64,000 nt of DNA, from assembly GCA_016125495.1 (NCBI GenBank), contig WGLQ01000008.1, positions 124,001 through 188,000 on the forward strand, given 5' to 3'. The position numbers and the translations under genes are program-made. A model generated the notes under the pieces. That model made no database searches, was not told the origin of the DNA, and saw only the letters and a program-made list of their open reading frames with translations. How positions within the stretch are numbered: position 1 is the stretch's first letter; each line of letters opens with the position of its first letter. Source of the DNA: Hyphomicrobiales bacterium (lineage in GTDB: Bacteria > Pseudomonadota > Alphaproteobacteria > Rhizobiales > RI-29). Below, in pieces: positions 1 to 64,000 of this stretch.

Positions 1-705
1 CTCGGCAACGACCTCCTTTCCGAGGACGATCTCCGCCATGTGGATGGAATCAGCCGCGCGTTCCCCCGAGGTGACGCTCCCCATGAAGGGCTTGTCGGAG
101 AGCGTGAGGTGGGCGCGGACCATGTCGAGATGGCGCGTGGTGACGGGCTGGTCGGTCGGCTCACAGACCGTGCCGCCGGAGTGATGCAGGGCGGGCAGGC
201 TGTAGACCAGCTTCACGATCGTCTCGAAGTCGGCAAGCGTCGAATAGCGCCGGACCATGTCCGACGCGCGCACGAACGGCGGGCCGTAAGCCGGCGAAAA
301 GACCAGGCTGTCCTTGCCGAAGCGGACGCTGCGATCGGGGTTGCGCGCTCGCTGCTCGAAGCTCGCCGGGGCCGAACGTTTGACGATCCCGCGTGCGAGA
401 CCTTGCGGAAACCGAACCCGCTCGCTGGTAACCTCGGCCCCTGCCGCACGCAGCAGAGCAAGGCTCTCGGGATCTTGGCGCACGTCGACCCCGATCTCGG
501 CGAGGATACGGTCGGCCGTCGTCTCGATGGCGACGAGGGCCTCCTCACCCAGGAGATCATAGGGCGGAATTCGGCGGGTCACATATGGCAGCGCGAGAGG
601 TGCGGGTTGATCCGACTGTTCGTGCCGACGTCCGCGCCGACGGTGCGTTCGGGATGACGACGCCGCGAGGGACGCCGGGGGGACGGCGCTGGCTGGATCC
701 ACCAT
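1..705 (-). CDS. MttB-family corrinoid methyltransferase, partial (3' end beyond window)
   Basis: The first 235 residues of a trimethylamine methyltransferase (MttB) superfamily protein are visible; the frame stays open through base 1. The start ATG at 705 follows AGGAG at a normal distance. After a disordered Arg/Ser-rich N-terminus of about 50 residues come the family features: a segment reading PPYDLLGEEALVAIE, then FSPAYGPPFVR and a region around HHSGGTVCEPTD. Family members move a methyl group from a methylated quaternary amine (trimethylamine, glycine betaine, proline betaine and others) to a corrinoid protein. Whether this member carries pyrrolysine cannot be judged, because that position lies outside the window; most alphaproteobacterial members lack it. 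The corrinoid-protein partner gene is not visible. The substrate is unknown. It is divergent from the next gene. Confidence 0.85.
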   Translation of the reverse strand, partial: MVDPASAVPPASLAASSSRTHRRRGRRHEQSDQPAPLALPYVTRRIPPYDLLGEEALVAIETTADRILAEIGVDVRQDPESLALLRAAGAEVTSERVRFPQGLARGIVKRSAPASFEQRARNPDRSVRFGKDSLVFSPAYGPPFVRASDMVRRYSTLADFETIVKLVYSLPALHHSGGTVCEPTDQPVTTRHLDMVRAHLTLSDKPFMGSVTSGERAADSIHMAEIVLGKEVVAE

Positions 706-919
706 AGGTGCTGCTCCTGGCGCGAACGTGCCGACTTGGCGCTTGCTTGGACGTCAGCATAGACGGACGCACGCTGCGGTCCAGTGTCATGGCGAGCGGG
801 CGACGTCCGATCAGGCAGAGCGAGAGCCGGACCGCTCGGGGCTTGCCAGTCGGGGGAGCGCATGGCATCCGAGGGAAGCATCGATTGCCGGCCGCGAGAC
901 CGACGACAAGGGGATGGCG

Positions 920-1270
920 ATGGGAATCATCTGGGAGAAGTCGTTCATCATCTTCCTGTTCATCACCCTCATTCTCGGCGGCGGCGCCGCGTGGATGACC
1001 GGGCGGGCCCTGGCGCGCGGTTGGGCGCCGTTCTGGCAGGCCGCCCTCTACATGCTCTTGCTCGGCGCCGCGGTCCGCTTCTTCCACTACGGCCTCTTTG
1101 CGCCGCCGCGCGAGGGCACGTTGCTGTCGCTGCATTATTATGCGGTCGACACCGCGATCCTGATCGCGCTGGCCTGGCTCGGCTATCAGTCGACGCGGGC
1201 GACGCAAATGGCGACGCAGTACGGCTGGCTCTATCGCAAGACCAGTCCGCTCACCTGGACGGCGAAATAG
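920..1270 (+). CDS. DUF6867-like small membrane protein
   Basis: A 116-residue protein with three or four hydrophobic segments: about residues 6-24, 36-56 and 70-90. It opens MGIIWEKSFIIFLF and has a YGWLYRKTSPLTW tail. I recall similar proteins (DUF6867) beside branched-chain amino-acid ABC transporter genes in Hyphomicrobiales, but no transporter gene is visible here. AAGGGG at 908-913 sits six bases before the ATG at 920, so that start is preferred over the in-frame ATG at 914. It is divergent from the mttB-like gene and convergent with purQ. The function is unknown; the family name is from memory and was not checked. Confidence 0.75.
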   Translation: MGIIWEKSFIIFLFITLILGGGAAWMTGRALARGWAPFWQAALYMLLLGAAVRFFHYGLFAPPREGTLLSLHYYAVDTAILIALAWLGYQSTRATQMATQYGWLYRKTSPLTWTAK

Positions 1271-1367
1271 CGCGCATCGCGCCGGGCTCGTGGTCGCAAG
1301 ACCGGCGAATGGTTGCGTCTGCAGTCGAGCTCAGCTCTCTAAGAGGTCGGCGCGTCGGCGCACCCGC

Positions 1368-2069
1368 TCAGGCCGCCTCGGCGACGCAAGCAAGGACGCT
1401 CTCGAACATGGCTCTGCCATCGGTGCCGCCGAGTTCGACGTCGGCAAGGCGTTCGGGGTGCGGCATCAGGCCGAGGATGCGCCCGTCCGGTGAGCAGAGC
1501 CCTGCGATGTTGGCGAGCGATCCGTTGGGGTTCGCCTCAGCCGAGGCTTCGCCCGACGGCGTCACGTAGCGCAAGGCCACCTGACCCTCACCCTCGATGC
1601 GCGCGAGCATCTCGGGATCGGTGAAATAGTTGCCGTCGGCATGGGCGATCGGGATGCGCAGCACGGCGCCCGGAGAATAGCGGTTGGTGAAAGGCGTGGT
1701 CGTGCGCTCCACGCGGACGTGGACGTCACGGCAGATGAAATGGAGCGAGGCATTGCGCATCAGGACGCCGGGCAAGAGACCTGCCTCGCAAAGAATCTGA
1801 AAGCCGTTGCAGATGCCGAGTGTCGGCGTGCCGGCCCGCGCGCGGGCAACGACGTCGCGCATGATCGGGGAGCGCGCCGCGATGGCGCCGCAGCGCAAAT
1901 AGTCACCGAATGAAAAACCGCCCGGCAGCACGATGAGATCGAGCCCCTCCGGCAATGCGGCATCGGCGTGCCAGACCATCGCCGGCCGGCTGCCGGTGAT
2001 CTGCTCGATGGCAACGGCGACGTCCCGGTCGCAATTAGAGGCCGGAAAGACGACGACGGCGGATTTCAT
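1368..2069 (-). CDS. purQ: Phosphoribosylformylglycinamidine synthase glutaminase subunit
   Basis: A 233-residue class I glutamine amidotransferase. It supplies ammonia to PurL for conversion of FGAR to FGAM in purine synthesis. The nucleophile Cys87 lies in GICNGFQIL and the His204/Glu206 pair in LMPHPER; the N-terminal KSAVVVFPASNCD is typical of short (PurS-dependent) PurQ. The ATG at 2069 is preceded by GGAGGGC at good spacing, so the open frame reaching further upstream is ignored. It is the last visible gene of purC-purS-(45-aa ORF)-purQ on the minus strand; purL is not adjacent downstream in this window. Cytoplasmic. Confidence 0.97.
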   Translation of the reverse strand: MKSAVVVFPASNCDRDVAVAIEQITGSRPAMVWHADAALPEGLDLIVLPGGFSFGDYLRCGAIAARSPIMRDVVARARAGTPTLGICNGFQILCEAGLLPGVLMRNASLHFICRDVHVRVERTTTPFTNRYSPGAVLRIPIAHADGNYFTDPEMLARIEGEGQVALRYVTPSGEASAEANPNGSLANIAGLCSPDGRILGLMPHPERLADVELGGTDGRAMFESVLACVAEAA

Positions 2070-2092
2070 GGGGTTGCCCTCCAGCCGATAAC

Positions 2093-2230
2093 TCAGCGCA
2101 TCACATAGAGGACGGCGACGGCGGCGGCGATGAGCGGCACCAGTAGGAAGACCGCCACCTTGCCTGCCAGCGACAAGATGGCGGACCGCTCCGCCCGCCC
2201 ATGAGCTTGCCCGCGAACCCGATCCGTCAT
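2093..2230 (-). CDS. 45-residue single-span membrane microprotein between purS and purQ
   Basis: A short open frame (ATG at 2230, TGA at 2093-2095) encodes 45 residues: a basic N-terminus (MTDRVRGQAHGRAERS), one hydrophobic span of about 24 residues rich in Ala, Val and Leu (roughly residues 18-43), and the end VMR. It starts 23 bases after the purS stop and ends 23 bases before the purQ start, filling the gap exactly, which suggests it is translated as part of the operon. Its own Shine-Dalgarno is weak (GGGCGGCGG), so translation may depend on coupling to purS. I do not recognise a family. It could be a membrane tether or a chance frame; the clean charge-then-hydrophobic pattern favours a real peptide. 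Confidence 0.55.
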   Translation of the reverse strand: MTDRVRGQAHGRAERSAILSLAGKVAVFLLVPLIAAAVAVLYVMR

Positions 2231-2253
2231 GACCGCCGCCCGCGCAAGCGCCC

Positions 2254-2496
2254 TCAGGCCACCAGCTCGACACGGTAATTCTCGATCACCGTGTTCGCCA
2301 GGAGCCGCTCACACATCTGCCGCAGGCTCGCCTCAGCGGCTGCCGGGTCGGTCTCGGCCAACTCGATCTCGATCAGCTTGCCCTGGCGCACGTCGCCGAC
2401 GCCGGCAAAGCCGAGCGCACCGAGCGCGCCAGCAATCGCGCGCCCCTGGGGATCGAGCACCCCGTTCTTCAGCGTGACAGTCACGCGTGCCTTCAT
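2254..2496 (-). CDS. purS: Phosphoribosylformylglycinamidine synthase subunit PurS
   Basis: An 80-residue PurS protein, the small scaffold that joins PurL and PurQ in the three-part FGAM synthase. It opens MKARVTVTLKNGVLDPQG and contains LGFAGVGDVRQGKLIEIEL, both characteristic of the family, and its length is normal. The ATG at 2496 begins the family homology. It follows purC by about 31 bases on the minus strand and precedes the 45-residue ORF and purQ. Cytoplasmic. Confidence 0.96.
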   Translation of the reverse strand: MKARVTVTLKNGVLDPQGRAIAGALGALGFAGVGDVRQGKLIEIELAETDPAAAEASLRQMCERLLANTVIENYRVELVA

Positions 2497-2527
2497 TCCC
2501 GATCCCCCGCCTCGCCGGCCGCGGCCT

Positions 2528-3307
2528 TCAGTTGACGTTGTTGGACGATACCAAACGCGGCCCCTTTCCGGTGGCCGGCTTGGAGTCGTTGAGGATGCCC
2601 AGCCGCCGGGCAACCTCCTGATAGGCCTCCACGAGACCGCCGAGGTCGCGCCGGAAGCGGTCCTTGTCCAACTTCTCGTCGCTCTCGATGTCCCAGAGCC
2701 GGCAGGAATCCGGGCTGATCTCGTCGGCGAGCACGATACGCATGTTCTCGTTTTCGTAGAGGCGCCCGAACTCGACCTTGAAGTCGACCAACCGGATGCC
2801 GACCCCGAGGAAGAGACCGCTCAGGAAGTCGTTGATGCGCAGGGCGAGGGCCATGACCTCGTCGAGTTCCTGGGGCGTGGCCCAGCCGAAGGCGGTGATG
2901 TGTTCCTCGGTGACCATCGGGTCGTCGAGTTCGTCGGCCTTGTAGTAGAACTCGATGATCGAACGCGGCAGCGGCAAGCCTTCCTCGAGGCCGAGGCGCT
3001 TCGACAACGAGCCGGCCGCGACGTTGCGGACAACCACCTCCAGCGGGATGATCTCCACTTCGCGGATGAGTTGCTCGCGCATGTTGAGGCGGCGCATGAA
3101 GTGCGTCGGCACGCCGATCTCACCGAGCCTCTTGAACAGATACTCGGAGATCCGGTTGTTCAGGACGCCCTTGCCCTCGATCACCTCGTGCTTCTTGGCG
3201 TTGAAGGCGGTCGCATCGTCCTTGAAGTGCTGAATGAGCGTACCCGGCTCGGGGCCCTCGTAGAGGACCTTGGCCTTGCCCTCGTAAATCCGCCGACGTC
3301 GACTCAT
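2528..3307 (-). CDS. purC: SAICAR synthetase
   Basis: A 259-residue phosphoribosylaminoimidazole-succinocarboxamide synthase. It joins aspartate to CAIR with ATP hydrolysis in purine synthesis. Visible family features are [15 protein letters not shown] at the N-terminus, the central [18 protein letters not shown], and DFKVEFGR followed by [14 protein letters not shown]. The ATG at 3307 starts the family domain. It is the first gene of the minus-strand pur cluster; the 489-base gap to the divergent DUF1476 gene should hold both promoters. The purC/DUF1476 pairing is common in Alphaproteobacteria. Confidence 0.97.
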
Positions 3308-3796
3308 GGGTGTGTCCTTGTCACTGGTCGGCTCGTAACTTTCGAGCCTGGATCGGCCTGTCACCTCGAGGCCCGCCGGACCGCCCGGACCGTCGCCGAT
3401 CCGGCCGCGAGTGGACCGTTCGCGGCGCCACGCCCGGTCGGACGGCGGCGATCACGCCGAGCGGGCCGCGGGCGAACCGCAGCCGAGCCGCGCCACCCTA
3501 TCCGATCGGCGCGCGTCCCACAATGAAAGCCGCTCCGGCAGTGCGCTTTGTTACCTGGTAATTCGTTCGCCCGGTCCGCGCACCCAGGTTGATAACATGG
3601 GGTCGGCACGTTATCTCCAACAGTGGGATCGCGTTGGCAAGTCATCCTTCGACCGACGCGACCGGCGCTTGGCGCGGTGCCGGAAGATCGCAATCAGCAC
3701 CGCTCGGGGAGCGTCGTGCTCGGTGGCAGCAGCAGGGGCCGACCGGTCCCGGGCGTTTGCCGGCCCGGGCCGCGCGGTGATCAGGAGAACGTCCCG
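3308..3796. other. Intergenic region between purC and the DUF1476 gene
   Basis: This gap lies between divergent genes and must carry promoters for both. The bases just before 3797 contain AGGAG for the downstream gene. Several open frames cross the region but none shows a credible start, domain or codon pattern. I see no riboswitch, RNA gene or repeat that I can support. Confidence 0.5.
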
Positions 3797-4114
3797 ATGA
3801 ACACTTTCGACGATCGCAAGAAGTCCTATGAGGCCAAATTCGCGCACGATCAGGAAATCAAGTTCAAGGCCAGCGCACGCCGCAACAAGCTGCTGGGGCT
3901 GTGGGCCGCGGACCTGATGGGCATCTCCGGCGCCGAGGCGGACGACTATGCCAAGGCCGTCATCAAGGCAGACTTCGAGGAAGCGGGCGACGACGACGTC
4001 TTTCGCAAGATCCGTCGCGATTTCGATGCCAAGGGGGTCGCCCAGTCCGACCACCAGATCCGTCGCAAGATGGATGAATTGATGGTCACGGCCTTCGAAC
4101 AGGTCACGCAGTAG
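3797..4114 (+). CDS. DUF1476 protein, F1-ATPase inhibitor zeta subunit
   Basis: A 105-residue, highly charged helical protein starting MNTFDDRKKSYEAKFAHDQE, the signature of the alphaproteobacterial ATPase inhibitor subunit zeta (DUF1476). In Paracoccus denitrificans this protein binds F1 and blocks ATP hydrolysis, a role like that of mitochondrial IF1; in other alphaproteobacteria inhibition is reported to be weaker. Its N-terminal helix (about residues 1-20) is the inhibitory part in Paracoccus. AGGAG lies 9-10 bases before the ATG. It is divergent from purC, a conserved arrangement. Confidence 0.93.
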   Translation: MNTFDDRKKSYEAKFAHDQEIKFKASARRNKLLGLWAADLMGISGAEADDYAKAVIKADFEEAGDDDVFRKIRRDFDAKGVAQSDHQIRRKMDELMVTAFEQVTQ

Positions 4115-4180
4115 TCGGATCCCGCTGCGGCCGGTCCACCACGACCGCCGGTTTCGGGTGTTTCAGGGAGGCTGCGGGCC

Positions 4181-4924
4181 ATGATCCGGCAGGCGCTTGC
4201 GAAACGGGGTAGCCCGCTGCATGCCTCCTGGCACACGCTCGGCGTACCGCTCGGCATCGAACTGGCGGCGGCCGAGGGGTGGGATCTGGCGCTCATCGAC
4301 CAGCAGCACGGCATGGGCGGCAACGACCAGCTCGTTGCCCAACTGACGGCGGCGCGGGCCGCCGGCGTGCCGGGGCTGGTGCGGGTTGCATGGAACGATG
4401 CGGCCCTCGTCTCGCGGGCCCTCGATGCGGGTGCGGCGGGAGTCGTCGTGCCCATGGTCAACAGCGCCGAGGAGGCCGCCGCCTTGGTGCGTGCGGCCAA
4501 GTATCCGCCCCTCGGGGCGCGCAGCTGGGGCCCCTACCGGGCCGCGCTCACCAGCTCCGGGGACTACCTCTCGGACGCCAACGAGGCCACGCTGGCGTTC
4601 GCCCAGATCGAGACGGCGGCGGCGGTCGAGGCGCTCGATGGGATCGTTGCGACAGCTGGCATCGACGGCCTGCTGGTCGGCCCGAACGACCTCGCCCTCT
4701 CGCTCACCGGTGCGCGCGACATTCGCGCGCCCGTCGTGCTCGACGCGATGGCGGCGGTGCTGGCGGCCTGTCGGGACAAGGGTCGGCTCGCCTGGATTTT
4801 CGCCAACGATCGCGCCTACGCCGACGATCGACGCATCGAGGGCTGGGATATCATATCGATCGGCAGTGATGCGGGCTGGCTGGCGGCCGGTTCGCGCGCC
4901 ATGCTGAAGGGCACGGGCGCCTGA
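4181..4924 (+). CDS. HpcH/HpaI-family class II aldolase
   Basis: A 247-residue TIM-barrel protein of the 2,4-dihydroxyhept-2-ene-1,7-dioate aldolase / citrate-lyase-beta family. Members make or break carbon-carbon bonds of 2-keto acids with a divalent metal. Family positions seen: His43 in DQQHG (usually DxEHG), Arg68 in VRVAWND, GAAGVVVPMV at 85-93, YPPLGARSWGP at 108-118, metal-binding Glu144 in QIET and Asp170 in GPNDLALSL. The Gln in DQQHG where Glu is usual is a small oddity. It lies 66 bases after the DUF1476 gene and probably has its own promoter. The substrate is not predictable. Confidence 0.88.
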   Translation: MIRQALAKRGSPLHASWHTLGVPLGIELAAAEGWDLALIDQQHGMGGNDQLVAQLTAARAAGVPGLVRVAWNDAALVSRALDAGAAGVVVPMVNSAEEAAALVRAAKYPPLGARSWGPYRAALTSSGDYLSDANEATLAFAQIETAAAVEALDGIVATAGIDGLLVGPNDLALSLTGARDIRAPVVLDAMAAVLAACRDKGRLAWIFANDRAYADDRRIEGWDIISIGSDAGWLAAGSRAMLKGTGA

Positions 4925-5005
4925 GGGCCCATCGGGTCGTGCCGCGGGCGGGCCCGTCCGGGCGGCGAGTATTCTTGGCAGTGACCGATCAAGGGAGACG
5001 CGCCG

Positions 5006-6019
5006 ATGAAGCGGGCGGGAGCCAGCGGCCGGGCGGGCCGCGGACCAGGACGCGGCGGGGGGCGTGGACAGGGGCCGGTGCCGGGCGGCAAGACCCGCGC
5101 GCCCGACGGCGAACGCACGGTTGCCGATGCTCCTTCGCCCGGAACGGGGGCCGAGCCCGATCGATCGCGAGCCGACGCCCCGGGTCGCGGCCCGTCACGC
5201 GCGGCGCATTGGCACGCTCGGCGCCGGCCAACGCCCCCACGCCTCGAGACCACCGACGAGATGACCGTGCTCTACGGCCACCATGCCGTGGCGGCCGCCC
5301 TCGACAACCCGGCCCGGCGGCTCCGCTCGCTGCTGGTCAGTGAGGCCGGGGGTATGCACATCGAGGCCAGCATCCGGCGCCGTGGCATCGCGCCGACCGT
5401 CGTTGCGCCCGGGGAGCTCGATCGCATGCTCGGCGGCGAAAGCGTCCATCAGGGGGTCGTGATGACGGCCGATCCGCTGGACGGCCCGGATGTCGGCGAA
5501 CTCGCTGCGCGGCTCGCACGCGCGCGCCAGCGAACCGACCCGAGGGATGGCGAACGCGGTGGCGCGCCCCGTCCGCTCGTCGTGCTGCTCGATCAGGTCA
5601 CCGATCCGCACAACGTCGGCGCGATCCTGCGTTCGGCGGCCGTCTTCGGGCTCATTGGCCTCGTGATGACGCGGCACAACTCGCCGCCGCTCGGCGGTGC
5701 ACTGGCCAAGGCGGCATCCGGCGGGCTCGAACTCGTGCCCGTGGCGCTGGTTGCCAATCTGGCACGGGCGCTGGACACGCTCGCCGACGGCGGGGTCACG
5801 GTGCTCGGGCTCGATGCGCAGGGCAACGGCCGGATCGAGGACGTGGCGACCGGCTCCGATCCGATCGCGCTCGTTCTCGGGGCGGAGGACAAGGGTTTGC
5901 GCCGGCTGACGCGAGAGCGCTGCGACGCCATCGTCTCGATCTCGACGGCGGCATCGATGACCAGTCTCAACGTCTCGAACGCCGCGGCCATCGCGTTCCA
6001 CGCGCTTTCGCGTCGATGA
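5006..6019 (+). CDS. rlmB: TrmH/SpoU-family 23S rRNA 2'-O-methyltransferase, RlmB-like
   Basis: A 337-residue SPOUT methyltransferase. The core starts near residue 87 (VLYGHHAVAAAL) with the small substrate-binding domain, then the knotted catalytic domain: motif 1 LDQVTDPHNVGAILRSAAVFG (residues 195-215), motif 2 LVLGAEDKGLRRL and motif 3 SLNVSNAAAIAFHAL near the C-terminus. RlmB methylates G2251 of 23S rRNA in E. coli; the exact target here is inferred. The first 85 residues are a Gly/Arg/Pro-rich low-complexity extension, unlike E. coli RlmB but frequent in GC-rich alphaproteobacteria. A GATGAAG-type start with GGGAGA upstream supports the ATG at 5006, though a shorter start is possible. 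Confidence 0.88.
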   Translation: MKRAGASGRAGRGPGRGGGRGQGPVPGGKTRAPDGERTVADAPSPGTGAEPDRSRADAPGRGPSRAAHWHARRRPTPPRLETTDEMTVLYGHHAVAAALDNPARRLRSLLVSEAGGMHIEASIRRRGIAPTVVAPGELDRMLGGESVHQGVVMTADPLDGPDVGELAARLARARQRTDPRDGERGGAPRPLVVLLDQVTDPHNVGAILRSAAVFGLIGLVMTRHNSPPLGGALAKAASGGLELVPVALVANLARALDTLADGGVTVLGLDAQGNGRIEDVATGSDPIALVLGAEDKGLRRLTRERCDAIVSISTAASMTSLNVSNAAAIAFHALSRR

Positions 6020-6199
6020 CGCTCCGCGGCGCACCGCTCTTTGGGGCGGATCGCGGGGCGAAGGGAGAAAGGCGAGCCATGGGGCCGTGGGGTCTCGCCC
6101 GCGCGACATCGCAGCCCGCTTGCCCGGGTCCGATCCAGGCCGCTCGGCAATCTTGTCGGCGACAACCGGGCACGATATAGCGCAAGGGGTTCAGCGCGC

Positions 6200-6275
<76 letters not shown>

Positions 6276-6290
6276 ATGAAATCATGTCCA

Positions 6291-6341
6291 TACCGGAGAC
6301 ATGGGTCACAGGTCGTACCGGTCACTTGGGTAACAACCTCG
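6291..6341. repeat. Tandem imperfect 25-bp repeat, possible insertion-sequence end
   Basis: Two abutting copies run 6291-6315 and 6316-6341. Each starts TACCGG; the first continues AGACATGGGTCACA and the second TCACTTGGGTAACA, with 16 of the first 20 positions equal. Closely spaced repeats of this type are found at the ends of some insertion sequences, where they bind transposase. The copies begin 16 bases after the tRNA CCA. I cannot assign an IS family, and no intact transposase follows. Confidence 0.4.
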
Positions 6342-6901
6342 GGCCGAACCGGTGCCCGTTCATGACGAGAGCCCATCTTGGTCGTGGGCCAGGCGGTCCG
6401 CCGGCCCGAGATGCCACGGATCGAGTCTGCGTCCTCACCTCGGATCGGCATGGCTGGCGGGCGGCGATCAGCTTCATCCTCTTCCCGCTCCGCGAACGCG
6501 GCAACGATCTCCCGCGCATCCTCGATCAGCCGCCGTTTGGAGCCCCACTTGCGAGTACGGTTCGCCGAGCGCGCCGACCGACGCCGCGAACGCCGTCGTC
6601 CCGCCGTCGAGACCCGCACGGGCGGCGACGTCACACTTCATCTGGGATCGGATGACAGCCTCATGGAGCCCGTGAGGGTGCGAGGCCCCGGTCGCCCACG
6701 GAAGAAAATCTGGGCCGGACTGCACAAGCCGATGGCCAAGGGTGCCCCTGACGCCCCCCGGCAGGCTCCGACAAGACACGTCGAGCCCGCGTGAGCGCGA
6801 ATCTCCAGCAAGCACTCGACATGGCGCCTGTTGGCGGCTTGGATGGTATTGCGACCCTGCCAGAACGTGGAGCAGGCATCGGTCCTCAACCGGAGAAGCT
6901 C
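6342..6901. other. Gene-poor stretch after tRNA-Thr, probable mobile-element debris
   Basis: Open frames cross this stretch on both strands, but none has a convincing start, domain or codon pattern. Its position directly after the repeat next to a tRNA gene, and before an accessory enzyme gene, fits the remains of an inserted element. I recognise no transposase motif, so this is context inference only. The last 15 bases contain GGAGAAG, the ribosome binding site of the next gene. Confidence 0.35.
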
Positions 6902-8008
6902 ATGCGCATCGCGAGTATCGAGACCTACGTGCATACGCCGCTGGACGATGCCGATCCCTGGTTCCCGCGAAAGCCTCTCGCCTTCGTGCGCCTCCTTACC
7001 GATCACGGGCTGGTCGGCTGGGGCGAAATTCACCCGGTGACCCACCGCATCGCGGCCCTTTGTTCTCTGGTTCGATCGCTTGGCGAGGGGCTGATCGGCT
7101 GGCCCGTGCACAACATCAAGGCGATGCAGGATCGTGCCTTCAACGCCTTTGGCGAGCAGCGCATCGGGATGGAAGGTTATTCAGCGGCCAGCGCCATCGA
7201 GATTGCTGCCTGGGATGCCCTCGCCCAGGAGGTCGAAAAACCGGTTCATGCGCTGATGGGCGGCTGCTGCCACGACGCCATCCCGCTTTACGCGAACATT
7301 TACAGCCGCTTGCCTCGGTCGCCGACAGCCATGGCGGCGCGGGCGGGCGAACTCGCAGAGCGCGGCTTCGGGGCAATCAAATTCTATCCCTTCGTCGGTG
7401 GCGTCTCCCTGGCGGACGGAGTGGAGAAGGTTCGTGCCGTACGCGAAGCCGTGGGCTCAGGTGTCGAACTCGGCGTGGACCTTTGGCGCCATACGTCGCC
7501 GGCAAGTGCACGAGCGATTTGCAGGGCACTCGAGCCGTTCGATATCGCCTTCGTCGAGGACCCGCTCGCCCCCATCGATGCGCGAAACTATGCCGACCTC
7601 AGGGCGCAGGCGACCCAACCCCTCGTCACCGGCGAAACACTCGTCGGCAAGTACGCGTTCCGTGAACTTCTCGAGCACCGCGCCGTCGACATTCTGAACC
7701 CGGATGTTTGCGCCGTCGGCGGCATCCTCGAGATGCGCGAGATCGCAGCCATGGCGGAGGTCTTCCAGGTCAGGATCGCGCCTCACGCGGCGAACAGCAT
7801 GACGATCGGGCTCGCGGCAACGGCGCACGCGGCGGCCGGCATGCCCAACCTCTATCGATGCGAGTACTTTCCCGAATGGGAGGCCGATCTCGACGCGTTC
7901 TGCGACCTGCCGCTTCGTGCCGAGAACGGTGCACTGGCTCTGCCGACACGCGCAGGACTCGGCATACGGCTGAATGCGACCAGCTCGCGGTTGACCCGGA
8001 TCGACTGA
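6902..8008 (+). CDS. Enolase-superfamily enzyme, mandelate racemase/acid-sugar dehydratase type
   Basis: A 368-residue mandelate racemase/muconate lactonizing enzyme family protein. The capping domain covers about residues 1-120 and the barrel follows. Metal ligands are Asp193 (GVDLW), Glu219 (FVEDP) and Glu245 (TGET). A His295-Asp268 dyad (APHAAN and NPDVC) and Lys160 (AIKFYPF) point to the MR subgroup, which abstracts the proton next to a carboxylate, as in galactonate or related acid-sugar dehydratases. The substrate cannot be read. GGAGAAG precedes the ATG at 6902; an upstream in-frame start at 6791 is rejected because the family domain begins at MRIASIETY. Flanking debris and a decayed LysR gene suggest acquired DNA. 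Confidence 0.88.
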   Translation: MRIASIETYVHTPLDDADPWFPRKPLAFVRLLTDHGLVGWGEIHPVTHRIAALCSLVRSLGEGLIGWPVHNIKAMQDRAFNAFGEQRIGMEGYSAASAIEIAAWDALAQEVEKPVHALMGGCCHDAIPLYANIYSRLPRSPTAMAARAGELAERGFGAIKFYPFVGGVSLADGVEKVRAVREAVGSGVELGVDLWRHTSPASARAICRALEPFDIAFVEDPLAPIDARNYADLRAQATQPLVTGETLVGKYAFRELLEHRAVDILNPDVCAVGGILEMREIAAMAEVFQVRIAPHAANSMTIGLAATAHAAAGMPNLYRCEYFPEWEADLDAFCDLPLRAENGALALPTRAGLGIRLNATSSRLTRID

Positions 8009-8288
8009 CGAGACAGGCACCGACACCTGCGAACGAGAGCCGGGCGAAATCGCTGCAGCGGCCTCCGCCGCCGCGTGCCTCTCACGTCCACTTCGCCTCG
8101 AAGGGAGGCTTCGAAAGGTTCTCCGGTCCGGCATCGGTTATCAGGATCTATTCCTCGGGCTTGATTCCCGACCGACCGGGACCGTCGAACAGAGGCCCTT
8201 GCATGCGGGCGCGTCCCTCGCTCGTCCTAGGATCGCGCGGGGCCTGCTGAAGCGCGATTTTTCCAATGCCGACCCCGCGAGGAATGAA

Positions 8289-8749
8289 ATGCGAACTGTC
8301 GCAACCTGCCGAAACTGGACGAACTCCTGGCCTTCGATGCAGCCGCCCGAGCGAGCAGTTTCACCCGGGCCGCGCGCGAATTGAACGTCCAGCAGCCTGC
8401 CGTGAGCCGCCGTATCGCGCAGCTCGAGGTCCGGGTCGGCACCGACGTCAACGTGCGGTACCGGCGGCCGGGTCGGCGCCGGACACAGCATTTCGATGAC
8501 ATGCAGTGCGATAGACTTGGTACTGGACAGTGTCGGACGTGCCTTGGACCAGCGTTTCCTGGCCGCGCGCGAGCTGGTGTCGGGCGAACTGTCATGCCAT
8601 GCGGGGACACGCTCGCCAGGCCGCATGCCGACGCCCTCGTCGTGCCGTTAGCAAAGACCGATAAGCCCGCCGTGCGACGCTCCATCGACTGGGTGAGGTG
8701 GGATGCGGCGGAACGGCTCCACGCCCTCTCGACGAAATCGCAACGGTAG
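8289..8749 (+). pseudogene. Decayed LysR-family transcription regulator
   Basis: A clear LysR winged-helix segment is encoded from about 8303 to 8430: LPKLDELLAFDAAARASSF and TRAARELNVQQPAVSRRIAQ. No in-frame start exists: a TGA at 8285-8287 lies just upstream, and the only nearby ATG (8289) is in another frame. After the helix-turn-helix the frame breaks. A second frame near 8508-8580 reads LVLDSVGRALDQRFLAARELVSGEL, and back in the first frame near 8640-8720 comes DALVVPLAKTDKPAVRRSIDW, both like the C-terminal part of GcvA-type LysR proteins. About 150 middle residues are missing. It may once have controlled the enolase-family gene upstream. Confidence 0.75.
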
Positions 8750-8868
8750 CGATCGGCCCCGCCGCCGACGGTTCGCGCGGCGAGCGAGGCCATAATGGAG
8801 GAGGAGAGTGAGGATCACCTCCTCACCGCGCACCCAGTCACCTCATCGGCAGGACCCGTGGCCCAAGC

Positions 8869-11800
8869 CTAGAACCGCCACCGGAAACCCGCCGAGACGG
8901 CCTGATCGGTCGCCTCGTCGGAGAGGTTGGCACCGTAATCGACGAAGCCGGTCAGCGCGTCATCGAAGGCGACGTTGACACCGACGCCGACGGCGAGCGC
9001 ATCCTCGGCGCGCCGTGCTCCGGCGACCGTGAACGTCCCGCCGCCGCCCGCGAGCGTCAGCGGCACGAGGGGCGCGATATCGCCGCTGGTGTGCACCCAG
9101 CCGATGCGGGCCTGCGGCATCACCGTCATGCCCTCCGAGCGGTAGGTCCCCGCGATCCGCAGGCCGACGATGGTGTCGAGGGTGTCGTAGCTCTGGGCGG
9201 CGACCGTCAGGTTCGCGGCGCCCGCCCCCTGCTCGGTGAAGCCCTCGACATCGACATCGGCCCAGCGCACCGCGATCATCGGCATCAGCGCGAGGTGCCC
9301 CATGTCCATCAGATAGGCCGCCTCGCCATAGAGACTGATCTGGTCGGCATCGTAGCCGGCCGTCGCCGTGCGGGCGATGCCGGGAAAGACGATGTTGCGC
9401 GACGTCTCGATGTCGTGGGACGAATATCCGGCCAGCGCCTTGAGATGAATGTTGCCGATCACGATGCCGCCGTAGGCGGCGATGCTGGCCGTCTCGATGT
9501 CGTAGTTCGAGAGCCGCGCCTCGGCGTCGCCATCCGTCCGGCCCCAGTGGGCCATGAGGCCGATGCGCGTGCCCGGCGCCACCAAGGTATCGACGCCGCC
9601 CATGAGGCCGCCCGAGGTGGATTCCGCTTGCGCCGCGTTGCCGTCCGAATCCAGCCGGCTGACGTCACCATAGCCACGCGCCCATCCGGCAAGGCTCGAG
9701 CGCGGCCGCAGCGGTCCTTCGTCGTCCTTGGCTGAGCCGTGTCCGAGGGCCATCTGCCCGTGGAGCGCCTCGGAGGTGAGGCCGAGGCCCATGAAGGTGG
9801 ACTGTGAGCCCCCGCTGCCGCCCTCGCCTCCCCCCGTCTCGAGTTGCCACAGCCGCTCGCCGGCGATCCCCGTCAGGTGGCGAACCGTGTTGAAGAACGC
9901 GTGCAGCGCCGAGGCATGGACTTCGCCCGAGAGCAGATCGAAGGCCGCCCGTGCCTCATCGGGATCGAGCAGGAGGAGGGCATTGAAGAGGGCGAGCGCG
10001 TCGCCCGTCTGCAGGAAGTTCTCGAGCGCCGCTGCGACCTGCTGCTGGTTGAAGGTCTGGGCGACCGCCGTGAAGGCCGCCACCTGGTCCAGGGTGAGGA
10101 AAATATTGTTGGCGTCGGACGAAAGGAGGAATTGGAGGAAGGCCGAGGCGTCCGTCACGCCGTCGAACTGGCCCGTGACGCCACCGGTCGAGGTGAGGAT
10201 GGTGAAGACCGTGCCGTCGACGTAGCTGGTCGCGGGATCGAGGGTGATCACCTCCACCGTGCCGCCATTGATCGTCGTCGTGCCGGCAACGGCGAGAAGG
10301 TCGGAAGTCCCGTTGGCGGCAACCTCCACCCGGAAGATCGAACCGGGCGAAAAGAGCGCGTTTCCGGCGACGTTGAGCGTGCCGATGGAGTTGCCCGGGG
10401 CGACCGCGCCGCCGTTGTTGGCAAAGAGATCATCCACCGTGCCGGTGCCGCCCAGCGCGCCACCGTCGACCACGGCATCGGACAGGTTCGTGCCGTTGAC
10501 GTTGAGGAGACCGCCGGTGACGGTCGTGTCGCCCGTGTAGGTGTTGTCGCCCGTCAGTGTCGTCGTGCCGTCGCCGGACTTGAGCAGGGCGCCGGAGTTG
10601 CCGCCGTTGCCGGTATCGTCGGCGATCACGTCGTTGATGGTCTGCGTCTCACCCGTCTGCGGATCGAAATTGATCGTCGCGTTCTGGAGGAAAATGCCGC
10701 CGGCCGCCATGCCGTCGCCGCCGTCGTTGCCGCCCGATCCACCGGTCACCGTGCTGGCGCCCATGGTGCCGGAGCCGCGGATGGTCAGCGTGCCGCCTTC
10801 GCGAACGAAGATCGCGCCACCGAATGCCGCGCCACCGCCGCCGCCATTCGTGCCGCCGTCACCGCCGCCGAAGCCCGCGAAACCGGCGCACGCCCCGCCG
10901 CCGCCGAAGCCGCCGTCGCCGCCTTCGAGAAAACCGCCACCATCGGCGCCGCCACCGCCGCCGCCGAAGCCGCCATTACCGCCACTGTCGAAGTCGCCGC
11001 CGCCGCCGCCGCCGAAGTCACCGCCGTTGCCGCCATCGAACTCTTCCGAGCCGCCGCCACCGCCGAAATAGCCGCCGTTGGCCGCCCGGGTCGAATTCTG
11101 GAAGCTGTCCTCGCCGTCGCCGCCGCCGCCACCGCCGAACGCGCCATCACCGCCACCGCCATCCTCACCGCCGCCACCGCCGCCGCCGCCGAAGGCCTGG
11201 CCGGGCTGCCCGACGCTGGCGGCACCCCCGACGTCATCGCCACCTCGGCCACCCTCGGCGCCACCGCCCGCCCCGCCGGTGTTGACGACCGCGTCACTGC
11301 CGTCGGCCGTCAAGCCGCCGCCGCCGCCGCCCGCATCGGACGAACTGCCATTACCGCCGTTGCCGAAGAAGCCGCCGCCGCCGCCGCCGCCATCGTCGTT
11401 CGCGTTGCCGCCGTTGCCGAGCGCGCCACCGCCACCGCCGCCGCCCTCGTCAGCGCCGCCCTGGCCGCCATTGCCGTAGAGGCCGCCACCGCCGGAGGGG
11501 TCATTAACGACATTGTTGAAGGCCCCACCGTCGCCGCCGAGGCCGCCGCCGCCGATCCCCTGGGTCCCGGCCAGACCGTTGCCGCCCGTGGCGCTGTTGC
11601 CGGAGAAATTGACGAGGTCGAGAATGACCGTCGTGTTCTGGTCGACGAAGAGGCCGCCACCGGCGCCCATGCCGCCGCCGCCGCCGTTGCCGCCGATGCC
11701 AGCGCCGTTGACGATGTTGAGGTTGTTGATGGTGACCGTCGGGCCGCCCGCGGTCGTCGGCGAGGTCGAGGAGACGAAGAACGGCCGGAACGAATCCACA

Positions 11801-12138
11801 CCATCGATTGTGAAGCCGTTGCCGTTGACGGTCAGCGTGCGCCCGTCGTCGAGCACGATCGGCGCCACGTCCTGCGACAGCGCGAAGCTGCCCGTGATGT
11901 TGATGGTGTGGTCGTCGTTGCGGTCGAGCACCATCGCGCGGAGCGCGTTGGCGAAGGAGAGGTGGTCGTTGACGTTGAAGACGTCCGCCCGTGCCGCGGG
12001 GCCGGCGAGCACGAGGCCCGAAAGCGTGGTCGTGGCGAGCAATGCCGCCCGCAAGCCGCGCCCCCGGCGCAGCCGAAGCCCGGCAACCTGGCGGTTGGCC
12101 GACCCGATCCCGACAAACGTTCCTTGCAACTCGCGCAT
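8869..12138 (-). CDS. Autotransporter (type Va) with glycine-rich passenger
   Basis: About 1,089 residues. A long signal peptide (basic region, then LRAALLATTTLSGLVLAGPAARA) leads into a beta-helix-like start. A glycine-rich stretch of about 300 residues follows, roughly residues 146-441, made of GGGGGG, GNGG and GGDGG units with scattered Asp, Asn and Phe. Next comes an autotransporter beta-strand repeat (LLKSGDGTTTLTGDNTYTGD and following). The last 270 or so residues form the outer-membrane barrel, ending AGFRWRF with a terminal Phe. The passenger should be exposed on or released from the cell surface; adhesion is likely but unproven. ATGs at 12168 and 12138 are possible; 12138 gives the shorter leader. 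Divergent from sixA. Confidence 0.9.
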   Translation of the reverse strand: MRELQGTFVGIGSANRQVAGLRLRRGRGLRAALLATTTLSGLVLAGPAARADVFNVNDHLSFANALRAMVLDRNDDHTINITGSFALSQDVAPIVLDDGRTLTVNGNGFTIDGVDSFRPFFVSSTSPTTAGGPTVTINNLNIVNGAGIGGNGGGGGMGAGGGLFVDQNTTVILDLVNFSGNSATGGNGLAGTQGIGGGGLGGDGGAFNNVVNDPSGGGGLYGNGGQGGADEGGGGGGGALGNGGNANDDGGGGGGGFFGNGGNGSSSDAGGGGGGLTADGSDAVVNTGGAGGGAEGGRGGDDVGGAASVGQPGQAFGGGGGGGGEDGGGGDGAFGGGGGGDGEDSFQNSTRAANGGYFGGGGGSEEFDGGNGGDFGGGGGGDFDSGGNGGFGGGGGGADGGGFLEGGDGGFGGGGACAGFAGFGGGDGGTNGGGGGAAFGGAIFVREGGTLTIRGSGTMGASTVTGGSGGNDGGDGMAAGGIFLQNATINFDPQTGETQTINDVIADDTGNGGNSGALLKSGDGTTTLTGDNTYTGDTTVTGGLLNVNGTNLSDAVVDGGALGGTGTVDDLFANNGGAVAPGNSIGTLNVAGNALFSPGSIFRVEVAANGTSDLLAVAGTTTINGGTVEVITLDPATSYVDGTVFTILTSTGGVTGQFDGVTDASAFLQFLLSSDANNIFLTLDQVAAFTAVAQTFNQQQVAAALENFLQTGDALALFNALLLLDPDEARAAFDLLSGEVHASALHAFFNTVRHLTGIAGERLWQLETGGGEGGSGGSQSTFMGLGLTSEALHGQMALGHGSAKDDEGPLRPRSSLAGWARGYGDVSRLDSDGNAAQAESTSGGLMGGVDTLVAPGTRIGLMAHWGRTDGDAEARLSNYDIETASIAAYGGIVIGNIHLKALAGYSSHDIETSRNIVFPGIARTATAGYDADQISLYGEAAYLMDMGHLALMPMIAVRWADVDVEGFTEQGAGAANLTVAAQSYDTLDTIVGLRIAGTYRSEGMTVMPQARIGWVHTSGDIAPLVPLTLAGGGGTFTVAGARRAEDALAVGVGVNVAFDDALTGFVDYGANLSDEATDQAVSAGFRWRF
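10815..11700 (-). repeat. Low-complexity GGN/GCC-type coding repeat in the autotransporter
   Basis: On the given strand this is a long run of CCGCC, GCCGCCG and CACCGCC units; on the coding strand it is tandem GGC/GGT glycine codons. Units vary in length and are broken by Asp, Asn, Ser and Phe codons. The repeat also keeps the opposite strand open for hundreds of codons, which should not be read as a gene. Such tracts are prone to slippage, so length may differ between strains. Confidence 0.85.
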
Positions 12139-12464
12139 GCGCCCCAGCCCCCATGGTGCGATCGACATGACTACGATCAAGCAACCTCGCGGATGCCTGC
12201 CGACAGTTCATGACGATACCGATCGTCTCAGAGTCGAACGGAGTTGGCGACCACAGACGAAAGTGAGTTGCGTACAGTCGACGGAGTGTTGCTGCTTTGT
12301 GACAAAACGGTAGCGCCGTTCAGTAGGACGATCTTCGCCCTCCGGTGCACCCTCACCCGGTCACTCCCGCCGCTCGCGCCCCGCACGCCGGGCCTGCCGC
12401 AGAGCGGGCGTCATTCGCTCTCACACCCCCTCGCCTCGGAGAGCGGCTTGCGCTAGGGTTCGCC
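12139..12464. promoter_or_regulatory. Divergent intergenic region, autotransporter and sixA
   Basis: About 326 bases separate two genes read in opposite directions, so both promoters should lie here. The part near 12225-12330 is less GC-rich than the surroundings, which would suit a promoter. I cannot name a specific sigma-factor site or operator with confidence. Confidence 0.35.
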
Positions 12465-13001
12465 ATGCTGAAGCTCCACCTCCTGCGCCACGCCAAGTCC
12501 GATTGGACCGACCGCACGCTCACCGACCACGACCGCCCGCTCGGGCCGCGTGGCGAACGGGCGGCGCCCGAGATGGCGCGCTTCATGGCGACCGCCGGCC
12601 TCGTGCCGGAACTCGTGATCTGCTCGTCGGCCGCGCGCACCCGCCAGACGCTCGCCCTGATGCTTCCGCACCTCGGCGATCCCGAGAGCGGCCACAGCCC
12701 GGCCGTCACCTATTCGCCTGCGATCTACGAGGCATCGGCCGCAACACTCCTCAACGTCCTCGCGAATGTCGCCGGCTCACCGAGCCCGCTCCTCCTCGTC
12801 GGCCACAACCCGGGCCTCCAGGAGCTGGCGCTGCTGCTGGCGGGTGGCGAGGAATGCCCGCCCGTCTGGGCCGTGCGCGAGAAATTCCCGACGGCCGGGC
12901 TCGCCGAGATCAACCTCGCGATCTCGAACTGGTCGGAGATCGCCCCGGGCTGCGGCTCTCTCGTTCGTTTCGAGACGCCCCGCTCGCTCGGCCTCGCCTG
13001 A
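12465..13001 (+). CDS. sixA: SixA-type phosphohistidine phosphatase (histidine phosphatase family)
   Basis: A 178-residue member of the histidine phosphatase superfamily. The catalytic LLRHAKSDW is at residues 6-14 (His9). SSAARTRQT carries the second conserved Arg, and the second catalytic His is in [12 protein letters not shown] near residue 110. E. coli SixA removes phosphate from phosphohistidine proteins such as the nitrogen phosphotransfer protein NPr; the partner here is not known. The ATG at 12465 begins the domain directly. It precedes the trp genes on the same strand with a 94-base gap and is probably a separate unit. Confidence 0.88.
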
Positions 13002-13095
13002 CGCTTGCCGATGGGCGGCCGCGCGCCGGCACGTCCTTGCCGACCTGATCGTGGGCGCGCTTGACCGGCCCGAACCTTGCCCGTACACCGCGCCC

Positions 13096-13725
13096 ATGCT
13101 CTGGCTCATCGATAACTACGACAGCTTCACCTACAATCTCGTCCATTACCTGGGCGAGCTCGGCGCCCCCGCGCATGTCGTGCGCAACGACGCGGTGACG
13201 GTCGCCGAGGTGCGCGCCGCGCGCCCGAGCGCGATCGTCCTTTCGCCGGGTCCCTGCACGCCGAGCGAGGCGGGCATCTGCGTCGAACTGGTGCGCGAAC
13301 TCGGCGCCACGGTGCCGATTCTCGGGGTCTGCCTCGGCCACCAGACGATCGGCGAGGTCTACGGCGGCCGGGTCGTGCGGGCCAACCGGCTGATGCACGG
13401 CAAGCTCTCGCGCGTCTCGCATGGCGGCAAGGGCCTGTTCGCCGGCCTGCCAGAGAGCTTCACGGCGACGCGCTATCACTCCCTCATCGTCGAGCGCGCC
13501 AGCCTGCCGGACTGCCTCGAGATCACCGCCACCACCGAAGACGGGACGATAATGGGGCTCGCCCACCGTGAGCATCGCGTGCACGGCGTGCAATTCCACC
13601 CCGAGAGCATCGCCACCGAGTGTGGCCACGCGCTGCTCGCCAATTTCCTCGACATCGCCGGCATCGCACACGGCGCCGCGCCCCGCCGGGTTCCCCCCGT
13701 GGCGCTGCCCGTCGCCGTCGCCTAG
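13096..13725 (+). CDS. trpG: Anthranilate synthase glutamine amidotransferase component
   Basis: A 209-residue class I amidotransferase. It feeds ammonia to TrpE for anthranilate formation; some bacteria share it with PabA in folate synthesis. It starts [20 protein letters not shown]. The oxyanion region is [11 protein letters not shown], the nucleophile is Cys79 in [11 protein letters not shown], and His168/Glu170 are in VQFHPES. It heads trpG-trpD-trpC; trpD begins 16 bases after its stop. trpE is not in the window, so the partner subunit is encoded elsewhere. Confidence 0.96.
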
Positions 13726-13741
13726 CTCGAAGGTGGCTGCC

Positions 13742-14755
13742 ATGGACGCCTTGAAGCCCTTCATCGCCAAGGTCGCCGACGGCGCCGCGCTCGGCCGGAC
13801 CGAGGCCGCCACCGCATTCGGCATCATCATGTCGGGCGAGGCTTCGCCGGCCCAGATCGCGGCCTTCCTCATCGCCCTTCGCATGCGCGGCGAAACGACG
13901 GACGAGATCACGGGCGCCGCCGAGGTGATGCGGGCAAAGGCGCTCCCGGTCACCGCGCCGCCCGGCGCCATCGACACCTGCGGAACCGGCGGGGATGCCT
14001 CCGGCACCTTCAACATCTCGACCTGCACCGCCTTCGTACTGGCGGGTGGGGGCATTCCGGTCGCCAAGCACGGCAACCGCTCGATCTCCTCGCGCTCCGG
14101 CTCGGCCGACGTCCTGGTCGCCCTCGGTGTCAAGCTGGATGTCGGGCCGGACGTCATCGCCCGCTCGATGCGCGAGGCGGGCGTCGGCTTCATGTTCGCG
14201 CCCGCCCACCATTCCGCCATGCGCCATGTCGGTCCGGTCCGTCAGGAACTCGGCCTGCGCACGATTTTCAATCTCCTCGGCCCGCTCTCCAACCCTGCCG
14301 GGGCCCGCCGCCAGGTCATCGGCGTCTTTTCCCGGCGCTGGCTCGTCGCGATGGCCGAGACGTTGCGCAACCTCGGCTCCGAACGCGTCTGGGTGGTGCA
14401 TGGCTCGGACGGGCTCGACGAATTGACGACGACCGGGCCGACCCATGTCGCCGAGTTGCGGGACGGCCGGGTGACGGAGTTCGAGGTCAACCCGTCCGAT
14501 GCCGGGCTGGCGATCACCGAACCCGCGGCGCTCAAGGGGGGAGATGCGGTGGCGAATGCCGCCGCGATCCGCGAGGTTCTCTCGGGCCGGCCCGGCGCCT
14601 TCCGCGACATCGTGCTGCTGAATGCCGCGGCCGGCTTCATCGTCGCCGACCGCGCGGGCTCCCTCGCCGAGGGGACCCGCCTTGCAGCACAATCGATCGA
14701 CAGCGGCGCGGCGGGGCGGGCGCTCGAGCGGCTCGTTGCCGTCACCAACGGCTGA
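13742..14755 (+). CDS. trpD: Anthranilate phosphoribosyltransferase
   Basis: A 337-residue enzyme of normal length. It transfers the phosphoribosyl group of PRPP to anthranilate, the second step of tryptophan synthesis. The PRPP-binding loop [17 protein letters not shown] is at residues 78-94, followed by [17 protein letters not shown] and the metal/anthranilate region [16 protein letters not shown]. The ATG at 13742 lies 16 bases after trpG, with GAAGG upstream. The tail of about 42 bases to trpC suggests cotranscription. Confidence 0.97.
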
Positions 14756-14797
14756 CCGAACCAGCCCCAGCGAACCCGACCCGCAGAAAGCCGACCG

Positions 14798-15625
14798 ATG
14801 GCCACCGTTCTCGACCGCATCATCGCCTACAAGCGCGAGGAAGTCGCCGCCGCAAAGGCGTTCATCGCCCCGCCAGCGCTCGCCCGTCTCGCCGCCGGCG
14901 CGCCGCCGCCGCGCGGCTTTCTCGCTGCCCTTGCCACACGCGCCGCCAGTGGCCGGCCGGCACTCATCGCCGAAGTCAAGAAGGCGAGCCCGTCGAAGGG
15001 CCTCATCCGCGCGGATTTCGATCCCGTCGCGATCGCGCGCGCCTACGAGGAGGGGGGCGCCGACTGCCTCTCGGTGCTGACCGATGCCCCCTCCTTCCAG
15101 GGGGCGCCGGAATTCCTCACCCGCGCGCGCGCCGCGACCAGCCTGCCCGCCCTGCGCAAGGACTTCATGGTCGACACATACCAGGTGCTCGAGGCGCGGG
15201 CCTGGGGCGCCGATTGCATCCTCGTCATCATGGCCTCGACCGAGGATGGCCTGGCACGCGACCTCATCGCCGAGGCCACGGCCCTCGGCATGGACAGCCT
15301 CGTGGAGGTCCACGACCGCGCGGAACTCGAGCGAGCGCTCGCCCTCGAGGCACGCCTCATCGGCATCAACAACCGCAACCTCAAGACCTTCGAAACGCGG
15401 CTCGAGACGACCGCCGAACTCGCCGCACACATTCCCGCCGATCGCCTCGTGGTGGCCGAGAGCGGCATCGCGGCGCCCGCCGACATCCGCACCCTCTGGG
15501 CCTCCGGCGCGCGTGCCTTCCTGGTCGGCGAGAGCCTCATGCGCCAGGCCGACGTTCGGGCAGCGACGGCGGCGTTGCTGGCGACGGGCCCGCTGCCGAT
15601 CGAGACCAGGGAGAACAACGCATGA
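14798..15625 (+). CDS. trpC: Indole-3-glycerol phosphate synthase
   Basis: A 275-residue TIM-barrel enzyme. It closes the indole ring of carboxyphenylamino-deoxyribulose phosphate, the fourth step of tryptophan synthesis. Signatures are [17 protein letters not shown] at the N-terminus, [15 protein letters not shown] with the catalytic Lys, [23 protein letters not shown] and VAESGI near the phosphate site. The stop codon overlaps the moaC start in an ATGA junction at 15622-15625, so trp and moa/moe genes are translationally coupled. Confidence 0.97.
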
Positions 15626-16122
15626 GCGAGCAGCCGCTCAGCCATCTGAACGCCAAGGGCGAGGCCCACATGGTCGATGTCGCCGGCAAGGCGGTGTCGA
15701 CGCGCCGTGCGGTCGCCGAGGGCGTGGTGACCATGGCCGCCGCCACGGCTGCCCGCATCACCACCGGCACCGTCGCCAAGGGCGACGTGCTGGCCACCGC
15801 CCGGATCGCCGGGATCATGGCCGCCAAGCGCACCCACGAATTGATCCCGCTCTGTCATCCGCTCGCTCTGACACGGGTCACTGTCGACCTCGCGGTCGAC
15901 CCGGCGCTGCCCGGCGTCGTCGTGCGTGCCGAGGTTGGATGCGAGGGCAAGACGGGCGTGGAGATGGAGGCACTGACCGCCGTATCCGTCGCCTGCCTCA
16001 CCATCTACGACATGCTGAAGGCGGTCGATCGCGCCATGGTCCTCGGCCCGATTTCCCTCCTCGAGAAGGAAGGCGGGCGCAGCGGCCACTGGCAGGCCGG
16101 CGCCGGGGAGCGGAACACATGA
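15622..16122 (+). CDS. moaC: Cyclic pyranopterin monophosphate synthase
   Basis: A 166-residue MoaC. With MoaA it converts GTP to cyclic pyranopterin monophosphate, the first step of molybdenum cofactor synthesis. Conserved parts are [14 protein letters not shown], the segment [13 protein letters not shown], and [21 protein letters not shown] with the catalytic Lys and Asp region. Both ends overlap neighbours by four bases (ATGA at 15622 and again at 16119), giving tight coupling with trpC and moeA. Cytoplasmic. Confidence 0.97.
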
Positions 16123-17345
16123 CCCTGCTCGCTGTCGAGGAGGCGAAGGCGCGGGTGCTCGAGGGCGTCCATCCGCTCGATGCGGTCAACCTCGAGATCG
16201 AGGCGGCGGCCGGCATGACTCTCGCCGACGGCGTCGAATCCCGCCTCGACCAGCCGCCCGCCGATGTCTCGTCGATGGACGGTTATGCCGTGCGCGCCGC
16301 CGATTGCAGCGAGGCCCCGCGCGAGGTCGTCGTCGTCGGCGAGGCGGCCGCCGGCCATCCGCTCGCGGCAAGCCTCGCATCCGGGCAGGCCGCCCGCATT
16401 TTCACCGGCGGCGTCCTGCCCGTCGGTGCCGATGCCGTGATCGCACAAGAAGATTGCACGCCCCTGCCAACCGCGGCGGGCGCCCCAATGCGTGTCCGGC
16501 TCGACGCCGTGGCGAAACCCGGCCAGTTCGTTCGGCGACGCGGTATGGATTTCAGCCGGACCGAGCGCCTCCTCGAGAGTGGCACCCGCCTCGATGCACG
16601 GGCCCTCTCCCTCGCCGCCGCGATGGGGCATGGCAAGCTCGCCGTCCGACGTCCACCGCGCGTCGCGATCCTGGCGACGGGCGATGAACTGGTCGCGCCC
16701 GGAGTACCGCCGCAGCAAGGGCAGATTCCCTCCTCGATCCCGGTCGGATTGGTCGCCATGGTCGCCGCCGCCGGTGGTGAGCCCATGCTTCTCGGGATCG
16801 CCCGCGACACCCGCGAGAGCCTGGCCGACGCGCTGGCCAAGAGCGCGGGCGCCGATATCCTCGTCACCATCGGTGGCGCCTCCGTCGGCGATCACGACCT
16901 CGTCGGCCCAACGCTCGCCGAGGCCGGGCTCGACCTCCACTTCTGGCGCATCGCCATGCGGCCTGGAAAGCCGCTGATGTTCGGCCGGCTCGGCGCGCGC
17001 CGGGTGCTCGGGTTGCCGGGCAACCCGGTCTCGGCGCTCATCTGTGCCCGGGTCTTCCTGCTGCCGCTGATCCACCGCCTCCTCGGCCGGCGCGGGGAGG
17101 ATTTTCCCCTCCTGACCGGAGTCGCAGCCGGTGAGGTCGAGGCGAACGGCCCGCGCACCCACTACATGCGCGCCACGATCGAGGGACGGACACCGCAGGG
17201 CGCCGCGATCCTGGCTCCCTATCCCTCGCAGGACAGTTCCCTTCTGGCCGACCTCCTGCGCGCCAGCGCCCTCGTCGTGCGCCAGCCCCATGCCCCAGCC
17301 ACACCCCGAGGTGGTGCGCTCGCGTACCACCTCATCGACTTCTGA
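16119..17345 (+). CDS. moeA: Molybdopterin molybdotransferase
   Basis: A 408-residue MoeA, which inserts molybdate into adenylylated molybdopterin to finish the cofactor. Family features: [12 protein letters not shown] near residue 50, [14 protein letters not shown], the MoCF-binding domain with [16 protein letters not shown], and [19 protein letters not shown]. The GGxSVGD motif has Ala where Val is common. The start overlaps the moaC stop (ATGA). It is the last gene before an intergenic region of about 217 bases that carries the lexA operator. Confidence 0.96.
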
Positions 17346-17404
17346 CCGACCGGGGCCCCCGGTGGTCACCGATATCGAGCAGGTGGCGGCACAAAAGAGT
17401 TGCA

Positions 17405-17419
17405 GAACACAGAACGAAC
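17405..17419 (+). promoter_or_regulatory. LexA (SOS) box, GAAC-N7-GAAC
   Basis: GAAC at 17405-17408 and GAAC at 17416-17419 are separated by exactly seven bases. This matches the direct-repeat SOS box of Alphaproteobacteria (GTTC-N7-GTTC on the other strand). It lies about 145 bases before the lexA start, as expected for self-repression. A third GAAC at 17412-17415 sits inside the spacer. The right copy also forms an inverted repeat with TGTTC at 17428-17432, seven bases apart. Confidence 0.75.
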
Positions 17420-17562
17420 ATCTAAATTGTTCTCGATTTGTACGGACGGCAGTCCAACGTCACATCCGAGACCGCCAACCAGCGAACCCGGGGACGTTCA
17501 CCGAGACGCACCGATCCGCTACGATCGAAACGAAAAGAAGCGAATGGGGAGCCGACCAAATC

Positions 17563-18264
17563 ATGCTGACCAGCAAGCAACGTGACCTGCTCGAGTTCAT
17601 CCACCTTCGCCTGGAGCAGTCGGGCGTGCCGCCGTCCTACGACGAGATGAAGGATGCGCTCGAGCTGAAGTCGAAGTCCGGCATTCACCGCCTCATCAAG
17701 GCCCTCGAGGAGCGTGGCTTCATCCGCCGTCTGCCCCATCGGGCCCGCGCGCTCGAAGTCGTCAAATTGCCCCAGAGCATGGAGCGCGCCGGCGCTGGTC
17801 AAACCCCTGTCGCGGGCTCCCGAATGACCGTCATCGAAGGCGGGCGGAAGTCGACGGTCGGCCCGGCCACGATGCCGGAGGGCCTCGTCACCGTGCCCAT
17901 GATGGGGCGCATCGCCGCCGGCGTGCCGATTTCCGCCATACAGGAGCACAGCCACGACCTCCAGGTGCCACCGGACCTGCTGACCCGCGGCGAGCACTAT
18001 GCGCTCGAGGTCAAGGGCGACTCCATGATCGACGCGGGCATCCATGACGGCGACCTCGTCATCATCCGCGAATCCAACACCGCCGAGAATGGGGACATCG
18101 TCGTGGCGCTGGTGGACCGTGAGGAGGCGACCTTGAAGCGCCTGCGCCGGCATGGCTCCTCGATTGCCCTCGAAGCTGCCAATTCGGCATACGAGACGCA
18201 GATCTATGGGCCGGGCCGGGTCGATATCCAGGGCCGGCTCGTCGGGCTGATCCGCCGCTATTGA
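17563..18264 (+). CDS. lexA: LexA repressor, SOS response
   Basis: A 233-residue repressor. The N-terminal winged helix opens [20 protein letters not shown] with [18 protein letters not shown] as the recognition region. The C-terminal S24 domain has the self-cleavage site Ala119-Gly120 (RIAAGVP), Ser154 (KGDSMIDAG) and Lys192 (ATLKRL). RecA filaments trigger cleavage after DNA damage. The ATG at 17563 begins the DNA-binding domain. An alphaproteobacterial LexA box lies upstream, so autoregulation is likely. It is convergent with comEC. Confidence 0.97.
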
Positions 18265-18402
18265 CCCGCCGCCAGTGCGAGCCGCTCCCAGGCATGGCGA
18301 GTCCCGCCTGACGCGGCTCGGTTGTTGGGGCGGCGGAGGCGGGTGTTCGCTCGCTCACAATCCACAGTCGGGAGCGGCCGGGCGCGCGTCGAGCGGCCCC
18401 GT

Positions 18403-21015
18403 TCAGAGCGGATCGCGTGCCGTGGCGGCTTGGCTGCCGTCGGTGTCATGCCCGTTGTCATCCGTCTCGTCAGCCGCCTCGTCGCCGGCCGTCGCCGCAC
18501 CCGCCGCTTCGTCGTCACCTCCTTCGTCTTGGCGGCCCGATCCGCCGGACCGCGGTGCCGAAGCCCCCTCCTGAGCCTGCTGGCGGCCTTCCAGCGCACC
18601 GCCGGACGAACCGGTCGCATCAGGCGGTGCCCCGGCCGCCCCTTGGTCTGGCGTCGCGGCGTCGCTCCCTTCCGGATCGCGTGGTGCTGCCGGCCGTGCT
18701 CCGGCCCGGGGCACCGGAGCATTCCAGGGCCGCAGGCCGGCAGTCTCCCTTGCCGTTTCAATCCGCAATTCTCCGTCCTGCCCGATGCGAATTGCATGCA
18801 CCCCGCCGCGTCGCAGTTGTGACGCCCCGATCGCCAGCCTCCCGTCATCGCATCCTGCCGGGAGCACCGTCCTGGCGATGACGATGTCCGCCAGCCGGCA
18901 GTCCTCGACCAGCGCCGAGGCATCCAGTGGAGCAGCGATCCGGAGCCCCTGGACCATGGCCGTGCAGCCCCGCTGGTCGCATTGAAAGCCCTTGCCCGTC
19001 GCCGCCGAGACCGGATCGCGTGTGTCCCCGTCGCTCTTCAGCCAGCTCTGCCAGGAAAAGCTGCGCGCCTGTCGCGGTTCCACCGAAAGCTGGCCGTCCT
19101 TCAGGCGGATCGCAATCGGCCGTCCCGCTTGGCCGATGAGGACGTCGGGCCGCTCGCGCATGGGCGCGGTGACGACCGCTCCCATGACGGCGAGCACGCC
19201 GAGCAGGCGCCACCGACCGCGCCAGATGACCACCCAGAGCGCTCCGACCGTAAACAGCCCGATCGTTGCGACCGGCATTTCGGCGACGGCTCGCACGGCT
19301 CCCGGCTGCGCCTGCACCCAGAGCGCGATCTCCGCCACCAGGGCGATCGCGGGCGCCACCAGCGCCAGAACCGGCCCCTCGAGCCCGAACGGCATCGCCA
19401 GCAACGCGACGAGCGCGAGCGGCATGATGACCAGGGTCACGACGGGAACGGCAAGGAGATTGGCGACCAGCGAGAGCTGCGCGAACGTGTGGAAATGGAA
19501 GGCGGCGATCGGTGCCACGGCCAGCGAGGCGATCAGCGTCGTTGCTCCGACCCCGGCAAACAGGCCGAGCGCCCAGTCGAGTGGGCGGCGCCAGAGCGGC
19601 CTCGAGCGCCGTGCACGCGGATCCGTCGCATGGCCACGAGACGCCTGCCAGTCACGCCACGCCTCATAGAATGCAACCAGCCCCACGACCGCGGCGAAGG
19701 ACATCTGAAAGCCAACGTCGAGCAATGCATGGGGCGTGAAGGCGAGGATCGCCAGCGCCGCGAGCGCAACGTTGCGCAGCGAGATGGCCGGACGTCCGAG
19801 CATGCTGGCAAGGAACATGAGGGCGAGCATGATGAAGGCGCGCTGCGTTGCCAGCGAGGCTCCGGAGACCATCAGATAAAGGGTCGCGGCAACGAGCGCC
19901 AGGAGCGCCGCGATCGTCTTGATCGGCCAGCGCAGCGCGAGTGCGGGGATGCCGGCAAGAGCCAGCCGCAGGGCCCAGAAGACCGTGCCAGCCACCACCG
20001 CCATGTGCAGGCCCGAGATCGCGAGGACGTGCGAGAGCCCGGCATCGCGCAGTGCCTCGACGGTCGCCTCGGGAATGGCGCTGCGATCGCCGGTGACGAG
20101 TGCCACCAGCAGCGCGCCCTCGCGCCCGCCGAGCCCGGCGCGGATGCGTTCCGCGATCACCTCTCGGGTCTGCTCGATGAACACGGCCATCCGTGTCGGC
20201 ACGCCGATTGGCCGACTGCTCTCGACAACCACCGGAGGGCCGACGGCAAAGCCGACACCGCCGATGCCTCGGAACCACGCCGCCCTCGCAAAGTCGTACC
20301 CTCCGGGCTCGGCCGGGAGCGGCGGCGGCTGCAACCGTGCGGCGATGCGCACCGTCTGGCCGGGCGCCGGTGGCTGGAAGGTCTCCTTGAGCCGCACCAC
20401 GATCCGCACGCGCGCCGGCAACGCCTCGCTCGCCAACCCCTCGATCGCCTCCGGAGCGAGTGTGAGGCGAAGGCCTGCCTCCGCCCGTTGCTCGACCCGC
20501 ACGAGGCGTCCGGTGACCTGCCGCATCCCGAGGCCCTCCGGCACTCTTGGCGCGGCGAGCCGCAGCGTCTCGAGCTTGCCCGCCAAGACGCCGAGCGCCG
20601 CAAAGAGGAGGAAGCCAGTGAGCGCCGGGCCGATCGTGCCATGCGTCGCCAACGCCCGCAGGGCCCCTGCCATCGCAACCAGGGCCAGCAGCACCAGGAG
20701 GCTCGGCTCGGAGGCGAACGCGAAATAGCTCGCAATGCCCGTTCCAAAGGCAAGTGGTGTCGCGAGCGGCCAACGCGCCCCGTCACGCTCGCGTTCGAGT
20801 TGCAGCGACAGCCAGGTGAGGGGACCCGCCGCACCCGGTGTCGGACGCGGTCCGGCTGGCGCTGGCAGCGGCCACCATGGTCGGCGAAGCAGGGCGTGCA
20901 CGGCAAACCGCGAACCGGTCAGACGGCCCCTCGCCCCGACCGAGCCCGTGTCGCCGGTCGTCGAGGCGGGCCCGAGCGTGGTTGCGGTCGGCCGCGAGCC
21001 GTCGTCCCCCACCAT
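18403..21015 (-). CDS. comEC: ComEC/Rec2-family DNA uptake membrane protein
   Basis: An 870-residue inner-membrane protein. After a polar N-terminus comes a DUF4131-type domain, then the competence domain with the hallmark LRDAGLSHVLAISGLHMAVVAG and about ten membrane spans. The C-terminal soluble part has paired cysteines (FQCDQRGC, EDCRLAD) and ends in an acidic Gly/Ala/Asp-rich tail of about 120 residues. The metallo-beta-lactamase metal motif (HxHxDH) of classical ComEC is absent. In competent bacteria ComEC carries single-stranded DNA across the inner membrane; competence here is unproven. GGGAGGG seven bases before the ATG at 21015 fixes that start over one at 21048. Divergent from gltX. 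Confidence 0.9.
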   Translation of the reverse strand: MVGDDGSRPTATTLGPASTTGDTGSVGARGRLTGSRFAVHALLRRPWWPLPAPAGPRPTPGAAGPLTWLSLQLERERDGARWPLATPLAFGTGIASYFAFASEPSLLVLLALVAMAGALRALATHGTIGPALTGFLLFAALGVLAGKLETLRLAAPRVPEGLGMRQVTGRLVRVEQRAEAGLRLTLAPEAIEGLASEALPARVRIVVRLKETFQPPAPGQTVRIAARLQPPPLPAEPGGYDFARAAWFRGIGGVGFAVGPPVVVESSRPIGVPTRMAVFIEQTREVIAERIRAGLGGREGALLVALVTGDRSAIPEATVEALRDAGLSHVLAISGLHMAVVAGTVFWALRLALAGIPALALRWPIKTIAALLALVAATLYLMVSGASLATQRAFIMLALMFLASMLGRPAISLRNVALAALAILAFTPHALLDVGFQMSFAAVVGLVAFYEAWRDWQASRGHATDPRARRSRPLWRRPLDWALGLFAGVGATTLIASLAVAPIAAFHFHTFAQLSLVANLLAVPVVTLVIMPLALVALLAMPFGLEGPVLALVAPAIALVAEIALWVQAQPGAVRAVAEMPVATIGLFTVGALWVVIWRGRWRLLGVLAVMGAVVTAPMRERPDVLIGQAGRPIAIRLKDGQLSVEPRQARSFSWQSWLKSDGDTRDPVSAATGKGFQCDQRGCTAMVQGLRIAAPLDASALVEDCRLADIVIARTVLPAGCDDGRLAIGASQLRRGGVHAIRIGQDGELRIETARETAGLRPWNAPVPRAGARPAAPRDPEGSDAATPDQGAAGAPPDATGSSGGALEGRQQAQEGASAPRSGGSGRQDEGGDDEAAGAATAGDEAADETDDNGHDTDGSQAATARDPL

Positions 21016-21095
21016 CACGCCCTCCCCTATCGTCGATCCGCCCGGCATGTTAGAGGACGGCGCAAATCCGCACCAACACCGAGCAGGACCTTCAC

Positions 21096-22538
21096 GTGAC
21101 CGAACAGGTTGTGACGCGATTTGCGCCGTCCCCGACGGGATTTCTCCATATCGGCGGGGCACGGACCGCGCTCTTCAACTGGCTCTATGCGCGCGCGAGG
21201 GGCGGCCAGTTCCTGCTGCGGATCGAGGACACCGATCGCGCCCGCTCGAGCGAGGCCGCCGTCGGGGCGATCATCGAAGGCCTCGGTTGGCTCGGACTCG
21301 AGTGGGACGGCGAGCCGATCCACCAGTTCGCCCGCGCCGCGCGCCACCGCGAGGTCGCCGAGGCGATGCTCGCCTCGGGCACGGCTTACAGGTGCTACGC
21401 AACGCCCGAGGAACTCGCCGAAATGCGCGAAAAGGCCCGCGCCGAGGGCCGCGCGCCGGGCTACGATGGACGTTGGCGCGACCGCGATCCGAGCGAAGCT
21501 CCCGCCGGCGGCGCCTATGCGGTGCGACTCAAGGCCCCGCGCGATGGGGAAACGGTGATCGAGGACCGCGTGCAGGGCCCCGTCGTCTTTGCGAACGAGA
21601 ACCTCGATGACCTCGTGCTGCTGCGCAGCGACGGCACCCCGACCTACATGCTCTCGGTCGTCGTCGACGACCACGACATGGGCGTCACGCACGTCATTCG
21701 CGGTGACGATCACCTCACCAACGCCGCCCGTCAGACACAGATCTTCAGGGCGATGGGCTGGACCGTGCCGGTGTTCGCGCACGTGCCGCTGATCCACGGG
21801 CCGGATGGCGCAAAGTTCTCCAAGCGCCACGGCGCGCCCGGCATCGAGGACTACCGCGCCATGGGCTATCTGCCGGCGGCGCTGCGCAACTATCTGGTGC
21901 GCCTCGGTTGGAGCCACGGCGACGACGAGATCATGTCGAGCGCCGAGATGCTGGCCTGGTTCGATATCGACGACGTCGGGCGCTCGGCCGCACGCTTCGA
22001 CTTCGCCAAGCTCGGCAACCTCAATGGCCACTACCTGCGCCAGACGCCGGACGCCGAGATCGTCGCGCAGATGCGCCGCGATATCGTCCACTACCGAAAG
22101 CCGAGCGAGGCGATGGCGGACCTGCCCGAGGCCCTCTCGGAGGCGCATTGGTCCCAGCTCGAGCGCGCCATGGCCGGCCTCAAGGAGCGCGCCCGCACGC
22201 TCGTCGAAATCCTCGACAACGCCCGCTATCTCTACGTGGAGCGCCCCCTCGCCCTCGACGAAGCGGCCAGCCGGCTGCTCGACGGGCCGGCCCGCGAGAT
22301 GCTCGGCGAACTCGCCGCGAACCTCGAAGAGGTCGCGGACTGGCGTCCCGAGACCATCGAGGCGGCTGTCAAAGCCTTTGCCGAGGCTTCGAGCCTCAAG
22401 CTCGGCAAAGTCGCCCAGCCCTTGCGCGCCGCGCTCACGGGCCGCGCCCAATCGCCGGGCATCTTCGACGTCCTCCACGTGCTCGGTCGTCAGGAGTCCA
22501 TTGCACGTGTCCGCGATAAGGCAGGCACGCGATCGTGA
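21096..22538 (+). CDS. gltX: Glutamyl-tRNA synthetase
   Basis: A 480-residue class I synthetase that charges tRNA with glutamate. The HIGH-type motif is [11 protein letters not shown] at residues 11-21, and the KMSKS equivalent is KFSKR at 240-244. Start is a GTG at 21096, preceded by AGGAC; the residue order [10 protein letters not shown] requires it. The length matches bacterial GluRS. Many alphaproteobacteria have a second copy or use mischarging for Gln; this window cannot tell. The short gap to comEC holds divergent promoters. Confidence 0.97.
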
Positions 22539-22673
22539 CCTTGCAGTCGCGACCTGCTGATCGAAGGTCGTCTTGTGCAGTGCGTCATAGATGTCTAACG
22601 ATTGACCAGCCGCAGGCGCCTGCCACTTCGTTGAGCGCGCGGCCGATGCCGTCCACAGCCGATGGAGCCCCCG

Positions 22674-23987
22674 ATGAACGATCCACGCCAAGTCGCCTCA
22701 GGCGCCGCCGATGCCGAGCTTCGCATCGGCCAGTCGAGCCTTCAGCTTCCGGTTCGACACGGCACGATCGGCCCCTCGGTCGTCGACATCACCAAGCTCT
22801 ATGCGAGCCGCAAGGTCTTCACATACGATCCGGGCTTCACCTCGACGGCCAGCTGCGAGTCGAAGATCACCTACATCGACGGCGACGAGGGCAAGCTCCT
22901 CTACCGTGGCTATCCGATCGACGAGATCGCCGAGCGCGGCAACTTTCTCGAGACCTGCTACCTCCTGCTGTACGGTGAACTCCCCAATGCCAGCCAGTTC
23001 CGCGACTTCGGGGACCGCATCACCAAGCATACGATGATCCACGAGCAGATGAGCCGCTTCTACACCGGCTTTCGTCGCGACGCGCACCCGATGGCGGTGA
23101 TGTGCGGCGTGGTCGGCGCGCTCTCGGCGTTCTATCACGACAGCACCGATATCCACGACCCGCACCAGCGCCTGATCGCAAGCTACCGCATGATCGCCAA
23201 GATGCCGACGATCGCCGCGATGGCCTACAAATACTCGATCGGCCAGCCTTTCATGTATCCGCGCAACGATCTCGATTACGCCGCCAATTTCCTCTACATG
23301 TGCTTCGCGGTGCCCTGCGAGCCGTACAATCCCGATCCGATCCTGGCGCGCGCGATGGATCGTATTTTCATCCTTCACGCGGACCACGAGCAGAACGCAT
23401 CGACCTCCACCGTCCGTCTCGCCGGCTCCTCGGGCGCCAACCCGTTCGCCTGCATCGCGGCCGGCATCGCCTGCCTCTGGGGCCCGGCCCACGGCGGCGC
23501 CAACGAGGCGGCCCTCAACATGCTGGAGGAGATCGGCACGGTCGATCGCATCCCCGAGTACGTCAGGCGCGCCAAGGACAAAAACGATCCCTTCCGCCTC
23601 ATGGGCTTCGGCCACCGCGTCTACAAGAATTACGATCCGCGCGCCAAGGTGATGCAGCAGAGCTGCCACGAAGTTCTCGACGCTGTCGGCGCCCGCAACG
23701 AGCCGCTTCTGAAGGTCGCCCTCGAACTCGAGCGGATCGCTCTCGAGGACGAGTATTTCATCGAAAAGAAGCTCTATCCGAACATCGATTTCTATTCCGG
23801 AATCACGTTGCGCGCCATGGGCTTCCCGAGGTCCATGTTCACCGTCCTTTTCGCGCTCGCGCGCACCGTCGGCTGGATCGCCCAGTGGCAGGAGATGATG
23901 AACGATCCCGAACAGAAGATCGGCCGCCCGCGCCAGCTCTATACCGGCCCCGTCGAGCGGTCCTACGTGGCGATGGACAAGCGCTGA
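22674..23987 (+). CDS. gltA: Citrate synthase (type II)
   Basis: A 437-residue hexameric-type citrate synthase. It condenses oxaloacetate and acetyl-CoA in the TCA cycle. Catalytic residues are His273 ([11 protein letters not shown]), His314 ([14 protein letters not shown]) and Asp372 (NIDFYSG); [19 protein letters not shown] is also conserved. GGAG lies six bases before the ATG at 22674, favouring it over an ATG at 22662. gltX and gltA are separated by about 135 bases. It is convergent with lpxB, with a palindrome at the junction. Confidence 0.98.
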
Positions 23988-24014
23988 GCGGTCACGATCC
24001 ACGCCCGGGCAAAG

Positions 24015-25214
24015 CTAGGCACGCCCGGGCGTGCCTTCGCGCGCGATGTGCGCGAGAACCACGTCGGCGGCGGCAGCGCTCGGGCTCTCCCCGCTCGCCT
24101 GCATGATTTGATCGAGTCGCCCGAGCGCTGCGATCTGGTCGCGGCGCTCCGGCGTTTCAGCGAGCAGTGGCACGACGGCCGCCGCGAGCCGCTCCGGCGT
24201 GCAGGCTTCCTGGACGAACTCCGGAAAGGCGTTCTCGGCCAGAACCAGGTTGGCAAGCACGATCGAAGGCACCTTCACCAGGAAACGCAGCCGTGCGGCG
24301 AGCGGGTCCAATCGATAGGCAACGACCATCGGCACGCCGGCGAGCCCGAGTTCGAGCGTCACCGTTCCCGAGGCCGCGAGTGCCGCGTCGGCGAGCACGA
24401 AGGCCGCGAATTTGTCGTCGCTGCCCGTCAGCACATGCACGTGAACCGGCCAGCCGGCCGTGCCGGCCCTGACGGCCTCCTCGACCCCTTGCACGGTCGG
24501 CAGCAGGATTTGGAGACCCGGGAAACGCTCCGCGATCCGCCCGACGGCCTCGCCGAACACCGCCAACAGCCGCCCGACCTCGCTCATACGACTTCCGGGC
24601 AGAACCACCAGAACCGGCCGTGCGCGGTCGAGCCCGAGCCGGACCGCGAGCGCACCCGCTTTTTCCTCTCCAGGCCGCATCTCGGCGAGCCGCTCGATCA
24701 TCGGATGGCCGACGTAGGTGCAGGCCGGTCCGCCAAGACGCCGGTGCGCCTCCGGCTCGAAAGGAAGGAGGGCGAGCACGTGGTCGACGTAGGGCCGCAT
24801 CTTGCGCGCCCGTCCCGGCCGCCAGGCCCAGACGCTCGGGGAGACATAATCGATGATCGGCACGGCCGGCAGCTTGCGGCGCACGCGCTTTGCGATCGGA
24901 TGCGTGAACTCGGGACTGTCGACGATGAGGAGCAGATCGGGGCGCGCCGCAACGACCGCATCGACCGTGCGATAGACACGCCTGATCAGCATCGGCAGAC
25001 GGCCAGCAATCGCGAGCGGCCCCATGACGGCGACGTCCGAAAGCGGAAAGAGCGATTGGAGCCCCTCGGCTTGCATGCTTTCGCCGCCGACCCCGACATA
25101 GCGAGGCCGATGATCGAGACGGCGGTTGATCTCAGCCATCACCTTACCGGCCAGAAGGTCGCCAGAGTGCTCGCCGGCTACGATCGCGAGCGTGAGCCGG
25201 GTGCCATCCGTCAT
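24015..25214 (-). CDS. lpxB: Lipid-A-disaccharide synthase
   Basis: A 399-residue glycosyltransferase. It joins UDP-diacylglucosamine and lipid X to make the lipid A disaccharide at the inner face of the inner membrane. Signatures are IVAGEHSGDLLAGKVM at the N-terminus, DSPEFTHPIAKRVRR, IDYVSPSVWAWRPGRARKM and LPGSRMSEVGRLLAVF, with a late AASGTVTLELGLAGVPMVVAYR. The start overlaps the lpxI stop by four bases (ATGA), so the two are coupled. It is the last gene of the minus-strand envelope block. Confidence 0.97.
   Translation of the reverse strand: MTDGTRLTLAIVAGEHSGDLLAGKVMAEINRRLDHRPRYVGVGGESMQAEGLQSLFPLSDVAVMGPLAIAGRLPMLIRRVYRTVDAVVAARPDLLLIVDSPEFTHPIAKRVRRKLPAVPIIDYVSPSVWAWRPGRARKMRPYVDHVLALLPFEPEAHRRLGGPACTYVGHPMIERLAEMRPGEEKAGALAVRLGLDRARPVLVVLPGSRMSEVGRLLAVFGEAVGRIAERFPGLQILLPTVQGVEEAVRAGTAGWPVHVHVLTGSDDKFAAFVLADAALAASGTVTLELGLAGVPMVVAYRLDPLAARLRFLVKVPSIVLANLVLAENAFPEFVQEACTPERLAAAVVPLLAETPERRDQIAALGRLDQIMQASGESPSAAAADVVLAHIAREGTPGRA
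24017..24036. terminator. Perfect 20-base palindrome at the gltA/lpxB junction
   Basis: AGGCACGCCCGGGCGTGCCT reads the same on both strands and could fold into a hairpin. It overlaps the last codons of lpxB and lies about 30 bases after the gltA stop, a good place for a bidirectional terminator. No T-run follows on either side, so termination strength is uncertain. Part of the sequence (ACGCCCGGGC) is also present a few bases to the left, at 24001. Confidence 0.45.
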
Positions 25215-26188
25215 GCCCCAGCGTCCCCTGCGCCTTCATCGTCAACGTGCGCCATGGTGGCGGCCTGCGTCTCGTGCGCGAGACCGACGAGGAAGAGCCC
25301 GGCCTCGTCGGCCGCCCGGATCGTCGCCTCTCGATCGGCGACGAGCACGCTTTCGCCCATGATCGCGATACCGGCGAGCCCGGCCTTGCTCGCCAGAATC
25401 ACGGTGTTCGGCCCGACGGCCGGCATATCGACGCGCAAGTCCTGACCTGCCTTGGGACCCTTGAAGAGGACCCCGACGCGCACGCCGCTCCGACCGCGTC
25501 CCCATTGCTGGAGGCCGACGCAGCGCTCCAGCATCCGGTCGGTGCCCTCCGCGGCCTCGACCGCGAGAACATGCCCGCGCGCCACCACGGCGGCTTGACC
25601 GATGTCGTGGCGCGCGAGCGAGGCAACGACGTCCCGTGCCTTGGCGATATCGGCGAGGTCACCTCTTGTGGGGCGATGGCGGCCGAGAACGCCGAGCCCC
25701 GCCAGGAGTTCTGGCGCCACCTCGTGCGCTCCGACGACGCGCAGACCCCGGCTCTCGAAAAAGCGGATGATGCGCCCGAGCAATTTGTCATCCCCTCCGC
25801 GCGTCAGACCGAGGATCAGCGGAAGCGCCATGAGCCCTCCGAGATCGAACCGGACGCTCGCCAGGTCCGGCCGGCGGGCCCCGCCGATGATCACGAGGTC
25901 GCGCGCGCCAGCGCCGCGCATCGCCCGCATCACCCGCCCGAACTCGCCGAGGCCGGCCCAGGTATGCGGATAGGCTTCGATGCCGGGATCGGCAAGGCCG
26001 CGCAAACCGACGATGTGCAGCGCCCTGCCCCGTTCGCGCACCAGCGCCGCCACCATCAGCGGCAATTCGCCGCTGCCCGCGATGATGGCGAGGGGATGGG
26101 CCTTGCCGCCGACGTGTCCGGGCGCCCCGGATCGGGCAATGACCGCAGCGGGCGCCCCCGCGCCCTCGCCCGCCGCCTCAGCGCCCAT
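25211..26188 (-). CDS. lpxI: UDP-2,3-diacylglucosamine pyrophosphatase LpxI
   Basis: A 325-residue protein of the LpxI (DUF1009) family. It hydrolyses UDP-2,3-diacylglucosamine to lipid X and UMP; alphaproteobacteria use it in place of LpxH. The family part begins near residue 32 with PLAIIAGSGELPLMVA and includes GLADPGIEAYPHTWAGLGEFG, VIIGGARRPDLA and AVEAAEGTDRMLERC, with the closing VGLAHET. The ATG at 26188 overlaps the lpxA end by 11 bases. The 30-residue N-terminal extension is Gly/Ala-rich, and a shorter start cannot be excluded. Confidence 0.95.
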   Translation of the reverse strand: MGAEAAGEGAGAPAAVIARSGAPGHVGGKAHPLAIIAGSGELPLMVAALVRERGRALHIVGLRGLADPGIEAYPHTWAGLGEFGRVMRAMRGAGARDLVIIGGARRPDLASVRFDLGGLMALPLILGLTRGGDDKLLGRIIRFFESRGLRVVGAHEVAPELLAGLGVLGRHRPTRGDLADIAKARDVVASLARHDIGQAAVVARGHVLAVEAAEGTDRMLERCVGLQQWGRGRSGVRVGVLFKGPKAGQDLRVDMPAVGPNTVILASKAGLAGIAIMGESVLVADREATIRAADEAGLFLVGLAHETQAATMAHVDDEGAGDAGA

Positions 26189-26969
26189 CCGGCAGGCAGA
26201 GCGCGCGATGGGACGAGGCGCGAATGAATTCGAGAATGCGCTGGACGCACACGTCGGCGCCGAATTCCTCCTCGACGTCGTGCATCCGCTCCTGCAGCGT
26301 TCCCTCGGTCGCAAAGAGCATCCGATAGGCCTTGCGCACGCCATGGATCTGCTCGCGATCGAAGCCACGCCGCTTCAACCCGACGAGATTGAGCCCCTGC
26401 AGCGAAGCGCGGTCGCCGACCGCCGTGCCGAAGGGAATGAGATCGTTCTCGAGGCCGGACATGCCACCGAGGAAGGCATGGGCGCCGATGCGCACGAACT
26501 GGTGCACGGCCGACAGGCCACCGAGGATCGCGAACTCCTCGATCACGCAATGGCCCGCGACGGTCGCGTTGTTGGCGAGGATGACGTTGTCGCCGATGAG
26601 GCAATCGTGCCCGACGTGCGAGCCGACCATGAGGAGGCAATTGGAGCCGACCTTCGTCAGCATACCGCCGCCCTCCGTGCCCGGATTGATGGTGACGTGC
26701 TCGCGGATCCGGTTGTTGTCGCCGATTTCGAGGCGGCTCGGCTCGCCGTGGTACTTGAGGTCCTGCGGCACGTGCCCGATCGAGGCGAAGGGAAAGATCG
26801 TGTTGCCCCGACCGATCGTCGTCCTGCCCGCTATGACGACGTGGGACTTGAGCTCACAGCCCGGCCCGATGACGATGTCGCCTTCGAGGACGCAATATGC
26901 CCCCACGATCACGTCATCGGCGATCTGGACCCCGTCGCCGATGATCGCTGTGGGATGGATGCGGGTCAT
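26178..26969 (-). CDS. lpxA: UDP-N-acetylglucosamine acyltransferase
   Basis: A 263-residue left-handed beta-helix acyltransferase, first enzyme of lipid A synthesis, which adds a 3-hydroxyacyl chain from ACP to UDP-GlcNAc. Hexapeptide repeats run from residue 2 to about 190 (MTRIHPTAIIGDGVQIADDV). FPFASIGHVPQDLKYHGEPS and the catalytic-His region LMVGSHVGHDCLIG are typical. The helical C-terminal domain follows (GLKRRGFDREQIHGVRKAYR). It lies 45 bases after fabZ and overlaps lpxI. Confidence 0.98.
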   Translation of the reverse strand: MTRIHPTAIIGDGVQIADDVIVGAYCVLEGDIVIGPGCELKSHVVIAGRTTIGRGNTIFPFASIGHVPQDLKYHGEPSRLEIGDNNRIREHVTINPGTEGGGMLTKVGSNCLLMVGSHVGHDCLIGDNVILANNATVAGHCVIEEFAILGGLSAVHQFVRIGAHAFLGGMSGLENDLIPFGTAVGDRASLQGLNLVGLKRRGFDREQIHGVRKAYRMLFATEGTLQERMHDVEEEFGADVCVQRILEFIRASSHRALCLPDGR

Positions 26970-27014
26970 TCTGTCCGTGCCCTTTCTGCGGGCGCTCCCG
27001 CTGCCGGTCGAGGC

Positions 27015-27530
27015 TCAGTCGTTGTTGGCGCCGGACGATGCGGCAAGGCGAGCCATATGCTGCTCCTTGTCGACGATCATCGCGCTGATCTCGGCCTCGG
27101 CGACGAGCGCTCCTTCGACACGCGCCTCGGCATTGAAACGCCAGACCGGGCCGCGGTTTCGGATCTTCTCGACGTGGTAGCGGACCTGATCGCCGGGTTT
27201 GACCGGACGACGAAAGCGCGCCCGGTCGATCGACATGAAATAGACGAGCTGCGGCTTGTAGTCCGCCTCCAGGCTCGAGACGCAGAGCGCCCCGGCCGTC
27301 TGCGCCATGCCCTCGATCAGCAACACGCCGGGCATCACCGGGAACTCCGGAAAATGACCCTGGAAGAACGGTTCGTTGATCGAAACGTTCTTGATGCCGA
27401 CGCAGGACTGGTCGCCCTTCATCTCCACGATGCGATCGATGAGCAGGAACGGATAGCGGTGCGGCAGCAGCTTGAGGATACGAGCGATATCGGCACTTCC
27501 CAATGCCGCGCCGCGCTCTTGTTCGTTCAT
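27015..27530 (-). CDS. fabZ: 3-hydroxyacyl-ACP dehydratase FabZ
   Basis: A 171-residue hot-dog-fold dehydratase of fatty acid elongation. The catalytic His59 and Glu73 lie in [23 protein letters not shown], preceded by [14 protein letters not shown]. The ATG at 27530 begins just ahead of the domain; the open frame extends further upstream without family similarity. It sits between lpxD and lpxA, a common order that links the supply of hydroxyacyl-ACP between phospholipid and lipid A synthesis. Confidence 0.97.
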
Positions 27531-27639
27531 TCTGTCCCTCCTCGCAACCCACGGCGGAGCGGTCCTGCCGCCCCTTCTGCCTCGCACCGGCCACTCCCGT
27601 GCCCGCCACCCTTCGAGGCGATGCCGTCCGTTCGTCCCC

Positions 27640-28683
27640 TCAGCTCTCCTGCTCCCGCCGCTTGGACAGCCGATGCAGTGCTGCCACCTCACGCGCCCAT
27701 TCCGCCTTGGGACGAGCCGGAAAGCCTCCATAGACAGCATGGGCCGGCACGTCGCGGGTCACTCCCGAGCGCCCGGCGATCTGCGCCGCCGTGCCAATGG
27801 TCAGGTGACCCGCGATCGCCGATTGGCCACCGATGACCACGTAGTCCCCGAGCACCGTGCTGCCAGAGACCCCGGATTGGGCAACGATGACGCAGTGTCT
27901 TCCAATGCGCACGTTGTGCGCAATCTGCACGAGATTATCAATCTTGGAACCTTCGCCGATCACCGTGTCCTTGAGTGCGCCGCGATCGACGGTGCTGTTG
28001 GCTCCGATCTCGACATCGTCCTGAATGATGACACGCCCGATCTGCGGCACCTTCATGTGTCCCTGGCGCCCCATGGCGAAGCCGAACCCGTCCTGGCCGA
28101 TCTGCACCCCGCCGTGAACGATCACCCGGTTGCCGACCAGCGCATGGGTGATGCTCGCGTTCGGGCCGACGTAGCACTCGCGACCGATGGTCACGCGGTA
28201 GCCAATGACGGCGCCCGGCGAGATCACACAGCCGCGCCCGATCATCGCTTCCGGCCCGACCCAAGCTGCCGGCGAAATCGACGCCCCCTCCTCGATGCGG
28301 GCGCTCGGATGGATCGAGGGCGTTCCTGGAGAAAAGTCGGTGGAGACGGCTGGACGCAGCGCGGCCGGGTAGTACAGCGCCAGCGTTCGCGCGAACGCGC
28401 GATAGGGATCGCTGGTGACCAGCGCGAGCGTGCCTCCGGGCACGCGCTCGGTGAGTTCACCACGCACGATGCAGGCACCTGCCCGGGCGCCCGTCAGATG
28501 GCGGACGTACTTGGCATTGTCGATGAACGAAACATCGTGCTCGCTGGCCTCGTCGATCGCGCGCACGTCGTGGATGAGCCGCTCGCGATCAGCGTCACTC
28601 GCGACCAGTTGCGCACCGATGGCGTCCGCCACGGCATGTGCCGGGAACGGACCGTGCCGCTCGTAAAAGCCTGGATGGTCCAT
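27640..28683 (-). CDS. lpxD: UDP-3-O-acylglucosamine N-acyltransferase
   Basis: A 347-residue acyltransferase of lipid A synthesis (third step). The uridine-binding N-terminal domain covers about 1-100, with [13 protein letters not shown] left-handed beta-helix of hexapeptide repeats follows ([20 protein letters not shown] and onward), with the catalytic His region [22 protein letters not shown] and the closing [13 protein letters not shown]. The ATG at 28683 is the first Met that keeps the N-terminal domain complete. No skp (ompH) gene lies between it and bamA, unlike in enteric bacteria. Confidence 0.97.
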
Positions 28684-28922
28684 GCCACCGTCCCGCCCGC
28701 TGCCTTGGCTGTGCGGCCTCGTGGTTGCGCCGCTGGCGCAATGCACCGACGGCAAGTCCAGGCTCGCGCGCCAGCCTATAGCGGGAAAGCGAGCCATGCA
28801 CACCAGTGCCGGCGAGCTTGCTGCGCAATTGTGTGGATCAGTTGGCGGATGGTACGCAAGCAGCACCATCCGGTCCGGCTCCCGGACCTTAGTGAGCTGG
28901 CTCCCATCGTCCCAAAACGCAG

Positions 28923-28951
28923 ATGGCCGGCCCCGAGCGGGAACCGGCCAT
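28923..28951 (-). terminator. Hairpin after bamA, possible terminator
   Basis: ATGGCCGG (28923-28930) and CCGGCCAT (28944-28951) form an eight-base-pair stem with a 13-base loop. It lies 26 bases after the bamA stop in the minus direction. The bases after the stem on that strand read CTGCGTTTTG, a weak U-tract. The stem resembles in layout the stronger terminator at 56817-56852. It may only reduce read-through into lpxD, since lpx genes often share the transcript. Confidence 0.45.
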
Positions 28952-28976
28952 CGTACGAGTGCAGCCGACCAGGGCG

Positions 28977-31283
28977 TCAGAAGCGTGTGGTCGCCCCGAA
29001 CCGGAATTCCTGCTCCTTGTCGTGGTCCTCGGAGGTCAGGATGTATGCGAAGTCCGCACGGAGTGGGCCGAGCGGCGAATCCCACAGGAGGCTCGCACCG
29101 ACGGAGGCCCTCAGAGCGTGATCCTCGCCGACGACCGTCGTCGTGTTCAGATCGACCGCCGGAATGTCCCAGAGGCTACCCGCGTCGGCAAAGAGGGCGC
29201 CACTGATGCCAAGTTCCTCGGGAATCAGCGGGAACGGGAACCGCAGTTCGGCAGTGACGGCATAAAACATCGTCCCGCCGAGGCCATCGTCCGTGATCGC
29301 GTCGCGCGGACCGTAACCGGCGCGCTCAAAGCCGCGAACCGTCTCACCGCCTTTGTAGAAGGCATCGATCAGGCGGACGTCCTCACCGTTCCAGCCGGCG
29401 ATGTGGCCGCCGACCGCCCGACCGACAAGTGTCCAGCCCTTGGCGAAAGAGTAATAGGCACGTCCCTCGATCTGGCTGCGGATATAGAAGACGTCACCAC
29501 CGACACCGGCGAGGTCCTGCTCGAACGCGAGATAGAAGCCCTCGGTCGGCTTGGATGCATGGTTGCGGCCATCGTAGGTGATCGAATAGCCGACCGACGA
29601 CACGTTGCTGACGCCGGCCGCGTCCTTGACCGCCTGCGAAGCGTTGGCGTCCACGTCGTAAACCTCGTCACGCACGAACGTGTAGCGCGTGTTCATCCAC
29701 ACGCTCTCGGCGAGCGGGAACCCCAGCCGAAGGCCACCGCCCGACTTGCGGCTGCGGAACGAGGACTCCGTCGTCAGGTCCACCTCCTTGTGGAAGACGT
29801 CGAAGCCCGCCGACATGTTGCGGTCGAGGAAGCGGGGTTCGGTGAAAGCAAGGTCGATCTGGAGACGCTCGGCGCTCCCGGCCAGCTTGAGGCGGATGAA
29901 CTGCCCGCGACCCATGAGGTTGCGCTCGCTCAGCGCGATGTCACCGATGACGCCCTCGCTCGAGGAGAAGCCACCACCGAACGAGATCTCGCCCGTCGAC
30001 TGCTCCTGAAGATTGACGTTGAGAATGACCCGATCCGGCGCCCCGCCGGGCTCGCGTGTGATCTCGACCTTGCTGAAGAAGCCGAGGCCTTGAAGGCGCT
30101 TACGGGCACGGTCGACCAGGAGCCGATTGTAGGCATCGCCCTCCGCGAGGCGGAATTCCCTGCGGATCACGTAATCGCGCGTGCGCACGTTACCGATGAT
30201 GTTGATGCGCTCGATGTATACGCGCGGGCCCTGTTCGATGTGGTAGGCGATGGCGATCGTGCGCGAGATCGGATCACGGTCGGCGCGGGGCCGCACCTGG
30301 GCGAATGCATAGCCCTGCTCGGCGACCATCAGCGTCAGTTTCTCGACGGTCTTCTCGACAGCCGAGGCATCGTATTTGTCGCCGATGTCGGACGTCACCG
30401 CCGCCTGGAGCGCCACGGTGTCGATCTCGGTCAACGACGTCGCGATGGACACGTCGCCGAAGGTATAGATCTCGCCCTCGTCGATGGTGAACGTGATGAA
30501 GAAGCCGTTGCCCGAGCGGTCGAGATCGGCGGTGGCCGCGATGACGCGCGCGTCGGCATAGCCGTTGGTCAGGTAGAACTGGCGCAGCAGTTCGCGGTCC
30601 AGCCTCAAACGATCCGGGTCGTAGATGTTGGTCGGCTTGAGGAAGCTCAGCAAGCCGGTCTCGGACGTCGTTATGACGTCGCGCAGCTGGCCATCCGTGA
30701 ATGCGCGGTTTCCGACGAAGGCGATGTTCTGCACCTTCGTCTCCGGGCCTTCCGAAATCTCGAACACCAAGTCGACCCGGTTCTGGTCGAGTTCGATGAT
30801 CACCGGATTGACCTGCGCGGTGAACATGCCCTGGCGACTGTAGACATCCAGAATTCGCTGGACGTCCGCCTGCACGCGGGCCCGCGTCAGCACCGAGCGG
30901 GATTTCAGCTGAACCTCGGTCTCGAGCGTCTTGTCGTCGATCTCCGAATTGCCTTCGAAGACGACCCTGTTGATGATCGGATTCTCCACGACGAACACGA
31001 CGACCGTCGTCGAGCTGCGTCGGATCGACACGTCGGCAAACAGACCCGTGGCGAACAGCGCCTTGAGCGACTGATCGACCTCGAATTCGTCGTAGCGATC
31101 GCCGATGGTGAAGCGGAGATACGAGCGCACGGTCTCAGGTTCGACCCGCCGGTTGCCCTCGACGCGGATATCCCTGATCACCGTCTGCGCCCAGGCTGGC
31201 TGCGTCGTCACGCTGCTCGCCCCGGCGAAAGCGCCGAGAAACACGAGCGTGAGGCACAGCGCAGCGAGCGCGCGACCCATCAT
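28977..31283 (-). CDS. bamA: Outer membrane protein assembly factor BamA
   Basis: A 768-residue Omp85 protein, the core of the machine that folds beta-barrels into the outer membrane. A signal peptide ([22 protein letters not shown], ending near AWAQ) is followed by five POTRA domains, starting [21 protein letters not shown] with a clear later one at [20 protein letters not shown]. The C-terminal barrel has the lid-lock style motif [13 protein letters not shown] and ends in Phe (GATTRF). AAGGA before the ATG at 31283 supports that start over 31301. It sits between rseP and lpxD, a conserved order. Confidence 0.97.
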
Positions 31284-31459
31284 CGTTTCCTTTGAAGGCA
31301 TTCTCTCGGTGCCCCTTGACGCCATGTCCCCCAACCAGTCCCACCCCTGGCGGAGGTGCGACTGGCATTTCTGACCGATTCTCGCGTTCCCAGTATGGCG
31401 CGCCATACCCGCTGTCGGTCAATTCTGATCGTGCGCGGCCCCCCAGCCACACCGAGCAC

Positions 31460-32620
31460 CTAGGACGCGACCAAACTTCGCACCCAGGAATCGATCTCGG
31501 CGTAGATCTCCGGCCCGTTCACCGCGATCATTATCATCAGGATCACCGCCAGGCCAATCTTGAAACCGATCTCCTGGGTGCGTTCCCCGAGCGGCTGTCC
31601 CCGAAAAGCCTCAACGGCATAGAACATCAGGTGACCGCCATCGAGCACGGGGATCGGCAGCAGGTTGATGACTCCGAGACTGATCGAGATGAGCGCAATG
31701 AAGGTCATGTACTCCGTGAGGCCCAGCGATGCCGCCTCGCCGGCCGCCTTGCTGATGGTCACGAGACCGCCGACGGCACCGCCGCCCGACGAGAAGGTCA
31801 CCAGCCGGGCGAGGAACCCGAAGGTATCGGAGACCAGTTCCCAGGTCTTCGTGACGCCCAACCAGACGGCCTCGGGTACGCCGACCGGGCGATAGGTGCG
31901 CTCCTCGTCGGTTGCCCTGTACTGGATGCCGAGACGCCCCTCCTGGACCTCCTTGTTGAACCGTGTGCTGACCACCGTATCGGGGGTCGCCTTCAATTCC
32001 AGGACCTGGTCACCACGCTTGATCACGAAGGCCAGTTCGTGGCCCGGATTGAGCGAGACGACCTTGCGGAAATCCTGAAAGCGTCGAACCTCGCTGCCGT
32101 CGATCGCCAGAACCACGTCGCCCGGCTGGAAACCCGCCACGGCCGCCGCGCTGCCCGGTGTCACAACGTCGATGCGAGGCTTCGTCTGAGCCTCGCCGAT
32201 CGCCCCGTAGAGCGCCGCGAAAATGACGATCGACAACAGGAAGTTGGCGAGCGGTCCGGCCGCCACGACCGCCGCGCGCTGCCAAACGGGCTTGCTTCGG
32301 AACATGCTGGCGCGCAGCTCCGGCGGCACCTCGCTCTCGGACCGCCCGGTCGCGCTCGCGGCATCGGCGTCGTCGATGAACTTGACGTAGCCACCGAGCG
32401 GGATCCACGCGAACCGCCAGCGCGTGCCAGAGCGCGCCGTCCATCCGAAGATCTCCGGCCCGAAGCCGATAGAGAACGTTTCAACCCCGACCCCGCACCA
32501 GCGCGCCACCAGATAGTGTCCGAGTTCGTGGATGAAGACCACAGCGCTGAACAGGAAGATGACCGCGAATATGACGTTCACGGTGCCGAGATTCTCGACG
32601 AATTGGCCCAGGATATCCAT
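31460..32620 (-). CDS. rseP: RIP metalloprotease RseP (site-2 protease)
   Basis: A 386-residue intramembrane zinc protease. HELGH at residues 31-35 lies in the first membrane span, and the third zinc ligand is in LLPIPVLDGGHLMFY near residue 320. A PDZ domain covers about 130-200 (VTPGSAAAVAGFQPGDVVLAI). In E. coli RseP cuts the anti-sigma factor RseA and leftover signal peptides; the substrate here is not known. It lies between dxr and bamA in the conserved order. The ATG at 32620 gives the usual short N-terminus. Confidence 0.96.
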   Translation of the reverse strand: MDILGQFVENLGTVNVIFAVIFLFSAVVFIHELGHYLVARWCGVGVETFSIGFGPEIFGWTARSGTRWRFAWIPLGGYVKFIDDADAASATGRSESEVPPELRASMFRSKPVWQRAAVVAAGPLANFLLSIVIFAALYGAIGEAQTKPRIDVVTPGSAAAVAGFQPGDVVLAIDGSEVRRFQDFRKVVSLNPGHELAFVIKRGDQVLELKATPDTVVSTRFNKEVQEGRLGIQYRATDEERTYRPVGVPEAVWLGVTKTWELVSDTFGFLARLVTFSSGGGAVGGLVTISKAAGEAASLGLTEYMTFIALISISLGVINLLPIPVLDGGHLMFYAVEAFRGQPLGERTQEIGFKIGLAVILMIMIAVNGPEIYAEIDSWVRSLVAS

Positions 32621-32686
32621 TCCGGGTTGCACTCCTGACGCCGCGCCCCGCCGCACGGCATGGTTACAGAAGAGTTGCCGACGGGC

Positions 32687-33898
32687 TCAACGCATCCGGC
32701 TCAGCAACCCGTATGCCAGATCGCGTGCTTCGCCGTCGATTGCAAGGGCACCGGCGACATCGGCGGGGGCGCCAGATAGGCGTTCGTGCGCGAATTCCCC
32801 GAGCGTGCGTTCGACCAGTTCGGCAATTCCAGGAAAACTCAGCCGTCCGGCGAGGAAAGCCTCGACGGCCACCTCGTTGGCGGCGTTGAGTACCGTGCAG
32901 GCCGTGCCCCCGGTCGCCATGGCCCGACGTGCCAGCTCGAGCGCCGGAAACCGCCTGGGATCCGGTGCCTCGAAGGTCAAGCGGCCGACCGCGACCAGAT
33001 CGAGCCGCGCCACGGGCGTGTCGACGCGCAATGGCCAGCTGAGACTGTAGGCGATCGGTGTGCGCATGTCGGGCGTGCCCATCTGGGCCAGCACCGAGCC
33101 GTCGCGATAATAGACGAGGCTGTGGATGATCGACTGTGGATGGACCACCACGTCGAGTTGTTCCGGGCGAACGGCGAAGAGATGCATCGCTTCGATCAGC
33201 TCGAGTCCCTTGTTCATCAATGTCGCGCTGTCGATCGTCACCTTGGCGCCCATCGACCAATTCGGATGCTTGAGTGCCTCGGCGGGGGTCGCCACCGCCA
33301 ACGCTTCGCGCGAGTGCTGCCGGAACGGGCCGCCCGAGGCCGTCAGCACGATCTTCTCGATGCTTTCCGGACCCGACGCATCGAGCGCCTGGAACGCCGC
33401 CGAGTGCTCGGAATCGACCGGCAGCACCGTGGCGCGGCATGCGGCGGCGTGTTGCATGAACGCCTGTCCGGCCGCCACGAGGCATTCCTTGTTGGCGATT
33501 GCGATCGTCTTGCCCTGGCGGATCGCCTCCCAGGTCGGCGCCAGCCCGGCCGCCCCCGAGATGGCGGCCATGGTCCAATCCGCCGACCGCGCGGCGGCCT
33601 CGATCAAACCATCCGGACCGGCGGCCGCGATGATGCCGCTGCCGGAAAGCGCCTCCTTGAGCACGCGGTACTGGCTGGCATCGCCAACGGCGGCAACCTC
33701 TACCTTGCCGTCGCGCGCCACGGCGGCGAGTTCCTCGGCATTCCGGTTGGCCGTGACCGCCACGAGCCGGTAGGCATCGCCGCCACGCCGCACCACGTCG
33801 AGCGTGCTCTTTCCGATCGACCCCGTCGCGCCGAGAATGGTCAGTCGCCTCGGTTCGCCCGAGCCGCGGCCGGCCAATCGAGAGCCGTGCTCGCCCAA
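32687..33898 (-). CDS. dxr: 1-deoxy-D-xylulose 5-phosphate reductoisomerase
   Basis: A 403-residue enzyme that turns DXP into MEP with NADPH, the committed step of non-mevalonate isoprenoid synthesis. The NADPH loop is LTILGATGSIGKSTLDVV near the N-terminus; ANKECLVAAG, VDSEHSAAFQAL and TASGGPF, and MNKGLELIEAMHLF mark the substrate and metal sites. No ATG fits: the frame has TTG at 33898 with GAGGGG five to six bases before it, so a TTG start is chosen. The upstream reading frame runs on into cdsA without a stop, but that part is not real coding in this frame. It lies next to uppS and cdsA, which use its product downstream. Confidence 0.95.
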   Translation of the reverse strand: MGEHGSRLAGRGSGEPRRLTILGATGSIGKSTLDVVRRGGDAYRLVAVTANRNAEELAAVARDGKVEVAAVGDASQYRVLKEALSGSGIIAAAGPDGLIEAAARSADWTMAAISGAAGLAPTWEAIRQGKTIAIANKECLVAAGQAFMQHAAACRATVLPVDSEHSAAFQALDASGPESIEKIVLTASGGPFRQHSREALAVATPAEALKHPNWSMGAKVTIDSATLMNKGLELIEAMHLFAVRPEQLDVVVHPQSIIHSLVYYRDGSVLAQMGTPDMRTPIAYSLSWPLRVDTPVARLDLVAVGRLTFEAPDPRRFPALELARRAMATGGTACTVLNAANEVAVEAFLAGRLSFPGIAELVERTLGEFAHERLSGAPADVAGALAIDGEARDLAYGLLSRMR

Positions 33899-33972
33899 AT
33901 CGTTCCCCTCTGCTTGTCGAGCCGAGGGCCCACGGCAGTGCCGCCCCATCGCGCTCGCGATAACCCCGCGCC

Positions 33973-34875
33973 TCAGAGCACCGCCGGCCAGACGAACAGG
34001 GCCCGCCCCGGCAGCAAACCGTTGACCAGGGAAGCGACGACCGCCGCCGTCAATGCCGCGATCATCAACCCGTCGACCCTGTCGAGCAACCCACCGTGCC
34101 CTGGAATGAGACCGCTGATGTCCTTGCGGTTGAAGTTCCGCTTGATGGCGGATTCGAGGAGATCGCCCATCAGCGTCGACAGCGACAATAGCGCCCCGAT
34201 CGCCGTGGCGACCCAGATCGAGGTGGGCCCACCCATGCCGAAAAGGAAGAGATTGCTGGTCAACACGCCGCTCGCCAGCCCGCCGATGAAACCGGCCCAG
34301 GTCTTGTGCGGCGAGATGCGCGGGGCGAGGCGCGGTCCTCCGATCAGCCGACCGCAGACGAGCGCGGCACTGTCCGTCGCCCAGACCACGGCGAGGATGA
34401 GCAGCACCGCCGCGAGGCCATAACCAGGATCGGAGCGCAGCCAGACGAGGGCGATTGCGGGCAGTGCCACGTAGAGCACACCGAGGGCCGAAAGGCCCGG
34501 CCGCCGGCCGATGCTGAGCCCAGCCACCAGTGCCGCGGTCGCCACCACCACCACGAGCCCCTCGACCGGTAGCCCACCAGCCACCAGCCCGGCCGCGATC
34601 GCCGTCAGAACCGCCTGAGCCTGGAACGCCCGATCCCGCAGGTCGTTCGCACCGCGCACCAGTTCGCCCCATTCCCAGGCCAGTACCGCTGCCCCGCCCG
34701 CCACCAGCACGGCGAACGGCTCCACACCGAGCACCGTGATCAAGAGGACGATCGGCATCAGCGCCGCGGCCGAAAGAACGCGCAACGTTAGCTCGCGCGA
34801 CCAGCCGAGCCCTGGGCCCCGTGCCTGGCTCGTCTCGAGCTGACTGCCCACCTTGTTGTCGATCGACTTGCTCAT
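33973..34875 (-). CDS. cdsA: Phosphatidate cytidylyltransferase
   Basis: A 300-residue multi-span membrane enzyme that makes CDP-diacylglycerol from phosphatidate and CTP, the precursor of all phospholipids. Several hydrophobic spans run through the protein, and the family signature lies near the C-terminus: KRNFNRKDISGLIPGHGGLLDRVDG. Asp-rich membrane segments such as WATDSAALVCGRLIG are also typical. The start overlaps the uppS stop (TGATG), so the genes are coupled. A GTG one codon upstream is an alternative start. Confidence 0.95.
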   Translation of the reverse strand: MSKSIDNKVGSQLETSQARGPGLGWSRELTLRVLSAAALMPIVLLITVLGVEPFAVLVAGGAAVLAWEWGELVRGANDLRDRAFQAQAVLTAIAAGLVAGGLPVEGLVVVVATAALVAGLSIGRRPGLSALGVLYVALPAIALVWLRSDPGYGLAAVLLILAVVWATDSAALVCGRLIGGPRLAPRISPHKTWAGFIGGLASGVLTSNLFLFGMGGPTSIWVATAIGALLSLSTLMGDLLESAIKRNFNRKDISGLIPGHGGLLDRVDGLMIAALTAAVVASLVNGLLPGRALFVWPAVL

Positions 34876-35651
34876 CACTCCTCGGCCCCCGTGGCCAGGC
34901 CGCCGAAACGGCGCTCACGCTGAGCATACTGCCGGATAGCCACTTCGAGCCACTCCTTGTCGAAATCCGGCCAGAGCACGTCGACGAAGACGAGTTCGGC
35001 ATAGGCGACCTGCCAGAGCAGGAAGTTCGATATGCGCACCTCCCCGCTGGTGCGGATCATGAGGTCGAGCGGGGCCAGTTCCCGCGTCGCCAGTTCTCCC
35101 TCGAAACACGCCGCATCGATCTCACCGGGCGTGAGTTCACCGGCGGCAACGCGCTCGGCGAGCCTGCGCGCCGTCTCGACGATTTCGTCGCGCGCGCCAT
35201 AATTGAAGGCAACGGTGAGATGCAGAACGCTATTCCCGGCGGTCGTTCTCTCGGCCTCCTCGATGAGTGCGAGGATGTCCGCATCGAGGTTGTGGCGCGC
35301 GCCAATGACACGAATACGGACGCCGTTCTCGTGCAGCGAGGCGAGGTCCCGGCGGATGAAGTGCCTCAGCAGATCCATGAGATCGACGATCTCGGACTGC
35401 GGCCGGTTCCAGTTCTCGGACGAAAAACTAAAAATAGTCAGATACTTGATGCCGAGTTCCATGGATGCGCGGACAGTTCGCCGGACGCTCTCGACGCCGC
35501 GGCGATGGCCCTCGGTTCGCGGCAGGCCTCGCGCCCTCGCCCAGCGCCCGTTGCCATCCATGATGATCGCGACATGGCGCGGCAACGCACCCACGGCCCG
35601 ATGAAGGGTCATGGCCTCGCTGTCGCTGACTGCCACGGGATTTGGCTTCAT
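34875..35651 (-). CDS. uppS: Undecaprenyl diphosphate synthase (cis-prenyltransferase)
   Basis: A 258-residue enzyme that extends farnesyl diphosphate with isopentenyl units to C55, the carrier for peptidoglycan and surface polysaccharides. The active-site loop [21 protein letters not shown] is at residues 29-49 (Asp32). [13 protein letters not shown] and the C-terminal [19 protein letters not shown] with WPDF are conserved. The ATG at 35651 gives a short N-terminal extension. It overlaps cdsA and follows frr by about 210 bases. Confidence 0.97.
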
Positions 35652-35862
35652 GGCTTGGCCTGCGGTTCTGCGCCGGGCGACGTCGCGGCGCTGACGGCCG
35701 TGCTCGGCACCACCTTATACGGTTCCGCCAATCTACGCACGGTTCCTGTGCGCCCGGTAAAGCGGCGCCGTTGTCGGCCACCCGCGCGCCCCGCCGACGG
35801 CACCCGCCGAGCGGCCCTCGCAAGAGCAGGACGACACACGCGCCGGCATCACCACTTCTCCA

Positions 35863-36426
35863 TCAGACCTGCATGATCTCGACTTCCTTGGCGGCCAGCA
35901 TCTCGTCGATCGCCTTAATATGCTTGTCCGTCAATTCCTGCACTTTCGCCGACAGCGAGCGATGCTCGTCCTGACTGATGTCGCCGTCCTTCTCGAGTTT
36001 CTTGAGATTGTCCATCCCATCACGCCGCACGTTGCGCACGGCGACGCGGGCCGTCTCGGAATATTTGTGGGCAATCTTCGTCAGATCGCGGCGGCGCTCC
36101 TCGTTGAGCTCCGGGATGGGCAGGCGCAGGGTCGTTCCGTCGACCACCGGATTGAGGCCGAGCTGGGCATCGCGTATGGCGCGTTCCACCGCGCCGACCT
36201 GCCCGCGATCCCAAACCTGCACGGTGATCATGCGCGGTTCGGGCACGTTGACGGTCGCGACCTGATTGATTGGCATGCGCGCGCCGTAAACCTCGACGGT
36301 GACCGGATCGAGCAGATTGGCGCTCGCCCGGCCCGTTCTGAGGCCGGAGAGTTCCTGCTTGAGGCTGCCGACGGCGCCATCCATGCGCTTGCCGATCGAT
36401 TTGATGTCGAATGCGTCGCTGCTCAT
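35863..36426 (-). CDS. frr: Ribosome recycling factor
   Basis: A 187-residue RRF, which splits the post-termination ribosome together with EF-G. Typical segments are [23 protein letters not shown] at residues 13-35, the beta domain with [23 protein letters not shown], and the long helix [27 protein letters not shown]. The length matches the family. It lies 65 bases after pyrH on the minus strand, the usual pyrH-frr pair. Confidence 0.98.
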
Positions 36427-36491
36427 GTGTCCACTCCCTTGCGCCGGGACCGCAGCCCCTTCGGCGGGGCCAGGATACCTCGGGGTCCATG

Positions 36492-37217
36492 TCACTCGTC
36501 GGCCGGCCCGACCACGGTGCAGAGTGCCTGGCCGCGAACCAACCGGACGAGGTTGCCCGGTTCGCGAATGGAGAAAACGATTATCGGAAGTCGGTTGTCG
36601 CGGGCAAGGGCAATCGCAGCCCCATCCATGACCTTGAGGTTGCGCGCGAGGACCTCCTCGTAACTCAGGCGCTCGAAACGCTGGGCCCCCGGAACCACCT
36701 TGGGGTCGGCGGAATAGATTCCATCGACGCTGGTCGCCTTGGCCATGGCGTCGCACCCCATCTCGATTGCCCGCAGCGCCCCGGCCGTATCCGTCGTGAA
36801 GAACGGGTTGCCGGTGCCGGCCGCAAAGATCACGACGCGATCGTTGTCGAGGTGGTGCAGGGCGCGCGAGCGGGTGAACGGCTCGCAAACCGTATGCATC
36901 GGGATCGCCGAGAGCACGCGCGCCTCGACGCCGGTGCGGCTCAGCGCGTTCTGGAAGGCGAGCGCATTCATGACCGTGGCCAGCATGCCCATGTAGTCGG
37001 CGGCCCCGCGGTCCATGCCGCGCGCCGCCCCTTGCAGGCCGCGAAAGATGTTGCCGCCGCCGATCACGAGCGAAATCCGTGTCCCGGTATCGACCGCCGC
37101 ATGCACCTCCTCGGCGAGGCGCTCCACCGTCGGAACGTCGATGCCGTAGGAGCCAGCTCCCATCAGCGCCTCGCCCGACAGCTTGACCAGCAGGCGCTTG
37201 TATTTCAGCTCAGCCAT
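36492..37217 (-). CDS. pyrH: UMP kinase
   Basis: A 241-residue bacterial UMP kinase of the amino-acid kinase family, which phosphorylates UMP to UDP. It starts with [47 protein letters not shown] holds the phosphate loop and the UMP-binding site, and [16 protein letters not shown] is conserved. The preceding tsf gene is closed by a terminator, so pyrH probably begins a new transcript in the interval 37218-37320. Confidence 0.98.
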
Positions 37218-37320
37218 CGCCCGTCCTCTCGTTGAGCCCCGTCACCACAGTCGGCACCGTCGATTGCCCGGCTCACGGCCGGCCGCCGTCGTAGTCTTGC
37301 CCTCGACCGCGACCACGCAC

Positions 37321-37352
37321 GAAAAAGGGCGCGGCCAGCGGGCAGCGCCCTT
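37321..37352 (-). terminator. Rho-independent terminator after tsf
   Basis: On the minus strand AAGGGCGC (37352-37345) pairs with GCGCCCTT (37332-37325) across a 12-base loop and is followed by TTTC, giving a run of five T residues counting the stem end. It lies 76 bases after the tsf stop and about 105 bases before pyrH. It separates the rpsB-tsf unit from pyrH-frr. Confidence 0.8.
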
Positions 37353-37427
37353 CATAGCTTCGATGCCGCGGCAGGTCACGCGACAGCAGCCGACCAGGTC
37401 CTGGCGTCAGTTGCAGTCCCGGACCAT

Positions 37428-38357
37428 TCAGCGCTGACCGGCCGCCGCCGCGACCTCGGCCGCGAAATCCGATTCCTCCTTGGCAATGCCTTCGCCAAGC
37501 TGGAAGCGGCAGAACGCCTTGAGCACGATCGGGTGACCGGCCTCCTTGGCCGCCTTCTCGACGACCTTGGAGACCTTGCTCTCGCCGTCGATCACGAACA
37601 CCTGCTCGAGCAGCACCACCTCTTCGTAGTACTTGCGCACCCGTCCTTCGACCATTTTGGCGATGATGTTCTCGGGCTTGCCGCTTTCGCGCGCCTGCTC
37701 GATCAGGACATTGCGCTCGCGCTCGACCGCATCGGCGGGCATCTCGGCGACCGAGAGCGCGAGCGGATTGGCAGCCGCGACGTGCATGGCGATCTGGCGG
37801 CCGAGTTCGGCCAGCTTGCCCGCATCGGCCTTGGACTCGAGAGCGACGAGCACACCGAGCTTGCCGAGGCCGGGCGCAACCGCGTTGTGCACGTAGCTGG
37901 CGACGTGCCCGTTTTCGACCTCGAGCGCGGCCGTGCGCCGCAGCGCCATGTTTTCACCGATCGAGCCGACCAGCTCCTTGATCTGCTCTTCGACGGTGCG
38001 CGACGTACCCGGGAAACTCGCCGCCTTGGTTCGATCGAAATCGCCCGACTGCGCGAGGGCAATCGCCGCGACATCCCGGGCGAGGGCCTGGAACTGGTCA
38101 TTCCGCGCAACGAAATCGGTCTCCGAGTTCAACTCGACGACGGCGACCTTGCGGCCTTCGCCGGCAATCGCAACGAGGCCCTCGGCCGCGACGCGTCCCG
38201 CCTTCTTGGCCGCCTTGGCAAGGCCCTTGGTGCGCAGCCAGTCGACCGCCGCCTCCATGTCGCCACCGGTTTCCGTGAGCGCCGCCTTGCAGTCCATCAT
38301 GCCGGCCCCGGTCTTCTCGCGAAGCTCCTTGACCAGACCCGCCGTGATCGTCGCCAT
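37428..38357 (-). CDS. tsf: Translation elongation factor Ts
   Basis: A 309-residue EF-Ts, which exchanges GDP for GTP on EF-Tu. The N-terminal UBA-like domain is [21 protein letters not shown], followed by the key [10 protein letters not shown] region contacting EF-Tu and a dimer core. The C-terminal [19 protein letters not shown] is also typical. It follows rpsB by 201 bases on the minus strand and ends in a good terminator, so rpsB-tsf is a two-gene unit as in most bacteria. Confidence 0.98.
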
Positions 38358-38460
38358 AGCTGGTTCCTCTAAGGTGTTGTGTTCGCCTGTCGCCGGCCCA
38401 CGCGGCCTCGTGCGTGACCGCTGCGGGCACCTGCGGACCGAACCGGTCCGTCACGCCGCC

Positions 38461-38532
38461 GGCCGGCGCGCGACCGCCGGCCTTGACCAATGCATGCACG
38501 GCCGCGACCGCTGCTTCGTCGGTCGCGGGCCG
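38461..38532 (-). promoter_or_regulatory. Hairpins in the rpsB-tsf spacer
   Basis: GGCCGGCG (38461-38468) and CGCCGGCC (38475-38482) make a perfect eight-base-pair stem with a six-base loop. A second inverted repeat pairs CGGCC-GCGACC near 38499-38509 with GGTCGC-GGGCCG near 38521-38532. Neither is followed by a T-run on the minus strand. They may tune the ratio of rpsB to tsf expression or protect the transcript; this is inference from position. Confidence 0.35.
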
Positions 38533-38558
38533 CGTTCCCCTTGCCGCCGCCGGATGCG

Positions 38559-39395
38559 TCAGCTGGCGGCCGCGCCCGAGCCGGTCGTGCCGTCCGCCCC
38601 ATTGGCGAGCGCCGCGAGGCTCTCGCTCGCCGAAAGCTCGGCGTCCTCGGGCAGCGCCTCCATGGTCGGGTCCTCGGCCGCGCCGAGATCGGCCCCGGAC
38701 GCGCCCTGCGCCCGGCCGATGCCATCGATGGCCGCGCGCGCCACCAGATCGCAGTAGAGCGTGATCGCCCGGCCGGCGTCGTCGTTTCCAGGCACCGGGA
38801 TGTTGATGCCGTCCGGATCCGAGTTGGAGTCGACGATGGCGACGACCGGTATCCCGAGCTTCTTTGCCTCGGCGATCGCGATCGCCTCCTTGTTCGTGTC
38901 GATCACGAAGAGGAGGTCCGGCGTGCCACGCATGTTCTTGATGCCGCCGAGCGTGATCTCGAGCTTGTCGCGCTCGCGCGTCAGGTTCAGCAGTTCCTTC
39001 TTGGTCAGCCCCTTGCCGCCTTCGGCGATGACGACGTCGAGTTCCTGGAGCCGCCGGATGCTGTCGGACACCGTCTTCCAGTTGGTCAGCGTGCCACCCA
39101 GCCAGCGATGGTTCATGTAATACTGGGCACAGCTCCTGGCCGCCTCCGCGATCGCTTCGGACGCCTGGCGCTTGGTGCCGACGAAGAGCACGCGCCCGCC
39201 CCGCGCGACCACGTCGCTGACCATCACCAGCGCCTGGTGCATGAGCGGCACCGTCTGCGCGAGGTCGAGGATGTGGATGTTGTTGCGCGTGCCGAAGATG
39301 TAGGACTTCATCTTCGGGTTCCAGCGATGGGTCTGATGGCCGAAGTGGACGCCTGCCTCGAGCAGCTGGCGCATGTCGTAATGCGGCAAAGCCAT
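38559..39395 (-). CDS. rpsB: 30S ribosomal protein S2
   Basis: A 278-residue S2. It begins [29 protein letters not shown], with the typical [39 protein letters not shown] and [27 protein letters not shown]. The last 40 or so residues are an acidic Ala/Ser/Glu-rich tail, as in many alphaproteobacterial S2 proteins. It starts the minus-strand block; the promoter should lie in the 195-base gap to rodA. Confidence 0.98.
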
Positions 39396-39590
39396 ATGGG
39401 TTGGTTCCTTGTGATTCCGGTTGATCCGCCGCAGGCCGTCGAGCGGGGGCTAGCCCCGCCACCGGCTGATCAACGAACGCATCGAAGCGCTCGCCACCCA
39501 GAGCCTGCGTGTGAGATGGTTGGGCTTATATGCCGGGGAGCGCGCGAGCGCAACCGCCGTTTCGCCGCTGCCGCCGCAAGACGCGCCCGT

Positions 39591-40742
39591 TCACCATAGG
39601 GCTCCGAGAGTGCCGCGATCAATGCGCTCGCGGCGGTTGACGTGGCCGTTCGCCGCAAGCCCGAGCAGCACCATGGTGGCCAGCAGCGAGGTCCCGCCAT
39701 AGGAGACGAGCGGCAGCGGCGCCCCGACCACCGGTAGAAGCCCGGTCACCATGCCGATATTGACGAACATGTGCAGGAACACGTGCAACGCCGCACCGGC
39801 CGCGAGCAAGCGGGCAAAATGCGCCCGGCACCGCATCGCGGACAGAAACAGCAACGCCACCAGCGCGGCGAATGCCGCCAGAACGCCGAGTGTTCCAACG
39901 ATGCCGAGTTCCTCGCCGAGCATCGTGAAGATGAAGTCGGTGTGCTTTTCCGGGAGGAAATCGAGCTGGCTCTGCGTGCCGTTGACCAACCCCTGACCGG
40001 AGACTCCGCCAGCCCCGAGCGCGATCTTCGACTGCATGATGTGATAGCCCTTGCCGAGCGGGTCGCGATCGGGATCGAGGAACACCAGCAGCCGCTCGCG
40101 CTGGTAGGCATGAAGGTGTTGCCAAACGAACGGCAGTCCGGCCAGGAGCGCACCCCCCGCCGCCAGGAAGTAGCCCCACCCGACGCCAGCCAGAAAAATG
40201 AGACCAAAACCGATCGCCGCGAGAAGGAGGCCAGTGCCGAGGTCCGGCTGCTTCATGATGAGGACGAAGGGCAGCACGACCATGGCGACCGGCACCGCAA
40301 CCCAAAGGGGATGGGAGACGCGCCCTAGCGGCACCCACTGGAAATAGCGTGCCAGCGCCAGGACGATCGCGACTTTCATGAACTCGGAAGGCTGGAACGG
40401 CCCGAGCCCGAGATCGAGCCAGCGTTTCGCCCCGCCCATCTCGATCCCGATCTGCGCCACCAACACGATCAGAGCGAGCGCCACCACATAGATCGGATAG
40501 GCGAGCGCCAGCCAGAGGCGGAGCGGAACGAGGGCGATCACCAGGACGCACGCGAGCCCCGCCAGTGCGCGAACGACGTGCCGCTCGGCCCAAGGCGAGA
40601 CCTGCCCGCCGGCGACCGAATAGAGCATCGTCGCGCCGATCGCCGTCAGCCCGATGACGATGGCCAGCGTCAGCCACGGCAGCGCGGCGCTGCGCTGAAC
40701 GAGGCCACGCTCGCTCTCCATCGCCTTCCCGTACGCGCTCAT
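39591..40742 (-). CDS. rodA: Rod-shape SEDS peptidoglycan polymerase RodA
   Basis: A 383-residue SEDS-family membrane protein that polymerises glycan strands with PBP2 during elongation. It has about ten hydrophobic spans. Family motifs are KRWLDLGLGPFQPSEFMKVA, the region with MKQPDLGTGLLLAAIG, the Asp/Glu loop ending in FTMLGEELGIVG, and VVGAPLPLVSYGGTSLLATM near the C-terminus. The start overlaps the mrdA stop by four bases (ATGA), coupling it to its transpeptidase partner. It is the last gene of the mre operon. Confidence 0.97.
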   Translation of the reverse strand: MSAYGKAMESERGLVQRSAALPWLTLAIVIGLTAIGATMLYSVAGGQVSPWAERHVVRALAGLACVLVIALVPLRLWLALAYPIYVVALALIVLVAQIGIEMGGAKRWLDLGLGPFQPSEFMKVAIVLALARYFQWVPLGRVSHPLWVAVPVAMVVLPFVLIMKQPDLGTGLLLAAIGFGLIFLAGVGWGYFLAAGGALLAGLPFVWQHLHAYQRERLLVFLDPDRDPLGKGYHIMQSKIALGAGGVSGQGLVNGTQSQLDFLPEKHTDFIFTMLGEELGIVGTLGVLAAFAALVALLFLSAMRCRAHFARLLAAGAALHVFLHMFVNIGMVTGLLPVVGAPLPLVSYGGTSLLATMVLLGLAANGHVNRRERIDRGTLGALW

Positions 40743-42583
40743 CGCACCACCCCGGCAACCGACCCCGGCGCCGCCGCCGCCTCGCCCGCCCCCTCGACCT
40801 CCGCCTCGTGCGCAAAGAGTTGCAGCATCACGTCGCGAGCCATGGGCGCGGCGCGGGCGGAGCCGCCGCCGCCATGCTCGACGATGGCGGCCACGGCATA
40901 GCGGGGCGCGGCCGCGGGCGCATAGCCGACGAAGACCGAATGCGGTGCCCGCTCCACGACCTTGCCGTGCCTGCGGATGGATTTGACCTGCGCAGTGCCC
41001 GTCTTGCCGGCCATCGCGACGCCGGCGAGCCCGAGGCCGGCGACCAAAGCTGTGCCTCCGCCTTCGTTGACGACCGCCCACATGCCCCTCTGCACGGCCG
41101 CGAGATTGGCCGGATCGATGCCGAGAGCGCCGGGGGCATGGGCCGTCCCCTCTCCATCAACCAGCCGTGGGTTCACCGCTCGCCCGCTCGCGATGCGCGC
41201 CGTCATCACCGCGAGCTGCAGGGGCGTTGCGAGCACGTAGCCCTGACCGATTCCAGCGAGCAGCGTCTCCCCGCCCAGCCACGGCCGCCCGAGGTTGGCG
41301 ATCTTCCATCCTGGTGTCGGGACCACGCCTTCCTTTTGCTGGCGCAATTCGAAGTCGATGGTGTGGCCTAGTCCGAGACGCACCGCCATCTCCGCCAGCC
41401 GCTCGATCCCGAGGCGCTCGGCGAGCTGATAGAAATAGACATTGCAGCTTTCCCGCAGCGCCCGGTGGAGGTCGACAGGACCGTGACCGCCGCTGTTCCA
41501 GCACCGGAATGTGTGATCGGCCAGCGTATGGGAGCCCCGGCAGGCGATGCGCTCGCTACGCGCGACGACGCCCGCCTCGAGCGCCGCCAGAGCGGTGACC
41601 ATCTTGAAGGTCGAACCCGGCGGGTACTGGCCGCGGATGGTCTTGTCGATGAGCGGCTTGCCCGGCGCCTCCTCAAGCTGCTCCCATTGCGTTCGCCCGA
41701 TGCCGCCGTTCATGACGCCGTTGTCGAAGCTCGGCGCCGAGGCCATCGCGACGAGCCGGCCACTTGTGATCTCCAATGCAACGAGCGAGGCCACCCCCTC
41801 GCGTGCCACGCGCGCCAGCACCTTGCGCTGCAGCGCGCTGTCGACGGTGAGGCGTACATCGCCGCCCGCCTCCGGCTGCTTGCGTTCCATCTCGCGCACG
41901 ATCCGCCCGCGCGCGTCCACCTCCCGCCGCACGATGCCCCCTCGCCCGCGCAAGCGCTCGTCGCAGCCGTGCTCGACGCCCTGCTTGCCGACGCGCATCG
42001 CCGCCAGTTCCATGGCGCGGTCGCCATCGATCTCGAAGCGCTCGACCGCCCCGATGAAGCCGACGAGGTGCCCCATCGCATCTCCCTCGCGATAGGTCCG
42101 GGCATGGCGCACCTCCGTCTCGATGCCGGGCAATTGCGGTGCCAGCACGTTGACGCGCGCGAGCTGCTCCCAGGCAAGCGTGATCTCGAGGGAGATCGGG
42201 AGAATTCGGCTTTGACGCGCCGCCAGCGCGAGAACCCGCTTGCGCTCGCCCGGCGGCACCTCGACGATCTCGCCGAGCCGGTCCAGAACCTGCGCGACGT
42301 CGCCGGCCGTGTCGGGGACGATGGCAAGGCCGAAGGTCTCCTCGTTGTAGGCGAGAATTCTTCCCTTTGCGTCGAGTATTCGACCGCGCGTCGGCAGCAG
42401 GGGACGCAAGTTTATTCGATTGTTCTCCGCCAAGAGCGCAAGCCGGCGCGACTGTGCGACCTGCAGGTCGTAGAGCCGGTTCGCGAGCAGACCGAACAGC
42501 CCGACCTGCATCGCGCCGACAAGGAGCGCGCGCCGCGAAAAGCGCGGCCCGAGGCTTTGGTCCTCACTCGGCGGTCGGAACAT
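40739..42583 (-). CDS. mrdA: Penicillin-binding protein 2, elongation transpeptidase
   Basis: A 614-residue class B PBP. One membrane anchor lies at about residues 19-36. The pedestal domain follows, with LLPTRGRILDAKGRILA at 62-78, and then the transpeptidase domain: SxxK at 324-327 (STFK), SxN at 379-381 (SCN) and KTG at 527-529. It cross-links peptidoglycan for side-wall growth together with RodA. The C-terminal 30 residues are Ala/Glu-rich. The ATG at 42583 lies one base after the mreD stop. Confidence 0.97.
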   Translation of the reverse strand: MFRPPSEDQSLGPRFSRRALLVGAMQVGLFGLLANRLYDLQVAQSRRLALLAENNRINLRPLLPTRGRILDAKGRILAYNEETFGLAIVPDTAGDVAQVLDRLGEIVEVPPGERKRVLALAARQSRILPISLEITLAWEQLARVNVLAPQLPGIETEVRHARTYREGDAMGHLVGFIGAVERFEIDGDRAMELAAMRVGKQGVEHGCDERLRGRGGIVRREVDARGRIVREMERKQPEAGGDVRLTVDSALQRKVLARVAREGVASLVALEITSGRLVAMASAPSFDNGVMNGGIGRTQWEQLEEAPGKPLIDKTIRGQYPPGSTFKMVTALAALEAGVVARSERIACRGSHTLADHTFRCWNSGGHGPVDLHRALRESCNVYFYQLAERLGIERLAEMAVRLGLGHTIDFELRQQKEGVVPTPGWKIANLGRPWLGGETLLAGIGQGYVLATPLQLAVMTARIASGRAVNPRLVDGEGTAHAPGALGIDPANLAAVQRGMWAVVNEGGGTALVAGLGLAGVAMAGKTGTAQVKSIRRHGKVVERAPHSVFVGYAPAAAPRYAVAAIVEHGGGGSARAAPMARDVMLQLFAHEAEVEGAGEAAAAPGSVAGVVR

Positions 42584-42584
42584 C

Positions 42585-43115
42585 TCAGGCCCCCTCGTCG
42601 ACGACGGCACCGAGCCGCGGCGCCTTCGCTCGCCCGGCGATTTCGCAAAATGCGGTCGTGCTGCTCGCGAACGCCATTGCCGCGAGCGTCCCGGTCGCCG
42701 TCGACCACGGCGCCAGCAGCGCGCCGACATAAACCATCGCCAGCAACCAGCTCGCGAGGCCCGCGGCCGCCGCGCCGAGCGCCGCCGCAACGACCGCCCG
42801 CACAGGTGCCCGGCGCGGCGGGTTCCCGGCAGAGAGCCGCCCGGCGCCGTGCAGGGCAACCATGATGAGCGCCCAATAGCCGAGCGGTCCGCCTGCCAAC
42901 GTGTCGATGAGGAGCCCCGCCAGGAAAGCGACGAGGAGCGGGGGAGAATTCTCCTCGTGCATCGCCCAACTGAAGAGCACTCCCGAAAGCGCCGTCGCCA
43001 GAACCGACATCGCCCCGACCTGCTCTCCCCAGGGCAGTACCGCCAGCAGCGCCATCGCGAACACCGCCAGAGATCGTACCGCCATGCCGACGAACGCCAC
43101 GGTCCTCACTCCCAT
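42585..43115 (-). CDS. mreD: Rod-shape determining protein MreD
   Basis: A 176-residue hydrophobic protein with about five membrane spans, as in MreD. Sequence similarity in this family is low. FLAGLLIDTLAGGPLGYWALIMVALHG is a recognisable MreD-like segment, and position between mreC and mrdA supports the call. The ATG at 43115 lies just after the mreC stop at 43117. The C-terminus is more polar (AGRAKAPRLGAVVDEGA). Confidence 0.88.
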   Translation of the reverse strand: MGVRTVAFVGMAVRSLAVFAMALLAVLPWGEQVGAMSVLATALSGVLFSWAMHEENSPPLLVAFLAGLLIDTLAGGPLGYWALIMVALHGAGRLSAGNPPRRAPVRAVVAAALGAAAAGLASWLLAMVYVGALLAPWSTATGTLAAMAFASSTTAFCEIAGRAKAPRLGAVVDEGA

Positions 43116-43116
43116 C

Positions 43117-44091
43117 TCATTTGCCCGCTTCTCCCGCGGGCGTTCCGCGCCGACCCCGCACGAGTGCCGTCTCGTTCCGGCCAACCAGGGGGCTGGCGCG
43201 TCCGCCTTCGCCTGCTCGCGCCAGATCGTCGCTCAGAACGCGCGGTGGCGAATAAAGGAGGACGCTCGCGAACTCCGAAGTCATGGGCCGGCCGAACGGG
43301 CGAATGCGCGGTTGCCCGTTCACCATCTCGATTTTTCCGACCCTGAGACCGGCGGGAAAGACGCCACCGGCACCCGAGGTCGCCACCAGATCGCCCGCCC
43401 TGAATTCTTCTCCCTGACGAGTGTAGAGCAGGGCGAGCGTATCGACATTCTCGCCGGCCGCGATCGCCCTCGTGCGCTCCTCGCCGACGATCACAGGCAC
43501 GCGGCTGTTGAGGTCGTCGAGCAGCAGGATGCGGGACGCACCCTCGTCGGCCTCCACGATGCGGCCGATCACGCCGTGGGCATCGAGGACGGCAAGGCCC
43601 GGCTCGACGCGGTGGACGCGCCCGACATTGATGAGCAGGGACTTGAGGAACGGGCCGCGGCCGTCGGCAACCAGCCGCCCGGTGACGAAGCTGCCCGGCA
43701 GGTCCGCTGCCGCCTGGAGCTGCCGGCGCAATGCCCGGTTCTCGTGCTCGAGCTGGCGGGCGCGCCATTCCCATTGCGCCAGCTCCTGGGCGAGGGCCGC
43801 ACCATCGCCGGGCGCGGTGCCGGCTGTTCCACCTGCGTGATCGCCCGCATCGAACAGCCGGCGAAGTCCGTGCACCGGCACCGCGAGCGCCTCGACCACG
43901 GGTGTCGCCACCGTTCGTATCCACTCCTTGACCCCGGTGATCCAGACGTGTTCGAGGCGGCTCAACACCAGCAGCGATACGGCCAGAAAGATGAGGATGA
44001 GAAAGCCGGCACCGGGGCGCCGGACGAATTGCCGCGCGGCCACCTCGGGTGTCCGGCGACGCGCGAACGGTTCGTGATCGAGCAGCGTCAT
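43117..44091 (-). CDS. mreC: Rod-shape determining protein MreC
   Basis: A 324-residue bitopic protein. A short basic cytoplasmic part precedes one membrane span (FLILIFLAVSLLVLSRL, about 30-46). A coiled-coil follows at about 95-130 (ELAQWEWRARQLEHENRALR), then the periplasmic beta-barrel domain with INVGRVHRVEPGLAVLDAHG, VIGRIVE and DLVATSGAGGVFPAGLRVG. It links MreB to PBP2 and RodA. The last 40 residues are disordered. It lies 72 bases after mreB. Confidence 0.95.
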   Translation of the reverse strand: MTLLDHEPFARRRTPEVAARQFVRRPGAGFLILIFLAVSLLVLSRLEHVWITGVKEWIRTVATPVVEALAVPVHGLRRLFDAGDHAGGTAGTAPGDGAALAQELAQWEWRARQLEHENRALRRQLQAAADLPGSFVTGRLVADGRGPFLKSLLINVGRVHRVEPGLAVLDAHGVIGRIVEADEGASRILLLDDLNSRVPVIVGEERTRAIAAGENVDTLALLYTRQGEEFRAGDLVATSGAGGVFPAGLRVGKIEMVNGQPRIRPFGRPMTSEFASVLLYSPPRVLSDDLARAGEGGRASPLVGRNETALVRGRRGTPAGEAGK

Positions 44092-44163
44092 GATAGGCCC
44101 CTTGCCTCGGCGAAAACGTCGCTGCCCCCCGCTTGCCCCGGCGGCAGCCCCGTTCGATGGTCC

Positions 44164-45204
44164 TCAGCGAGCCTGGATGAGGAAGTCGCGATAGCGATCG
44201 AGATCGGACATGACGAGCGCGCAACCGTCGATGACGCTCATTCGCGGCTGCTCGGGCCGCGTCATCACCACACCGACGCGACGGCTGAGCTCGATGTCGA
44301 TCTTGTCGAGGAGCGAGCCGCCGCCGGTCAGGCAGATGCCCCGCTCGCAGATGTCCGAGGACAGCTCCGGCGGCATGCGCTCGAGCGTGCTCTGGATGCC
44401 GTAGGCGATTTCCTCCAGCGGCTCGACGAGGGCCTCGGCGATATCGGCGGGCCCGAGCACGATCTCCGTCGGGGTGCCCCGCCGCATGTCGCGCCCCTTG
44501 ATGTGGACGTCGACACGCCGGCCGTTGGCCTGCACGATCGCCGCCCCGACCTCGATCTTGATCCGCTCGGCGTTGGGCTCGCCGACGAGGAGATTATGCT
44601 TGCGGCGGATGTATTTTATGATGGCCTGGTCCATGGCGTTGCCGGCGACGCGAATGGAGCGTGCATCGAGGACGCCGCCGAGCGACATCACCGCGATGTC
44701 GGTCGTGCCACCGCCGATGTCGACGACCATGGAGCCCTTTGGCTCATGGATCGGAAGTCCCGCACCAAGGGCCGCCGCCACCGGCTCCTCGATGAGGAGA
44801 ACCTTGCGCGCACCGGCCGAAAGCGTCGATTCATAGACCGCGCGGCGCTCGACCGGGGTCGAACTCGCCGGCACGCAGACCAGAACGCGCGGCCGGCGGA
44901 ACTGCATCTTCTTGGCCGTCCGCTTGATGAACTGGCGCAGCATCTCCTCGGCGGCGATGAAATCGGCGATGACGCCGTCGCGCAATGGCCGGATCGTTTC
45001 GATATTCTCAGGCGTGCGTCCGAGCATGGACTTGGCCTTGTCGCCGACCTCCAGCACCTCGCGCACGCCGGCCTTGTTGCGCACGGCAACCACCGACGGC
45101 TCGTCCAGCACCACGCCCCTGCCCGGCACCCAGACGAGCGTGGACGCCGTGCCGAGATCGACGGCGATGTCGTCCACGAGGACATTTTTCCACTTGGAGA
45201 ACAT
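44164..45204 (-). CDS. mreB: Rod-shape actin MreB
   Basis: A 346-residue bacterial actin that guides side-wall synthesis. ATP-site signatures are DDIAVDLGTASTLVWVPG (phosphate 1), MVVDIGGGTTDIAVMSLGG (phosphate 2) and ICLTGGGSLLDKID (adenosine). The N-terminal FSKWKNV is an amphipathic membrane-binding start. It is the first gene of mreB-mreC-mreD-mrdA-rodA; the 240-base gap upstream should carry the operon promoter. Confidence 0.98.
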   Translation of the reverse strand: MFSKWKNVLVDDIAVDLGTASTLVWVPGRGVVLDEPSVVAVRNKAGVREVLEVGDKAKSMLGRTPENIETIRPLRDGVIADFIAAEEMLRQFIKRTAKKMQFRRPRVLVCVPASSTPVERRAVYESTLSAGARKVLLIEEPVAAALGAGLPIHEPKGSMVVDIGGGTTDIAVMSLGGVLDARSIRVAGNAMDQAIIKYIRRKHNLLVGEPNAERIKIEVGAAIVQANGRRVDVHIKGRDMRRGTPTEIVLGPADIAEALVEPLEEIAYGIQSTLERMPPELSSDICERGICLTGGGSLLDKIDIELSRRVGVVMTRPEQPRMSVIDGCALVMSDLDRYRDFLIQAR

Positions 45205-45447
45205 GGTTCCAGCCCCTCGAGCCCCAACACCCCCCTCGAGGGGGCGTCATGCTCCCTGGCTATGCAAGAGCATTGCCAAACACTTAAGCGGGTGAACTTC
45301 GCTCATCCGCAAGGCCGCACCATTCCTTTACGTTAACTAGGCGAGGCGGGGGTCCGTGACAATCCTCTCTCTCCAACCGCCAGCGGTTGTCCGAGGTGTG
45401 TGACATTGCGGGCCACGGATCGCGACGCGTCCGGCGGACAGGCTGGA

Positions 45448-46656
45448 TCAGCCGGCGGCGCCATTGTCGGCGGCGACAGTGCCAGCCCGGCCCGCAGCCG
45501 CGAGCTTGGCCTTCAGATTGCGCGCCGCCATCGCGTATCCGCCGCCGGCCCCGTCGAGGAAGTGGATGTGATCGTCCGTCATGAACGAGGGCACGATGCA
45601 CGTCATCATCGCTTCGTCTTGCGCATGGAGGCCGGCGACCACCACGCCCTCGGCCTCCGCGTCCTCGAGCAGCCGCTCGAGCCGTGCAGCGAGGGCCGCT
45701 GAACAATCGAGCGTCATGCGCAAGCCATCGTCGAACTTGCGGTAGTCGGTGTTGCGCGCCAGCACGCGCCTGTAGTGCCGCATGCTGAAGCCGCCGAACC
45801 GCAGCCCCGTGCGGTCCAGCAGCCAGGCGATGGCGACGATGCGCTTCAATCGGCGCAGGCTGGCCGCGAGCTTGGCACCGCCCCCCATGGCGCGGGCTTC
45901 GAGGTCCAGCCCGCGCCCGGGCCAGGAAAAACCGGGGCCTTCAGGTGGCACGGGATTGCGGTCCGCCCCGTCTCGCGCAACGAGGTCCAGCACCCTGGCG
46001 ACCACGTCCGTAAAGCGCGTGGCGCCATGGGGTCCGGCATGCGGCGCCGGCACGACGATCAGCGACAGCATCGTACCATTGCGCGCCGCGACCGGGTTCC
46101 AACGGCACGAGAGCCCTTCGAGATCGGGGCGCGACCCGGCCTCGGCCGCAGCGATGGCGTAAGCCCCGGTCTTCATCGCCTTGTCCGCAAAGGCAATGCC
46201 GCCGCCCGCGAACATCGCCGTCGCCACGTCGCCGGAGAGGGCGTGCCGGGCGACGCGCACGTCACTGCCGCCAGCGCGGATTTCCTCCACGGCGACCAGC
46301 GCGACCCGCATTTCGAGGGCCAGTTCGTCGCGCGCGAAGGCCGCCGTCTCGGCAAGCACGCGGGTCACTCTGTCATGGTCGCTCCCATCGACGAGCGCGA
46401 CCGCGCCGTCGCCGCCGAAGACGAACGGAAAATGCAGTCCGCCCAGAGCGTTGGCGAGCGCGCTGATCATCGCGGCCCCGGCGAAGTTGACGGCCTTGTA
46501 GCGGCCCTCCGCGATCGCGGCCGTCGAGGCGACGACATCGCTGATGGCAACCAGGGCATGGTCCGGGGCGGGCGAGAAAACAGCTGGATCCGCCACCCGC
46601 CCGAAGTCGGAGAAGGCGGGGAGCCCGGCAAAGAATTCGGCGACCGTTTGCTTCAA
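45448..46656 (-). CDS. DUF3095 protein with class III cyclase-like N-terminal half
   Basis: A 402-residue protein I place in the DUF3095 family. The first half resembles class III nucleotidyl cyclase folds: VAISDVVASTAAIAEGRYK at about residues 36-54 has the Asp of a metal site, and FPFVFGGDGAVALVD at about 75-89 has the second acidic loop. The second half is unlike known cyclases (FDDGLRMTLDCS, then MTDDHIHFLDGAGGGYAMAA). No cyclase activity is established for the family as far as I know. The start is a TTG at 46656 with GGAGG five bases before it; no usable ATG exists. It lies between mreB and leuA, both on the same strand. Confidence 0.8.
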   Translation of the reverse strand: MKQTVAEFFAGLPAFSDFGRVADPAVFSPAPDHALVAISDVVASTAAIAEGRYKAVNFAGAAMISALANALGGLHFPFVFGGDGAVALVDGSDHDRVTRVLAETAAFARDELALEMRVALVAVEEIRAGGSDVRVARHALSGDVATAMFAGGGIAFADKAMKTGAYAIAAAEAGSRPDLEGLSCRWNPVAARNGTMLSLIVVPAPHAGPHGATRFTDVVARVLDLVARDGADRNPVPPEGPGFSWPGRGLDLEARAMGGGAKLAASLRRLKRIVAIAWLLDRTGLRFGGFSMRHYRRVLARNTDYRKFDDGLRMTLDCSAALAARLERLLEDAEAEGVVVAGLHAQDEAMMTCIVPSFMTDDHIHFLDGAGGGYAMAARNLKAKLAAAGRAGTVAADNGAAG

Positions 46657-46785
46657 AGGAGCCTCCGCGCGAGGGCGACATGCCAGCGCCACCGGTTCGG
46701 ATACGCTGCGAACCACTTGCCGGCTCAGTCACGCCCGTGCGTCGCGACCGGCCGAGCCCGCGAGGGCTGAGCCGGCCACATCGGC

Positions 46786-48366
46786 TCAACTGGCCAGCAT
46801 CACGCCCGGATCGACCCGCCCGCGCTTCAGGAGCAGCTTGTTGAGCGCCCCGACGTAGGCGCGCGCCGAGGCCACCATGGTGTCGGTATCCGAACCGCGC
46901 CCTGTATAGGTCCGCCCATCGGCCTCGAGGCGCACAAGCACCTCGGCCTGCGCATCCGTTCCCTCGGTCACCGCGTGGACCTGATAGAGCGCCAGCTTTG
47001 CCTCGTGTGGCACGAGCGCCTTGATGGCGTTGAAGGTGGCATCGACGGGTCCGTTGCCGGTCGACTGGAAGGTCAGGTGGTTGCCATCGATCGCCAGGGT
47101 CAGGGTCGCCGACTGGTGACCGAACGTGCCCGCGATCACGGTGAGGGCGAGCACCTGGATGCGATCGGCCTCGGTCGCGATCCGGTCGTCGACGAGCGCC
47201 TCGATGTCCTCGTCGTAGACGTGCTTCTTGCGGTCGGCCAGCGCCTTGAAGCGCACGAACGCGTCCTCGAACTGGTTGTCGGCGAGTTCGTAGCCGAGGT
47301 CCTTCAGCTTGGAGCGAAAGGCGTTGCGACCCGAATGCTTGCCCATCACCAACGAGGTCTTGGAGATGCCGACGGATTCGGGTGTCATGATCTCGTAGGT
47401 CTGGGCGTTCTTGAGCATGCCGTCCTGATGGATGCCGCTCTCGTGCGCAAAGGCGTTCCGCCCGACGATCGCCTTGTTGTACTGGACGGGGAACGAGGTC
47501 GCCGTCGAAACCAGCCGGGAGGCGCGGGTCAGCATCGTCGCTTCCACACCCGTCCGGTAAGCGAGCACGTCCGAACGCGTGCGGATCGCCATCACGATCT
47601 CCTCGAGCGCCGCATTGCCCGCCCGCTCGCCGAGCCCGTTGATGGTGCATTCGATCTGGCGGGCCCCGCCCTCCACGCCGGCGAGCGAATTGGCGACCGC
47701 CAGCCCCAGATCGTCGTGGCAATGTACCGAGAAAACCGCCTTGTCGCTGTCGGTGACCCGCTCGCGGACCGCACGGAACATCGCCCGGTATTCGTCGGGC
47801 ACGGCATAGCCGACCGTGTCGGGCAGGTTGATCGTGGTGGCGCCAGCCCGGATCGCGGCGTCGACGCACTGGCAGAGATAGTCGATGGGCGTGCGCGTCG
47901 CATCCATCGCCGACCACTCGACGTCGTCGACCAGATTGCGCGCCCGCTTGACGGTGGCCGTGATGATGTCCAGCACCTCGGCCTCCGACTTGCGCATTTG
48001 ATGGGCGAGATGGATCGGCGACGTCGAAACGAAGGTGTGGATGCGCGGCCTCTGTGCGTGGCGTACGGCCTCGCCCGCCCGGTCGATATCCCCGTTGATG
48101 GCGCGCGCGAGCCCGGCGACAACAGCCTTGCGTGCGCGTTTTGCGATGGCGGCGACGGCCTCAAAATCCCCGTCCGAGGCGATCGGGAAGCCGGCTTCGA
48201 TGATGTCGACACCCATCTCGTCGAGCAATTCGGCGATCGAGAGCTTTTCCTCGAAGGTCATCGTGGCGCCGGGGCACTGCTCTCCGTCGCGCAGTGTCGT
48301 GTCGAAAATCAACACATGCTCTGGTTCAGAGGCGGAGGCATTGGCCGGGTTGGTCGTTCTGGTCAT
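46786..48366 (-). CDS. leuA: 2-isopropylmalate synthase
   Basis: A 526-residue enzyme that condenses 2-ketoisovalerate with acetyl-CoA, the committed step of leucine synthesis. The TIM barrel carries [17 protein letters not shown] at residues 20-36 (Asp22, Arg26) and the metal-binding [31 protein letters not shown] and [15 protein letters not shown] are also conserved. The C-terminal LeuA allosteric domain (about 380-510) binds leucine for feedback inhibition. A leucine-rich leader peptide lies 146 bases upstream, so attenuation is also likely. Confidence 0.98.
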
Positions 48367-48468
48367 GGTGGTGTCCTGGGTGACGGCCCGTGCGGGCTCG
48401 GCGGATCATTTGCGCAAATCGCGCGAGCGAAGAATTGCCGCAGTGCCTCGAGGCCCTCGGCAAGTTTT

Positions 48469-48518
48469 GATCCCCTGACCGCCCGCCCCGCTCCAAGCGG
48501 GACCAGCGCGATCAGGGG
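48469..48518 (-). promoter_or_regulatory. Attenuator-like nested hairpin between leuL and leuA
   Basis: CCCCTGA (48472-48478) pairs with TCAGGGG (48512-48518), and inside it CCCGCT (48487-48492) pairs with AGCGGG (48496-48501). The outer right arm overlaps the stop region of the leader peptide, so a ribosome stalled on the leucine codons would change which stem forms. This fits transcription attenuation. No clear T-run follows on the minus strand, so the mechanism may differ from the classical one. Confidence 0.55.
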
Positions 48519-48544
48519 CAAATAAGGAGGAGGAGACGAGCCAT
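48512..48544 (-). CDS. leuL: leuA leader peptide
   Basis: A ten-residue open frame, MARLLLLICP, ends at TGA 146 bases before leuA. Four leucine codons in a row (CTC CTC CTC CTT) followed by an isoleucine codon are the mark of a leucine-sensing leader peptide. Its stop overlaps one arm of the nested hairpin downstream. When charged leucyl-tRNA is short, a ribosome stalled here would favour leuA expression. The ribosome binding site is weak. The call rests on codon pattern and position. Confidence 0.7.
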   Translation of the reverse strand: MARLLLLICP

Positions 48545-48728
48545 GTGCCCGCCGGGGACGCCCAGGCATCCCTTGCGCTCGCTTGTTGACCAATGATCGC
48601 AATTCGACATCGGATCGCTCGCTGACCGGCACTGCGCCATCGTCCTGGCGCGCACCGACGCAGAATGCCCGCAGGCAGGCCGGACTGCAAGCGTCAATTC
48701 CTATCGCGACATGATCCGGCTCGAGCGC

Positions 48729-49643
48729 TCAGGCCTCGATCATCCCCTCGCTGACGGCCACCACGTGCCCTCCGATGCGTACCCGGGAGAGCGCGCCGCC
48801 TCGCATGTCGAGTTCCACGAGAATGCGGCTCGGCCTCCCCATGTCCTCGCCCTGACGGATCAGCACCCGATGCAACCCGTCGATCGGTCGATCGGCGGCG
48901 GCCACGAGTCCCGCGAAAGCCGCTGCCGCGCCACCTGTCGCCGGATCCTCGGGCACGCCCTTGTCCGGCGCCAGCATGCGGACATCGAATTCCGCTCCAC
49001 CACCGCCCTCGCCCAGGCAAAAGAGGTAGGCTCCGATCGGACGGTCCGTGCCGACGAGTTCCGGCAACGCTCCAGGCGCGAGACGCGCCTCGCGCAGGGC
49101 CTGGCGCCCGGCCAGCGGCACGAAGAGAAAAGGCACACCCGCGCTCCAGGCCGCAACCCGATGCCCGGCATAACCGATCGCATCGGGCGGCAGCCCCAGC
49201 GCCGCCGCCAGCCGGTTGGTCGAAACGTCGAGGTCGAGCCGCTCCGGCAGTCTTGGTGCGTCGAACTCGGCGAAAAGGGCGCCCTCTTCCTCGCGCCGCA
49301 CCGCCGCGCGCACCGGCCCGATCGTCTCCTCCAACGTCACGATCGATACACCCGACCCACCGGGCGCGCTCTCCTCCGCAAGGGCCGCCAGATGGCAGGC
49401 CGTGCCAATCGTCGGGTGCCCGGCGAATGGCAGTTCGACCTTCGGAGTGAAGATTCGCACGCGCGCGGTGTGCCTCGGATCGACAGGCTTTTGGAGAAAA
49501 ACGGTCTCCGAGAGATTGAACTCGCGCGCGAGGGCCTGCATCCGGCTCTGGTCGAGATCGTCGGCATCGCTGACCACGGCGAGCGGATTGCCGGCGTAGC
49601 GAATGCTCGTGAAGACGTCGTAGGTATGGAATCGCAGGCGCAA
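48729..49643 (-). CDS. PhzF-family isomerase/epimerase
   Basis: A 304-residue protein with the two-lobed diaminopimelate-epimerase-like fold of the PhzF family. The N-terminal FHTYDVFTSIRYAGNPLAVV is diagnostic, Glu46 in NLSETVFL matches the catalytic Glu of PhzF, and ELPFAGHPTIGTACHL and EDPATGGAAAAFAG are conserved glycine loops. PhzF itself isomerises a phenazine precursor; most family members have unknown substrates, and no phenazine genes are here. The start is a TTG at 49643 with GAGGAGGAG just before it; no ATG lies at the domain start. Confidence 0.88.
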   Translation of the reverse strand: MRLRFHTYDVFTSIRYAGNPLAVVSDADDLDQSRMQALAREFNLSETVFLQKPVDPRHTARVRIFTPKVELPFAGHPTIGTACHLAALAEESAPGGSGVSIVTLEETIGPVRAAVRREEEGALFAEFDAPRLPERLDLDVSTNRLAAALGLPPDAIGYAGHRVAAWSAGVPFLFVPLAGRQALREARLAPGALPELVGTDRPIGAYLFCLGEGGGGAEFDVRMLAPDKGVPEDPATGGAAAAFAGLVAAADRPIDGLHRVLIRQGEDMGRPSRILVELDMRGGALSRVRIGGHVVAVSEGMIEA

Positions 49644-50247
49644 GGCGCTCCTCCTCGGTGGTCGGCCAGCCGGCTTGTTCGCGATCGGATCGCGCGGTCG
49701 GGCTCTGCGACCCGCGATGGGCCGGGCCGTCTCTGGTCGGAGCATGCCACCACCGTGCCGAAAGTGCCACGGGCGTCGCATTGAAGTTGCATATGCGCCT
49801 CACTCAAGCGGCATCGCTAATCTCACTTGAAGTTTATTTCGGTTCGTTTGTTTAATGTGATGTCTTCGCCACATTCACCGACACGTAGCCCCATTCAGAC
49901 CCACTTGATGCCGCGGTTCGACGGCTAAATCTCCTCCAACAGCGCAGCACACCTGGGGAGGTGAACAAGCGCTGGTCGACTGGGTGGGGTCATTCGTTGG
50001 GGGACATTGCGATGCGCGTAGCGCTTCCGAGCGGCATGAGGGCCATGGTTGCACAGCCAAGCCCGATTTCGTGCGGGAGCGCTGCGGGCATTGCCGCTGT
50101 TTCAGAGAAATCGCCACTCACGGGTCCATCCGGGACCCGCCTCGTGCCGGCAAACGCCGGCAGCGAGTGGCACGCTGCGGCCCGATCGTCCCGGGCCGAG
50201 GCGAACGGGATAGGGAGAGAGTAAACGCAGCCGGCTCTTTCCCTTGA
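49644..50247. other. Long intergenic region between phzF-like and amidase genes
   Basis: About 600 bases without a supportable gene. The part 49795-49870 is clearly more AT-rich than its surroundings and contains runs such as TTTATTTCGGTTCGTTTGTTT, which would suit a promoter, perhaps of the phzF-like gene. Open frames on both strands lack starts with ribosome binding sites and show no domain. I see no RNA gene. Confidence 0.4.
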
Positions 50248-50282
50248 GGAGCGGCGGGGTTTCCCCGCTTCCCCGCCGCTCC
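50248..50282 (-). terminator. Strong GC hairpin after the amidase gene
   Basis: GGAGCGGCGGGG (50248-50259) and CCCCGCCGCTCC (50271-50282) form a perfect 12-base-pair stem with an 11-base loop. It begins 13 bases after the amidase stop in the minus direction. No T-run follows, so it may end transcription weakly or mainly protect the 3' end of the message. Confidence 0.6.
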
Positions 50283-50295
50283 GCTCTCCTTCTCG

Positions 50296-50967
50296 TCAGT
50301 GCTTGGGGGCTTGGCCCGTCACGGCCGCGACCGCCGCACGCAGTTGCCCGAACGCCTGCTTCAAGTGCTTGCCCGGACAGTCCGTCGGCGCATGGTCGTT
50401 GTGCCCCGAGATCGCGCTGGCCGGTATCGCGTGCTCGACCGCGAGCCACTGCAGGAGGGCGATCAGCGACGTCACCTGGCCGGGCGAAGGAACCTCGCTG
50501 TCGAAATGCCCTTCGAGCACGATCTGGATGCGTTCGCGCACATCGTAGCGCGTGTTGGTGTCCCCAGCGAAGGCGGTGCTGCGCCCCTCGCCAATCCTGC
50601 CGGAGACGGCGATGTAATAGTGGTAAGGGACATCGCCCCAGGCCGGCTTGTTGGTGCTCCCGACCTTGCCGGGGCGCATCGAAAAGCTCTGGAGCCCGCG
50701 CAATTTCTTCTCAAGCGAGAGATTGGGCTGCTGGCGTATGCCGGTGTGGTGGATGATGATCTCGCGCGGCGTCTGGCGTTTCATCAGCGCCTCGTTCGCC
50801 GCCACCCCGCCCCAGTCGGACCGCTCGACCATGGCCGGGCGGGCTGGCGGCTCACCGGCGGTCGCACCGCCCGAGCAGAAGGCAGCGCTCAATACGCCGG
50901 CGAGCGTTGCCATGACCGATCGAGCACAGGCCCGAGGGCGCGGACCGCGAGCGCGTTCGTGCATCAT
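50296..50967 (-). CDS. Secreted N-acetylmuramoyl-L-alanine amidase (amidase_2/PGRP fold)
   Basis: A 223-residue exported protein with a hydrophobic leader at about 15-40. The amidase_2 domain covers about 45-210. Zinc ligands appear at His73 or His74 (IIIHHTG), His189 (SGHNDHAP) and Cys197 (TDCPGKHL); VPYHYYIAVSGRIGEGR is the usual beta strand ahead of the active site. Enzymes of this type cut the bond between muramic acid and the stem peptide in peptidoglycan. AAAGGA precedes the two adjacent ATG codons at 50967 and 50964. A GC-rich hairpin follows the gene. Confidence 0.88.
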   Translation of the reverse strand: MMHERARGPRPRACARSVMATLAGVLSAAFCSGGATAGEPPARPAMVERSDWGGVAANEALMKRQTPREIIIHHTGIRQQPNLSLEKKLRGLQSFSMRPGKVGSTNKPAWGDVPYHYYIAVSGRIGEGRSTAFAGDTNTRYDVRERIQIVLEGHFDSEVPSPGQVTSLIALLQWLAVEHAIPASAISGHNDHAPTDCPGKHLKQAFGQLRAAVAAVTGQAPKH

Positions 50968-51028
50968 GCGTCCTTTCGCGTTTCGGATGGGACGACGGGT
51001 CCGACCGCTTGCGACCCGGTCGACCCGC

Positions 51029-52378
51029 TCAGCAATTCTTCTTCACGTAGGCCGTCGGCGCGGCGCCCCGTTTGGCGTTGACCCGCGCCTGGGCGCTCGA
51101 CTTGTTCCTGAACGGGCCTTCGGCGACGCAATACCAACCATTTCGGAAGTTGGGGTGTTCATTGGTGTTCACGACGATGCCGCCGAGGCGGCGTTGTGAG
51201 CCGGCCGCTTCGCCAGGGCCCGCGTGACACGTGAAGATCGCGAACCAGCCGCAGCCGATCACGCTCGATGCCGTCGAGCCGCCACCGCCCGAACCGCCAC
51301 CGCCCGAGCCGCCCGAGCCGCCGGACGAAGACTGGTCGCGCGCTGCCTGCTCTGCCGCAAGGCGCGCGGCCGCGTCACGCGCCGCCGCTTCCGCCTCGGC
51401 ACGCATCGCCGCGATCCTTCGCGCTTCGTCCTCCAGTCGTCGGGCCTCTGCCTCGAGCGCGGAGCGCTCGGCCAACTCGCGCGCGGCAGCCTCGCGCGCC
51501 GTCTTGTCCGCCGCCTCGCGCTCGGCGGCTTCCTGCTCCTGGCTGCGCAAGGCATTGGCGAGGATTTCCGCGGCGCGCGCCTCGTTGCAATGCGCGTTCT
51601 CGCGGGCGAAGCGCTCGAACTCGCTCGCCTTGTTGACGGCGGCGACCCGGCCCCACGTCTCCGAACACGCCCGCTCGCGCACCCTGGCGAGCCGTTGGCG
51701 CGCCCGGGGCGCCTGCGGGCAGTGCTCGAAGAAGCGCAGGAACGCCTCCCAGTCGGCCTGACTGTCGCTCTGGTCCGCGCGCTCGAAACCGCGACCGCAA
51801 GCTGGATCGCTCGCCTGCTCGAAGGGCACCGTGAGGGCAAGCTGCTTCGAGCACGTGATACGCCCCTCGCGGGCTTTGTCGGTGGTCCAGACCAGAAGCT
51901 CGAAATTGCCGTTGGCGCCCTCGAGCGCGATCGGGCGAATGACGACCGTGACGTCGGCGACATCTCCCGAGCGCAGCAATTCCTGCAGACGCTCCACATT
52001 GTCGGTGCTGATCGATGTCGAGTGCGCGATCGACTGGAAGGCCGAGGCCGAAGTCAGGCGCGCCTGTGGTAGCTTGCCGAGGGTCTCGTTGATCTTGCCG
52101 ATCACGAACGATCGCTGGTCATCGCTGAGGCTCGTGGCCTCGGTCTGCACGCCGAGGATGTGGACATGACGCACGATGCCGGGCGTCGAGAGACACGCGG
52201 CGTCGAACTGCACCCCGATCACGGTCTCGAAGAGCTTCTGCTGCCAGACCGTCTGAGCCGCCGCCCCGCCCGCGACGAAATGGCTGGCGACCAGCAACAG
52301 CAAGCCACCGACGAGCCCGCCCCTCTGCAACCGCCGATGAACCGCGCGACGCCACGACCACCCCTGCATGCTCAGCAT
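51029..52378 (-). CDS. Secreted protein with coiled-coil and C-terminal SPOR-like segment, unknown role
   Basis: A 449-residue exported protein. A signal peptide (about residues 18-41, ending GGAAA-Q) is followed by a globular part of about 150 residues with Cys62 and Cys175. Then come a Cys-containing helical part and a long Ala/Glu/Arg coiled-coil (about 270-355, repeats such as REAAARELAERSALEAEARR). A Ser/Gly linker (SSGGSGGSGGGGSGGGG) precedes a compact end domain: NTNEHPNFRNGWYCVAEGPF and AYVKKNC, which looks like a small SPOR-like or peptidoglycan-binding domain. I do not recognise the whole protein. It lies beside a peptidoglycan amidase on the same strand, so a cell-wall role is plausible. 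Confidence 0.7.
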   Translation of the reverse strand: MLSMQGWSWRRAVHRRLQRGGLVGGLLLLVASHFVAGGAAAQTVWQQKLFETVIGVQFDAACLSTPGIVRHVHILGVQTEATSLSDDQRSFVIGKINETLGKLPQARLTSASAFQSIAHSTSISTDNVERLQELLRSGDVADVTVVIRPIALEGANGNFELLVWTTDKAREGRITCSKQLALTVPFEQASDPACGRGFERADQSDSQADWEAFLRFFEHCPQAPRARQRLARVRERACSETWGRVAAVNKASEFERFARENAHCNEARAAEILANALRSQEQEAAEREAADKTAREAAARELAERSALEAEARRLEDEARRIAAMRAEAEAAARDAAARLAAEQAARDQSSSGGSGGSGGGGSGGGGSTASSVIGCGWFAIFTCHAGPGEAAGSQRRLGGIVVNTNEHPNFRNGWYCVAEGPFRNKSSAQARVNAKRGAAPTAYVKKNC

Positions 52379-52504
52379 ACTCCGCCTTCCCGCTCGATCA
52401 CCGCGCCCCTCGATCCGCCCGTGCCCGCGCCGAAATGGGTCGCCTCACCAGACTAACGCAACTGCCGCGAACCGCCAGATGCCGTGCCGCTCAAGACGTC
52501 GCTT

Positions 52505-52810
52505 CTAATGATCTTTCTCGCCCTTGTCCGGCCCCCGCCAATCGCCATAGCGCCAGGGGGTGAACCTATGACGTCCTGGCTCGAGTCCCACCACCGGATC
52601 GTGACCCGACGAGCCCCATGGATGGCAGCGAGAGAGCCGCGCCAGGAGCTGCCAGCCACCGCGCCAGGCGCCGTTGCGCTCGATCGCCTCGAGGCCGTAC
52701 TCCGAGCAGGTCGGAAGATACCGGCACTGGTGGCCGACGAACGGCTTCAGCGTCCAGCGATAGAGCCGGATCGGCGCCTTCGCGATGCTGCGTGCCACGG
52801 CGGACAGCAT
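52505..52810 (-). CDS. yidD: Membrane protein insertion efficiency factor YidD
   Basis: A 101-residue YidD. The conserved core is KPFVGHQCRYLPTCSEYGLEAI with paired cysteines, followed by GGWQLLARLSRCHPWGSSGHDPV. The protein helps YidC insert membrane proteins in E. coli and associates with the membrane through an N-terminal amphipathic helix. The ATG at 52810 lies ten bases after the stop of the hydrolase gene on the same strand, so the two are probably cotranscribed. It is usually next to rnpA-oxaA elsewhere; here it is not. Confidence 0.93.
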   Translation of the reverse strand: MLSAVARSIAKAPIRLYRWTLKPFVGHQCRYLPTCSEYGLEAIERNGAWRGGWQLLARLSRCHPWGSSGHDPVVGLEPGRHRFTPWRYGDWRGPDKGEKDH

Positions 52811-52820
52811 CGATGCACCG

Positions 52821-53483
52821 TCAGCGCCCGGGCGGGCGGGCGCCGTCGCCGACGTAGGGATTGCTCTGGCGCTCCCGACCGAAACTCGAGGTCGGACCGT
52901 GTCCGCAGATGAAGACGATGTCGTCGCCGAGCGGCCAGAGCTTCTCGCGGATCGAGCCGATGAGCGCGGAGGTATCGCCATAGGGGAAATCGGTGCGCCC
53001 GATCGAGCCCTGGAACAACACATCGCCGACCAAGGCGAAGCGAGCCGACTTCTCGACGAAGACGACGTGGCCGGGCGTATGGCCTGGACAGTGCAAGACA
53101 TCGAACGTCATGCCGGCCGTCTCGATGCTCTCGCCCTCGACGAGGAAGCGATCCGGAACGACGTTGCGCGCGCCCGCGATCCCATAGCCGGCGGCCGTTC
53201 CGGCAAGCCCTTCGAGCAGGAAGCGATCGCGCTCGTCGGGTCCGAGGATCGGGGCGCCGGTGCGCTCGCGCAGCTCGTCCGCGCCGCTCGCATGATCGAC
53301 GTGGCCATGGGTCAACAAAATGTGATCGATGGTCATCCCCGCCTCCTTCACGGCCTCGAGGATGCGATCGACGTCTCCGCCAGGATCCACCACTATGCCT
53401 CGCCCGCTCGTGCCGTCCCAGATGAGGCTGCAGTTCTGCTGGAACGGTGTCACCGGGACGATGGCGGCCTTGAAAGTCGACAT
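52821..53483 (-). CDS. Metallo-beta-lactamase-fold hydrolase, glyoxalase II-like
   Basis: A 220-residue MBL-fold protein. The metal motif THGHVDH is at residues 58-64 (His59, His61, Asp63, His64); a later His lies in LHCPGHTPGHVVF, an Asp in LVGDVLFQGSIGRTDFP and the last His in FICGHGPTSSFGRE. The layout matches small YcbL-type hydroxyacylglutathione hydrolases, which hydrolyse thioesters. The true substrate is unknown. The ATG at 53483 begins MSTFKAAIVPVTPFQQN, the usual family start. Coupled to yidD. Confidence 0.92.
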   Translation of the reverse strand: MSTFKAAIVPVTPFQQNCSLIWDGTSGRGIVVDPGGDVDRILEAVKEAGMTIDHILLTHGHVDHASGADELRERTGAPILGPDERDRFLLEGLAGTAAGYGIAGARNVVPDRFLVEGESIETAGMTFDVLHCPGHTPGHVVFVEKSARFALVGDVLFQGSIGRTDFPYGDTSALIGSIREKLWPLGDDIVFICGHGPTSSFGRERQSNPYVGDGARPPGR

Positions 53484-53760
53484 GGCAGATCTCCTGGCGG
53501 ACCGGGCAAACCTCGATCCCGGTGGGTGACGCGCCGGAGGTCGGCGCATGTGGGCTCGGTAACCTGTGCGCTCGCGCGCTGCAACGCCGGTTCGCTCGCG
53601 CGCGCCTTGGCGCGGGCCATACTTGCGCCACGCTGGCGCGTTCTCCTCCTGTGGAGCCTGCGGCGCCGGCATTCTCCTCGATGCAGCGGAACCGGCCGCC
53701 GGCACCGATCCGCCCGGGCCGTGACACTCATCACGCCGGCATGAGGAAAGCCCGACAGGG

Positions 53761-54036
53761 ATGCGAAACATAATCGCTCTTTTCGCCGCGCTCATCACCT
53801 TTACGGCCGCGGTCGCGGTGACGAATGCGCAAGGCGCACAGCCGGATAGCGCATTCAATTTCGACATCCGCGACGCCGTCGAAAACCTCGCTGCGATGCT
53901 GGCTCCCGCGATCGGCGATTCCCTCTCGGCGACCGGTTTTTCGATTCCCTATGCCGGCATCATGGCGATCGCGGGCATCGCTCTGAGCCTTCCATCCCTT
54001 TTCGTGTTCGTCCTTCTGGCGAGATCGGGAAGATAG
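53761..54036 (+). CDS. Small exported or membrane protein, unknown
   Basis: A 91-residue protein. The N-terminus (MRNIIALFAALITFTAAVAVTNAQ) looks like a signal peptide or anchor, then comes a short polar part, and the C-terminus is a second hydrophobic span (AGIMAIAGIALSLPSLFVFVLLA) ending in a basic tail. I recognise no family. Only two bases separate its stop from the start of the cold-shock-like gene, so the pair is almost surely one transcript. Confidence 0.6.
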   Translation: MRNIIALFAALITFTAAVAVTNAQGAQPDSAFNFDIRDAVENLAAMLAPAIGDSLSATGFSIPYAGIMAIAGIALSLPSLFVFVLLARSGR

Positions 54037-54038
54037 CC

Positions 54039-54284
54039 ATGGCAAAGCGTTTCGGTCAGATCAAGACATTGGATCTGGTTCTCGGCTACGCCACCATCGA
54101 GCCCGCCGACCACACCGACGACCTCCTCGTCGCGATCGGCGAACTGCGCCCGCCGGTCGGCGCGCCCTTGCCCGTCGGCACGCACGTTTGCTTTCGCGAG
54201 CGCTTCCATGTCCGCCATCGGCTCGCCTGGTCGGTCGAGGCCCGTCCCGCCAGATCGAGTGATCCGGCACTGCTGCGCAACTGA
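54039..54284 (+). CDS. Divergent cold-shock-like domain protein
   Basis: An 81-residue protein. The pattern MAKRFGQIKTLDLVLGYATI, then DDLLVAIGEL, then PVGTHVCFRERF and LAWSVEA follows the strand order of a cold-shock domain (GxIK, GYxxI, DLLVxI, GxxVxF, AxxV). The aromatic RNA-binding motif of true Csp (KGFGFI) is replaced by LGYATI, and FVH by LVA, so nucleic-acid binding may be lost or altered. It follows a small membrane protein gene with a two-base gap, and a classical cspA lies 350 bases downstream. Fold assignment is inference from pattern. Confidence 0.55.
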   Translation: MAKRFGQIKTLDLVLGYATIEPADHTDDLLVAIGELRPPVGAPLPVGTHVCFRERFHVRHRLAWSVEARPARSSDPALLRN

Positions 54285-54633
54285 CACCGTGCATGCCGGC
54301 TGGCGCACTCTACCAGCACCGGTGTCGGCTGATCTTGGCAAACCAGTAGTGTGCAGGCCATCGAACGGGCTTGTTGCAGTCGAAACGTCCGTAAAACTTC
54401 ACTTGACCTTCGTCTGATCATTGACTGACAATGCGCACCGGTCGGGCGGGAATGCTGTGTGCCCGGCGGTTGAAAACAGGCTAAGGCGCCTTGCGCACAA
54501 ATCGGTTGTTCCCCGCTTCGCCAATCCTCCGACCACCTTTGGGCAGCCCGGAAGGAGCTGCACGGCCTGCCCGTTCGCCAGCCAGGCACAGATCGCCAGA
54601 CAGGCAGTGAGTGCACTTGAAAGGGACTACCGC
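54285..54633. promoter_or_regulatory. Upstream region of cspA
   Basis: About 350 bases without a supportable gene, ending in AAGGGA seven bases before the cspA ATG. Long untranslated leaders are common for cold-shock genes and may fold differently at low temperature. TTGACC near 54400 is -35-like, but I see no matching -10. An in-frame start at 54421 would add 71 residues unlike CspA and is rejected. Confidence 0.35.
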
Positions 54634-54849
54634 ATGCGCCAGCAAGGCACCGTCAAGTTCTTCAACACCCAGAAGGGCTTCGGCTTCATTACTCCGGACG
54701 AGGGCGGCAAGGATGTGTTCGTTCACATCTCCGCCGTTGAAAGATCGGGCATTCCTGTTCTCGACGAAGGCATGAGGCTCGCCTTCGACACCGAGCCGGA
54801 TCGACGCGGCAAGGGCCCCAAGGCCATCAATCTCGAATTGCTCGGCTGA
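54634..54849 (+). CDS. cspA: Cold-shock protein, CspA family
   Basis: A 71-residue single cold-shock domain. RNP1 is KGFGFITP near residue 14 and RNP2 is VFVHISAVERSG near residue 28, both complete with the aromatic RNA-binding residues. The start MRQQGTVKFFN is typical. Members bind single-stranded nucleic acids and melt RNA structure. AAGGGA precedes the ATG at 54634. A divergent cold-shock-like gene lies upstream on the same strand. Confidence 0.96.
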   Translation: MRQQGTVKFFNTQKGFGFITPDEGGKDVFVHISAVERSGIPVLDEGMRLAFDTEPDRRGKGPKAINLELLG

Positions 54850-55125
54850 CCGACGCGCTCCGCCGCGTCTCCCGCCGAAGGCCGGTCCTGGACCGTCGGT
54901 AGCGCTTCTACCTGCGGTCAATTTTGTTTTGATCGGCGACGGGTCGCACCGGAACCCGTGCATGCGTCGGGCATACGACAACCGCTGACCACGTACCGAA
55001 CGCGGCACGGAGTCGGTTCCGATTTGCGCGCATTCGCTATCGCCCCTATCTAGGAGAAGTCGCGCGCTCGCGCAGAGCATCTTTTGCCGAGCGAGCCCGC
55101 GCCGGAGCAGGAAAGGGAAACCGTC

Positions 55126-55959
55126 ATGCCCTTCTCGAAGTCGTTTGCGACCGGCCCCGAACTCGCCCGGGTCGACCCGGTCTGGGATCAGGTGCGGCGA
55201 GAAGCCGAAGCGATCGTCGCCAGCGAACCCTCGATGGCGACCTTCGTCTTTTCGACGGTCCTCAACCAGCAGTCGCTCGAGCTGGCGGTCGCAGGGCGCG
55301 TCGCCCAGCGCCTCGGAAGCGGCGAAATGCCCAAAGACCTCTTGATGGATACCTTCGCACAGCTCGCCCAGAGCATCGAAGGCTATGCCGAAATGCTGCG
55401 TGCCGACCTGGTCGCCGTTTACGATCGCGATCCGGCCTGTCACCGACTGATCGAGCCCATCCTCTATTTCAAGGGCTTCCATGCCATCCAGGCACACCGC
55501 TTCGCGCACGCGCTCTACGTCGATGGCCGGCGCGACCTCGCGTTCCTGCTCCAGAGCCAGGTGTCGTGCGCCTATTCGATCGACATCCATCCTGCGGTGC
55601 GCATGGGCAAGGGTCTCTTCTTCGACCATGCCAACGGCCTCGTCATCGGCGAGACGGCGGTGCTGGGCGACGACGTCTCGATCCTCCAGGGCGTGACGCT
55701 CGGGGGCACCGGCAAGGAATCCGGTGACCGCCATCCCAAGATCGACAGCGGCGTGCTCATAGGGGCAGGCGCCAAGGTGCTGGGTAACATCCGCATCGGA
55801 CACTGCTCGCGGATCGCGGCCGGCAGTGTCGTCCTCAAGGACGTGCCACCCAAGACAACGGTGGCCGGCGTGCCGGCGCGCGTCGTGGGCGAGGCCGGTT
55901 GTGCCGAGCCCTCACGCGCGATGGACCAAATCCTCGCCGATCCCGGGCCGGGCAATTAG
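55126..55959 (+). CDS. cysE: Serine O-acetyltransferase
   Basis: A 277-residue enzyme that acetylates serine, the first step of cysteine synthesis. The N-terminal helical domain (about 1-150) carries DPVWDQVRREAEAI and LYFKGFHAIQAHRFAHALY. The left-handed beta-helix follows, with SIDIHPAVRMGKGLFFDHAN containing the catalytic-type His, ILQGVTLGGTGKESGDRHPKI and VAGVPARVVG. The ATG at 55126 is chosen over a TTG at 55084, as AGGAAAGGGAAA lies just before it. A DUF3126 gene follows, a common alphaproteobacterial pair. Confidence 0.97.
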   Translation: MPFSKSFATGPELARVDPVWDQVRREAEAIVASEPSMATFVFSTVLNQQSLELAVAGRVAQRLGSGEMPKDLLMDTFAQLAQSIEGYAEMLRADLVAVYDRDPACHRLIEPILYFKGFHAIQAHRFAHALYVDGRRDLAFLLQSQVSCAYSIDIHPAVRMGKGLFFDHANGLVIGETAVLGDDVSILQGVTLGGTGKESGDRHPKIDSGVLIGAGAKVLGNIRIGHCSRIAAGSVVLKDVPPKTTVAGVPARVVGEAGCAEPSRAMDQILADPGPGN

Positions 55960-56206
55960 CGGCACAGAATAGTTCGACCGGTCGGCGGCGGCATAGTGCG
56001 CCGGGCGGCCATGCCGAGCTTGGTGGTTCCCTTGCCGGGGGACAGCTGCTAGGCCAGGGTTGCAGATGCCGCCCCGCCATGCGAGGCCACGCCCCCGGGG
56101 CCGGCTCGCCGAGTGCGCCGGCCACGTTCGAACCGGCGCCGTACGCGCCGCAGGACCATGACCATCATCCAGACGTCGCGAGACGCCACCGACCCGGAGT
56201 ACGGCC

Positions 56207-56428
56207 TTGAAGCGTGAGGAAACCGCCCGACTGCAGCGCTATCTGCAGAAAACGTTCCGCCTCGACACGATCGAGCTGCGGCCGATGATGCGCAAGGACG
56301 ACATGCTGGAGGTCTTCATTGCAGGCGAGTCGGCGGGCCTGATCTATCGGGACGTCGACGAGGATGATGGAGAGGTCTCCTACAGCTTCCGAATGGTTAT
56401 GCTGGAGATCGATCTCGCCGACGTCTGA
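56207..56428 (+). CDS. DUF3126 protein
   Basis: A 73-residue protein matching my memory of the DUF3126 family: KREETARLQRYLQKTFRLDT at the N-terminus and RKDDMLEVFIAGESAGLIYRD in the middle, with a closing strand SYSFRMVMLEIDL. The function is unknown. The start is a TTG at 56207, with GGAG eight bases before it; no ATG fits. It follows cysE by about 250 bases, as in related genomes, which hints at a link to sulfur metabolism but does not prove it. Confidence 0.85.
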   Translation: MKREETARLQRYLQKTFRLDTIELRPMMRKDDMLEVFIAGESAGLIYRDVDEDDGEVSYSFRMVMLEIDLADV

Positions 56429-56512
56429 ATTGCCCTCGAGGGGTGAGGACGCCCCGCGTGCGCGGCACGCTCCTTGCTGAGAACCTGCATCCCGACCCCC
56501 ATGCGAGGCGCG

Positions 56513-56800
56513 ATGCAGGACCTGCTTCTATTCGCTTACGCCGGCCTGACGGGCTTCACGCTCGCCGGCCTGACGGTAACGCTTTTCGAGATCGTCTCGG
56601 GGCGGTCGCTGGTGTTCGCTTTGCGCCCCGATGTCGAGGCCTTCGTCATGCCGGTTTCGTTCCTGGTGCGTCTGCTCGGCGGCCCGCTGCTGCTTGCGCG
56701 CATGACATTGCGTGAGGACGTGGGGCCCGGTCAGCGCATGGCACTCGGCTGTGGCGCGATCGTCTGGAGCCTGTGCACCGGTATCACGGTGCTCGCCTGA
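56513..56800 (+). CDS. Small membrane protein, DUF6949-like
   Basis: A 95-residue protein with three hydrophobic spans: about residues 3-25 (LLLFAYAGLTGFTLAGLTVT), 44-64 and 75-94. It resembles small alphaproteobacterial membrane proteins I recall under DUF6949, but that name is uncertain. GAGG lies just before the ATG at 56513; ATG at 56501 would add four residues. Its function is unknown. A terminator for the opposite strand lies 16 bases after its stop. Confidence 0.65.
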   Translation: MQDLLLFAYAGLTGFTLAGLTVTLFEIVSGRSLVFALRPDVEAFVMPVSFLVRLLGGPLLLARMTLREDVGPGQRMALGCGAIVWSLCTGITVLA

Positions 56801-56816
56801 GACCAACGGCTGGTCG

Positions 56817-56852
56817 AAAAAAAATGGCCGGCCCCCAGGGAGGGAGCCGACC
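56817..56852 (-). terminator. Strong rho-independent terminator on the minus strand
   Basis: On the minus strand GGTCGGCTCCC (56852-56842) pairs with GGGGGCCGGCC (56836-56826) through 11 base pairs with a five-base loop, and is followed by ATTTTTTTT (56825-56817). This is a textbook terminator for the gene at 56974-57585, about 120 bases upstream in that direction. The A-run on the plus strand does not help the plus-strand gene. Confidence 0.88.
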
Positions 56853-56973
56853 AGTCTGGAGCCCGGCGTCACAGTCAGGGAGTGCAGGGTGAGGACGACC
56901 GGGCCCGGTCCGACGCACTCCGTCGCGCTCGTTCGAAGGCCGTCCCTGCGACGTGCCGTCCGGCGCTTGTCGA

Positions 56974-57585
56974 TTATTCCGGTTGCAGCGCCACCCACTC
57001 GCGCGGATTGCGGTACGACTGGCGCTTGATGAACTGGTAGACCGTTTGGCTCCACGGAAGGATCGCGGCGTTGCGGTTGTCGAGAACGAAATCCCCCTCC
57101 GCGCCACGCGCCACCAGAACGGCATGCCCCTCGCCCGCTTCGTCGATGACCACGGCGATGAGCAAAGCGCTCGCCGGCCAGCCGCGGTCCATCAGCAACC
57201 GCCGCTTGAGCAACACATAGTCCTCGCAGTCGCCGAACGTGCGCGGCAGAGCCCAACGCTCGCGGATCCCGTAGACCGCCCTGTCGGATGCCGGCCAGAC
57301 GGTGCGGTTGACGACGTCATTGACCTCCTCGAGATCCTTCCAGCGGGCGTTGTCGAGCGAAAAGCGCCGATGGCTGACCGCCGCGCCGATGCATTCGCCC
57401 GGTTGCTCGCGGCAGAAGGCGACGAAGCCGAACGGCGCCGTTGTCGGCCCGAAGCTGCGCTGGAACGCCTCGGCCGCGGGCACGTTCCGCAAGCCATGCG
57501 GCTCGCTGGCAAGCCCTTCGGCGAACGCCGCCGAAAGCGCGAGCCAGAGCACGCACGCGCCCGCCATTTGCCACTGGAACTTCAT
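56974..57585 (-). CDS. Exported transglutaminase-like cysteine proteinase (BTLCP family)
   Basis: A 203-residue exported protein. The leader (FQWQMAGACVLWLALSAAFA) is followed by FGFVAFCREQPGECIGA with two cysteines, and then a transglutaminase-like domain. The apparent triad is Cys120 (FGDCEDYVLLKRRLL), His154 (EGHAVLVAR) and Asp169 (VLDNRNAAI). This matches the bacterial transglutaminase-like cysteine proteinase family (DUF920, related to LapG, which cleaves surface adhesins). No LapD or LapA homologue is next to it, although a large autotransporter is elsewhere in the window. The ATG at 57585 is preferred over a GTG four codons upstream. Confidence 0.88.
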   Translation of the reverse strand: MKFQWQMAGACVLWLALSAAFAEGLASEPHGLRNVPAAEAFQRSFGPTTAPFGFVAFCREQPGECIGAAVSHRRFSLDNARWKDLEEVNDVVNRTVWPASDRAVYGIRERWALPRTFGDCEDYVLLKRRLLMDRGWPASALLIAVVIDEAGEGHAVLVARGAEGDFVLDNRNAAILPWSQTVYQFIKRQSYRNPREWVALQPE

Positions 57586-57733
57586 CGCCCCCCGCACAAC
57601 GCCCTTTGCTTTGCAAGGAAGCTAGCATGGGGCAGTTTCCAGGCCACAAAGACGATCGATGCCCTTTGATGGAAATTCGATCCGATCGCAAGGACAGGCG
57701 CAGCCGGCCAGCACCCGCCGCCCGTCCCGGGCC

Positions 57734-59077
57734 TCAGCGCAGGAACGCCTCCTCGAACGGGAACGTGGTGAGGTTCTCATAACCCGTCTCCGTGATGACG
57801 ACCTGGTCCTCGAGCTTGATGCCACAGGGACCGCCCACCTCGCCGAAATAAACCTCCACGCAGAGCGCCTGCCCCACCTCGAGCACGCCGTCGTAACCGG
57901 AAGACTGGATATCCTCCGGATAGCGGATGGCGGGATACTCGTCGCAGAGCCCGACCCCGTGGAAGACGACGCCGTAGCGCTGATGGCGATATTTCTCCTG
58001 CAAGGGTTGCGCCTTGCGGCTGAGTTCGAGAAAGCCGACGCCCGGCCTCAGGAGTTCCATGTTGGTCCGGATGTGATCGAGCGCCTCGCGGTAGAGCTGC
58101 TTTTCGTAGGGGGTCGGCTCCTGGTCGCCGACCTTCCACGTCCGGCTGATGTCGGAGCAATAACCGTAGGGGCCGATGAGGTCGGTATCGAAGGCGAGGA
58201 TGTCGCCGTCCTGGAGGATGCGCGGTCCCGCCTCCTGGAACCAGGGGTTGGTGCGCGGGCCGGACGCCAGGATGCGTGTTTCGATCCACTCGCCGCCGCG
58301 AATGTGGTTGCCGCGCTGCAGCTCGGCCCACATGTCGACCTCGGTGACGCCAGGCCTTATGACCGCCTTCATCTCCCACATGGCCGCCTCGCAGGCCGCC
58401 ACCGCGCAGCGCAGCGCGTTGATCTCGTTGGCGTCCTTCACCGAGCGCGCATGTTCGGTCACCTCCTGACCATCCTTGATCTCGATGCCGAGCGCCTCGA
58501 GCGACTTTTCGCCCTGGTATTCCATCTTGTCCACGGCGAGCCGCCGGTTGCTGCCCCCGTGCGCACGCATCAGCGCATCGATCTCCTCGGCAAAGCGCAT
58601 GGCATGCTCGACCACCCGGTCGCCGCTCTCGAAGTAGAAGAAGCTCGCCCCGTGCCTGATCTCGCGCACCAGCGGCAAATGGGCCGAAAGATGGTCGCAG
58701 TTGTGGAAATCCCAGAGCACGACATAGCCGTCGGCCGAGATGAAGGCCGCCCGGCACGGGTTGTGCGCGATCCAGAGCTGCATGTTGGTGGTGTCGGTGG
58801 CGTAGCGGATGTTCAAGGGATCGAAAAGCAGCAGACCCGCATAGTCGCGCCTGCGCAATTCGCCGACGAGCCGCGAGAGCCGGTAGCTGCGAAGCGCCTC
58901 GAGATTTGGCGGCGTTATGCCTCGGGCGGCCCATTCCGCGAAGGCAAGGTCGGTCGGCCCGATCTCGACCCGGTCGTTGTCGTTCGGCGAGCCATCCGGC
59001 AGCACGGCAGCGGCCGTGACGCGCCGTCGTGTCGGATCGATCTTGCGGTTGCTGATGGAAAAAGTGGAGTGAACCAT
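57734..59077 (-). CDS. dddP: DddP-type DMSP lyase candidate (M24 fold)
   Basis: A 447-residue M24 (pita-bread) protein. It resembles DddP dimethylsulfoniopropionate lyase throughout: NDNDRVEIGPTDLAFAEWAA at residues 32-51, FDPLNIRYATDTTNMQLW at 85-102, RTNPWFQEAGPRI at 275-287, and EDQVVITETGYENLTTFPF near the end. Metal ligands expected from DddP structures are all present: Asp297, Asp299, Asp309, His373, Glu408 and Glu423. DddP splits DMSP into dimethyl sulfide and acrylate; related M24 proteins are peptidases or ectoine hydrolases, which lack these DddP-specific blocks. No signal peptide. The gene stands alone between unrelated genes; no acrylate genes (acuI, acuK) are nearby. Confidence 0.85.
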   Translation of the reverse strand: MVHSTFSISNRKIDPTRRRVTAAAVLPDGSPNDNDRVEIGPTDLAFAEWAARGITPPNLEALRSYRLSRLVGELRRRDYAGLLLFDPLNIRYATDTTNMQLWIAHNPCRAAFISADGYVVLWDFHNCDHLSAHLPLVREIRHGASFFYFESGDRVVEHAMRFAEEIDALMRAHGGSNRRLAVDKMEYQGEKSLEALGIEIKDGQEVTEHARSVKDANEINALRCAVAACEAAMWEMKAVIRPGVTEVDMWAELQRGNHIRGGEWIETRILASGPRTNPWFQEAGPRILQDGDILAFDTDLIGPYGYCSDISRTWKVGDQEPTPYEKQLYREALDHIRTNMELLRPGVGFLELSRKAQPLQEKYRHQRYGVVFHGVGLCDEYPAIRYPEDIQSSGYDGVLEVGQALCVEVYFGEVGGPCGIKLEDQVVITETGYENLTTFPFEEAFLR

Positions 59078-59234
59078 GGCTCGGGCCCTCGCGAATAGCG
59101 TACGATGATGCTAGTCGCCGGTCGCGTGCCGTGCGTGTCCTTCTGCGACACGATGCGGTCCAGGGCGACGGTCGCCCGCCGTTGCCTCCGGATGCGGGTA
59201 GCGCGCCGGCCGGGCGAGCATGGAGATCTGGGTC

Positions 59235-59693
59235 ATGGATGCCAGCCTGATCGTTTTCCTCGCCCTGGTCGCGCTGGTCGCGCTCTCCGGCGTCTTCTTT
59301 GCGCCCGGCGCCTGGTACGACAGCCTCTCCAAGCCGTCATGGACACCGCCCGGTTGGCTCTTCGGGCCCGCCTGGACGATCCTCTACATCATGATCGCCA
59401 TCGCCGGCTGGCTGGTCTGGGCGGTCGCGCCCGTCTCCTCGGCCATGGCCTTCTGGGTGGCGCAGCTCATTTTCAATGCCGCCTGGTCGTGGCTCTTCTT
59501 CGGCCTCAAGCGCATGGACCTCGCGCTCGGCGACATCGCGTTCATGGTCGCGGCCATCGTCGGCTTCATCGGCACGGCATGGCCGGTCTCCGAGACCGCG
59601 GCATTGCTGTTCGTGCCGTATCTCCTTTGGGTGCTCTTTGCCGGCAGCCTCAACGCCAGCATCTGGATGCGCAACGCCCCCCGACGTCGCTGA
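59235..59693 (+). CDS. tspO: TspO/MBR-family membrane protein
   Basis: A 152-residue protein with five hydrophobic spans and the family signature: GAWYDSLSKPSWTPPGWLFGPAWTILYIMIA at about 30-60, LIFNAAWSWLFFGLKRMDLAL near 84-104, and LLFVPYLLWVLFAGSLNASIW near the C-terminus. TspO binds porphyrins and related ligands in the outer or cytoplasmic membrane and modulates pigment or stress genes in Rhodobacter. GGAG lies nine bases before the ATG at 59235; an ATG at 59220 is a possible alternative. Confidence 0.95.
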   Translation: MDASLIVFLALVALVALSGVFFAPGAWYDSLSKPSWTPPGWLFGPAWTILYIMIAIAGWLVWAVAPVSSAMAFWVAQLIFNAAWSWLFFGLKRMDLALGDIAFMVAAIVGFIGTAWPVSETAALLFVPYLLWVLFAGSLNASIWMRNAPRRR

Positions 59694-59888
59694 CGGACCA
59701 CGGACCTCCCGATCATCACCCGTTCGCCGGTCGCCGCCCAGCGCAGCGCCCGCCCGATGCCGCGCGCCACCTGCAACCGCCGCGGAAACTCCATCGCACC
59801 ACCATAAAATCATCGCGAAGCTACGGTGGGTTAATCGGGGGCTGATAGCGATGTTGGCGGTTGTCCGCCGAAAGCTCGGGTTCTTGTC

Positions 59889-60611
59889 ATGCGTAGCCCC
59901 CTTGCAGCGCTCCTCGGTCCGTCGCGTGCCCGATCGGCCGCGCTTGCACTGCTGATCGCGGCTCCATTGAGCAGTGTGTCCGACGTGGCCATCGCCGAAA
60001 TAGGCGACGTCAGTTCGCTGCCGCCGAGTGCCCGCTTCCGCGATGCCGTGAGCTTCGAGAAGGACGGCTGGGTCCCGCTCCTTTCGAACAACACCGTCTA
60101 CCACTGCTCGGGATATGGCTGCCGGACGCGGCGCACCTTCACGTTCACCGCCAGTGACATCATCGAACTTGCGATCATCATGGCCGCCGCGCTCGATGAA
60201 CCGAGCGCCGAGGCGGAACGCCAAGCCATCGCAACGGCCGTCGCCTGGATGGAGGCCCGCGTCGGCAGGTCCCTCGGCACCGACCGCGACATCGCGAGCA
60301 TCGGCCTCATGACGGCCGGTGACCCCGGCCAACACGATTGTGTCGACGAGGCGCGCAACACCGCCGCCTATCTTGCCGTGCTTGGCTCGAACGGCCTCAT
60401 CCGTCATCACGGACCGGGACAGATCGTCAACCGGGGTGGCCTGCTCTCGGGCGCCTTTCCGCATTACGGGGTGGTGATGCGGGAGGAGGGCTCACGGCGC
60501 TACTGGGCTGTCGACTCGGGCGTCGGCGGCAACGGCGCCAAGCCGCGCATCGAGCCGGCACGCCAGTGGTTCGCGCGCGGCAACACCAGCCTGCCGGCCC
60601 GTTTTCAATAG
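59889..60611 (+). CDS. Exported protein with a putative Cys-His-Asp triad, unknown
   Basis: A 240-residue exported protein; the leader covers about 14-36 (SAALALLIAAPLSSVSDVAIA). Cys73 and Cys78 lie in YHCSGYGCRTR. The second half has Cys151 in PGQHDCVDEARNTAAYL, His192 in AFPHYGVVMREE and Asp209 in YWAVDSGVGGNG. The order Cys, His, Asp with these spacings is that of transglutaminase/papain-like enzymes, so a cysteine protease or related hydrolase fold is inferred. I do not recognise a named family. The upstream start ATG at 59889 is followed directly by the leader. Confidence 0.65.
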   Translation: MRSPLAALLGPSRARSAALALLIAAPLSSVSDVAIAEIGDVSSLPPSARFRDAVSFEKDGWVPLLSNNTVYHCSGYGCRTRRTFTFTASDIIELAIIMAAALDEPSAEAERQAIATAVAWMEARVGRSLGTDRDIASIGLMTAGDPGQHDCVDEARNTAAYLAVLGSNGLIRHHGPGQIVNRGGLLSGAFPHYGVVMREEGSRRYWAVDSGVGGNGAKPRIEPARQWFARGNTSLPARFQ

Positions 60612-60850
60612 TCCCCTCGACACTCGACATATGCATTTTCCGCCTGAGTGGGGCGGTGAGGCATGCCATCGGCCGCCTTGCTGGCGCGCCCGAGGAGGCT
60701 CATCTGCTTTCCCACCCGGCTCTGGTCTCGGAATGCTGGTTCCGACGTTGCCGGCGAAAGTGCTGCTGACCGAGCGCGACGGTCGTTCGCGCGATCGCCA
60801 GGTGCGGCCCAGGCGGCCGCTCCCAGTTGGCGCAGTCGGACACAACGCAT

Positions 60851-61306
60851 ATGTTCGAGGCCCATGGTCTTGAAGTTTCGATCGCGGCCGCCTTCGCGAC
60901 CGCCGCGATCTACGCCCTTGCCCGCCGAGCACTTCACCGTTCGGATTTGCCCGCGCTCCTCGGATCGGATGCCACCGCCATGGCGCTGGCGTTCCTGACC
61001 GTGGCCGCCATATCGGCGAACATGTCGTGGCTGACTTGGTCGATCGGTGACCTCATCGGTGACGGTTTCACGAGCTTCGTATTGGCATTCGCCGTTCACC
61101 TGGGGGCATTTGCCGTTGCACTCGCCACGATCAGGGCGACGCGAAGTGGTGGGCCGGAGTTGACCCGCGCGCGGCACGGCGACGGCGCCGTAGCGGCGGC
61201 AGGTGGCCCGGGATCGGCCCCGTCCAGAGAGGGCCTCTCGGCCGGCACGCCAACCGATCGAACAACCGACGGTGGCGGCCAGCCGCCGCGCCGCAAGGCG
61301 GCGTGA
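60851..61306 (+). CDS. Predicted three-span membrane protein, unknown
   Basis: A 151-residue protein. Hydrophobic spans cover about residues 7-25 ([16 protein letters not shown]), 43-62 (ATAMALAFLTVAAISANMSW) and 72-93 (GFTSFVLAFAVHLGAFAVAL). The last 55 residues are polar, Gly/Arg/Asp-rich and probably disordered. Codon use fits the neighbours. I recognise no family. The ATG at 60851 is chosen; a TTG at 60827 would add eight residues and lacks a good ribosome binding site. Confidence 0.5.
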   Translation: MFEAHGLEVSIAAAFATAAIYALARRALHRSDLPALLGSDATAMALAFLTVAAISANMSWLTWSIGDLIGDGFTSFVLAFAVHLGAFAVALATIRATRSGGPELTRARHGDGAVAAAGGPGSAPSREGLSAGTPTDRTTDGGGQPPRRKAA

Positions 61307-61428
61307 GGCAACACCGGCCTGCCACTCGGTGAGGCGATCGAACGTTCTTCGTGGGCCCGACTTACCGCGACGCCAATTGATCCGACGTCGCGTATGGGCG
61401 TTCGGCACGCCCAACACGAGCCCTCACG

Positions 61429-61692
61429 CTACAGCCATTTGCAGACGCGTTGGCGACCGGCCGCCGAGCCACCTGTGCAGCGAAGTCGGCGACCGCACGG
61501 GTGGCGCCCTGTGACGGTTTGGCCCGTCGAGATCGCACCGCGGGGCCAGATCGTCAAACTGGCCTCGAGCGGATCGGCGGGGCAGCTGGCGCCATGCGCG
61601 CCGCCAGGTCCCATCGTCAATCCAAGCAATGTGCCGAAGAGAGCGGCGGCAATCAAATTCCGGTTCAAATTCCTGCGGATGTCGACAACCAT
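61429..61692 (-). CDS. Small secreted cysteine-containing protein, unknown
   Basis: An 87-residue protein. A basic start (MVVDIRRNLNRN) and hydrophobic core (LIAAALFGTLLGLTMG) form a likely signal peptide, with cleavage near GAHGA. The mature part of about 53 residues has four cysteines, three of them in GRHPCGRRLRCTGG and the end RVCKWL, so disulfides are likely. AGGTG lies seven bases before the ATG at 61692. I do not know a family name. It is the only supported gene on this strand in the 61.3-62.0 kb gap. Confidence 0.5.
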   Translation of the reverse strand: MVVDIRRNLNRNLIAAALFGTLLGLTMGPGGAHGASCPADPLEASLTIWPRGAISTGQTVTGRHPCGRRLRCTGGSAAGRQRVCKWL

Positions 61693-62047
61693 CGATTGGC
61701 ACCTTTGAAAACAAGGTTGGCACGACACCGACAACCGAGACCCAATAATACCCTATCGCCAATGCGATCCAGCCTTCGGATGATCGGCATCGCGATTTTT
61801 CATCTTGGACCCTGTCACAATCAAGAGGGCAGGCTCGCCGCTCCCGTGTCCACGCGCTGGTCCGCCGCGGGCGTTCAGCCATTGCCCGATACTTGCGGTC
61901 GCTTGCAGTGCGTGGCAGAACGACACCCGCCCAGCCGGTCCGCATTTCAGCATGCCGACCCGGGGCCTGCCGAAACCCCTTACCCGCTTCGTAGGCGGGA
62001 GTGAGAGAGGAGGGCGCCGCGAAACCATAAGCGGCCGCCGATCACCC
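61693..62047. other. Intergenic region before thrS
   Basis: About 355 bases between the divergent small secreted protein gene and thrS. The left part (61725-61820) is less GC-rich and may hold promoters. GAGAGAGGAGGG at about 62005 lies 30-40 bases before the thrS ATG, too far to be its ribosome binding site. I see no T-box or other recognisable leader. Confidence 0.35.
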
Positions 62048-64000
62048 ATGCCAGATATCACCATCACCTTCCCCGACGGCAACTCCCGCAGCGTGCCGGC
62101 CGGTACGACCGGTGCCGCGCTCGCGGCCATGATCTCGAAATCGCTCGCCAAGAAGGCGGTCGCCATGACCGTCGACGGCGTCCTCGCCGATCTCGCCGAT
62201 CCGATCGAAGCCAACGCAGCGATCAAGATCGTCACGCGCACCGACCCCGAGGCCCTCGAACTCATCCGCCACGACTGCGCGCACGTGCTCGCCGAAGCGG
62301 TACAGGAACTCTGGCCCGGCACCCAAGTGACCATCGGCCCGGTGATCGAGAACGGCTTTTATTACGACTTCGCGCGCGATGAACCATTCTCGCCGGCGGA
62401 CTTCGTGGTGATCGAGGCGAAAATGCGCGAAATCATCAAGCGCAACGCGCCTTTCGCCAAGGAGGTCTGGTCACGCGCGAAAGCACGCAAGGTGTTCGCC
62501 GAAAAGGGGGAGGCCTACAAGGTCGAGCTGGTCGATGCGATCCCCGAGGACCAGGACCTCAAGATCTACAGCCAGGGCAGCTGGTTCGACCTCTGCCGGG
62601 GCCCGCACATGACCTCGACCGGTCAGATCGGCGATGCCTTCAAGCTGCAGCGCGTCGCGGGCGCCTATTGGCGCGGCGATGCCGCGAACGCCATGCTCCA
62701 GCGCATCTACGGCACCGCGTTCGCTTCCAAGGAGGACCTCGCGGCCCATCTCCACATGCTGGAGGAGGCTGAAAAGCGGGACCATCGCCGCCTCGGGCGC
62801 GAAATGGACCTCTACCACTTCCAGGACGAAGGCCCCGGCACCGTCTTCTGGCACGCCAAGGGCTGGACGCTCTTTCAGGCCCTCGTCGGCTACATGCGCC
62901 GGCGCCTCGCCGGCGACTACCAGGAAGTGAATGCCCCCCAGGTGCTCGACAAGTCGCTCTGGGAGACTTCGGGCCACTGGGGTTGGTATCAGGACAACAT
63001 GTTCGCGGTGAAGTCGGCCTCCGCCTTCGAGAACCCGCGCGACGAGGAGCGCGACCAGCGCGTGTTCGCCCTCAAACCGATGAACTGCCCCGGCCACGTG
63101 CAGCTCTTCAAGTTCGGCCTCAAGAGCTACCGCGACCTGCCGGTGCGGCTCGCCGAGTTCGGCGTCGTGCACCGCTACGAAGCCTCCGGCGCCCTGCACG
63201 GCCTCATGCGCGTTCGTGCCTTCACCCAGGACGATGCCCACGTCTTCTGCACCGAGGCCCAGCTCGAGGCCGAGGTGCTGAAGATCAACGACCTCATGAT
63301 GTCGGTCTATGAGGATTTCGGCTTCGGCGAGGTGGTGGTCAAGCTCGCGACGCGGCCGGAAAAGCGTGTCGGCACGGACGCCATGTGGGACCACGCCGAG
63401 GCGATCCTGCGCAAGGTGCTCGCGCGCATGGCCGAGGCCTCCGGAGGGCGCATCAAGACAGGCATCAACGAGGGCGAAGGCACCTTCTACGGGCCGAAAT
63501 TCGAGTATACGCTCCGCGATGCCATCGGCCGCGAGTGGCAGTGCGGAACGACGCAGGTCGATTTCAATCTCCCCGAACGCTTCGGCATCTTCTACGTCGA
63601 TGCGAACGGGGAAAAGAAACAGCCGGTGATGATCCACCGCGCGATCTGCGGCTCCCTCGAGCGCTTCCTCGGCATCCTGATCGAGAGCACCGGCGGCAGC
63701 CTGCCGCTCTGGCTCGCGCCCGTGCAGGCGGTCGTTGCGACCATCGTATCGGACGCGGATGATTATGCGCGTGAGGTCGCAGGCGAATTGCGTGCCGCCG
63801 GCCTCAGGGTCGAGACGGACCTCAGGAACGAAAAGATCAACTACAAGGTGCGCGAGCACTCCCTCGCCAAAGTGCCGGTGCTGCTCGTTGCCGGCAAGCG
63901 CGAGGCTGAAGAGCGCACGCTCTCGATCCGTCGGCTCGGCTCGCGCGACCAGGAAAGCGCTTCGCTCGAAGATGTCGTCGCCATGCTGACGGGCGAGGCA
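62048..64000 (+). CDS. thrS: Threonyl-tRNA synthetase, partial (3' end beyond window)
   Basis: The first 651 codons of a class II synthetase, nearly complete. The TGS domain covers residues 1-60 ([18 protein letters not shown]). The editing domain follows, with [16 protein letters not shown] (usually HSCAHLLA) and the later DLCRGPHM. The catalytic core has [13 protein letters not shown] with the zinc Cys, [13 protein letters not shown] with a zinc His, [13 protein letters not shown], and [19 protein letters not shown], which carries the third zinc ligand. The anticodon-binding domain runs to the window edge. Editing clears Ser-tRNA-Thr. A TCACCC context precedes the ATG without a clear Shine-Dalgarno. 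Confidence 0.96.

Follow-up and report, generated by a model that had tools for sequence, protein, structure and literature searches.

Polyglycine-II bundles, in which the repeat comprises three residues per turn, are known from solved structures of phage adhesins and a small number of other proteins, and they have been proposed for the PGRS proteins. In phage gp38 the solved structure consists of a beta-helix and a polyglycine-II sandwich with protruding receptor loops (PMC12892980; PDB entry 6f45). The helices in the models of PGRS33 are each three to five triplets long (PMC10216338). Glycine content by itself is insufficient for the conformation, since a scrambled PGRS segment loses it (PMC13243192). 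In the known cases of Pectate_lyase_5 and SRRP, a beta-solenoid forms an adhesive domain (PMC6973325, PMC9210967); for example, the binding region of L. reuteri SRRP (5ny0) belongs to an adhesin with a beta-solenoid fold (PMC6973325).

The locus described here lies in a window of 64,000 nucleotides, which is the whole stretch of DNA that was analysed, and appears to combine both elements in one gene, whose features are as follows.

8869-12180, minus strand: autotransporter gene of 1103 codons, with a TTG start at 12180
11986-12138, minus strand: putative signal peptide with an Arg-rich n-region, ending ...LAGPAARA/D, read by eye from the sequence
11575-11985, minus strand: N cap, a beta-solenoid related to the Pectate_lyase_5 adhesive domain, with a small glycine loop and rung A at its end
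10816-11586, minus strand: glycine-rich core, residues 199-455, 53% glycine by composition
10531-10839, minus strand: C cap, comprising rung B, the strand GIFLQ...INFDP and then a passenger repeat-like stretch
9685-10530, minus strand: rest of the passenger and linker, common to many autotransporters of the order (EprS-type tail)
8932-9684, minus strand: autotransporter beta-barrel, PF03797 positions 2-255 of 255, the protein ending ...FRWRF

By its predicted domains the product is a classical (type Va) autotransporter with putative signal peptide, passenger and barrel. The typical n-, h- and c-regions of a Sec signal peptide are visible by eye at its N-terminus, where alternative ATG starts also occur at residues 5 and 15 (12168 and 12138), and the barrel lies in frame with the passenger and matches PF03797 with E 1.4e-57 (195.8-200.8 bits against a Pfam cut-off of 26), which bears out the autotransporter identity assigned in an earlier sequence-only reading. 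The N cap matches Pectate_lyase_5 (PF20585) over profile positions 3-95 of 126 with E 5.5e-5, at 23.7 bits against a cut-off of 24.3. Pfam and NCBIfam scans revealed no catalytic domain in the passenger; the EprS serine peptidase autotransporter model of NCBIfam was considered and rejected, as it reaches 261.6 bits against 1700 and covers the C-terminal half only, and the protein has no peptidase domain. The same genome holds two other barrel matches, one of them weak, and in the DNA that was read neither of them encodes a comparable glycine-rich stretch. On the plus strand, a 789-codon Ala-rich open frame (9844-12213) runs antisense to nearly all of the gene's glycine-rich half, and is best read as a shadow of GC-rich codons and not as a gene. 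The sole tRNA in the window is a tRNA-Thr (tgt) at 6200-6275 on the plus strand.

The glycine-rich part had been described as about 300 residues of glycine runs broken by Asp, Asn and Phe, and the count agrees: positions 10815-11700 encode residues 161-456, in which 148 of 296 residues are glycine (50%), accompanied by 23 Asp, 20 Asn and 18 Phe. The interval itself needs trimming, in that residues 161-198 form a solenoid rung with a small glycine loop outside the core, and the densest part is confined to residues 199-455 (257 aa), with glycine runs of up to 8 and irregular units some 16-20 residues long, of which GGFGGGGGG is an example; glycine content is ordinary in the remainder of the protein. 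Measured between the caps, the insert of the window copy comprises residues 203-443 (241 aa). Runs of at least five glycines take up 51 of these, where 26 would be expected if the same residues were shuffled (p about 0.001), so that the stretch is more than a product of chance or base composition. The reading frame is open throughout, the window gene has no frameshift, and the glycine codons are mainly GGC with some GGT, like those of the rest of the gene. A PDB search with the core alone gave no match. Elsewhere in the window, a 449-aa protein (51029-52378, minus strand) carries a natural SSSGGSGGSGGGGSGGGGS linker resembling the synthetic Gly4Ser linker, situated between an Ala-rich helix-like stretch and the C-terminal domain.

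Comparison with relatives places this stretch in a recurring module, whose order is an N-terminal beta-solenoid cap, a glycine-rich insert of variable length and a second solenoid rung homologous to the first. Eleven aligned family regions share a common anatomy of solenoid cap, glycine loop GGGGG[ML]GAGG, rung A, long insert, rung B and passenger repeat. In the window protein, rung A reads GGGMGAGGGLFV...NSATGGNG at the end of the N cap (family consensus [AG][LI]FV...N.A.GG.G), rung B reads GGGGAAFGGAIFVREGGTLTI (consensus of the rung B region GGGGA[GA][FLM]GGA[IV]FV..GG), and the passenger repeat-like stretch of the C cap reads LLKSGDGTTTLTGDNTYTG. Models of rungs A and B recognise each other in all eleven members, scoring higher than the 99th percentile obtained with shuffled sequences, and the glycine-rich insert thus sits between two homologous solenoid rungs, as expected of the passenger built for beta-helix folding that had been proposed. 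The third strand, GIFLQ (rung C), showed no significant repeat similarity to rungs A and B, and only two homologous rungs are therefore claimed. The solenoid assignment of the N cap is reinforced by the family, as Pectate_lyase_5 is matched by seven of the eleven members (best 8e-11), one relative (L044) lying above the cut-off at 26.9 bits, and the family profile of the N cap matches 5ny0 with E 2.7e-5. A relative from genome G015 (L021/L045) aligns with the window protein over the N cap, the insert and the rung that follows it, at 53% identity among the aligned columns, a glycine-inflated value.

Across 22 non-redundant copies, the inserts between the caps measure 97-286 aa and contain 43-62% glycine, with the window copy in the upper range; the stretch once called extreme is accordingly not extreme within the family. 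Quantised steps of 20 aa were not evident by eye among the lengths of these 22 copies. On the whole, the stretch is probably a glycine-rich domain of variable length set at one turn of a Pectate_lyase_5-like beta-solenoid, and would serve as a polyglycine-II-type adhesive insert.

The distribution of glycine within the inserts bears on this reading. Pooled glycine autocorrelation over the 22 inserts yields a peak at lag 3 (z about 13) and further peaks at 17-21 residues (z 4-7), both of which survive a shuffle that keeps the run lengths of glycine and non-glycine (lag 3 z 9.6), and residues in (GGx)n number 684 in the pooled family against 348 expected. The pooled pattern is the same when the window copy is left out. 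Taken by itself, the window copy gives weak signals (lag 3 z 2.1, lags 17-20 z 2.1-2.8, windowed period 3 z 0.2-1.0; 39 residues in (GGx)n where 21 would be expected, p 0.07), so that the claim of periodicity is stronger for the family than for the window protein. The match of synonymous glycine codons relative to expectation is 1.02 at lag 3 and 1.01-1.02 at lags 17-21; as codon identity at the periodic lags equals expectation, recent DNA slippage or duplication does not explain the pattern, which is one of the protein. These family periodicities would fit antiparallel polyglycine-II helices of the kind seen in phage gp38 adhesins or proposed for PGRS, which is the best reading of them.

An unlikely alternative is that the insert is a disordered, hydrated and flexible glycine spacer that makes the passenger longer or softer and has no defined fold. 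Such a spacer would agree with the high glycine content, with the threefold variation of insert length among homologues and with low predicted confidence, since AlphaFold run without an alignment resolved no helical bundle in residues 66-540 (pLDDT 41, about 30-37 in the glycine-rich part) or in residues 320-475 (mean pLDDT 47); those alignment-free values are uninformative and neither support nor exclude a bundle, so that the fold has to be inferred. However, a flexible spacer needs no period, yet glycine recurs at 3 and 17-21 residues at the level of the protein and not as a DNA repeat, and the GGFGGGGGG unit beside the C cap is almost invariant across the eleven aligned members.

It is improbable that the insert is a calcium-dependent, RTX-like sticky surface, in which the glycine-rich part is folded or cross-linked by acidic residues that bind Ca2+. 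The window insert has 28 acidic and only 2 basic residues and contains two scattered, loose RTX-like nonapeptides, and true RTX repeats stand at the C-terminus of two relatives; however, the Pfam scans gave no PF00353 match in the glycine-rich part of the window protein, the RTX repeats of the relatives lie outside the module, and the acidity is not conserved, with 0-8 acidic residues in most relatives. As the number of acidic residues ranges from 0 to 28 per insert, with the window copy extreme and the G015 copy next, and as the other inserts hold at most one RTX-like nonapeptide, the calcium binding that had been suggested is not a property of the family, and any such binding would be confined to a local specialisation. 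That the insert arose as a side effect of expanding GC-rich trinucleotides or minisatellites, with no function under selection, is very improbable and already disfavoured, for although the stretch has 76% GC and diverged units of 57-60 bp that match at 74-75% were picked up by a tandem-repeat finder, synonymous glycine codons are randomised at the periodic lags, the pooled pattern is unaffected by omission of the window copy, the caps are conserved and the cassette is retained across many genera.

The glycine-rich insert between solenoid rungs can also be followed among genomes and carriers. At a threshold of E<=0.001, the module profile has matches in 36 of 397 genomes of the order and in 24 of 141 genera, some weaker matches being partial and confined to the C-terminal repeat part. 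For most relatives in the order the similarity to the window protein is limited to its C-terminal half, and some share the passenger; a scan of genome contigs for related loci returned one locus, again matching the C-terminal half only, and no relatives of the protein or module were found in the viral contigs searched. When module and barrel positions and frame lengths were compared, most traceable copies proved to be in frame with PF03797 (G004, G054, G091 contig 5, G098 twice, G553, G586, G612, G623, G673, G120 and G425). Other carriers differ: the copy in G015 has a Met just before the cap, no visible signal peptide or barrel, and RTX repeats at its end; that in G597 has the passenger repeat PF12951 and terminal RTX repeats; and that in G755 has Ig and cadherin-like repeats at its end, its frame containing no barrel. 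By analogy with their family, the RTX-bearing copies may use type I secretion. As one and the same cassette occurs on several kinds of secretion vehicle, it is taken to be a real protein module and not junk repeat DNA.

Several copies are irregular or incomplete. In G166 (L041, C1:124000-133000), a 552-codon frame holds the module, and a barrel is encoded by another frame, of 538 codons, a few kilobases downstream, the gene being either broken or split, and the module match in G348 contains a stop. Genome G091 harbors at least four copies (L047, L048, L049 and L094) with similar insert lengths of 165-182 aa, which suggests expansion of a surface-protein family. Contigs of the drafts G696, G690, G673, G657, G628, G733 and G551 end in or beside the module, with matches starting at bases 1-13; the family is thus probably under-counted, and many database copies are probably truncated.

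The proposed mode of action begins with the barrel, which would pass the passenger to the cell surface, where the solenoid may fold after export as a stalk or base. The insert would then most likely form a compact bundle, built from short antiparallel polyglycine-II helices of about 8-10 residues each and returning every 17-21 residues, which would place Asp, Asn, Ser and aromatic residues in loops at the tips of the bundle. These variable loops, acidic in the window copy, would provide the contact surface for attachment or cell-cell aggregation. More tentatively, the solenoid cap and polyglycine-II bundle might constitute a portable cassette, a widespread and undescribed adhesive domain of Alphaproteobacteria that switches between the type V (barrel) and the type I (RTX) export route, gains or loses length in steps of whole helix pairs and bears variable tip loops as in phage gp38. 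In an incomplete literature collection, no paper was found joining polyglycine II, glycine-rich and autotransporter, and no title or opening of an abstract was found to describe this module. If the proposal is true, a bacterial surface module with dozens of natural length variants on autotransporter and RTX carriers becomes a tractable system in which the folding of glycine-rich bundles after secretion, the evolution of their length and the role of the loops in determining binding can be tested; a class usually dismissed as low-complexity sequence would become a definable domain family.

Compared with known systems, the window protein shares with type Va autotransporters (PF03797) a putative signal peptide, the beta-solenoid passenger, repeat-like stretch and C-terminal barrel in one frame, and differs in its glycine-rich insert of 240-260 aa and in having no recognised enzyme domain. 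The N cap has profile similarity to Pectate_lyase_5 and to L. reuteri SRRP (5ny0), whereas the solenoid of the window family is interrupted by glycine-rich loops and the window copy falls just under the Pfam cut-off. The T-even phage gp38 adhesins (6f45, 9v85), of which 6f45 was recovered in the search, have a beta-helix followed by a glycine-rich domain with variable loops and a glycine recurrence near 17 residues; they differ as tail-tip proteins of phages that are shorter and less glycine-rich (33-37%), and no sequence homology was found between gp38 and the module. In a control on eight gp38 glycine-rich domains, glycine recurred at 9 residues (z 5.2) and at 17 residues (z 3.5), and weakly at lag 3 (z 2.3); hence what gp38 and the family have in common is the layout and the long period, and the fold can do without a clean triplet signal. 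A further parallel, on unrelated carrier domains, is offered by the glycine-rich tip of Pam3 phage gp24 and that of the ALK receptor, where extended GGGGxGG segments stack into a lattice whose distal tips are variable (PMC9608196). PE_PGRS proteins are likewise glycine-rich, with a proposed modular polyglycine-II sandwich that tolerates length change (PMC10216338), but the window protein has long glycine runs and weak triplets in place of GGX, follows a different secretion route and gave no match to the PE domain in Pfam scans. Of the PGRS or polyglycine-II likeness first noticed, the polyglycine-II-type bundle is thus retained on the strength of the family periodicities, and kinship with PGRS is dropped because of the missing PE domain and the weak GGX signal of the window protein. 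The module is best read as a polyglycine-II-type adhesive insert and not as a member of the PE_PGRS or RTX families.
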